Shown in pieces: positions 1 to 33,000 of a DNA stretch of 33,000 bases. Under the pieces are notes generated by a model that saw only the letters and a program-made list of their open reading frames with translations, did not search any database and was not told the DNA's origin. How positions within the stretch are numbered: the stretch's first letter is position 1; every line of letters starts with the position of its first letter. The stretch is from the NCBI GenBank assembly GCA_019694755.1, contig JAIBBI010000047.1, positions 1 through 33,000 on the forward strand, given 5' to 3'. Both the position numbers and the translations under genes were made by a program. The stretch is from Gemmataceae bacterium. Lineage in GTDB: Bacteria > Planctomycetota > Planctomycetia > Gemmatales > Gemmataceae.

Positions 1-281
1 CGAAAGACATTCCGATCAAGCAGGGCGAGATCTTCCTGCTTCCGGCCCGCGTTCCGCACAGCCCGCAACGACCGGCCGGCACCGTCGGCCTCGTTGTCGA
101 ATACCCTCGGGCCCAGGACGAGGATCACCACCTCCGCTGGTACTGCAAGCAGTGCAGTGGCCAGGTGCACGACATCCCGTTCCGCCCGGCCGACCTCGGC
201 AAGCAGATCAAGGCCATGCTCGCCAAGGTGGCGGCCGACGAATCGACGCGCACCTGCCCGGCATGCGGTCACGTCAACTGA
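1..281 (+). CDS. nbaC: 3-hydroxyanthranilate 3,4-dioxygenase, 3' part (5' end outside window)
   Basis: The frame is open from base 3 and ends at TGA 279-281; the start lies before the window. The visible 92 residues contain the cupin-end motif FLLPARVPHSPQRP and then a C-terminal rubredoxin-like metal site, WYCKQCSG followed by CPACGHVN (two CxxC pairs), which is typical of bacterial 3-hydroxyanthranilate dioxygenases. The family opens the ring of 3-hydroxyanthranilate with O2 to give 2-amino-3-carboxymuconate semialdehyde (ACMS), using non-heme Fe(II) in the cytosol. The next gene starts 6 bases downstream and encodes the enzyme that acts on this product, which strongly supports the call. 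The upstream catalytic metal ligands cannot be checked here. Confidence 0.9.
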   Translation, partial: KDIPIKQGEIFLLPARVPHSPQRPAGTVGLVVEYPRAQDEDHHLRWYCKQCSGQVHDIPFRPADLGKQIKAMLAKVAADESTRTCPACGHVN

Positions 282-287
282 CCCACC

Positions 288-1301
288 ATGATCGACCTGC
301 ACACGCACATCCTGCCGCCCGACTGGCCGGACCTGAAAAGCCGGTACGGGTACGGCGGCTTTGTGCAGTTGGAGCATCACGGCCCCGGCTGCGCGAAGAT
401 GCATATCGACGGCAAGCCGTTTCGCACCATCGAGAGCAACTGCTGGGACCCCGGGCAACGGCTCCGCGAATGCGACGCGCTCGGCGTCCGCGCGCAGGTG
501 CTGAGCACCGTGCCGGTCATGTTCAGCTACTGGGCCCAGCCGGCCGACGCGCTCGACCTGTCGCGATTGCTCAACGATCACATCGCCGGCGTCGTCCGCG
601 AGCAGCCGACCCGGTTTGCCGGGCTGGGCACGGTGCCGATGCAGGCGCCCGACCTGGCCATCCGCGAGTTGGAGCGGTGCGTCCGTGAACTCGGCCTGGC
701 GGGGATTCAGATCGGCACGCACGTCAACGGGAAGAACCTCGACGACCCGGGCGTGGTCGAAGTCCTCGCGGCGGCCGAGCGACTCGGGGCCTGCGTCTTC
801 GTTCACCCGTGGGACATGCTCGGCAAAGAGCGCATGCCGAAGTACTGGCTGCCCTGGCTCGTCGGCATGCCGACGGAGACGACGCTTGCCATCACATCGC
901 TGTTGTTCGCCGGCGTGTTTGACCGGTTACCGCGATTGCGGATTGGCTTCGCCCATGGCGGCGGGAGCTTTCCCGGCACGCTCGGGCGGATCGAGCACGG
1001 CTACCACGCCCGGCCCGACCTGTGCGGGCAGGATTGTGCAAAGGCACCCCGCGAGTATGTGCGCCAGTTCTACGTCGATAGCCTCGTCCACGAACCGGAC
1101 GCGCTGCGGACGCTTCTGCGCCTGTTCGGGCCGGAACGGATCGCACTGGGCACGGACTACCCGTTCCCGCTCGGCGAGACCCGGCCCGGCGAGTTGATCA
1201 ACAGCATGAGCGACCTCGACGGGCCGACGAGGTCGCAGTTGCTGACCGGCACCGCGCTCGAGTTCCTCGGCCCGGCCGGTGAGCCGATTGGCAGAGCCTG
1301 A
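288..1301 (+). CDS. nbaD: 2-amino-3-carboxymuconate-6-semialdehyde decarboxylase (ACMSD)
   Basis: 337 aa of the amidohydrolase-2 family. The N-terminus [13 protein letters not shown] carries the HxH metal pair. Other metal and catalytic positions are visible in VHPWDM, FAHGGG and [10 protein letters not shown] (the Asp), in the order expected for ACMSD. The family decarboxylates ACMS to 2-aminomuconate semialdehyde, diverting it from spontaneous closure to quinolinate (the NAD precursor) toward complete oxidation. ATG 288 lies 6 bases after the dioxygenase stop, so the two are almost certainly cotranscribed. Length matches the family (about 330-340 aa). A related gamma-resorcylate decarboxylase is the main alternative, but the position between the dioxygenase and kynureninase genes makes ACMSD by far the better call. 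Confidence 0.93.
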
Positions 1302-1320
1302 TATTCGAAGGACGACCGGA

Positions 1321-2544
1321 ATGCGTTTCGACGAAGCCGAGGCCCGGGAACTGGACGCTGCCGACGAACTCGGCCGATTCCGCAACTCGTTTCTGATCCC
1401 GCCGACGATGCCCGTGTACCTGTGCGGGCATTCGCTCGGATTGCAGCCGAAGCGCGTCCGCGACTGCCTGCATTCGGAACTCGACGATTGGGCGACCCTC
1501 GGCGTCGAAGCGCACTTCCGGGGCAAGCACCCCTGGGTCGATTACCACGAGTGGTTTGCCGGCCCCCTGGGGCGACTGGTCGGTGGCGGCACCGATGAAG
1601 TCGTGGCCATGAACAGCCTCACGGTCAACCTGCACCTGATGTTGCAGACCTTCTACCGGCCGACGGCCGAGCGGGCGGGCATCCTGATCGATGAGCCGGC
1701 GTTCCCCTCGGACCGGTTCGCGGCCGAGTCGGCGATCCGCTGCAAGGGGCACGACCCGGACCGCTGGCTGATCGCCACGGAGGACATCGCCGGTGAACTT
1801 GACCGTCGCGGCAACGAGATCGCGACGGTGGTCTTCAACCCGGTGAACTTTCTGACCGGCCGACTCGGCGACGTGACCGAGGTCGTGCGGCTCGCGAAGA
1901 AACACGGCTGCGTCATCGGCTTCGACTGTGCCCATGCCGTGGGGAATGTGCCGCTCTCGCTGCACGACTGGGGCGTCGATTTCGCGGTGTGGTGCAGTTA
2001 CAAGTACCTGAACTCCGGGCCCGGCGCGGTGGGCGGCTGCTTCGTCCACCGCAAACACGGGCGGAATGCGGCACTGCCTCGACTGGCCGGCTGGTGGGGG
2101 CACGATCCGGCCACGCGGTTCCGCATGCAACTCGAGCCGAAGTTCGTGCCGCAACCCGGGGCCGACGGCTGGCAACTCTCCAACCCGCCGATCCTCGCAC
2201 TCGCACCCCTGCGGGCGTCGCTGGAGTTGTTCGACGAGGCGGGCATCGACCGCCTGCGGGCGAAGGCGGTCCGGCTCACGCGCTACCTCGAAGCGATGCT
2301 CGACAAGATGCCGGCCGGGCGGTTGGAGCAACTCACGCCGCGGAACCCCGACCAGCGCGGCACGATGCTGACGATGCGGATCGCCCGCGGCGCGAAGGAA
2401 CTTGTCGAACGCCTGTCCGAGCGCGGCATCGTCGTCGACTTCCGTGAGCCGGACGTAATCCGGGTCGCCCCCGCGCCGCTCTACAACAACCACCAAGACT
2501 GCTGGCAGTTTGCCCGCGTGCTCCAAGAAGAACTCGGCCGATGA
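1321..2544 (+). CDS. kynU: Kynureninase
   Basis: 407 aa, PLP fold type I. I chose ATG 1321 because AAGGA stands about 9 bases before it; a GTG at 1279, overlapping the previous gene, would add 14 residues unlike the family. Seen: YLCGHSLGLQPK near the N-terminus, a substrate/PLP region with NSLTVNLHLM, FDCAHAVGN, and the PLP-lysine motif WCSYKYLNSGPG with Lys about residue 228. The enzyme hydrolyses 3-hydroxykynurenine (or kynurenine) to 3-hydroxyanthranilate (or anthranilate) and alanine in the cytosol. Its stop overlaps the next start (ATGA at 2541-2544), so translation is probably coupled to the monooxygenase gene that supplies its substrate. Confidence 0.95.
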   Translation: MRFDEAEARELDAADELGRFRNSFLIPPTMPVYLCGHSLGLQPKRVRDCLHSELDDWATLGVEAHFRGKHPWVDYHEWFAGPLGRLVGGGTDEVVAMNSLTVNLHLMLQTFYRPTAERAGILIDEPAFPSDRFAAESAIRCKGHDPDRWLIATEDIAGELDRRGNEIATVVFNPVNFLTGRLGDVTEVVRLAKKHGCVIGFDCAHAVGNVPLSLHDWGVDFAVWCSYKYLNSGPGAVGGCFVHRKHGRNAALPRLAGWWGHDPATRFRMQLEPKFVPQPGADGWQLSNPPILALAPLRASLELFDEAGIDRLRAKAVRLTRYLEAMLDKMPAGRLEQLTPRNPDQRGTMLTMRIARGAKELVERLSERGIVVDFREPDVIRVAPAPLYNNHQDCWQFARVLQEELGR

Positions 2545-3866
2545 ACCAGGACCCCGCGGAATTCACGATCGTCGGAAACGGCCTCGCCGGAGCGCTGCTC
2601 GCCTGCGCCCTCGCCAAGGCAGGCCGGCGGGTCGACCTGTACGAGAAGCGCGGTGACCCGCGCCAGGGCGGTCCGCAGGGGGGTCGCTCGATCAACCTCG
2701 CCCTCTCCGTCCGCGGACTGCACGCACTCCGCGATCTCGGCCTGGAAGACGTCGTCGTCCGCTCGGCCGTGCTGATGCGCGGGCGGATGATCCACCCGGT
2801 CGCCGGCCCGCTGGCGTATCAGGCCTACGGCAAGGACGATTCCGAGGCGCTGCTGTCGGTAAGCCGGGGCGGGCTCAACCGCCTTTTGGCCGATGAGGCG
2901 GCGAAACAGCCGGGCGTGCGCGTGATGTTCGATCATCGCTGCACGGACGTGGAACTCAAGGACGGAACGCTGTCGTTCGAGACGCCGGGTGGGCACCGGC
3001 AGGTGACGGCGTCGTGCATCATCGGGGCCGATGGGGCCTACTCGGCCATCCGCGGCGCGATGCAGCGACTCGACCGGTCCGACTATTCGCAGAGTTACCT
3101 GACGCACGGCTACAAGGAACTGACCATTCCCCCGGCCGAGGACGGCGGCTGGCGGATGGAGCGGCACGCGCTGCACATCTGGCCGCGCGGCGATCACATG
3201 ATGATCGCCCTGCCGAACGCCGACGGCAGCTTCACCTGCACGCTGTTCTGGCCGTTCGACGGTCCGCACGGATTCTCGCAACTGACCAGCGAGCGGCAGG
3301 TGATCGAATACTTCACCCGGGTGTTTCCCGACGCGGTGCCGCTGATCCCGGACCTGGCGTCGGCCTATCTCACCAACCCGGTCGGATCACTGGTGACCGT
3401 CCGCTGCCGACCCTGGCACTACGGCGGCCGGGCGGTGCTGGTCGGGGACGCGGCCCACGCTGTCGTGCCGTTCCTCGGGCAGGGGATGAATGCCGCCTTC
3501 GAGGATTGCAGCACGCTGATCGAGTGCTTGGGCCGGCAACCGGACAAGGCGCGGGCGTTTGCCGACTACGAGGCCCGGCGCAAGGAAAACGCCGACGTGC
3601 TGGCCGACCTGTGCATCGAGAACTTCGTGGAGATGCGCGACAAGGTCGGCTCGCCGTGGTTCCTGATGAAGAAAAAGGCGCAGCTTCTGCTCAACAAAGT
3701 GTTCGGCAAGCTGTACCTGCCGCTCTATACCATGATCGAGTTTACGCGCATACCGTATGCCGAGGCCGTAGCTCGGGCCCGCCGGCAGGACCGGGTCGTC
3801 CTTACGGCATTGGCGACAATGGCCGCGTGCGTATTCATCGCCTTTCTCCAGGTAATCCGACGATGA
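2541..3866 (+). CDS. kmo: Kynurenine 3-monooxygenase
   Basis: 441 aa FAD-dependent aromatic hydroxylase. The N-terminal dinucleotide fold VGNGLAGALLA (about residues 11-21) is followed by YEKRGDPR and GGRSINLALSVRG, a segment characteristic of KMO. The second FAD motif GDAAHAVVPFLGQGMNAAFED begins near residue 302. The C-terminus (about residues 416-438) is a hydrophobic stretch, ALATMAACVFIAFLQV, that could anchor the protein to the membrane as in eukaryotic KMO. It hydroxylates kynurenine to 3-hydroxykynurenine with NADPH and O2. Both ends overlap neighbours by 4 bases (ATGA at 2541 and at 3863), which suggests tight translational coupling in the operon. Confidence 0.95.
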   Translation: MNQDPAEFTIVGNGLAGALLACALAKAGRRVDLYEKRGDPRQGGPQGGRSINLALSVRGLHALRDLGLEDVVVRSAVLMRGRMIHPVAGPLAYQAYGKDDSEALLSVSRGGLNRLLADEAAKQPGVRVMFDHRCTDVELKDGTLSFETPGGHRQVTASCIIGADGAYSAIRGAMQRLDRSDYSQSYLTHGYKELTIPPAEDGGWRMERHALHIWPRGDHMMIALPNADGSFTCTLFWPFDGPHGFSQLTSERQVIEYFTRVFPDAVPLIPDLASAYLTNPVGSLVTVRCRPWHYGGRAVLVGDAAHAVVPFLGQGMNAAFEDCSTLIECLGRQPDKARAFADYEARRKENADVLADLCIENFVEMRDKVGSPWFLMKKKAQLLLNKVFGKLYLPLYTMIEFTRIPYAEAVARARRQDRVVLTALATMAACVFIAFLQVIRR

Positions 3867-4642
3867 GCGAGCTGACATACTCGGCCTATCTCCACATCGA
3901 TAAACTGCTCGACATCCAGCAGTCCCGTTCGAGCCCCGAGGAACACGACGAACTGCTGTTCATTGTCGTTCACCAGGCCTATGAGCTCTGGTTCAAGCTC
4001 GTACTGCACGAACTGGAGAAAGTCCGCGACGACTTCTTCCGCGGCAAGCTCTGGCCGGCCGTCGCCACGTGGAAGCGACTGCGGACGATCATGAAGACGC
4101 TCGTCGGCCAGACCGACATCGTCGAGACGCTGACGCCGATGAGCTTCTCGAGTTTTCGCGACCGGCTCGACACGGCCAGCGGCTTCCAGTCCCGGCAGTT
4201 CCGGGAGTTCGAGTATCTGCTCGGCTACAAGCGCCCGGACATGACGAAGTACCAGTCCGGCCACGACGCGGAGATCTTGCAGAAGCGATTGAAGGAGCCC
4301 TCGATCGTCGATGCGTTCTATTCGTTCCTCGAGCAGCACGGCATCGCGATCCCGGCCGAGCTGCGCAGCAAACCGATCGAGGCTCCGACCATTGCCAGCC
4401 CGGTGCTCCAGGAATCCCTGCTCAAGCTTTACCGCGGCCGCAACGACATGGAAATCCTGTTCGAGCTGATGACGGATTTCGACGAAGGTATTCAGGAGTG
4501 GCGGTACCGCCACATCAAGATCGTCGAGCGGACCATCGGCAGCAAGCAGGGAACGGGTGGCTCCCTGGGCGTCGAGTTCCTCAAGAAGTCGCTTTGGCTG
4601 TCGATCTTCCCGGACCTCTGGGCCATCCGGCACAAACTGTAG
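3863..4642 (+). CDS. kynA: Tryptophan 2,3-dioxygenase
   Basis: 259 aa. The reading frame is open far upstream inside kmo, but ATG 3863 is the start because it gives the family N-terminus (LTYSAYLHIDKLLDIQ) and overlaps the kmo stop as ATGA. Visible family segments are HDELLFIVVHQAYELWFKLVLHE (substrate and heme pocket), SSFRDRLDTASGFQS, and WRYRHIKIVERTIGSKQGTG, which holds the proximal heme His and the conserved GTGGS loop. The enzyme cleaves the indole ring of L-tryptophan with O2 to N-formylkynurenine, the committed step of the pathway. It is expected to be a cytosolic homotetramer. The formamidase gene starts 6 bases after its stop. Confidence 0.96.
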   Translation: MSELTYSAYLHIDKLLDIQQSRSSPEEHDELLFIVVHQAYELWFKLVLHELEKVRDDFFRGKLWPAVATWKRLRTIMKTLVGQTDIVETLTPMSFSSFRDRLDTASGFQSRQFREFEYLLGYKRPDMTKYQSGHDAEILQKRLKEPSIVDAFYSFLEQHGIAIPAELRSKPIEAPTIASPVLQESLLKLYRGRNDMEILFELMTDFDEGIQEWRYRHIKIVERTIGSKQGTGGSLGVEFLKKSLWLSIFPDLWAIRHKL

Positions 4643-4648
4643 GCCGCC

Positions 4649-5263
4649 ATGATCTACGACATTACACCGGTGGTCAGCCCCCGGCTCGGCGTCTGGCCGG
4701 GCGACACGCCGGCGAGCCGCGAAGTGCTGTGCGACATGGCCCGCGGTGATAACATCACGCTCTCCACGCTGCGGGCGACGGTTCATCTCGGGGCCCATGC
4801 CGACGCCCCGAGCCACTACGACCGCGACGGCGCGACCATCGAGGCCCGCGACCTCGACCTGTATCTGGGTCCGTGCCAGGTGATTCCCGTCACAGTCGGT
4901 CGGGCGGAGCGGATTCGACCCGGGATGGTGCCGGGCCCGATCCTCGCGCCGCGGGTGCTGTTCCGCACGTCGACGTTTTCCGACCCGGAGAGCTTCAACA
5001 CCGATTTTGCCGCGCTGAGCCCGGAGTTGATTGACATGCTGGCGGGGCAGGGCGTGCGTCTCGTCGGGCTCGATACGCCGAGCGTGGACCTGTTCGACTC
5101 GAAGGACCTACCGAGCCACGCGGCCTGCCGGCGAAACGATCTGGCGATTCTGGAGGGCGTCGTGCTGCGCGACGTGCCGGCCGGGGTCTACGAGTTGATC
5201 GCGCTGCCGCTCAAGCTGGAAGGGTTCGACGCATCGCCGGTCCGAGCCGTCCTGCGGGGCTGA
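4649..5263 (+). CDS. kynB: Kynurenine formamidase (cyclase family)
   Basis: 204 aa of the bacterial KynB/putative cyclase family. It shows MIYDITPVVSPRLGVWPGD at the N-terminus and the zinc motif HLGAHADAPSHYD (HxGxHxDxPxH; Ala replaces the usual Thr). A second signature is GVRLVGLDTPSVD, and the C-terminal YELIALPLKLEGFDASPVRA is also typical. It hydrolyses N-formylkynurenine to kynurenine and formate. As the last + strand gene of the cluster it completes the conversion of tryptophan to kynurenine. Its stop (5261-5263) is only one base from the stop of the convergent RidA-like gene. Confidence 0.94.
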   Translation: MIYDITPVVSPRLGVWPGDTPASREVLCDMARGDNITLSTLRATVHLGAHADAPSHYDRDGATIEARDLDLYLGPCQVIPVTVGRAERIRPGMVPGPILAPRVLFRTSTFSDPESFNTDFAALSPELIDMLAGQGVRLVGLDTPSVDLFDSKDLPSHAACRRNDLAILEGVVLRDVPAGVYELIALPLKLEGFDASPVRAVLRG

Positions 5264-5264
5264 A

Positions 5265-5675
5265 TCAGTCGATGGTGGCGATCACTTTTAGTTCGATGGC
5301 GATGGGCGTGGGCAGGCAGTTGATTTCGAGCGTCGTCCGGCAGGGGCGATTGTCTTTGAAATACTCCGCGTAGAGCTTGTTGTAGGTCTCGAAGTCGCGG
5401 GCCATGTTGGTCAGGAACACGGTCACATCGACGATGCGGTCCCAACTGGAACCCGCATCTTCCAGCACGACGCGAATGTTGTGGAACACGCTGTGGCACT
5501 GGGCGGCGAAGTCGACCCCGACCAGTGAGCCGTCCGGGCCGTAGACGTTGCCCGGTATGGCATTGGTGCCCGCTTCCCGGGGCCCGATGCCGGACAGGAA
5601 CAGCAGGTTGCCCACCCGGCGGGCGTGGGGATACAGGCCGACCGGCTTGGGGGCCCGACTTGAGGAGATTTCCAT
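5265..5675 (-). CDS. RidA-family protein, probable 2-aminomuconate deaminase
   Basis: 136 aa of the RidA/YjgF family. Seen: a FLSGIGPRE segment, FHNIRVVLEDAGSSWDRIVDVTVFLTNM, and CRTTLEINCLP, which contains the conserved Arg that binds the substrate carboxylate. General RidA proteins deaminate reactive enamines/imines. A family branch (AmnD type) hydrolyses 2-aminomuconate to 4-oxalocrotonate, the step two reactions below ACMSD. The placement directly after the kynurenine operon argues for that role, but this is inference from context. It is convergent with kynB, so it needs its own promoter, in the 106-bp gap shared with the divergent TPP-enzyme gene. I see no strong ribosome-binding site before ATG 5675. 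Confidence 0.8.
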   Translation of the reverse strand: MEISSSRAPKPVGLYPHARRVGNLLFLSGIGPREAGTNAIPGNVYGPDGSLVGVDFAAQCHSVFHNIRVVLEDAGSSWDRIVDVTVFLTNMARDFETYNKLYAEYFKDNRPCRTTLEINCLPTPIAIELKVIATID

Positions 5676-5781
5676 GAAGTTCAGATTACACCCGGCGGGG
5701 CCGATCGGCCGGGCTTCCGGTTAAGCTCGCCCGCCCTCACATCCGATAAAGCCGGTAGTTTGCGCAACCCGGGAGACGCAC

Positions 5782-7626
5782 ATGCAACTGACACGGCGCG
5801 AGGCAATGCAGGCGACGGCAGCCGTCACTACCGCGGTCGCGGTAGCGCCACCGGCAACCGCAGGACCCCTGCTGCGCCGGACCAGTGCGGCCGGCCACAT
5901 CACCGGCCACCTGACCGGTGCGCATGCCGTCGTGGCCGCGCTGAAGCAGCAGGGCGTCGGCTGCGTGTTCGGTATCCCGGGCGCACAGGGCAACGAACTC
6001 TGGGACGCGTTCAAGACGGCCGGGTTGCACTATCTGCTCGTTACCCACGAGTTCTCGGCCGCCGCAATGGCCGACGGGTACGCGCGCAGCACGGGTTGCC
6101 CCGGCGTCATCGCCGTCGTGCCCGGCCCGGGCCTGACCAATTCACTGACGGGCCTCGGCGAAGCGCTGCTCGACTCGATCCCGGTGGTGGCGCTCGTCGG
6201 CGACGTGGGTAACGGCAAAAAGAACTTCCCGTTTCAGGTGCATTGCCTCGACCAGGCCGCTCTCCTTCGGCCCGTCACCAAAAACGTGCTGTGCGTCGAT
6301 CGGGTCGATCAGATCCCGTGCGTGATCCAGCAGGCGTTCGCAGAGGCGCAGAGCGGTGAGCCGGGCCCGGTGGGCGTCGTGATCCCGTACAACCTGCTGA
6401 TTGACGCGGCCCACTTTCACGTCGGCCCGCCCGACGCGCCGACCGTGGCGTGGGACGAGGCGGCCGTGCAGCGTGCACTGGGCGTTCTGGCCATGAAGGG
6501 CCGGGTCGGCATCTATGCCGGGCAGGGCTGCATGAACGCGTCGACCCAGTTGCAGGCCGTCGCCGAAATGCTCCAGGCGCCCGTGGCGACCAGCATCTCG
6601 GGCAAGGGGGCGATGCCCGAAACACATCCGCTCTCCGTCGGCTGGGGCTACGGGCCGCAGGGCACCGAGACCGCCGAGGTGATGTTCGGCGAGATCGACC
6701 TGCTGCTCGCCGTCGGTGTGAAGTTCAGCGAGGTGGCGACCGCCTACTACTCGAACCCGAAGCCGAAACGGGTGATTCACGTCGACGCCAACCCGGCCAA
6801 TCTGGGCCGGGTGCTGACCACCGACGTGTGTGTCACGGCAGATGCCGGGCTGTTCTTCGATCGTGTCCTCGGCTGCGAGGCCGTGCGCCGCCCGGCCGAC
6901 GGGAAGCTGGCCGGCCGCATTGCCAAGCTGCGGTGTCGGGACCGCGAGGTCAAGTTCTACGCCAAGTGCGGCGTCGACCCGCTCGCGCTGATACTCGCAC
7001 TGCGGCGCAACCTATGCGACACGGCCCAACTTTTTGTCGACGTCTGCCTGGCCGAGCACCTGGCGGCCGAGCATTACACCGCGCCCGCGCCGCGGACGTA
7101 CTTCTGCCCGACCGACAACCAGGCAATGGGCTGGTCGATCCCCGCGGCACTCGGGGCCCAGGCGGCTCAACCGGGCCGGTGCGTGGTCACGTTGACCGGC
7201 GACGGCTGCTTCCTGATGAGCGCGATCGAGACGAGCACGGCCGCGCGGGCCGGGCTGCCGGTGAAGTTCTTCATACTCGACAACCAGTCGTACCGTTACA
7301 TGCAGGAGTTGCAGAAGCCCGCGTACCACCAGACGACGGCGACCATCCTCGCCCGGCTCGATTATGCCGCGCTGGCTCAGGGCTTTGGTCTGGCGTACCA
7401 GGAAATCAATGCCGGCTGCGGGCTCGACGAGTCGATCCAGGCCGCCCTGAATCACCCCGGTCCGGTGCTCGTGCGCGTGGTGACGGATTACGGCGACCGG
7501 AAGATCCGGTGGATCGAGGCCGTGCGCAAGAAGTACACGAAAGAACTGTCGATGGCCCAGAAGTCGCGGTTCGCGGCGAGGCTCGGCGGCCGGGCGCTGG
7601 ACTTCAAGCCCGACATCAACGACTAG
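5782..7626 (+). CDS. TPP-dependent enzyme (acetolactate synthase-like) with Tat-like leader
   Basis: 614 aa. ATG 5782 follows GGGAG by about 7 bases. The N-terminus MQLTRREAMQATAAVTTAVAVA resembles a twin-arginine leader (TRRE plus a hydrophobic Ala/Val run, then PPATAG). From about residue 45 the protein is a standard thiamine pyrophosphate enzyme. IPGAQGNELWDAF and HEFSAAAMADGYAR hold the catalytic Glu (about residue 90); a central TPP_M-type domain follows; the C-terminal TPP/Mg motif is GDGCFLMSAIETS to LDNQSY (GDG at about 473-475). The family joins or decarboxylates 2-oxo acids; the exact substrate cannot be read from sequence. The last 11 bases overlap the convergent ADP-ribosylglycohydrolase gene. 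A conventional cytosolic enzyme with a vestigial leader remains possible. Confidence 0.85.
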   Translation: MQLTRREAMQATAAVTTAVAVAPPATAGPLLRRTSAAGHITGHLTGAHAVVAALKQQGVGCVFGIPGAQGNELWDAFKTAGLHYLLVTHEFSAAAMADGYARSTGCPGVIAVVPGPGLTNSLTGLGEALLDSIPVVALVGDVGNGKKNFPFQVHCLDQAALLRPVTKNVLCVDRVDQIPCVIQQAFAEAQSGEPGPVGVVIPYNLLIDAAHFHVGPPDAPTVAWDEAAVQRALGVLAMKGRVGIYAGQGCMNASTQLQAVAEMLQAPVATSISGKGAMPETHPLSVGWGYGPQGTETAEVMFGEIDLLLAVGVKFSEVATAYYSNPKPKRVIHVDANPANLGRVLTTDVCVTADAGLFFDRVLGCEAVRRPADGKLAGRIAKLRCRDREVKFYAKCGVDPLALILALRRNLCDTAQLFVDVCLAEHLAAEHYTAPAPRTYFCPTDNQAMGWSIPAALGAQAAQPGRCVVTLTGDGCFLMSAIETSTAARAGLPVKFFILDNQSYRYMQELQKPAYHQTTATILARLDYAALAQGFGLAYQEINAGCGLDESIQAALNHPGPVLVRVVTDYGDRKIRWIEAVRKKYTKELSMAQKSRFAARLGGRALDFKPDIND

Positions 7627-8524
7627 TCTTGGGTGTCATCAACTCGTTGGCCAGGGCTTCAATCTCTTCGCGCAGCACGAGGTTGCTGAGCCAGCTTTTC
7701 GGAATGCCGGCCTCGCCCCAGAACGCACCGGCGAGTTGGCCGCAGACCGCGCCGGTCGTGTCGGCATCGTCACCGAGGTTGACGGCGAGCAGGACGGCGT
7801 CCTTGTAATTGTCCGACTTCCAGAAGCACCACGCGGCCGCCTCGAGGCAGTCGATGACGTATCCTGTTCCGCGAATGGCGTCGCGATCTTTGGTCCGGTA
7901 CTCGCCGCGGACGATGGCCCGCACGTTGTCGCACTGGAATCCGGCCGTGTCGTGGCCGAACAGCACGGCGTCCTTGTCCTGCCCGGCCATGGCGGCCCAG
8001 AGCATGCGGGCCAAGAGCCGGCTGCTCTCGATGCACTCGGCCGCACCATGGGTCGTCCGCGAGCTTTCGCCTGCCCAGAACTCGGCGTTTTCGCAATCCG
8101 CATGAAAGTAGATGGGCACCGGTGCAAGCCGCATAATGCAGCCATTGCCCGCCGACCGTCCATCGGTTGGCCCGCTGAATGGGTCGCCGGTCTGGCGGAA
8201 CTGCGTCAGGGCGGTCCGGGTCGTGCCACCGATGTCGAAACACCGGCCGATGCTGCTCAGGTAGCCGGTTTCGTACCAGCGGCAGTACCGCTGCATCTGG
8301 TCGACCGGATTGAATCCGGAGCAGGAGATCAAACTGTCGGCGAGACAGAGCGCCATCGATGTGTCATCGGTCCAAGCTCCGGCCGGGAGGTGGAACGGTC
8401 CGCCGCCTGTCATGTCGGTGACGGGCGTGAATGAACCGCGTGGCTGAAACTCGACGGTGGTGCCGACGGCATCGCCGACGGCGAGGCCGAGCAGGCAACC
8501 GCGGGCTCGTGGGAGAGTCATCAT
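7616..8524 (-). CDS. ADP-ribosylglycohydrolase family protein
   Basis: 302 aa from ATG 8524 (a second ATG follows at 8521; a TTG at 8560 would add 12 residues). The family pattern is clear. GCLLGLAVGDAVGTTVEF is at the N-terminus, AWTDDTSMALCLADSL carries the first pair of metal-binding Asp residues, and NLGDDADTTGAVCGQLAGAFWG near the C-terminus carries the second. Such enzymes remove ADP-ribose from proteins or small molecules (DraG/ARH type) with a binuclear Mg/Mn centre. The target here is unknown; no nitrogenase or ADP-ribosyltransferase gene is nearby. It is divergent from the WD40 gene, with 93 bases between the starts, so the two may share a regulatory region. Confidence 0.88.
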   Translation of the reverse strand: MMTLPRARGCLLGLAVGDAVGTTVEFQPRGSFTPVTDMTGGGPFHLPAGAWTDDTSMALCLADSLISCSGFNPVDQMQRYCRWYETGYLSSIGRCFDIGGTTRTALTQFRQTGDPFSGPTDGRSAGNGCIMRLAPVPIYFHADCENAEFWAGESSRTTHGAAECIESSRLLARMLWAAMAGQDKDAVLFGHDTAGFQCDNVRAIVRGEYRTKDRDAIRGTGYVIDCLEAAAWCFWKSDNYKDAVLLAVNLGDDADTTGAVCGQLAGAFWGEAGIPKSWLSNLVLREEIEALANELMTPKTSR

Positions 8525-8582
8525 GGAGGCTACGGTACCGTCCCCGTCCGGCGATTGCAAGGACGGCAGCCGGCGGGGGGAT

Positions 8583-8591
8583 TGCTATACT
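8583..8591 (+). promoter_or_regulatory. Possible extended -10 promoter of the WD40 gene
   Basis: TGCTATACT matches the extended -10 form TGnTATAAT with one mismatch. It lies 26 bases before ATG 8618, so a transcript would have a leader of about 20 bases containing the GGGGGAG ribosome-binding site at about 8602-8608. TTGCAA at 8555-8560 is too far upstream (25 bases) for a normal -35. Pattern match only. Confidence 0.35.
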
Positions 8592-8617
8592 CACACAGTT
8601 CGGGGGAGAAACCGCGC

Positions 8618-11560
8618 ATGAAGCTCGTTGCAGTCGGATTGCTGGCGGCCGTCAGCCTGGTGTTTGCGGTCGACCCCGCGGAGCAATACCGGGCCGAGCG
8701 TGCGAAGGCGGAAGCCACAGCGAAACTGATGCCGGCTTTCCCGCTGGCGGCGGCCGACGCCGAGTATCGGCGAGCCGAGCAGGCGAAAGCCGCGGGTCGC
8801 GCCGCGGAGTCGGCCCGGCTTATCCGATCGGCACGTTGGCTCCTCCCGGCACCGCTGCCGGGGCTTCCCGAGCATGTCAGCCAGATCCTCGGCAGTCCGC
8901 GCATGCGGCACGGCGATTGGGTCTCCGCAGTGGCGTTCACGCCGGATGGAAGTCGCGTGATCACGGCGGGGCGCGACGGGCGCGGTCGGGCCTGGGAAAT
9001 CGGAAACGGGCAACTCGTTGCCGAGACTTCGGGCAATTCCGAGTGGATCCGCAGCATCGCCGTGCTCTCCGACCGTCGGGTGGCGCTCGCCGCGGCCCGC
9101 GACATTCTCATCTGGGATATCGGGGAAGGAAAACTCGCTGCGACGCTCAAGGGTGCTGCCGGGCCGACGCGTTCGATCGCTTTCAACCCGGCAAAAAAAT
9201 GGCTGCTCTCCAGCGGCGAGGACCGCGTTGTCCGAGTCTGGGACGTGGACAAGGCTCAGGAGGCTTTCAACCTCGGAGTGATGAGCGCAACCGTCGAATG
9301 CGTGGCATGGAGCGCGGACGGAGAACTAGCCGCCGTAACGACAGGTGAGGGCGGCCTTGTCGTTTGGAACATCACGGCGCGGAAGAAACTGGTCGACCTG
9401 CGAGTGATGACCGGCGGCGCCGCACTCGGCGTAGCGTTTGCTCCGGACGGTAAGTCGTTGGCCGTGTGTGGCGAGCGGGCCGCCCGGCTGATTGCCCTCC
9501 CGAATCCCAATGACCCCGCCGACGCGGCCGGCGCGATCCGCCGCAGCTTCGAAGGGGCCGGCGGCCACAATGATCTGGTGAATTGCCTCACCTTTTCGTC
9601 AGACGGTAAGTGGCTCGCCACCGCGGGGCGCGACCTGTCGATTCGCATCTGGGACGTTTCGACGGGGCAGGTGGCCCGCACGCTCATCGGCCATCAGGAG
9701 GCCGTCGAGGCCATTGCGTTTTCCCCCGGCGGAGCGATGATCGCTTCGGTGGGGCAGGATCAGATCGTCCGGCTTTGGGACCTCGACCCGGTCAAACCGC
9801 TTGCCGTCATGACGGGGCATGTCGGTCCCGTGTTTGCAATGGCTGTCGCGCCCGATGGCCGGCAGGTCGCGACGGGCGGGGCCGACAAAGCCCTTCGACT
9901 GTGGGAGGTGGCGACTGGCAAAGAACTCGCGTCGAAGAAGGGCATTCAGGGACCGGTGACAGCGTTGAGTTGGTTGGCCGATGGCCATCTGGTCAGCGCG
10001 TCGGGCGATCGAATCGTCCGGCTTTGGCCCGCCGGCGACGCGCCATCCGCGAGTTGGAATGCCGTTGCGGCGACGCCGCTCGCTCTCGCCCCGTCGCCGG
10101 ACGGGCAGAGCATCGCTGTCGGCGGCACGGATCGCCGGGTGGCGGTGTTCGACCGCGCCGGCAAGGAGTTGACGCCGGGACCCGTGCATCAGGCGGCCGT
10201 CATGGCCATCGCCTGGCGGCCCGACGGGCAATGGCTGGCGACCGGCAGCGCGGACGGCGTCGTCAAACTCTGGGATGTGGCCGGTAAGAAGGAAGTCTCC
10301 AGTTGGCGGGCCCATGATACGGGCGGTTGCAGCGGCCTGATATTCTCAATCGACGGGACCCGGCTCTTCTCGGCCGGGGGCGATCGGCTCGTAAAAGCCT
10401 GGAAGACGCCCGTCGCCATGGGTGCGGACCCGGCCTTTCGACTGGCCGGCCATGCGGGGCCGATCAGCGCTCTGACCATGAGTCGTGATGGTAGGCTGCT
10501 GGCGACAGGCGGAGCAGACAAGACCGTCAAAGTCTGGGATCTGGCAAGTCGATCCGAGGCGGCCTCGTTCTCCGGGCACGCAGATTGGGTCACCACGATT
10601 GCGTTTGCCGGCACGGACCTCCTGACCGCGGCAGACGCGGCCGGCAGAGTCTATTTCTGGCCGCTGGCTTCGGGTCAGTCGGAAAGCGGGCCGGTCGGTC
10701 ACGGCCGAAGTGTCTCCGCCCTCGTCGCGGTGCCTAATGCTCTCGGCTCCGGCGCGGCTGACCGTACTGCCATTGTCTGGGACCTGGCCAGCGGTCGCCC
10801 CCGCAGGTTGTTTTCTGCGCTGCCCGCAGACGTGTCCGCCGTCGGTCTCTCGGCCGATGGCAATACGCTGGTAACTTCGTCGATCGACCGGCGGCTTCGC
10901 GTCTGGAACGTCGAGACCGGTAAGGAAACGCGGACATTTGAATCCGCGGACCGCATACCAATGCTGACCGTCAGCCCGGACGGCAAGTCGGCGATCGCTT
11001 GGCACCTGCGCGAAGGCGGCGACGACGATGTCACGACGACAGTCGTTCGCTACCCCCTCGAAGGCGGCGCGACCGAAGAGTTGTTCTCGGAAAAGGGTCG
11101 GGCGTCTGCGTGCCTCGCCCTGAGCGCGGACAGTCGACTAGCCGCCATCGGAGGGCAGGACGGCAAGCTGCGGGTCTGGTCGCTGGCCGAGAAGAAACGC
11201 GTCGGATCAGATCGGCAGGCGGCAGCGGGGCCGATCGCTGATGTGGGTATCGTTCCCGACAACTCGCAGATCGTGACGGCCGACGAGAATGGCGACCTCA
11301 AGGTCTGGCCGGCGGCAGGGGGCGAACCGGCCGTAGCAATCAAGACCGGGATTTCGAAGCTCCTCGGCATCGCCGTGGATTCAGGGCGCGTCGCCGTCTT
11401 TGGTCGGGCCGGTGACATCGCGGTGTTCGATCTCAAGGGCACCGCCATCCGAAAGTGGAAGCTGCCGGGCAAATTCGGCGCGGTGTGCTTCACGGCCGAC
11501 GGGAAACGGCTGGCGGTCGGTATGGGGGACGGGACGATCCTGCTCCTCGATCTTTCCTGA
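8618..11560 (+). CDS. Secreted multi-repeat WD40 beta-propeller protein
   Basis: 980 aa from ATG 8618, preceded by GGGGGAG; earlier in-frame codons are not needed. Residues 1-17 (MKLVAVGLLAAVSLVFA) form a signal peptide. A short helical Ala/Glu-rich segment follows, then WD40 repeats to the end, about 14 by eye. Typical blades end in VRVWDV, IRIWDV, VRLWDL, LRLWEV, VKLWDV, VKVWDL and LRVWNV, enough for two seven-bladed propellers. No enzyme domain is visible. Proteins of this type are abundant in planctomycetes, often fused to cytochrome or kinase domains; this one has neither. Probably a periplasmic scaffold, but the partner is unknown. The YHS-domain gene starts 15 bases downstream and is probably cotranscribed. 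Confidence 0.88.
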   Translation: MKLVAVGLLAAVSLVFAVDPAEQYRAERAKAEATAKLMPAFPLAAADAEYRRAEQAKAAGRAAESARLIRSARWLLPAPLPGLPEHVSQILGSPRMRHGDWVSAVAFTPDGSRVITAGRDGRGRAWEIGNGQLVAETSGNSEWIRSIAVLSDRRVALAAARDILIWDIGEGKLAATLKGAAGPTRSIAFNPAKKWLLSSGEDRVVRVWDVDKAQEAFNLGVMSATVECVAWSADGELAAVTTGEGGLVVWNITARKKLVDLRVMTGGAALGVAFAPDGKSLAVCGERAARLIALPNPNDPADAAGAIRRSFEGAGGHNDLVNCLTFSSDGKWLATAGRDLSIRIWDVSTGQVARTLIGHQEAVEAIAFSPGGAMIASVGQDQIVRLWDLDPVKPLAVMTGHVGPVFAMAVAPDGRQVATGGADKALRLWEVATGKELASKKGIQGPVTALSWLADGHLVSASGDRIVRLWPAGDAPSASWNAVAATPLALAPSPDGQSIAVGGTDRRVAVFDRAGKELTPGPVHQAAVMAIAWRPDGQWLATGSADGVVKLWDVAGKKEVSSWRAHDTGGCSGLIFSIDGTRLFSAGGDRLVKAWKTPVAMGADPAFRLAGHAGPISALTMSRDGRLLATGGADKTVKVWDLASRSEAASFSGHADWVTTIAFAGTDLLTAADAAGRVYFWPLASGQSESGPVGHGRSVSALVAVPNALGSGAADRTAIVWDLASGRPRRLFSALPADVSAVGLSADGNTLVTSSIDRRLRVWNVETGKETRTFESADRIPMLTVSPDGKSAIAWHLREGGDDDVTTTVVRYPLEGGATEELFSEKGRASACLALSADSRLAAIGGQDGKLRVWSLAEKKRVGSDRQAAAGPIADVGIVPDNSQIVTADENGDLKVWPAAGGEPAVAIKTGISKLLGIAVDSGRVAVFGRAGDIAVFDLKGTAIRKWKLPGKFGAVCFTADGKRLAVGMGDGTILLLDLS

Positions 11561-11575
11561 CGACGGGAGGCGGAC

Positions 11576-12262
11576 ATGCGGTATCTGCTGGCAACCACGA
11601 TTATTGTGTGTTCCTGGGCGGGCACGGCCCCCGCAGACGACGCCCGGCTGGAGGCGCTCCAGAAGTTCAACGATTTCATCGGTGAGTGGAAGGGAAACGG
11701 TGGGCCGGACAAACCCAAGGTCGATCCCCGCGATCCCGTCTGGAAGGAATCGATCCGCTGGTCGTGGAAATTTCAGGGCGATGACTCGTGGCTGACTTTC
11801 AACGTCAAAGACGGCAAGCACATTAAATGGGGCGAGGTCCGGTATCGCCCGGCGACTTCCGATTACGAGTTGACCCTTTCTGACCTCAAGGATCAGAAGA
11901 CGACTTTCACCGGCCGAAGGGATGACAAGGGCTATTTCACCTTCGAGCGGACCGACCCTGGTTCGGGCGAAACGCAGCAGGTAGTGATGAACACGGCTGC
12001 CGAAGGGGTCCGATTCGTTTATCGGTACGCGGTCAAGCCGAAGGGCCGAACGGTCTACACCAAAGTCTGGCAGGTTCAGGCCGGGAAGGAAGGCGAGGCT
12101 CTGGGCGCGAAGCAGGGAAGCGGAAACAAAGGCCCGGAGTGCATCGTGACCGGCGGGTTGGGCACCATCACGGTCAGCTACAAGGGGCAGACGTATTACG
12201 TGTGTTGCACGGGGTGCAAGGACGCGTTCGAATCGAACCCGGAAAAGTACATCAAGAAGTGA
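11576..12262 (+). CDS. Exported protein with C-terminal YHS-like (CxxC) domain
   Basis: 228 aa; ATG 11576 follows GGGAGG. Residues 1-20 (MRYLLATTIIVCSWAGTAPA) look like a signal peptide. The middle (about residues 25-170) is a beta-rich region with FNDFIGEWKGNGG, resembling lipocalin-like or DUF1579-type domains that measure a weight of pollutant or lipid, but I cannot assign it firmly. The C-terminus (about residues 185-228) is YHS/TRASH-like: ECIVTGG, then YYVCCTGCKDAFESNPEKYI, with cysteines spaced as in small metal-binding YHS domains. A metal-sensing or metal-carrying role in the periplasm is a reasonable inference. It likely shares a transcript with the WD40 gene. Confidence 0.75.
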   Translation: MRYLLATTIIVCSWAGTAPADDARLEALQKFNDFIGEWKGNGGPDKPKVDPRDPVWKESIRWSWKFQGDDSWLTFNVKDGKHIKWGEVRYRPATSDYELTLSDLKDQKTTFTGRRDDKGYFTFERTDPGSGETQQVVMNTAAEGVRFVYRYAVKPKGRTVYTKVWQVQAGKEGEALGAKQGSGNKGPECIVTGGLGTITVSYKGQTYYVCCTGCKDAFESNPEKYIKK

Positions 12263-12277
12263 GGCCGACCGCCGGGC

Positions 12278-13498
12278 TCAACCCCGGCTACCGCCTTTGC
12301 CTTCGCCGCCCTTGCCCTTCTCGAACCCGCGACGACGATCACCACCGCCACCGGCTTGGGGACCGCTGCCGTCGTTGCGGGGGCCACCGCCGCGCGGGCC
12401 ACGCATGTTTTCGACAGGGCCACCACCGCTGTTACCGCCGTTGCTGCCGCCGCCGCCGCGCGGCCCGAAACTGCCGCGCGGGTTGTCACCGCCTCCACCG
12501 CCACGCGGTCCGCGGTTGCCGCGATCGTTACCTGAGCCGCCGTCGCGATTGAACGAATAGCTCGGGGCCGGCCGGTTCATGGCGACTTGCGGACCGCCCA
12601 GTGTCGTTTCCTTCGTGTACCGCAGGTACTCTTCGGCAGTCAGAAAGCCGTCGTCGTTGGCGTCCATTCCGCGGTATTTGCCGATCATCGCCGCAAACTT
12701 CTCCTCGGCCGCCACGTCGCGGAACTCAGGCAGGTTCTTGGCCCCCTTGGCCCATTCACTTAACGACACCTGGCCGTCTTTATCGATGTCCATCTCCGTA
12801 AACCAGGACGGAAGTTCCTTGGGTAGGTAGCCGTACCGATAGACCACGGGGCGATTCACGTCCGGAGGCAGTTCCGGTGTCGGCAGAGGAATACCGCTTG
12901 GGGTCTCGGCCGGCGGAGGCGTCGGGGCGTTCGGTGCGGCCGGGGATGCGTCCGCGGGCCGGTTGCCGCCGCCGCCGCCAAACCGCTCCTTCACGTACTC
13001 TTTGAATTCGTTGAGGTCGATGAACCCGTCCTTGTTCTTGTCCCACTTGTCCCGCTCCGCTTTAAGCGTGTCGGACATTTCGTCGGCCGACAGGAGCCCG
13101 TCGCCGTTGCGGTCCATCTGGCGGAATCGGCCTTCGACGAAGCGGTCCTGCATGTCGCCACCGCCACCGCCCGGGCCGCCGCCCATGCCGCCTTCGCGCA
13201 TGCGCTGCTGCATCTGTTCGGAGGCCTGACGGAACTGCTCGCGGGTGATCTGACCGTTGGTGATGTTCATCCGCTCGGCGAATCGGTCAAACATCCGCTG
13301 AAACATGGGATCGACGTCATCCCGGCGGATGACATCCTTCCCCTTGGAGAGCATGTTGAACATTTCTTCGGGGTTGCCGCCCATCATCATGCCGCCGCGA
13401 CCGCCACCACCGGGCCCGCCGAACCCGCCCGGAGGCTGGGCCATGGCCGAACCGCCAGCGAGCATGAGACTTGCGACCGCGATGCGGAACATGCGCAT
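12278..13498 (-). CDS. Secreted EF-hand protein with Gly/Arg/Asn-rich tail
   Basis: 406 aa. Signal peptide MRMFRIAVASLMLAGGSAMAQ (about 1-21), then a Gly/Met-rich segment. Four canonical EF-hand loops are visible: DRNGDGLLSADE, DKNKDGFIDLNE, DIDKDGQVSLSE and DANDDGFLTAEE, with a degenerate one before them. A Pro-rich linker (PAAPNAPTPPPAETPSG) separates the two pairs. The last 100 or so residues are low-complexity Gly/Arg/Asn/Asp, rich in GGGG and RGP motifs. Calcium binding outside the cytoplasm is the safe prediction; the role is unknown. Such EF-hand proteins are frequent in planctomycetes. The gene converges with the YHS gene, 15 bases apart. ATG 13492 is an alternative start two codons in. 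Confidence 0.85.
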   Translation of the reverse strand: MRMFRIAVASLMLAGGSAMAQPPGGFGGPGGGGRGGMMMGGNPEEMFNMLSKGKDVIRRDDVDPMFQRMFDRFAERMNITNGQITREQFRQASEQMQQRMREGGMGGGPGGGGGDMQDRFVEGRFRQMDRNGDGLLSADEMSDTLKAERDKWDKNKDGFIDLNEFKEYVKERFGGGGGNRPADASPAAPNAPTPPPAETPSGIPLPTPELPPDVNRPVVYRYGYLPKELPSWFTEMDIDKDGQVSLSEWAKGAKNLPEFRDVAAEEKFAAMIGKYRGMDANDDGFLTAEEYLRYTKETTLGGPQVAMNRPAPSYSFNRDGGSGNDRGNRGPRGGGGGDNPRGSFGPRGGGGSNGGNSGGGPVENMRGPRGGGPRNDGSGPQAGGGGDRRRGFEKGKGGEGKGGSRG

Positions 13499-13556
13499 AC
13501 TATCACCCCGAAACTACAATCAGTTTAACCCCGCCCGCGGCACGAGGGTACCGCTG

Positions 13557-15290
13557 TCATCGGGAATTCACCTTTTCCGCAGGATTTCGGGCGTTGTGAA
13601 CCACCCGGCCGCCAACAACGGTCGTCACCACCTCCGTCGTGCCAATCCGGTCGGCCTCGCCGGGGGCCAGGATATCCCGGCTCAGAACGACGAAATCGGC
13701 AAATTTCCCCACGGTCAGGCTTCCCCGCTCCTTGTCCTGATGCGAGGCGTAGGCCGACCCGTTGGTGTAAGCGGTCAACGCTTCCTCCACGGTAATCTTC
13801 TGTCGAGGCACCCAGCCGCCGGGGTACTTGGCATCGAGTGTCCGCCGATTGACCGCGGCATCGATGCCGAGCAGCGGACTGATCGGCGCGACCGACCAGT
13901 CGGACCCGAACGCCAGCTTGGCCCCGGAGTCGAGGAGCGATCGGAAGGCGTACGACGACTCGCACCGGACCGGGCCGATCCGCCCCTCGGCCCACCGCCC
14001 GTCGTCGGCGACGTGGAACGGCTGCATCGATGCTACGACTCCGACCGCGGCGAAGCGCGGGTAGTCGGCCGGGCGCAGATGCTGGGCGTGCTCGATCCGG
14101 AACCGGCGGTCGCGCGGGCCGTTGACCCGCGTGACGGCCTCGTAGATGTCCAGCATCTCGGAGTTCGCTTTGTCACCAATCGCATGGACACACACGCTCA
14201 GGCCCACGCGGTCGGCCTGCGTTACCCATTCCAGAAGCTGTGCCCGCGGGGTCACGTAGACACCCGTGCTGTCCGGCTCGTTGACAAACGGCTCAAACAT
14301 CTTCGCCGTGCTGGATCCCAACGACCCGTCGACAAAGCCCTTCAATCCACCGATGCGGAGGAAGTCGTTGCCGAAATCGGCTTCGACGGCCAGGCGGGAC
14401 AATTCCTCCCACGCCGCCAGCGGCCAGCGCAACTCGACACGGGTGGTGAGTTGGCCGGCACGGGCCATATTCTGATAGACACGGAACAACTGCCGGCGGG
14501 TCGGCCCGTCGCTGCCGTCCATGTCGCAGACGCTGGTCACGCCCGCCGCCCGGACCTCCGCCAGGGCGGCGCGGACCGCTTCAACGATCTCGTCGGGACT
14601 CGAAGCCGGGATGTGCTTTTCGACCAGGTCCATCGCGTTGTCGCGGAGAAGGCCGGTCGGCTCCTTGGTCTTCGGATCCCGGTAGATCACTCCGCCCGGA
14701 GGGTCGGGCGTGGCCGCGGTGATGCCGGCGATCTTCAAAGCGGCCGAGTTGGCGAGGGCCATGTGGCCGTCGTATCGCCGGATCAGTGCCGGGCGGCCCG
14801 GGCAGTACGGATCGATGTCCGCAATCGTCGGCAGCCGCCCGCCAAATGTCCGATCGTGGTCCCACTCGCCGCCGAGCAGCCAGCGGTCCCGCGACAGGTC
14901 CGTATGGAACTTCGCGATCCGCTCGCCGAAGGTCTTCGCGTCCGGGGCGTCTTTCAACGCTACCTGGCTGAGCCGTAAGCCCGAGCCGAGCATGTGGACG
15001 TGGCTGTCATGAAACCCGGGGACCACCCGCCGGCCCGCGACATCGAGGACGACGGTCTTCGGCCCGATCAGCGTGCGGATATCGTTCGTGGATCCGACCG
15101 CGAGAATCCTGCCCTGGAAGCTGGCGATGGCCTCGACTTCGGGCCGATCGCGGTCGCCCGTCCAGACCTTTCCGTTGACGAGAACGAAGTCGGCGGACAC
15201 CTTCGGCGGCGTATCGGGGTGCGCGGGCGATCGATTCACGGTGACCGCCAGCGCAACGACGGCAAGAAACCAGACTCGCAGCTTCAACAT
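13557..15290 (-). CDS. Exported amidohydrolase, YtcJ-like (Amidohydro_3)
   Basis: 577 aa from ATG 15290, preceded by GGAGG at about 9 bases; the frame is open further upstream, but that part overlaps the divergent M28 gene. Signal peptide MLKLRVWFLAVVALAVTVNRSPA. The metallo-hydrolase signature HDSHVHMLGSG gives the HxH pair. HAIGDKANSEMLD and RIEHAQHLRPADYPRFA carry further metal His residues, and FGSDWSVAPISPLLG the catalytic Asp. The C-terminal LTVGKFADFVVLSRDIL is the usual end of this family. Members hydrolyse amide bonds of unknown substrates. The gene is divergent from the M28 peptidase, with a 73-bp shared upstream region. Confidence 0.88.
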   Translation of the reverse strand: MLKLRVWFLAVVALAVTVNRSPAHPDTPPKVSADFVLVNGKVWTGDRDRPEVEAIASFQGRILAVGSTNDIRTLIGPKTVVLDVAGRRVVPGFHDSHVHMLGSGLRLSQVALKDAPDAKTFGERIAKFHTDLSRDRWLLGGEWDHDRTFGGRLPTIADIDPYCPGRPALIRRYDGHMALANSAALKIAGITAATPDPPGGVIYRDPKTKEPTGLLRDNAMDLVEKHIPASSPDEIVEAVRAALAEVRAAGVTSVCDMDGSDGPTRRQLFRVYQNMARAGQLTTRVELRWPLAAWEELSRLAVEADFGNDFLRIGGLKGFVDGSLGSSTAKMFEPFVNEPDSTGVYVTPRAQLLEWVTQADRVGLSVCVHAIGDKANSEMLDIYEAVTRVNGPRDRRFRIEHAQHLRPADYPRFAAVGVVASMQPFHVADDGRWAEGRIGPVRCESSYAFRSLLDSGAKLAFGSDWSVAPISPLLGIDAAVNRRTLDAKYPGGWVPRQKITVEEALTAYTNGSAYASHQDKERGSLTVGKFADFVVLSRDILAPGEADRIGTTEVVTTVVGGRVVHNARNPAEKVNSR

Positions 15291-15363
15291 CGGCAGGACC
15301 TCCTCCGCACAGCGTAGGTCGGTATGATGAGGGCGGACAGTCTGATCTGAAGCGGGGAATCGC

Positions 15364-16350
15364 ATGACGCATCACCTCGGCGGCAGGGCCGCGATCGCAG
15401 TTGTTCTGGCGGCAGTCGCGGGCTTCGTCGGGTGGACCCGATGCGATGCCCAGCCGGGAAAGCCGGCCGCCGAGGCGTTCGGGAGCGGCCGCGTGAATGC
15501 AATCTCGATCGACACGGTTCGCGCGATGGGCTACCTGAAGCAACTCTGTGCCCTCGGCCCCCGGGTCAGCGGGTCGGCCGGGATGGGCAAGCAGCAGGAG
15601 TTGATCGAAGAGCACTTCAAAAAGCTGGGCGCGACGGTGACCTGGCAGAAATTCGAGGCCCGCCAGCGGAGTCGGCAGGCACCCGTGAAGATGGCCAACA
15701 TCATCGTGTCGTTTCAGCCGCAGGCCGAACGCCGGGTCATCCTGTGTACCCACTACGACACCCGACCGATCGCCGATCAGGAACCCGATCGCCGGAAGTG
15801 GACCGAGCCGTTCGTCAGCGCGAACGACGGCACTTCGGGTGTCGCGCTGTTCATGGAACTCGGTCACCACCTTAAAGACATGAAGCTCAACGTCGGCGTC
15901 GACCTCGTCTTCTTCGATGGCGAAGAGTACATCTTCGACCCCCGTCCGGGCGCGGATAAGTACTTCTTCGGGTCCGAGCATTTCGCGGAGCAGTATCAGA
16001 AGAACCGGCCGAAGCACCGGTACGTCGCCGGCGTCCTCTTCGATCTGTTCGCCGGGGCCAACCCCAAGTTCGCCTACGAAAAGAACTCGCTGTTCCTCGC
16101 CGGGTCGGTCACGCAGGAGATCTGGGCCACGGCCAAGGAGTTGAACGAACCCATGTTCGAGGCCCGGCTCGGCGTGGAGGTGCTCGACGATCACCTCGCC
16201 CTGAACCGAGTCGGGATTCCCACCACCGACATCATCGATCTCGACTACCCACACTGGCACCGGCTCAGCGACACGCCCGAAAACGTCTCGGGCGAAACGA
16301 TGGCTCGCGTCTCGCGGGTCGTAGTCACCTGGCTCGGCAGGGTCAAATGA
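15364..16350 (+). CDS. M28-family metallopeptidase / glutaminyl-peptide cyclotransferase-like
   Basis: 328 aa; ATG 15364 has GGGGA about 7 bases before it. An N-terminal hydrophobic segment (about residues 10-24) suggests export or membrane anchoring. The M28 zinc-ligand series is present in order: LCTHYDTRP (His), SANDGTSGVALFMELG (bridging Asp), FFDGEEY (Glu pair) and DLDYPHWHRLSDTPENV near the end (His). The last motif and the length are closer to glutaminyl cyclases than to aminopeptidases of the family, but a single residue comparison cannot settle the activity. The next gene overlaps by 4 bases (ATGA). Confidence 0.85.
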   Translation: MTHHLGGRAAIAVVLAAVAGFVGWTRCDAQPGKPAAEAFGSGRVNAISIDTVRAMGYLKQLCALGPRVSGSAGMGKQQELIEEHFKKLGATVTWQKFEARQRSRQAPVKMANIIVSFQPQAERRVILCTHYDTRPIADQEPDRRKWTEPFVSANDGTSGVALFMELGHHLKDMKLNVGVDLVFFDGEEYIFDPRPGADKYFFGSEHFAEQYQKNRPKHRYVAGVLFDLFAGANPKFAYEKNSLFLAGSVTQEIWATAKELNEPMFEARLGVEVLDDHLALNRVGIPTTDIIDLDYPHWHRLSDTPENVSGETMARVSRVVVTWLGRVK

Positions 16351-16826
16351 TGCCGGCCGCCGAACTCTATGCGGCGTGGGCACTCGGCCTCGCCATCCTC
16401 AGTGTGGCCGTTGTGTTCGGCTACCGGCAGATTCGAACCGGGCTGAAGTCGGCCGCCACCGACGAAGCCGTCATGCTCCGGACTTCCGCTCACCGGAGGA
16501 TCGTCGTCAGTATTCTCCTGGCGACGTGCGGGCTGCTGGTCATCGTCCCCTATGCGACCAATGTCGCCGGCGACATTGCCCGAATCGCCCCGGACCACAA
16601 GCCCACCGACGCGGAAATGGCCGCGACCCGGGCCTACGCCTGGTGCTGGATCGCGATCGCGACGCTGCTGTTTGTCGCGCTCGTCGTCATCGCGTGGGAC
16701 ATGCTGATCGTACGCCGGTATTGGGCCCGCAGCCTGTCGAGGCTGCACGACGATCGCCGGGCGATGATCGCCCGGCAACTCTCCCGCCACCGCGCCGAAA
16801 AGAACGGCTACCATTCCGACGAGTGA
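16347..16826 (+). CDS. Small membrane protein, function unknown
   Basis: 159 aa with three predicted membrane helices at about residues 7-24 (AAWALGLAILSVAVVFGY), 50-68 (ILLATCGLLVIVPYA) and 92-115 (WIAIATLLFVALVVIAW). A basic, Arg-rich C-terminal tail is likely cytoplasmic. No conserved catalytic motif is recognised. Its start overlaps the peptidase stop (ATGA at 16347-16350), so it is translated with that gene and may assist it at the membrane; this is inference from position only. Its stop abuts the stop of the convergent cytochrome gene with no gap. Confidence 0.75.
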   Translation: MMPAAELYAAWALGLAILSVAVVFGYRQIRTGLKSAATDEAVMLRTSAHRRIVVSILLATCGLLVIVPYATNVAGDIARIAPDHKPTDAEMAATRAYAWCWIAIATLLFVALVVIAWDMLIVRRYWARSLSRLHDDRRAMIARQLSRHRAEKNGYHSDE

Positions 16827-17588
16827 TCAGTCGCGGAACACCGCGTGGCACTTGGCGCACGATTCGTCGAGTTTCTTGAACGCCGCCTTCACGGCCTTGT
16901 CGTCGGGCTTGGCCGCACCGGCCGCCTTGGCAGCGGCAATGGCTGATTCCTCCATGTCGGCGGTCCACTTCAGCCAGTCGGCCTTCTTTTTCGCGCCCGA
17001 GTCGGCGGCCGGGGCCATTGCCTCGGTGTAGTGGGCGATGATCGCCGTCATATACGCCGAGACGACCGCATCCTTCAGCTCATCGGTCGTCAGCGCGGCC
17101 CGCTTCTGCATGTACGTCTTGAGTTTCTTTTCCAGATCCCGGCCACCGCCTTTTTCCGGCTTGAACTGGGTCATCATGTCGCCGAGTTCATAGCCCTTGG
17201 ACAGGTCGATGAGCTTGGTGTCGCCCGGCTTCCCGGCCGCCCCGGCCAGCTTCTTGGCCGTGTCGGCTTTGCCGTCGGCAATCTCCTTGGCACAGGCGAG
17301 GGCGGCATCGCGGGCGCCGGCCATCGCGGCCGCGTCCTTGCCGCCGGCCATCATCGCCTGGGCGTAGGCCGCCAGCATCATCGCCGAATTCCGGGCCTTG
17401 AGCGCGGCTTTCTTCTCGTCGATCCCTTTGTCCAGGGTGTCTTTCAGGACTTTCGTTTCTGCGGCAGCGAGGAGTTTGTACTCGGCATCGCCGAGTATGG
17501 GCTTCCACGGGCCTTTGTCGGCGGGCCGGGCGAACAGGGAGGAAGCCGCCAAGGCGGCCGCGGCCGTGCAGATCAGAATGCGTCGCAT
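16827..17588 (-). CDS. Cytochrome c'-like exported protein with C-terminal CxxCH
   Basis: 253 aa from ATG 17588 (GAGGG about 10 bases upstream). Signal peptide MRRILICTAAAALAASSLFA. The mature protein is Ala/Lys/Asp-rich and predicted almost entirely helical. A single heme c motif, CAKCH, lies seven residues from the C-terminus in DESCAKCHAVFRD. A heme motif at the extreme C-terminus of a helical protein is the arrangement of class II cytochromes (cytochrome c'/c-556), but those are about 130 aa. This protein is twice that length, so the first half may be a second helical bundle without heme. A periplasmic electron-transfer or gas-binding role is possible. Confidence 0.75.
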   Translation of the reverse strand: MRRILICTAAAALAASSLFARPADKGPWKPILGDAEYKLLAAAETKVLKDTLDKGIDEKKAALKARNSAMMLAAYAQAMMAGGKDAAAMAGARDAALACAKEIADGKADTAKKLAGAAGKPGDTKLIDLSKGYELGDMMTQFKPEKGGGRDLEKKLKTYMQKRAALTTDELKDAVVSAYMTAIIAHYTEAMAPAADSGAKKKADWLKWTADMEESAIAAAKAAGAAKPDDKAVKAAFKKLDESCAKCHAVFRD

Positions 17589-17711
17589 CGCAGGTGAACC
17601 CTCGGAAAAAACGGCACCGCTGGCATCATACGGCCGACCGGTCGGCGAACCAACGGCCGCCCGGCAACCTCTTTGCCACCGACGGCCCGGAGTCTTATAA
17701 TTCCCCGACAC

Positions 17712-17784
17712 GCCGGTGTAGCTCAGCGGTTAGAGCAGCGGCTTCATAAGCCGCGTGTCGCAGGTTCGATCCCTGCCACCGGTA
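17712..17784 (+). tRNA. tRNA-Met (anticodon CAU)
   Basis: A complete 73-base cloverleaf. The acceptor stem GCCGGTG/CACCGGT includes a G-U first pair; the D stem is GCTC/GAGC, the anticodon stem GCGGC/GCCGC with loop TTCATAA, and the T arm GCAGG-TTCGATC-CCTGC. The discriminator base is A, and CCA is not encoded. The anticodon stem lacks the three G-C pairs of initiator tRNA, so this is elongator Met, or possibly an Ile tRNA with lysidine. The 3' half lies inside the 48-bp att repeat, so it is supplied by the integrated element; the gene stays intact. Confidence 0.95.
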
Positions 17785-19367
17785 ATCTTGTCTGACGTAT
17801 TCAGACGCTCTCTATCGGCCTCAAGTGTAGACGGTGTCGACACTTGAGGCCGAGTCATTGACAGGGTCGGCCGGGCGTCGTTTTCACCGTTCGCTATCGA
17901 ACAATGTCGTTCAGAATCACTCCCGAGGGTCAATTCTAGGGTCAATTCCGGAGCCGTGATTTGCATAGGTTGCGACATATCGCCACGTCGACCGGCCCCG
18001 TCTGTTCCCGTCGCTCGAAGACTCTCCGAGGTAGGTGATTTACCCTCGAATGCCGGCAGTCGGTCGATGACCCGCCCGAGGTCGTGGATGCGGGCTTTAC
18101 CATAGACGGCCGTTGTCAGCTTCGGGTCAGAATGCCGGGCCAGTGTCATGGCTTCTTTCAGCGTCGCCCCGGCCCGGTCGAGCATCCACGTGAATAGGTG
18201 ACGGAGCGCGTGAAAGTCGCGATGAAGCGGCCCATCGGGGCCCGCCAGCGTTGCCGGGATACCCGCGGCCGCCAAGTCGCCCCGGAGCATTTCCGCCGCA
18301 CGTGCGGGCCACGAGCCGCCCCACACGGGAAGGTCGAGGGGCAGGGCGTCGAGGTATGCGCTGATTCGGTCAGCCAGAGCGGCCGGGAAGGGTTGCGTCA
18401 CCGTCCGGCCGTTCTTCGCGTTGCGGCCGGTCAGCGTGACCGTGAGTGCGTCCAGGTCGAAGTCGCGGGGCGTCAGACTGGCCAACTCGGAAGCCCGGAA
18501 CCCGGTCCCGGCGGCGAGTTCATAAAGCATGGCCCGGACCGGGCCCGACATACCCCGGAATTCGCGACCGCTGGCCCGGGCCACGTCGATCAGTCGGCTG
18601 AATTCTTCGAGGGACAGGGGCCGCCGGTCGCGCCGTCGTTCATTCACGCGGGGAGGGTGCAAGCCGATCAGCGGGTTATCGCCCGTCCGCCGGTCGGTCA
18701 TCATCCACTTGGAGAACGACTTGATCTCGCGGACGTAATAGGCGAGCGTCTGTTCCCCTCTACTCTGGCCATTGCGTTCGATCAGGGCCAGCACCGTCGA
18801 CCGCGGGAAGGTCCGCGCCGGCCCGGCACCGTTGGCGGGGAGCCCGGCACGTTTAATGAGCGGCGCGACCGATTCCAGTTTGACCCGGAGCAGCTTTGCG
18901 ACTTCGGCCCGCGTAAAGTTTTCCCGGCCTTCATCGAGGGCAGGGGCCGCCTTGCGGGCCGCCAGCTTGGCGACGGCGTGTTGTACCTTGCTGACCGTGA
19001 GTTCCCCGATGGTGGCTATGTCGCCGGCCTGAAGCACCTTCCGGATACGTCCGACCTTGAGGTGAACCTGTTTCGCGGTCGCGCCGCGGTTCTCAAGGAA
19101 TGTCGAGAAGTCCGCCACGTGGTCGGCGAGGGGCCGCCGGCGGTGAACCTCGAAGCAGTTCACAAGCCCGGCCTTTTCATCGGCGACGCGCCCGACGATA
19201 TCGCCAAGCATCTTCGTCGATGCGGTCTTGTTCGTGCAGAGCGGAACGCGCCGGACCTTGCCGTCGGCGTCGCGGTATTGGCCGTACCAGTTCTTCGAGA
19301 CCTTGAGGATACGTTCGCCCGTCGTCGGGTCGACCGTCCAGTGCTTCCGTCGGATGAGTGTAGCCAT
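17730..19367 (-). CDS. Tyrosine recombinase (integrase) whose 3' end crosses attL
   Basis: 545 aa in the integrated form, starting at ATG 19367 (MATLIRRKHWTVDP). An SAM-like/core-binding N-terminal half is followed by the catalytic domain. GTGFRASELASL holds the first Arg, HRDFHALRHLF the HxxR box, ARHSDPKLTTAVYGK the second His and the nucleophile Tyr at about residue 422. All are present, so the enzyme should be active. The tail after Tyr is unusually long (about 123 residues), polar and probably disordered. It includes a duplicated ELTLELTLG and ends GGRDRTCDTRLMKPLL. The last 17 or so residues are encoded by the att core and tRNA. The final two codons and stop lie in the chromosomal 5' half of tRNA-Met. 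In the excised circle the frame would instead join 28103-28274. Confidence 0.93.
   Translation of the reverse strand: MATLIRRKHWTVDPTTGERILKVSKNWYGQYRDADGKVRRVPLCTNKTASTKMLGDIVGRVADEKAGLVNCFEVHRRRPLADHVADFSTFLENRGATAKQVHLKVGRIRKVLQAGDIATIGELTVSKVQHAVAKLAARKAAPALDEGRENFTRAEVAKLLRVKLESVAPLIKRAGLPANGAGPARTFPRSTVLALIERNGQSRGEQTLAYYVREIKSFSKWMMTDRRTGDNPLIGLHPPRVNERRRDRRPLSLEEFSRLIDVARASGREFRGMSGPVRAMLYELAAGTGFRASELASLTPRDFDLDALTVTLTGRNAKNGRTVTQPFPAALADRISAYLDALPLDLPVWGGSWPARAAEMLRGDLAAAGIPATLAGPDGPLHRDFHALRHLFTWMLDRAGATLKEAMTLARHSDPKLTTAVYGKARIHDLGRVIDRLPAFEGKSPTSESLRATGTDGAGRRGDMSQPMQITAPELTLELTLGSDSERHCSIANGENDARPTLSMTRPQVSTPSTLEADRERLNTSDKITGGRDRTCDTRLMKPLL
17740..17787. repeat. attL: 48-bp direct repeat, tRNA 3' half
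   Basis: Begins GGCTTCATAAGCC at the anticodon arm and ends CCACCGGTAATC, 3 bases past the tRNA. It is identical to 28275-28322; the flanking bases differ (C versus T before, TTG versus ACT after). The strand-exchange site lies somewhere inside, most likely near the anticodon stem-loop as for other tRNA-targeting tyrosine recombinases. Confidence 0.93.
17815..17853. repeat. Perfect 14-bp inverted repeat just inside attL
   Basis: Arms TCGGCCTCAAGTGT (17815-17828) and ACACTTGAGGCCGA (17840-17853) with an 11-base loop, 28 bases from the att core and inside the integrase frame. A smaller hairpin GTCTGA-CGTAT-TCAGAC lies between them at 17790-17806. No T tract follows on either strand. It could form an RNA hairpin ending tRNA transcription, or be a recombination-related site. 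Confidence 0.7.
17926..17948 (+). repeat. Tandem AGGGTCAATTC repeat, candidate left arm-type site
   Basis: AGGGTCAATTC occurs at 17926-17936 and again at 17938-17948 (12-base period). The same 12-base-period motif occurs in the same orientation near the right end (28197-28217). In phage-type recombination systems, integrase binds such arm sites on both sides of the core. The copies here are also coding (they give the ELTLELTL peptide), so the assignment is tentative. Confidence 0.45.
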
Positions 19368-19517
19368 GATTCGGTTCTCAAGGTGAATAGGTATCTTACC
19401 CGTTCGCAAACGTGCGCGCAATGGCATCAGGAGCCCGTCGGGCGCTATCGTCCGCTCTCAGTCGGATGTTGTCATTTGTTGAGGTTGGGGCGAATGTTTC
19501 GCGGACTTCTGGCCCGG

Positions 19518-19587
19518 TGGACACATTGGACAGAATGGACAGAATCAAGCCCGAAGCCGGATTGCGTCCATTCCGTCCATTCTGTCC
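19518..19587. repeat. GGACAGAAT tandem and inverted repeats between integrase and DUF3987 genes
   Basis: Three tandem 9-base units GGACACATT, GGACAGAAT, GGACAGAAT (19518-19544) face an inverted copy ATTCCGTCCATTCTGTCC (19570-19587), a match of 17 of 18 to the reverse complement of 19527-19544, across a 25-base loop. It lies in the 226-bp gap 19368-19593, just after the DUF3987 stop and upstream of the integrase. It may be an operator for the integrase, an iteron array, or a hairpin terminating the upstream operon. I see nothing else convincing in that gap. Confidence 0.6.
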
Positions 19588-19593
19588 GCCCCG

Positions 19594-21081
19594 TCATTGC
19601 CGCGGGTTGACTTCGTAAACCGGGCTCGGCTTCCGACCCGGACCCTTCGGCTCGGGTTGCGGCACCGCCCGGATGTAGTCATGCTCGGAGAGCAGGGCGA
19701 GAATGGGTTCGATGTCTGCGGGCTTGTCCAGGGAGCCCCGCAATTGCCGGTAGGCTTCACGCGCCGTGAACCGGCCACCTTCGCACCCGGGAAGCCACCG
19801 GAGCAGTTTGCGGGCCGCCCGGACGGTCTGGTCGGCGTCTATCGCGGCGTACACCTTGCGGGCGTGGCCTTGGAAGTATTCGACAAGCAGGAAGGCCCGC
19901 CGGATCGATTCCCCGTCGATGTATTCCCCCACCGACTCGCCGAGCGCGTTCCGAAGGCAATGGAGAATGAGGGCGAGCCGGAGCAGGTAGGTCCGGAGTT
20001 TGATCCAGGCCCCCCGCAGACATTCGGGAAACTCTTCCACGTTCAGCGCGGTCGCAATCTCCCGGTCGGCTTCGAGCCAATACTCCCGGGCTTCGGTCGT
20101 AAGCAGGATGTAATGCGGCCGGGTCGTACCATCGTCGCGCTGTTCCATCGGCAGGGCGAGCAGTCGGTCGATGACCCCGGCCCATTGCCCCCGTAAGGCG
20201 TCCGACACTTCGAGGACGTTCGCCCCGGCGGCCGGCAGTTCTTCGGGATAGCACCAGAGCCACCGGTCGAGGAAACCGTCATTGATGCGCATTTGCCGGA
20301 ACTGTGTCAGTACGTCCGGCTGCAAACCCCCGACGATGGAACAGAAACTGCGCGGCGAGTAGAGCGGGCCTCCCCCGGCCGACCGGTCGCTCTTGCGGTC
20401 GATCAGGAGCGGGTCGCAACTCCAGATTTTGAGGTAGAACTGCCGGTCGGCACCCTTACCCCCCTTGTATTGATTCAGGCCGGCCACCAGTTCCATGAGT
20501 TCGTCGCGTACCTGAATCAGGCCGCGCGGGTTCTCGGAGATGAGGAGCCCGAGCGTTTCCGTCGTGGTATCGCTTACGAGGACCCGCTGGGCAGTCGGCC
20601 GTGGCCCGCGTTCCTTCGGGTCCCGGCCTTCCCAGACTTCGAGTTCGTCTTTCCAATCGCGCAAGAGTTCCGTTTGCCGACGGTCGAACGCATTCCGGAG
20701 AATCCCGAGCACCGGCGACTTCACCACCCCGGGCCGGCCGATCAGCCCGGCGAACACGAGGGGCGACTCCTGATAGGACCGCTTCGGAGAAATGGCCCGG
20801 GAGTTTGCAATCGCGCCGCTGGCCAGCGCGAGCATCGTCACGGCCGGGAAGTCGACCGGGGCATTCATCGAATAGGCAATTTCATCGGCCAGCTTGGCCA
20901 GTGGGCCGGGCAGAATCTCTCGGGGAAAAGCCGGGGCTTGGATTTCCGCCCCGAGGGGCGTCGGGTCGGGCCAGTCTCCGAGGGCCGTCACGGTGTCGAC
21001 CGGCGGGCCGTTGCGATTCCCGGAATGTCCTTGCGCCTTTCGCGAGCGGGCCCTATCGATGACGGTGGGTTTGGTTCCCAT
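19594..21081 (-). CDS. DUF3987-family protein (primase/helicase-associated ATPase)
   Basis: 495 aa starting at ATG 21081. The DUF3987 core is clear: LADEIAYSMNAPVDFPAVTMLALASG, then a P-loop-like GLIGRPGVVKSP (about residues 113-124), SDTTTETLGLLISENPRG, RDELMELVAGLNQYKGG, and FLDRWLWCYPEEL. Proteins with this domain are common on phages and islands, usually paired with or fused to primase-polymerase domains, and are thought to take part in element DNA replication; no primase domain is seen here. Its start overlaps the stop of the 102-aa gene (TAATG), so the two are translationally coupled. The C-terminal part (about 400-495) resembles a winged-helix tail. Confidence 0.85.
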   Translation of the reverse strand: MGTKPTVIDRARSRKAQGHSGNRNGPPVDTVTALGDWPDPTPLGAEIQAPAFPREILPGPLAKLADEIAYSMNAPVDFPAVTMLALASGAIANSRAISPKRSYQESPLVFAGLIGRPGVVKSPVLGILRNAFDRRQTELLRDWKDELEVWEGRDPKERGPRPTAQRVLVSDTTTETLGLLISENPRGLIQVRDELMELVAGLNQYKGGKGADRQFYLKIWSCDPLLIDRKSDRSAGGGPLYSPRSFCSIVGGLQPDVLTQFRQMRINDGFLDRWLWCYPEELPAAGANVLEVSDALRGQWAGVIDRLLALPMEQRDDGTTRPHYILLTTEAREYWLEADREIATALNVEEFPECLRGAWIKLRTYLLRLALILHCLRNALGESVGEYIDGESIRRAFLLVEYFQGHARKVYAAIDADQTVRAARKLLRWLPGCEGGRFTAREAYRQLRGSLDKPADIEPILALLSEHDYIRAVPQPEPKGPGRKPSPVYEVNPRQ

Positions 21082-21389
21082 TATCGGGCCCCCCGTTTTT
21101 CGAGGTCCGTAACAAGGTCCGCAATCGCGTTGAGGTCGACCTTGATTCCACGGATGACCCGGCCAAGCATCGGCTTGCCTAGGAACCGCCGCTGCACGTG
21201 AACCGGAAGCGGCCAGTACCCGGAGAGGGCAAGCGCGGTCAATTCACGGCGCAGGAACAGCACGAGAGCAGTAGTCGGATTGTCGAGAGCCGGTCGATGG
21301 GTGACGGGGAGTTCCCGATACCGCCGGCGGGCCTTTCGGAGAATGTCGCGCACTTGGCGCGGCATGGGACTGAACGATACAATACTCAT
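21081..21389 (-). CDS. Hypothetical 102-aa basic protein
   Basis: 102 aa from ATG 21389 (MSIVSFSPMPRQ), which has GAGGT about 8 bases upstream; the frame is open to 21446 but that extension lacks a ribosome-binding site. It is Arg-rich, with RDILRKARRRYRELPVTHRP, a hydrophobic TTALVLFLRRELTALALSGYW and a C-terminal VDLNAIADLVTDLEKRGAR helix. I do not recognise the family. The TAATG overlap with the DUF3987 gene suggests a working partner of that protein, for instance an accessory DNA-binding subunit; this is inference. Confidence 0.7.
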   Translation of the reverse strand: MSIVSFSPMPRQVRDILRKARRRYRELPVTHRPALDNPTTALVLFLRRELTALALSGYWPLPVHVQRRFLGKPMLGRVIRGIKVDLNAIADLVTDLEKRGAR

Positions 21390-21452
21390 TGCACGTACCT
21401 CACACATTGGGGTTAGTCGATGGTCGGGGATGAGAGCCCCGGCCATCGGCGT

Positions 21453-21725
21453 TTAGTAGCTTGCGTTCTTTTCGATTGCGGCCCACCGGGCCGCCCATAC
21501 GTCACGTGGCGGGCATTCCGCCCGTACCCAGGCTTCGAGTTCTTCGACGCGGTAAACCCGGGCCCCGCCAACCTTGAAGCCGGCCGGATTCAGCCCGGCG
21601 GCCGACATTCGATCCCATGTCGGGAGGCTGAAGCCCGTGACGTTCGCGGCCCCGCGACGTTTCACCAGCATGGGCCGGCGGCGTGGTTGGTCCGCGGTCG
21701 GCGCGGTCATGGTTTCAATCACCAT
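21453..21725 (-). CDS. AlpA/excisionase-like helix-turn-helix protein
   Basis: 90 aa from ATG 21725, preceded by AGGGGG at 6-7 bases; the ATG at 21785 would add 20 residues overlapping the upstream gene. The centre reads GAANVTGFSLPTWDRMSAAGLNPAGFKVGGARVYRVEELEAWV, the MerR-like HTH_17 layout of AlpA regulators and excisionases (DNA-reading helix, wing with K/R, then WR-type end). In islands such proteins activate the integrase gene or direct excision. The start overlaps the stop of the 80-aa gene by 11 bases. Length and position, between the replication and regulatory genes, fit the role. Confidence 0.8.
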   Translation of the reverse strand: MVIETMTAPTADQPRRRPMLVKRRGAANVTGFSLPTWDRMSAAGLNPAGFKVGGARVYRVEELEAWVRAECPPRDVWAARWAAIEKNASY

Positions 21726-21957
21726 GGCGCACCCCCTTTTGCGCGAAGAGGTTCCGGTCCTTAAGACTTGATGCGAACCGGACAACGATTCCCAATCGTC
21801 CCAGCGTCGATAGGAAATGGCGTTTCAGAGTTGCATCGCCCGCCTTGTGAGCGGCGAAAAGTGATGCGAGAAGAAACGACGGGCTATCCCGAAGACCTTC
21901 GTCGCTATCGGTTAGGCTGTCTGCCCGTCCCTTGAAAACTCGTTTGTTGGCGGCCAC
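21715..21957 (-). CDS. Hypothetical 80-aa protein with GTG start
   Basis: 80 aa from GTG 21957 (VAANKRVFKGRADS), with GGAG about 8 bases upstream in GCGGAGTCGAAAC. It ends inside the start region of the HTH gene, an overlap typical of real operons. The sequence is basic, with FLLASLFAAHKAGDATLKRHFLSTLGRLGIVVRF, predicted helical. I do not recognise a family. It lies directly downstream of the GTTCACGA repeat cluster, so it may be the first gene of the HTH/DUF3987/integrase transcript. Confidence 0.6.
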   Translation of the reverse strand: MAANKRVFKGRADSLTDSDEGLRDSPSFLLASLFAAHKAGDATLKRHFLSTLGRLGIVVRFASSLKDRNLFAQKGVRHGD

Positions 21958-22011
21958 GTTTCGACTCCGCAGTTTTCGGGGCGGCCCAATCGCGCCCTCT
22001 GATAACCGCGG

Positions 22012-22088
22012 CGTTCACGACTAGGAGTTGTGAACGACTGAAAAACTCGGGAACTTTTTCGTGAACACGTTCATGAACGTCGTGAACG
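22012..22088. promoter_or_regulatory. Cluster of GTTCACGA/CGTGAAC motifs, candidate operator or iterons
   Basis: Within 77 bases are CGTTCAC (22012) facing GTGAACG (22030), CGTGAAC (22060), the palindrome GTTCATGAAC (22069-22078) and CGTGAACG (22081). That is five copies or half-sites of one motif. It overlaps the end of the 634-aa gene and sits upstream of the 80-aa gene on the - strand. The arrangement suggests cooperative binding by a regulator or replication initiator coded by the island. Confidence 0.6.
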
Positions 22089-23975
22089 TGGACTCCGGCT
22101 GTCTCGGCGTCGGTCTTTTTCCTGTTCCTCGATCAAGTCCGCGAGGTCGGCATCGTCTTCTATCAACGATTCATCCTCGACAATAGCCAGCATTGTCGGT
22201 AACAGCGGAACGGTTCGAGGTCCGGAGTGCTTTTGTCTGCTTCGTTCAGCGTCGAAGGCCTTCCATATCGGCAATTTGGAGATTTGACCCACCGAAACCT
22301 TCGTATCCGAATTGATTCGTTTGACGGTAATGGAACCCGGGGCCTCTTTGGCGTGTTTCTCCATCCATTCCCGAACCAATACCTCCGCTTCTGCGCGAGC
22401 GATTCGCTTTTTGCCACTGCCACTGGCCTTCCCCCGCCGATTCAAGCCTACCGGTTGTTTTTTCAAACTAGGTCCCTTCGGGAAGCTAAGGCCGTCGGCC
22501 ACCTCGTTCAGCGTCATCGCATCAACGGCGTCAAGCGTCATGTTGAGTTGCTGGCATACGATGCCCCTGATTTGCAGGGCCGTTGATTCGTCAATCGACT
22601 TTCCCCAATTCGCATTCGCGTAGGCTTCGAGTCGGTCGATACCCGGCATCCATTCCGGGTCGGGCCGGAATCGAAGGCACCCCGCCTGAACTTGCGCGTG
22701 CAGGGCCGCCGGGTCTTTCTGCCGGGCCAGGTCCATCGCCCTTTGGTCCTGAAGTCGCGCCGCGCGGTCGCACCGCTGTATCCATGCAATCAATTCGCCA
22801 AGCGTCTTTGGCCCTTTCTCCCCCGGTCCGGTCGACTGCGGAATGGCGGCCTTGAGTTGCATTTCAATCGCCCGTCGCCAAGCACAAAACGACTCCGACA
22901 GTCTCACGAGGGGCAGGCAAGCCGCGACGTACCGCGAATAGACTTCGCAAAGGTAAGGCGAAGCCGGGTCGGGTTCATCGGGGTCGGCGTCCGGGTTCGG
23001 CGGTGCGGCGTCGCGTTGCCAGAGCATCGCATCACGGGCTATCTGTTCCATGACCGCTATATGCCGGGCGACACTGTCTTGATCGGTGCCGGTATCGTGC
23101 CCTGCCTTCAAGGCGGCCGACACGATTGCATGTAACTTCGTCTGCTCACTCCGGACCCGGTCCGCATAAGCTGTGAGTTCTTCGCGGCGGTTCCGGTTAC
23201 CCCCGAGCCGAATCTGTTCGGCGTGGATTACTTGTTCGACGAATTGGATCAGTGCGGCAAAGGGGTCGATGCCTTCACTGACCACCGGCGCAGACTCGGA
23301 AACCGATTGAGTCGGGTCATTGTCGCGAATCATCGTCGCCATACCTCGAAGACTGTCGGCCCAACCTTCCGCCCGTGCGCGGTCGTGGTCGAGTTTCTCT
23401 TCGGTCGAATACTGGCCCACCGTGCCGCGGTCCGGATGCGATACTCGGGCAGCGTCCGCCTTGGATACGTCTTCGCGGACTCTGGACATAATGACCCGGC
23501 CCGCCTCGATCACTGTTTTCCATCGGGCTTCCGAAAAGAGCCGCCGCGATTCGTCGGTTTCCGCGGGGAGGTCGAGCGATAGCCAGTGTCGGGAAAGTAG
23601 GTCCGGCCGTTTGTTCGCAAGCCAATCCATGACTATGAACCGCCAATACCCCTGCAACGGGATTTCTTCGGCGGCGAGCGGGTCGACATCGGCACCTAAG
23701 CCCCTGACACTGTCAGCCAGTCGCACCACGTCATTGGCAAAGGGCAACTCGCCGGCCTTCCCCGCCGCGATGAACAGAGCCGCGGCCCGGGCCACCCGTG
23801 GAATGCAGTTCGCCCGTAACAGCTTCACCGATCCGGCCCGGTTCGCGTGGGCGTAGATCATTTCGGCCAATCTGTCCAATTCGTCCGCGAGGTAACCGGC
23901 GCGGACCGGAGTGCAGTTAGAGTTCCCAGATTTGCCCGGGTGCAGGGAGGTCGAAACGTGCGCAGACGTGGTCAT
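22071..23975 (-). CDS. Hypothetical 634-aa island protein with HTH-like C-terminal region
   Basis: 634 aa from ATG 23975 (MTTSAHVSTSLHP), with AGGTG 7 bases upstream; the frame is open to 24092. No signal peptide or membrane helix. Largely helical throughout, with several Trp-rich helices (IPLQGYWRFIVMDWLANKRP; FCAWRRAIEMQLKAA). Near residues 560-600 a KKRIARAEAEVLVREWMEKH segment leads to RINSDTKVSVGQISKLPIWKAF, which reads like a helix-turn-helix (INxDTxVSxGxISK). The C-terminus is acidic and then very basic (EEQEKDRRRDSRSPRSRRS). Not recognised; a DNA-binding role is inferred. It lies between the restriction enzyme and the regulatory cluster, with 249 bases upstream, so it may have its own promoter. 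Confidence 0.8.
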   Translation of the reverse strand: MTTSAHVSTSLHPGKSGNSNCTPVRAGYLADELDRLAEMIYAHANRAGSVKLLRANCIPRVARAAALFIAAGKAGELPFANDVVRLADSVRGLGADVDPLAAEEIPLQGYWRFIVMDWLANKRPDLLSRHWLSLDLPAETDESRRLFSEARWKTVIEAGRVIMSRVREDVSKADAARVSHPDRGTVGQYSTEEKLDHDRARAEGWADSLRGMATMIRDNDPTQSVSESAPVVSEGIDPFAALIQFVEQVIHAEQIRLGGNRNRREELTAYADRVRSEQTKLHAIVSAALKAGHDTGTDQDSVARHIAVMEQIARDAMLWQRDAAPPNPDADPDEPDPASPYLCEVYSRYVAACLPLVRLSESFCAWRRAIEMQLKAAIPQSTGPGEKGPKTLGELIAWIQRCDRAARLQDQRAMDLARQKDPAALHAQVQAGCLRFRPDPEWMPGIDRLEAYANANWGKSIDESTALQIRGIVCQQLNMTLDAVDAMTLNEVADGLSFPKGPSLKKQPVGLNRRGKASGSGKKRIARAEAEVLVREWMEKHAKEAPGSITVKRINSDTKVSVGQISKLPIWKAFDAERSRQKHSGPRTVPLLPTMLAIVEDESLIEDDADLADLIEEQEKDRRRDSRSPRSRRS

Positions 23976-24224
23976 TCGAGGGCACCTATCAGCCGGGTCG
24001 ACGCGCCGGCCGGCCGTAGGTGCCACGGCGCGGCCGACGAATCGCAAGGGAGCCTCTGGCCAGAGGAACCCGACCCAGATCGAAAGGATCATACCCGAAA
24101 CGAACGTCGAAAAGCAGGTCCGCGGTCAAATCCGGTCCCGTCGTCTTACCTTTCAAAACTCGCCATGAAATGCGTCCCGGAGCGAGAAGGGTCTTGCGGT
24201 CGGCTGTCCTGAGGGTGTGACCCC
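23976..24224. other. 249-bp gap upstream of the 634-aa gene; 14-bp palindrome
   Basis: This gap between the restriction-modification gene and the 634-aa gene holds a perfect palindrome CCTCTGGCCAGAGG at 24053-24066, a possible operator. On the - strand a TATGAT at 24087-24092 could be a -10 box, but no -35 is convincing at 17 bases. No supported gene. Confidence 0.4.
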
Positions 24225-27200
24225 CTATCCCCCCGTCGGCGGGCCGACCGGCATTCGGGGCGGGGCGGTCTTCCACATGAGGGCGACTTCGTCGGGGGTC
24301 AGCCCGTAGGCTTCGTTCACGAGGTCGGCGACGCGACGTTCCAGGGCCGCCGCTTCGGCCGCCGCGGTCCGCAACGGTTCGACTGTCTTGGCGTGTTCGT
24401 CCTTCAGCCGTTTGATCCCGGCCACCGTGAGCGGTTTCTGTTTCCCGCGCACCTTGCGAACTTCACCGATGAACCCGTCGGCGTCAAGGGCCACCACGTC
24501 CGCCAGTCGTTGCGTCGGCTTCTCGACTTCGAATTCGTGCCGGAGCCAGTCGAGAGTATTGGCTTGCCCTGAATTGCAATCCGCGGCCAAGGTCAGGATT
24601 CTCAAAACCGCCTTCCGTGCTTCATCTCGCGTTTTCGCCCTTGGGGTCGGAATGGGAAGTCGTTCGACATACTGAGTGAATAAGCGATATCGGAACTCCC
24701 CGCGTCGTTCCCCAAATGCGGTTGAAATCCCAGACAAGACAAACCACGTTGTCGGGCTATTCAGGACGGCCAAAAGCCACAAATCTTCCGATGGAAAGAA
24801 GTACGCAGTGTTTCGGGCGTACGCGCAAGTTTTGTCGAATGCGAATCGGTTATCCTTGGCGATATCGGGGTAAATAATCTTTGGTTTATCGAATGCATCG
24901 TAATAGTCGCACGACCGGAGTTCCCACCAAAACTCGCCTTGATCCAGTCGGCTGCGGGCTTTGTCTTCGAACGGTGCCAAGTGTGCTGCAACTCCCGGAT
25001 AAGTCCGATTCAGCCAATCCCAGCATATTGTAGGGTCGTCCGTCTTGGCCAACCGACGTGTTACTCCGGAAGGAATCGCGATTACCCATTCTCCGGGGTC
25101 TTGCACGATCCAACGGCGTACATTCGTCCCCGCAACGAACGGCCTCAGTATCTCATGAGACTTTCCGTCGCGAGTAATCTGTTTCCGACTTTCAGCGTCA
25201 ACAACGAACCCTTCATTCAGGCCGGTAATGAGCCCGCGAAATAGCGGGCCGCCCGCAGCCTCACTAAGCGGTTGGCCAATGGAAAGTAGCTTCTTTCGAA
25301 GCAGGCTGAGCTTCGGATCGTCAAGCACCCACCCTGAATCATCCAAGGATTGAACGGCAATGGTTTGCGAATTCTCTTCGATCAATTTCTCGATTAGATC
25401 GACCCGTTCACCTCGTCGAACGCGAACGGTAACGAATTCCGTCTTGGGACGGGAAGCCTGCTTAGCCGCGACTACTATGGCGGGATAGACATCTTTTGCG
25501 TCTTCAAATACTTGTGTATCCCCCAGGTCGATTAGTTTCTCCAAGGATGCAGCCCGTTTGAGTAACTGGCGTAAGGGCACGGCAAATGCAGCGCGGAGGA
25601 ATGAGTTACTCGAAATGAACCCGAGCCGGCCACCGGGCTTCAGGACGTTCATCCCCAATTCGTAGAAGTAGACGTACAGGTCCGCGACCCCGTCATAGGC
25701 GCGGTAATGCTCCTGAAGATACGGCTTGTCTTTCGCTATCCACTCCTGCCGGACATAGGGCGGGTTGCCGATGACCACGTCGAACCCGCCGTCGGCAAAC
25801 GGGCCCGGGAAACGGGCCTGCCATGCGGCCATTGGCGACGGGTGCCCGACGATGCTGTTCCCCTGCACGATGTTGGCGTCGAGGGTCGTCAGCACCTTCC
25901 CCTTCCGCGCTGTCTTGATCCACAAGCTAAGCCGACAGATTTCCACGGCTTCGGAATTCAGGTCCATCCCGAAGAGGTTCGATTCCAGAATCTCCCGGTC
26001 GAGGTCGAACAGGTCGGGCCCGCCCACTTCCCGAGCCCGGTCGACCGTCCGCCGGTATTCGGCGAAGAGTTGCTCGAATGCTTCGATCAGGAACGCGCCC
26101 GAGCCGCAAGCCGGGTCGACTATGCGGACGGTCCGAAGTTCGTCGTGCCACCCGTTCCAGAACTTTGCCAGCGTGGCCTTTTCTTTCGCCTTCAGCCCGG
26201 TCGTGTCGATGGTCCGCGGGTCGTCGAGGAGTGCCCGCAGAGCCGCCGGGGCGGCCCCGCGGGCGTCCTTGCGGTATCGCTCGAAGCGATCAGCCAGGAC
26301 GGGCCCGAGCGTTGCCTGCACGATGTACCGGGTCACGAAGGCCGGGGTATAGAACGCGCCCTCTTTCTTTCGCTTCGTCGGTCCGGTCTTCGTCGGCGGG
26401 GCGTCCGGGTCGGCGGTAATCTGCCGTTGCAACTCTTCGAGGTCGGCGATGGATTGCTCGAAGATATGCCCGAGGATTTCCACATCGACGAACTGCGCGT
26501 CGGTCTTGTCGGTCGGCGAGCCGTATTCGTAGGCGGCCAGTCGGTCGAACCCCCGGCAGACCACGTCCGGCACCGTGAGCGATTCGAGCAGCGGGTCGGG
26601 GGCGAACAGCCCGCCGTTGTACCGCTCGATACTCTGCTTCGCGTTCCCTTCGTTGACCCACTTGAACAGGGCCCGGAAGTTATCCCAGACCGGCCGGGGG
26701 TTGTATTCGTCGGCGTGGCGAAAGGCCCGGTGGATCGACTGCGCCGGCAATAGGCCGCGGTCTTCGGCGAACGCGATGAAGAGAACCCGGTCGAGGATTT
26801 TCTGCGCCGCGGCGAGCAGGTCGGCGGGCGGTATCTTCGGGTTGGCGTCGCGCAGCTTGTCGAAGGCGTTGCGGCGCAGTTCGGCGTATTCGCGGTAGTA
26901 GTCGTTTGTCAGTTCCCGCCCGATCTTCGCGGATTCGGCGAGCAGCGCGTCGAGGTGATTCCCCGCCGGGGCGAGCATCCGGTCGGCCCCGAGCAGGAAT
27001 ACGAACCGCTTCAGTTCGTCGTCGTCGAGGGCCAGGCGGGCGAGTTCAAACCGTTCGTACGTCTGAAGGTCGTGGCCCTTGTGATAGAGCCGGAGTTCCT
27101 GAAAGTTCGTGACGATGAACCAATCAATCTGAAGGTTGACGGCGTATTGCAGGGCTTGCTCGACTGCGGACCGCTTGCGCCCGGCGAACGGACGGTCGAG

Positions 27201-27566
27201 CGGGTCACGCGGGCCCTTGCCTTCGATGACCGCGGTAAAGAGGGATTCCCCGCCGGATCGGTCGAACTGGCCGAGCGCGGCGTCGGCCCGCTTCCCGTCG
27301 ACCGTGATGAGCGATTCCCGGCGGTAGTTGAATATCTTCTCGCCGGAGTCCCGGGCCGTGTACCCGAGCAGTGAGACGAAGATATCCCGGAGAAACTCCG
27401 GGAGTTGTTCCGTTTCCTTGAAGGCGTCGCCCGAGGTGCCGGCCAGGTTGGCGGCCCACCTGCGTACGTTTTCCCCGGCCCGCAGAACTTCGGGCGGTCG
27501 GACGAAGTGAAGCAGCTTGACCCGTAGGGCTTCAGGTCGGAAAAGGGGCTTGGCGTCGGTGGGCAT
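24225..27566 (-). CDS. Type IIG (Eco57I-like) restriction-modification enzyme
   Basis: 1113 aa. The N-terminus has a PD-(D/E)xK-like nuclease site: ADAAL (Asp about 95), then VIEGKGP (Glu about 115, Lys about 117). A helical connector follows. The N6-adenine methylase part has GAFYTPAFVTRYIV, motif I DPACGSGAFLIEAF (about 484), LFGMDLNSEAVEICRLSLWI, and motif IV NPPY (about 601-604). The C-terminal part carries a TaqI-type target recognition domain (LFRGLITGLNEG; RPFVAGTNVRRWIV) and a terminal coiled segment. Cutting and methylation thus sit in one chain, with no separate R, M or S genes. The region 24600-25600 is clearly richer in A/T than the rest, suggesting a replaced recognition domain. 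BREX PglX was considered, but no BREX genes are present. Confidence 0.9.
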   Translation of the reverse strand: MPTDAKPLFRPEALRVKLLHFVRPPEVLRAGENVRRWAANLAGTSGDAFKETEQLPEFLRDIFVSLLGYTARDSGEKIFNYRRESLITVDGKRADAALGQFDRSGGESLFTAVIEGKGPRDPLDRPFAGRKRSAVEQALQYAVNLQIDWFIVTNFQELRLYHKGHDLQTYERFELARLALDDDELKRFVFLLGADRMLAPAGNHLDALLAESAKIGRELTNDYYREYAELRRNAFDKLRDANPKIPPADLLAAAQKILDRVLFIAFAEDRGLLPAQSIHRAFRHADEYNPRPVWDNFRALFKWVNEGNAKQSIERYNGGLFAPDPLLESLTVPDVVCRGFDRLAAYEYGSPTDKTDAQFVDVEILGHIFEQSIADLEELQRQITADPDAPPTKTGPTKRKKEGAFYTPAFVTRYIVQATLGPVLADRFERYRKDARGAAPAALRALLDDPRTIDTTGLKAKEKATLAKFWNGWHDELRTVRIVDPACGSGAFLIEAFEQLFAEYRRTVDRAREVGGPDLFDLDREILESNLFGMDLNSEAVEICRLSLWIKTARKGKVLTTLDANIVQGNSIVGHPSPMAAWQARFPGPFADGGFDVVIGNPPYVRQEWIAKDKPYLQEHYRAYDGVADLYVYFYELGMNVLKPGGRLGFISSNSFLRAAFAVPLRQLLKRAASLEKLIDLGDTQVFEDAKDVYPAIVVAAKQASRPKTEFVTVRVRRGERVDLIEKLIEENSQTIAVQSLDDSGWVLDDPKLSLLRKKLLSIGQPLSEAAGGPLFRGLITGLNEGFVVDAESRKQITRDGKSHEILRPFVAGTNVRRWIVQDPGEWVIAIPSGVTRRLAKTDDPTICWDWLNRTYPGVAAHLAPFEDKARSRLDQGEFWWELRSCDYYDAFDKPKIIYPDIAKDNRFAFDKTCAYARNTAYFFPSEDLWLLAVLNSPTTWFVLSGISTAFGERRGEFRYRLFTQYVERLPIPTPRAKTRDEARKAVLRILTLAADCNSGQANTLDWLRHEFEVEKPTQRLADVVALDADGFIGEVRKVRGKQKPLTVAGIKRLKDEHAKTVEPLRTAAAEAAALERRVADLVNEAYGLTPDEVALMWKTAPPRMPVGPPTGG

Positions 27567-28102
27567 CGTCGCGGTTCGCTGGCCAATGGGGGCGAGTCCT
27601 GTTCAGCGTACCGGAACAGCCCCGCCGGGCCACGAGGAACGCACCAGACGGGCCGCGGCCGACGGTTGGACGCAATACCCCTTGACCCCCTTCCAAGCCC
27701 ATTGGAACGGGACACGAAGGGCACCGGCTAACGCATTATTGACCCGGGCGGTCCCGATACAACCGGGCCGCCTTTTTTTGGGTGCGAATGTTCGCACACT
27801 TCCCGACACGGCACGGCTAGCGCACCGGGACCCGGGCCGGGCCTATCCGCGACCGGGGAAGATTGAACGCGCACTGCGAGTGAACCGGCCGGTCCCTTTT
27901 TTTAGTGGGGCATTATGCGCACGGTCCGGCCTTTTTTTGGGGTCCGACTTCGGTCCATCGCTGGACCCCATTCCGCTGATAACCCGCGCAAAGATCGGGA
28001 ATGGAATACCGAATGGTCCCGGTCAGTCGACCGAAAAGGGAATCCCCCCCCGGGTCGTCGCGGCCGTCGCGAGTCCTTTTTTGGCGCAACATTATCCCCC
28101 GG
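27567..28102. other. 536-bp non-coding region with four T tracts
   Basis: No credible gene. Four similar tracts are seen on the + strand: CC-T7-GGG (27773), CCC-T7-AG (27897), CC-T7-GGGG (27932) and CC-T6-GG (28077), each next to GC-rich sequence. An inverted repeat GTGCGAA-TG-TTCGCAC lies at 27782-27797. It is upstream of the restriction gene on the - strand and adjoins the detached integrase tail, so it may hold the promoter of the restriction gene. Confidence 0.5.
27747..27779 (+). terminator. Intrinsic terminator-like hairpin
   Basis: Stem GGCGG-(T)-CCCG (27747-27756) pairs with CGGG-CCGCC (27764-27772), nine pairs with one bulged base, loop of 7, followed by seven T. It reads on the + strand, though no + strand gene in the island ends there. 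It may block readthrough toward the right end. Confidence 0.55.
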
Positions 28103-28274
28103 TCATCTGGCCCCGACGAGCGCGAGCATGGCCCGCCGGATCGGCTCGGGGAGCGTCGGCCATGCTTCGAGGATGCGGGCGAGGTCCGGGTCGGGAGAGT
28201 CAATTTCAGGGTCAATGGTCGAGGCGATTCGCGGTAAGTCGTTGACGGTGTCCGGCTTGGAAATGGTGTCTAAT
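28103..28274 (-). other. Detached integrase C-terminal coding segment
   Basis: On the - strand the frame that spells GGRDRTCDTRLMKP in attR continues out of the repeat into this segment for about 56 residues to TGA 28103. It includes the Asp/Pro-rich IDPEIDSPDPDLA and then a helical motif AWPTLPEPIRRAMLALV near the end. It lacks its own plausible start and ribosome-binding site. When the element is circular the integrase frame would run straight into it, giving a 599-aa protein. I recall similar W-P-L-P-x-x-I-R-x-x-x-L-A-L endings in planctomycete recombinases, but have not verified this. Confidence 0.65.
28197..28217 (+). repeat. Tandem GAGTCAATT/GGGTCAAT, candidate right arm-type site
   Basis: GAGTCAATT (28197-28205) and AGGGTCAATG (28208-28217) repeat with a 12-base period and the same orientation as the pair at 17926-17948. 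They lie about 60 bases from attR, against about 140 bases from attL for the other pair. Candidate integrase arm sites. Confidence 0.45.
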
Positions 28275-28322
28275 GGCTTCATAAGCCGCGTGTCGCAGGT
28301 TCGATCCCTGCCACCGGTAATC
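28275..28322. repeat. attR: 48-bp direct repeat, displaced tRNA 3' half
   Basis: Identical to attL (17740-17787) and without the tRNA 5' half, so it is not a functional tRNA gene. It is the original chromosomal 3' half displaced by the insertion. It is followed by the hairpin at 28338-28363. Confidence 0.93.
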
Positions 28323-28337
28323 ACTTTGTTGACGAAT

Positions 28338-28363
28338 CCGCCCGGCCGAATCTGGCCGGGCGG
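28338..28363. terminator. Perfect 10-bp hairpin after attR, probably the original tRNA terminator
   Basis: CCGCCCGGCC (28338-28347), loop GAATCT, GGCCGGGCGG (28354-28363). It lies 16 bases after attR, where the tRNA terminator would have been before integration. Only a weak T run follows, so on + it may act without a strong U tract. Confidence 0.5.
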
Positions 28364-28406
28364 CGTGTTACCAACTTCCGAATGCCCGAAAACGACTCCG
28401 GCGTTT

Positions 28407-29483
28407 TTACGGCGTCAGCCCGTACCGTCGGCCGAGTTTGCGGACCACGATGTCCACCACAGGGTCGTCGATCCTTCTCATCGGCGTCAGCCCGCAACTG
28501 ACCCGACTCGAGATCGGCACGCCGATCCCGCAGAGCGTCGCCTTGAGCCGGGCTTGCGGTTCCGAGTCGCGGACCCGCAATGGAATCTCGAAGTCCTGCG
28601 TGACCATCAGCCGCCGACGGGCCAGCTGCTCCGTTGACGGCCCGCTGACCAGGAGCGGCGCGAGCACGAACAAGTCCTTCTGACGCTTGCGGGCCTCGTC
28701 ATGGCAGCCCGCCATCCACTGCCGGTAGGCACACGCGGCGACGTCCGGCAGGATCGCGGCCTCGGGGCACATCGCGCCCTGGCCGCCCGCCTCCAGAAAC
28801 TGCGTCAGCGACAACGCGGAACCAATCAGATACGATCTGTCGCAACCGCCGCACTGCCGGATCGCCCGGAATTCCCGCAGGTCGAATGTGGAGATCTTCG
28901 CCCCGGCCATGCGTGGCAGTTGCACAATCCGGCCGATCTCGCATGCTGAGAGACGCAGCCCCGTGTCGGCCGGGTAGTGGTAGTAGAACACCGGCAAGTC
29001 GACGGCCGCGGTCAGTTGCTCGTAAAACGCGAGGACTTCGCAGCCGCTGGCCCGAGGCCGGCCCTTGTACTTCACCAGCACGGCCGCAGCCCCGGCCGCT
29101 TTCGCTTCCGTTGCTTGTGCAATCGCGCAGGCCGGATCGCACGTGTGGATCCCGACGATCCACGGGACTTGCCCACCGACCACCCGGCCGGTGACGGCCA
29201 GCACGCGGGCCCGCGCGGCCGGCGACGCCTGCTCGCCCTCGCCGACACTGCCGAGCACCAGCAGGCCCGAGACACCGCCGCACATTTGATAGCGGAGTTG
29301 GGCTTCGAGCGCGGGCTCATCCACTTTGCCGCACTCCGCCCACGGCAGGAGGACCGTCGGGTAGATCCCGGCCCACTGTCCGCACGGCACACAGCACGGG
29401 GAGGGCGGGTCGCCGGCCCCGGCCAGGCCGGCCCACAACGTCAGGACGATCGTCATCAACGCGACGCGTCTCGTGCCTGTCAT
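28407..29483 (-). CDS. Exported dihydrodipicolinate synthase-family protein
   Basis: 358 aa from ATG 29483 (MTGTRRVALMTIVLTLWAGLAGA, a clear signal peptide). The mature part is a DapA/N-acetylneuraminate lyase-type aldolase. GVSGLLVLGSVGEGEQAS corresponds to the substrate loop (normally GTTGE), VFYYHYP contains the Tyr, and RMAGAKISTFDLREF contains the Schiff-base Lys. The family forms a Schiff base with pyruvate and joins or cleaves aldehydes or keto acids. These enzymes are normally cytosolic, so the signal peptide is unusual. Cysteines are abundant (SPCCVPCGQW at the mature N-terminus), suggesting disulfides outside the cytoplasm. Divergent from the redoxin fusion gene, with 261 bases between starts. 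Confidence 0.82.
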   Translation of the reverse strand: MTGTRRVALMTIVLTLWAGLAGAGDPPSPCCVPCGQWAGIYPTVLLPWAECGKVDEPALEAQLRYQMCGGVSGLLVLGSVGEGEQASPAARARVLAVTGRVVGGQVPWIVGIHTCDPACAIAQATEAKAAGAAAVLVKYKGRPRASGCEVLAFYEQLTAAVDLPVFYYHYPADTGLRLSACEIGRIVQLPRMAGAKISTFDLREFRAIRQCGGCDRSYLIGSALSLTQFLEAGGQGAMCPEAAILPDVAACAYRQWMAGCHDEARKRQKDLFVLAPLLVSGPSTEQLARRRLMVTQDFEIPLRVRDSEPQARLKATLCGIGVPISSRVSCGLTPMRRIDDPVVDIVVRKLGRRYGLTP

Positions 29484-29678
29484 CGTGCCCGTCCCTGTTG
29501 GTGTCGCGAGATGATCCCGTCTCGATTTCGGACCGGTCGTCAGTCGCGATGCTGTCAAATCCCGGGCGTCGACCCGGTTCCGCCCATTCGTGTTCCGGCT
29601 CGCGGGTTTGCGCCAGTCGTACGGTCCGTCGTGGAGTCGCTCGTACCGTTGGCTATTTTGCCTACATTGCCCAGTCGT

Positions 29679-29707
29679 TTGCGTCGTGCCCGAATCAAAC
29701 CTATGCT
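29679..29707 (+). promoter_or_regulatory. Possible sigma-70-type promoter of the redoxin fusion gene
   Basis: TTGCGT (29679-29684), 17-base spacer, TATGCT (29702-29707). Three and four matches to the consensus boxes; spacing is ideal. The -10 is 37 bases before ATG 29745. The rest of the 261-bp divergent gap (29484-29744) shows no other clear signal. Confidence 0.3.
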
Positions 29708-29744
29708 GGAGCGAGCTACTTCCCCCCCCTCAGTAGGCCTCAAT

Positions 29745-31532
29745 ATGCGGTCGCTCCGCGTACTTTTGCTGGCTTTGGTTGCGTCTCCCGTTGCCGCAGC
29801 CGACCTGGAACTGCCGGATTTTCACTGCCAACCCGTCAATGTGGCATCGTCCCGCCCCGGGCATTTCACCGTCCTGGCGTTTCTCAGCGTCGATTGCCCG
29901 GTCGCCAATCTGTACATACCGCGACTGGCGGAACTTCATCACGACTACCACTCGCGCGGCGTGCGACTGGTCGGCATCATGCCGCATGGCCACGACTCGG
30001 CCGATCGCGTCCGTTCGCTGGCCGAGCGGTCCGCCGTGCCGTTCCCGCTTCTGCTCGATCACGACCACAAGGCGGCCCGGCAGTTCGGCGCGACGCGCAC
30101 GCCCGAGGTCGTCGTGGTCGACGTTGACGGTGCGGTGCGCTACCGTGGCCGGATCGATGACCAGTTCACCCCGACCGTCCGCCGCGCCGCGTCGACTCGT
30201 CATGATCTCAAGGCCGCCCTCGACGAACTCCTCGCCGGGCAGTCTGTCACCATTGCGGAGACCTCGGCGACTGGTTGCTTAATTGACCTGAAGGGTGACG
30301 CCGTCGAAACGGACATCACCTATTGCCGCGATGTCGCACCGATCATCCAGAAACACTGCCAGCACTGCCATCGGCCCGGGCAGATCGCGCCGTTCTCGCT
30401 GACTGGCTTTGCCGATGCCCGCAGTTGGGGTGCGACCATCAAGGAAGTTGTCTCTGAAGGTCGGATGCCACCCTGGCACGCGAATCCGCACGTCGGTCAG
30501 TTCGCCAACGACCCGACACTGTCGGCCACAGAGAGGAAGACAATCATCGACTGGGTCGACGGCGGTCGGATCGAGGGCGACCCGCGCGACCTGCCCGCAC
30601 CGCGAGCCTTTGCGGATAATTGGGGCATCCCCACTCCGGACGTCGTGATCCCCATCCCCGAGCCGTTTCCGGTCCCGGCCGAGGGGATCATCGAATACCA
30701 GTACATCGAGGTCGATCCGCACTACACGCAGGACCGCTGGGTGCGGGCCGCGGAAGTTCGGCCGGGCGTGCGGTCGGTCGTGCATCACTGCAACGTGTTT
30801 GTCGTCCCGCCAAATTGGAAAGACAATCCCGAGGACGAGCGTGGCTGGCAGTGCTTCGCCCTGATCACGCCCGGGATGCCACCCATGAACCTGCCGGCCG
30901 GCATGGCCAAGCGGGTGCCCGCGGGTTGGCGATACTTGTTCGTACTGCACTACACGGCCGACGGTACGCCGCGGAGTGACCAGACCAGCCTGGGCCTGGT
31001 GTTTGCCAACCCGGCGCATGTTCGGTACGAGGTGCTAACCTCACTGACGACCATACCGGACCTGGCGATTCCACCGCGAACGCCCAACTTCACCATCGCC
31101 CGACCGCTGACGCTCAATGAAGACGTCAAGCTGATCGCCTTGTATCCGCACATGCATTACCGCGGCAAGTCGATGAAATTCGAGGCCGAGTACCCCGACG
31201 GCCGGCGGGAGATGCTGCTCGACGTGCCGAACTACGACTTCCACTGGCAGCACCGCTACGAGTTGGCCACGCCCAAGCCACTCCCGGCCGGCACGACCAT
31301 TCACATCACGGCCGTGTACGACAACAGCACGGGCAACCCGTCCAACCCGGACCCCGACGTAACAGTCCGCACCGGCAAGCAAAGCTGGGACGAGATGTTC
31401 AACGCCTACGTCGAAGTTGTCCGCACCCACGACGATCGCATGCTCCACCCGACGCCGATCTTTGCAACATTGGGCGGAGCCTCAACGGTGCTCGGGTTCC
31501 TGTTCGTCTGGGGCCGCCGGGCGGTCGCCTGA
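29745..31532 (+). CDS. Redoxin / cytochrome c / Cu-monooxygenase-like fusion protein
   Basis: 595 aa from ATG 29745; the frame is open far upstream, but this start gives a signal peptide (MRSLRVLLLALVASPVAAA). Domain 1 (about 25-170) is a redoxin with a single Cys in SVDCPVANLY (Cys 51; no CxxC). Domain 2 (about 190-280) is a c-type cytochrome-like segment with CQHCH (205-209) and PPWHANP. Domain 3 (about 300-560) resembles the copper type II ascorbate-dependent monooxygenase fold, with VVHHCNVFVVP and ALYPHMHYRGKSM supplying His ligands. A C-terminal hydrophobic helix (ATLGGASTVLGFLFVWG) probably anchors it. This architecture is, to my knowledge, common in planctomycetes and acidobacteria, but its substrate is not known. 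Confidence 0.85.
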   Translation: MRSLRVLLLALVASPVAAADLELPDFHCQPVNVASSRPGHFTVLAFLSVDCPVANLYIPRLAELHHDYHSRGVRLVGIMPHGHDSADRVRSLAERSAVPFPLLLDHDHKAARQFGATRTPEVVVVDVDGAVRYRGRIDDQFTPTVRRAASTRHDLKAALDELLAGQSVTIAETSATGCLIDLKGDAVETDITYCRDVAPIIQKHCQHCHRPGQIAPFSLTGFADARSWGATIKEVVSEGRMPPWHANPHVGQFANDPTLSATERKTIIDWVDGGRIEGDPRDLPAPRAFADNWGIPTPDVVIPIPEPFPVPAEGIIEYQYIEVDPHYTQDRWVRAAEVRPGVRSVVHHCNVFVVPPNWKDNPEDERGWQCFALITPGMPPMNLPAGMAKRVPAGWRYLFVLHYTADGTPRSDQTSLGLVFANPAHVRYEVLTSLTTIPDLAIPPRTPNFTIARPLTLNEDVKLIALYPHMHYRGKSMKFEAEYPDGRREMLLDVPNYDFHWQHRYELATPKPLPAGTTIHITAVYDNSTGNPSNPDPDVTVRTGKQSWDEMFNAYVEVVRTHDDRMLHPTPIFATLGGASTVLGFLFVWGRRAVA

Positions 31533-31551
31533 CCAACCTCCAATTCCTCCA

Positions 31552-31586
31552 TTAGCCCCCGGCGAGTCGCCGGGGGCATTCCCGCG
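31552..31586 (+). repeat. REP-like palindrome, copy 1
   Basis: TTAGCCCCCGGCGAGTCGCC continues as GGGGGC, a near-perfect 9-bp stem. The sequence TTAGCCCCCGGCGA...CCCGCG recurs inverted at 31653-31688. It lies 20 bases after the fusion gene stop, so it may also act as its terminator. Confidence 0.6.
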
Positions 31587-31652
31587 TGCTGGCGGTGACG
31601 CCATCTACTGTCTGCCGACCACCAGCGACGGGAAGGGTGCATTCCGCCATCG

Positions 31653-31688
31653 CGCGGGGGTGGCCCCCGGCGACTCGCCGGGGGCTAA
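31653..31688 (-). repeat. REP-like palindrome, copy 2 (inverted)
   Basis: The reverse complement begins TTAGCCCCCGGCGAGTCG and matches copy 1 except for a few bases after the palindrome. The two form a head-to-head pair with about 66 bases between them, between convergent genes, as in bacterial interspersed mosaic elements. Confidence 0.6.
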
Positions 31689-31722
31689 CGGAAAGAACAA
31701 TGATTGTGTTGCAGCGCCACGG

Positions 31723-33000
31723 TCAGATCGACATGAGAAACCGCAGGCGGAACTGCAGAAAGTCCGCCGGTCCTACGATCCCGTCGCCGTCGAAGTCGAA
31801 CGCCGGGTTGTTCAGGCCCAACCCCAGCCGGAAGGCGAGGAAGTCGACCGAGTCGACCCTTGCGTCACCGTTCGCATCTCCGAAGAGGCGGTGGAAGTTG
31901 GCGACGTAGTCCCCGCCTGCCAGACCGTCGGCATCGCCGTCGAGCGCCTCGATGCCCAGCACCTGATTGCTCAGCACCGTCAGTGAATACCGCCCATCGA
32001 CGAGCGACCCGAACTGCGTCCCCGGCCCGGTGAACGTCAAAGTCACAGTCGTCGCGGTCCCGGTAGTCACGGCGGCCGACAGCGCGACCGTCTCGCTCCC
32101 GCGCCGCACCACAAACGCCCCGGCCGGGTCGCCCGCAAACATCACCGGCTGATCAAACGTCACAGTCAAAGACCGCACCACCGACCGCTGGGCGGTGCCG
32201 TCCGCTACCTTCATCGAGGTAATTGTGGGCGGAGGGGTGACGTACGCGAAGACGTCGTCGAAGCCGTTCGTGTCGCGGGGGATCAGGTCGCTCGCGCTGG
32301 AGCGAAAGGCGATGACGGAGCCGTTGCCGTTGATGGCAGGAGTGTAGAAATAGGTGTTGGCATTGCCGAACTGGGTCGGATTGTTGATCGACCGTGTCAG
32401 CAACGTGACTGCGCCGGTGACGCGATCGAATGAGTAGACTTGTTCGTACGTGCCACTGGTGTCGTACGGCCCCGTCATGCCGGGCGCGAGATTGGTGGCG
32501 GACGAGAACCACGTGATGATCCGGCCGTCGCCACTGATCGCGGGATTGAGCGCAGAATGACTGTTGCCGACGAGGGGCTGACCGGCCGCGTGGCTGGCGA
32601 GGACGTAGCTGTCGGAGACTCGATCGTAGACCACGAGATCGCTTGTCGTGCTGGTCGCGCCCGGGATGAGCTGGAACGCGAAGCCGAGGAAGCCGATGTA
32701 GTGGACATCATCGCTGACGGTCGGCAGCACGCCCCCGACCGCCAGCAGCGGATCCGTGTGCGACCGGCTGATGAGCGTATTCTCGCCCGTGAGTTTGTCG
32801 TAGAGGAAGACGTCGCTGCCGCCGCCCGTATCGGTGACGCCAGCGACGAGGTCTGCCCCGGTGTGCGTATGCGCGACGTATCGGCCGTCGTAGCCCAGTG
32901 TCGCGGCGGTCGATGACCCGTTCGCGGAGACGGTGGGCTGCCCGGCCGCATGGGAGATGAGGAACTTGGTTCCGGTCGCGACGTCGTAACCATATCGAAA
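31723..33000 (-). CDS. Secreted beta-propeller/Ig-like/dockerin protein, 5' end outside window
   Basis: The frame stays open from the stop at 31723 to the window edge, so at least 425 aa are present and the start is missing (a GTG at 32730 is internal). The N-terminal visible part has TolB/PD40-like repeats: FLYDKLTGENTLISRSHTD, VVYDRVSDSYVLASHAAGQP and YSFDRVTGAVTLLTRS. An Ig-like segment follows (ITSMKVADGTAQRSVVRSLTVTFDQPV). The C-terminus is a dockerin-type repeat pair, FGDANGDARVDSVDFLAFR and FDFDGDGIVGPADFLQFR, with Ca-binding Asp residues. Cell-surface or secreted proteins of this layout are typical of planctomycetes. Function is unknown; attachment to a cohesin-like partner is only a possibility. 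Confidence 0.82.
   Translation of the reverse strand, partial: FRYGYDVATGTKFLISHAAGQPTVSANGSSTAATLGYDGRYVAHTHTGADLVAGVTDTGGGSDVFLYDKLTGENTLISRSHTDPLLAVGGVLPTVSDDVHYIGFLGFAFQLIPGATSTTSDLVVYDRVSDSYVLASHAAGQPLVGNSHSALNPAISGDGRIITWFSSATNLAPGMTGPYDTSGTYEQVYSFDRVTGAVTLLTRSINNPTQFGNANTYFYTPAINGNGSVIAFRSSASDLIPRDTNGFDDVFAYVTPPPTITSMKVADGTAQRSVVRSLTVTFDQPVMFAGDPAGAFVVRRGSETVALSAAVTTGTATTVTLTFTGPGTQFGSLVDGRYSLTVLSNQVLGIEALDGDADGLAGGDYVANFHRLFGDANGDARVDSVDFLAFRLGLGLNNPAFDFDGDGIVGPADFLQFRLRFLMSI

Follow-up and report, generated by a model that had tools for sequence, protein, structure and literature searches.

A widespread family of planctomycete tRNA-targeting integrases with attP inside the gene and a conserved C-terminal module predicted to be lost upon integration

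In the Myxococcus phage Mx8, attP is located within the gene of a tyrosine integrase and integration swaps the 112 C-terminal residues of the enzyme for 13 others, a replacement that alters activity or specificity, as later papers report (PMC4701971, PMC6070905). A paper describing a database of tRNA islands states that the Mx8 and SSV integrases both extend across attP (PMC4383910). In the SSV-type archaeal suicidal integrases, attP lies in int at tRNA genes and integration splits the gene, and a review of the archaeal enzymes describes self-disruption of integrases as exclusive to archaea (PMC8371274). Mycobacteriophages such as BPs carry attP in a regulatory gene whose product is integration-dependent (PMC4557955), and in the streptococcal ICEs found in rumA the att site is inside a serine integrase gene, the C-terminus of which is swapped by integration (PMC4701971). 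Our literature search found nothing linking planctomycete integrases, attP and tRNA genes.

The locus studied here lies in a window of 33,000 nucleotides, the whole stretch of DNA that was analysed, from a contig of a Gemmataceae bacterium. Exact 48-bp direct repeats at 17740-17787 and 28275-28322 bound an integrated element of 10.5 kb. The attL copy consists of the 3' part of the target gene, a tRNA-Met (CAT) at 17712-17784 on the plus strand, followed by 3 nt; ARAGORN detects the complete, restored tRNA only there, the attR copy being a tRNA fragment. The minus-strand integrase (17730-19367) has 545 aa from the ATG at 19367 (MATLIRRK...), the start that aligns with homologues, or 565 aa from the ATG at 19427, and it meets the definition of a tyrosine recombinase by its matches to PF00589 and phrog_1 (integrase) and by the invariant R, K, H, R, H and Y columns. 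Also on the minus strand are a DUF3987 protein, a replication-type gene of the element (19594-21081; PF13148, E 6.6e-54; phrog_2373 DNA helicase), a candidate helix-turn-helix excisionase (21453-21785; phrog_66 excisionase, E 1.9e-5; HTH_17 below the curated cut-off) and, as cargo, an Eco57I/TaqI-like restriction-modification protein (24225-27566; PF07669, PF12950). The same genome (G000) has a second element of like design, in which the integrase (L072, contig C23) ends in antisense tRNA-Lys (TTT) and the tail (L155), located on another contig (C9), follows the same 52-bp core in frame. A third orphan tail occurs at C79:5994-6086 (L156), for which the matching integrase was not found.

The initial annotation had proposed that the integrase frame crosses the att core and stops two codons later at attL, that it continues beyond attR for about 56 codons to a TGA at 28103, and that the circle would encode 599 aa as against 545 aa in the integrated form; translation across the predicted junction confirmed all three. 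In the integrated form the core is read in the integrase frame as GGRDRTCDTRLMKP followed by LL and a stop, the last integrase codons being antisense tRNA. When the ends are re-joined as in the excised circle, the frame reaches 599 aa, or 619 aa from ATG 19427, before the TGA at 28103-28105; its C-terminus is ARILEAWPTLPEPIRRAMLALVGAR and its tail ends in ...DSPDPDLARILEAWPTLPEPIRRAMLALVGAR. This tail, 56 codons plus TGA (28103-28274, minus strand), belongs to the circular form only, is orphaned at attR in the integrated element and has core-matched counterparts in relatives. It carries the conserved motif DPDLARILEAWPTLPEPIRRAMLALVGAR (28106-28198, minus strand; tail profile E 2.5e-16), a hairpin in the models of relatives. 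The catalytic residues are all upstream of the core and are kept in the integrated frame. The locus meets the definition of attP-in-int switching, with the attP core within the int coding frame and C-termini that differ between the two states, which are shown, at the sequence level, to encode different enzymes.

A whole-genome search identified integrase homologues in 171 of the 297 genomes of the host's class, the named relatives being Gemmataceae, Fimbriiglobus, Gemmata and other Planctomycetota. We oriented 60 regions of at most 20 kb each by their integrase and, without using the tail, searched for direct repeats shared by the 3' end of the integrase and the DNA upstream. A tRNA-type core pair was present in 11 elements, including that of the window; nine run in the integrase frame into a common motif and another (L049) continues in frame into a diverged version of it. 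In the eleventh, L040 (G062:C1), the in-frame continuation is a copy in which an internal deletion of the attR tail has taken the greater part of the motif, pointing to decay after integration.

With the cut-off at E 0.01, a tail profile built from alignment A1 matched 201 of the 297 class genomes; at E 0.001 it matched 55 of 246 genomes sampled from the phylum as a whole. Most of the matches are orphan frames with a length of roughly 50-260 codons. Among the best thirty tail loci, a tRNA T-arm signature stands in frame ahead of most tails, which marks those tails as attR ends. On the integrase side, 47 of 75 frames overlap a complete antisense tRNA gene and 20 anticodons are represented (counting one doubtful Val call from a contiguous locus); the other 28 frames comprise 11 with a T-arm signature only, 14 with neither, two contiguous with the tail and one that runs off its contig. 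Given that 14 of the 75 are without tRNA overlap, some ending just before the tRNA, the overlap is not obligatory. Three related integrases (L058, L067 and L076) end 46-142 nt before an antisense tRNA and do not overlap it; they provide a natural comparison group without the switch. Each species is represented by a single genome, in many cases a fragmentary one, which makes the pair counts reported below lower bounds. Single-protein pattern scans of viral and genome contigs returned no match, and sequenced phages and plasmids contained no close integrase and only chance-level matches to the tail consensus.

Pairing tails with integrases within each genome by their common core gave 30 pairs, window included, several of which come from related elements and hence are not fully independent. 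The motif, about 30 aa long with consensus DPDLARVIEAWPxLPExIRRAILALV, is found at the distal end in the integrase's own frame in 29 of the 30 pairs, whereas about one third would be in frame by chance. Strict agreement holds for 27 pairs, and G036 and G057 agree after inspection, once a mismatch and a C6/C7 run are allowed for. Their frame conflict was only apparent: in G036 a C6/C7 run lies inside the core and the frames agree downstream, and in G057 an arm repeat had been matched and not the core. The sole failing pair is G155:C272, in which the integrase stops before the core. The antisense T-arm is crossed in all three frames (11, 8 and 3 of the 22 in-frame integrases with an anchorable T-arm), and the coupling can therefore not be the fossil of one ancestral frame. 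The peptide common to both cores was also considered as the conserved part and rejected, since it is antisense tRNA and varies by target.

Apparent tails directly downstream of integrases in G146, G072 and G036 were excluded as search-made overlaps or neighbouring att remnants. In these same genomes, some tails (L142, L083 and L128, respectively) adjoin other integrase ends or att remnants, which suggests tandem accretion at the same tRNA gene. A minority set (L134, L083, L131 and L133) crosses the tRNA in another orientation or position, with a forward T-arm signature, and keeps the tail in frame after a longer linker of 57-74 codons. In G030:C1 the integrase and its core-matched tail are about 178 kb apart (around 2053196 and 2231663), so that the island is very large or has since taken up insertions.

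Mean identity over the 30 pairs was 0.50 for the motif as against 0.40 for the catalytic domain. Conservation is weak in the linker before the core (0.30) and absent from the one between core and motif (0.22 vs 0.21 when shuffled). Motif distances follow those of each element's own catalytic domain (Mantel r 0.38, p 0.0005), and the median dN/dS of the tail was 0.30 (68 tails, 386 pairs) vs 1.17 and 2.42 in the shifted frames. The tails used for dN/dS were picked by a protein profile, which biases the value low; the core-defined set of 11 elements, chosen without the tail, shows the same motif as the profile-selected set. By these measures the hairpin is under purifying selection and evolves as a protein.

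Integrase, antisense-tRNA peptide and tail also occur uninterrupted in a single frame in L163 (G190:C66), in L164 (G235:C122, the same locus as L222), which is a Fimbriiglobus MAG contig, and in the viral contig L192 (IMGVR_UViG_3300036717_000070). In a second viral contig, L177 (IMGVR_UViG_3300031673_000939), integrase and tail again share one frame, the tRNA-like peptide being judged by eye. All four contigs are without a tRNA gene according to ARAGORN. L163 and L164 show no terminal overlap and their circularity is not shown; the unintegrated form is, by this layout, present in the data, without proof that the attP-form contigs are circular. Five other long tail-bearing frames (L144-L148) were not counted, having no integrase-profile match at the threshold used. 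L163 carries, going by its reading frames, an apparent type III modification/restriction pair as cargo. The tail is thus present in homologous integrases: about 29 elements, at many tRNA genes, have it as an orphan at attR and these four contigs have it contiguous with the enzyme. The expectation that the 28103-28274 segment would be conserved at the codon level held when dN/dS was used as the test. Since the tail is kept in homologues and conserved as codons, the proposal of the initial annotation that integration changes the encoded enzyme is borne out, and selection maintains the part that is lost; the property that changes may be directionality, stability or DNA binding.

The core is flanked on either side, in many elements, by tandem repeats with a spacing of about 12 bp. 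Their sequences differ from element to element and their distances are near-constant, mostly about 150-161 nt before the core on the integrase side and 55-69 nt after it on the tail side. In L062 and L091 one DNA repeat yields the peptide GVVPGVV on one side and GRSAGRS on the other, as expected of a site that acts at the DNA level. In the window, the putative arm-type sites with this layout are a tandem 12-bp-spaced GGGTCAATTC (GGGTCAATTCTAGGGTCAATTC) at 17927-17948, which lies within integrase coding sequence at a distance of about 140-161 nt from the core, and GAGTCAATT...GGGTCAATGG (GAGTCAATTTCAGGGTCAATGG) at 28198-28219, which lies within tail coding sequence at about 55-77 nt from it. 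That these repeats are arm-type integrase sites is an inference from their appearance, without binding data; if they are, the whole attP would sit within coding sequence. For both of the contiguous viral proteins, AlphaFold gives a well-modelled recombinase core followed by a disordered stretch, in which the attP region lies, with a helical hairpin after it; the hairpin has two helices and an invariant W. In the first model, residues 394-508 are disordered and the helices span 512-519 and 526-536 (mean pLDDT about 80-92); in the second, the disordered stretch is 384-492 and the helices, of lower confidence, are 494-502 and 509-519. Foldseek groups the first model, that of a relative, with XerA, Tn1549 Int and lambda Int.

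The non-reversal of tyrosine integrase reactions is usually credited to separate excisionase proteins. We propose that attP, made up of the tRNA core with arm sites on each side and about 290 bp in length, would lie wholly inside the 3' part of the integrase gene, where the stretch bearing it would encode a disordered linker. At the level of sequence, the free circle encodes the catalytic domain, the linker, an antisense-tRNA peptide and the C-terminal helical hairpin. The crossover in the tRNA core splits the gene between core and tail, leaving the hairpin stranded at attR, while the integrated copy keeps its catalytic domain whole, with a short tRNA-derived peptide at its end. Because the fused hairpin is visible to selection only in the circle, it most likely serves integration, perhaps as a module for docking or for oligomerisation (in synapsis, or in docking to an arm or a partner); its loss may bias the integrated enzyme away from integration, and excision would use the tail-less enzyme with the candidate excisionase at 21453-21785. 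We give this account as a whole, for which there are no functional data, a probability of about 0.6. An integration-specific role of the tail is the one we favour, its function being inferred without any experiment.

Other explanations have to be weighed against this one. A linker of this length would stay open by chance about 35% of the time, and the tail might be no more than a chance open frame in G+C-rich DNA; we rejected this on the frame agreement of the 29 pairs, the dN/dS values and the contiguous natural copies. It is also conceivable that attP merely overlaps the 3' end of int, the tail being generally useful and both forms working equally well, given that attP beside or overlapping int is common and that relatives without overlap do exist. 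However, conservation is higher in the tail than in the catalytic domain, and the tail stays in frame through all three tRNA frames, yet every integrated copy is without it; were it of equal value in both states, selection would act against its loss on integration. This makes such a by-product rather unlikely.

The hairpin could also act on the amount of enzyme and not on its reaction preference, by marking the circle-encoded integrase for proteolysis or shielding it, and its C-terminal position and hydrophobic helices would, by inference, be compatible with protease or chaperone contact. The last residues, however, are not conserved (GAR, AAGG, GAK, GTNG, SRG, STK), unlike those of ssrA-type tags, the conservation being in the two-helix hairpin with its invariant W, and we consider a stability tag unlikely. 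As for the orphan frames at attR, they stay open and are conserved in many genomes, as if a small protein expressed from them acted in trans on the truncated integrase; but ahead of the orphan motif a start codon is not consistently present and no sequence is conserved, since the linker is random and what lies upstream is host DNA, which varies by site. The open orphan frames are explained by conservation while circular, and their expression seems very improbable.

Returning to the favoured integration-specific role, dozens of elements at many tRNA genes keep, under selection, a part of the enzyme that is present only prior to integration, which makes a direction switch encoded in cis directly testable. 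Such a built-in switch could tell the enzyme whether the element is inserted. We hold the odds to be even that this phylum-wide tRNA-targeting family uses the junction in this manner, with a hairpin that promotes integration and is removed by it. The layout accounts for the tRNA-derived peptides at the ends of planctomycete integrases, and it offers a search rule, in which an integrase end and an orphan tail at the distal core copy delimit such elements.

In regards to known systems, the closest precedent is Mx8, and not the SSV viruses or mycobacteriophage repressors cited in the initial annotation. The planctomycete catalytic residues lie upstream of the core and are kept upon integration, so that the SSV-type suicidal class is not met: there the N-terminal part is parted from the catalytic domain, whereas here integration leaves that domain whole and takes away only a C-terminal module. 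BPs-type immunity is not met either, attP being in the integrase gene and not in a repressor gene, and the rumA ICEs differ in having a serine recombinase and a protein-coding target with whose gene, rumA, the 3' parts are exchanged. As in Mx8 (and also Mx9), attP is within the coding sequence of a tyrosine integrase, and Mx8 Int contains a peptide of the antisense-tRNA type, STGLEPVLLGSF. Unlike the planctomycete integrases, Mx8 Int is without the hairpin motif (1.0 bit with the tail profile), and its match to the planctomycete integrase profile is marginal (E 0.003, one-sequence search); in the absence of a tail-profile match, the planctomycete group is not a member of an Mx8 family by descent. 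Mx8 and Mx9 are single phages, while the planctomycete module recurs across a phylum at tRNA genes of 20 anticodons. What is new is the conserved C-terminal module throughout the phylum, together with the regular attP layout, and as far as sequence alone can tell, this is a widespread attP-in-int family that works like Mx8, with integration removing that module.
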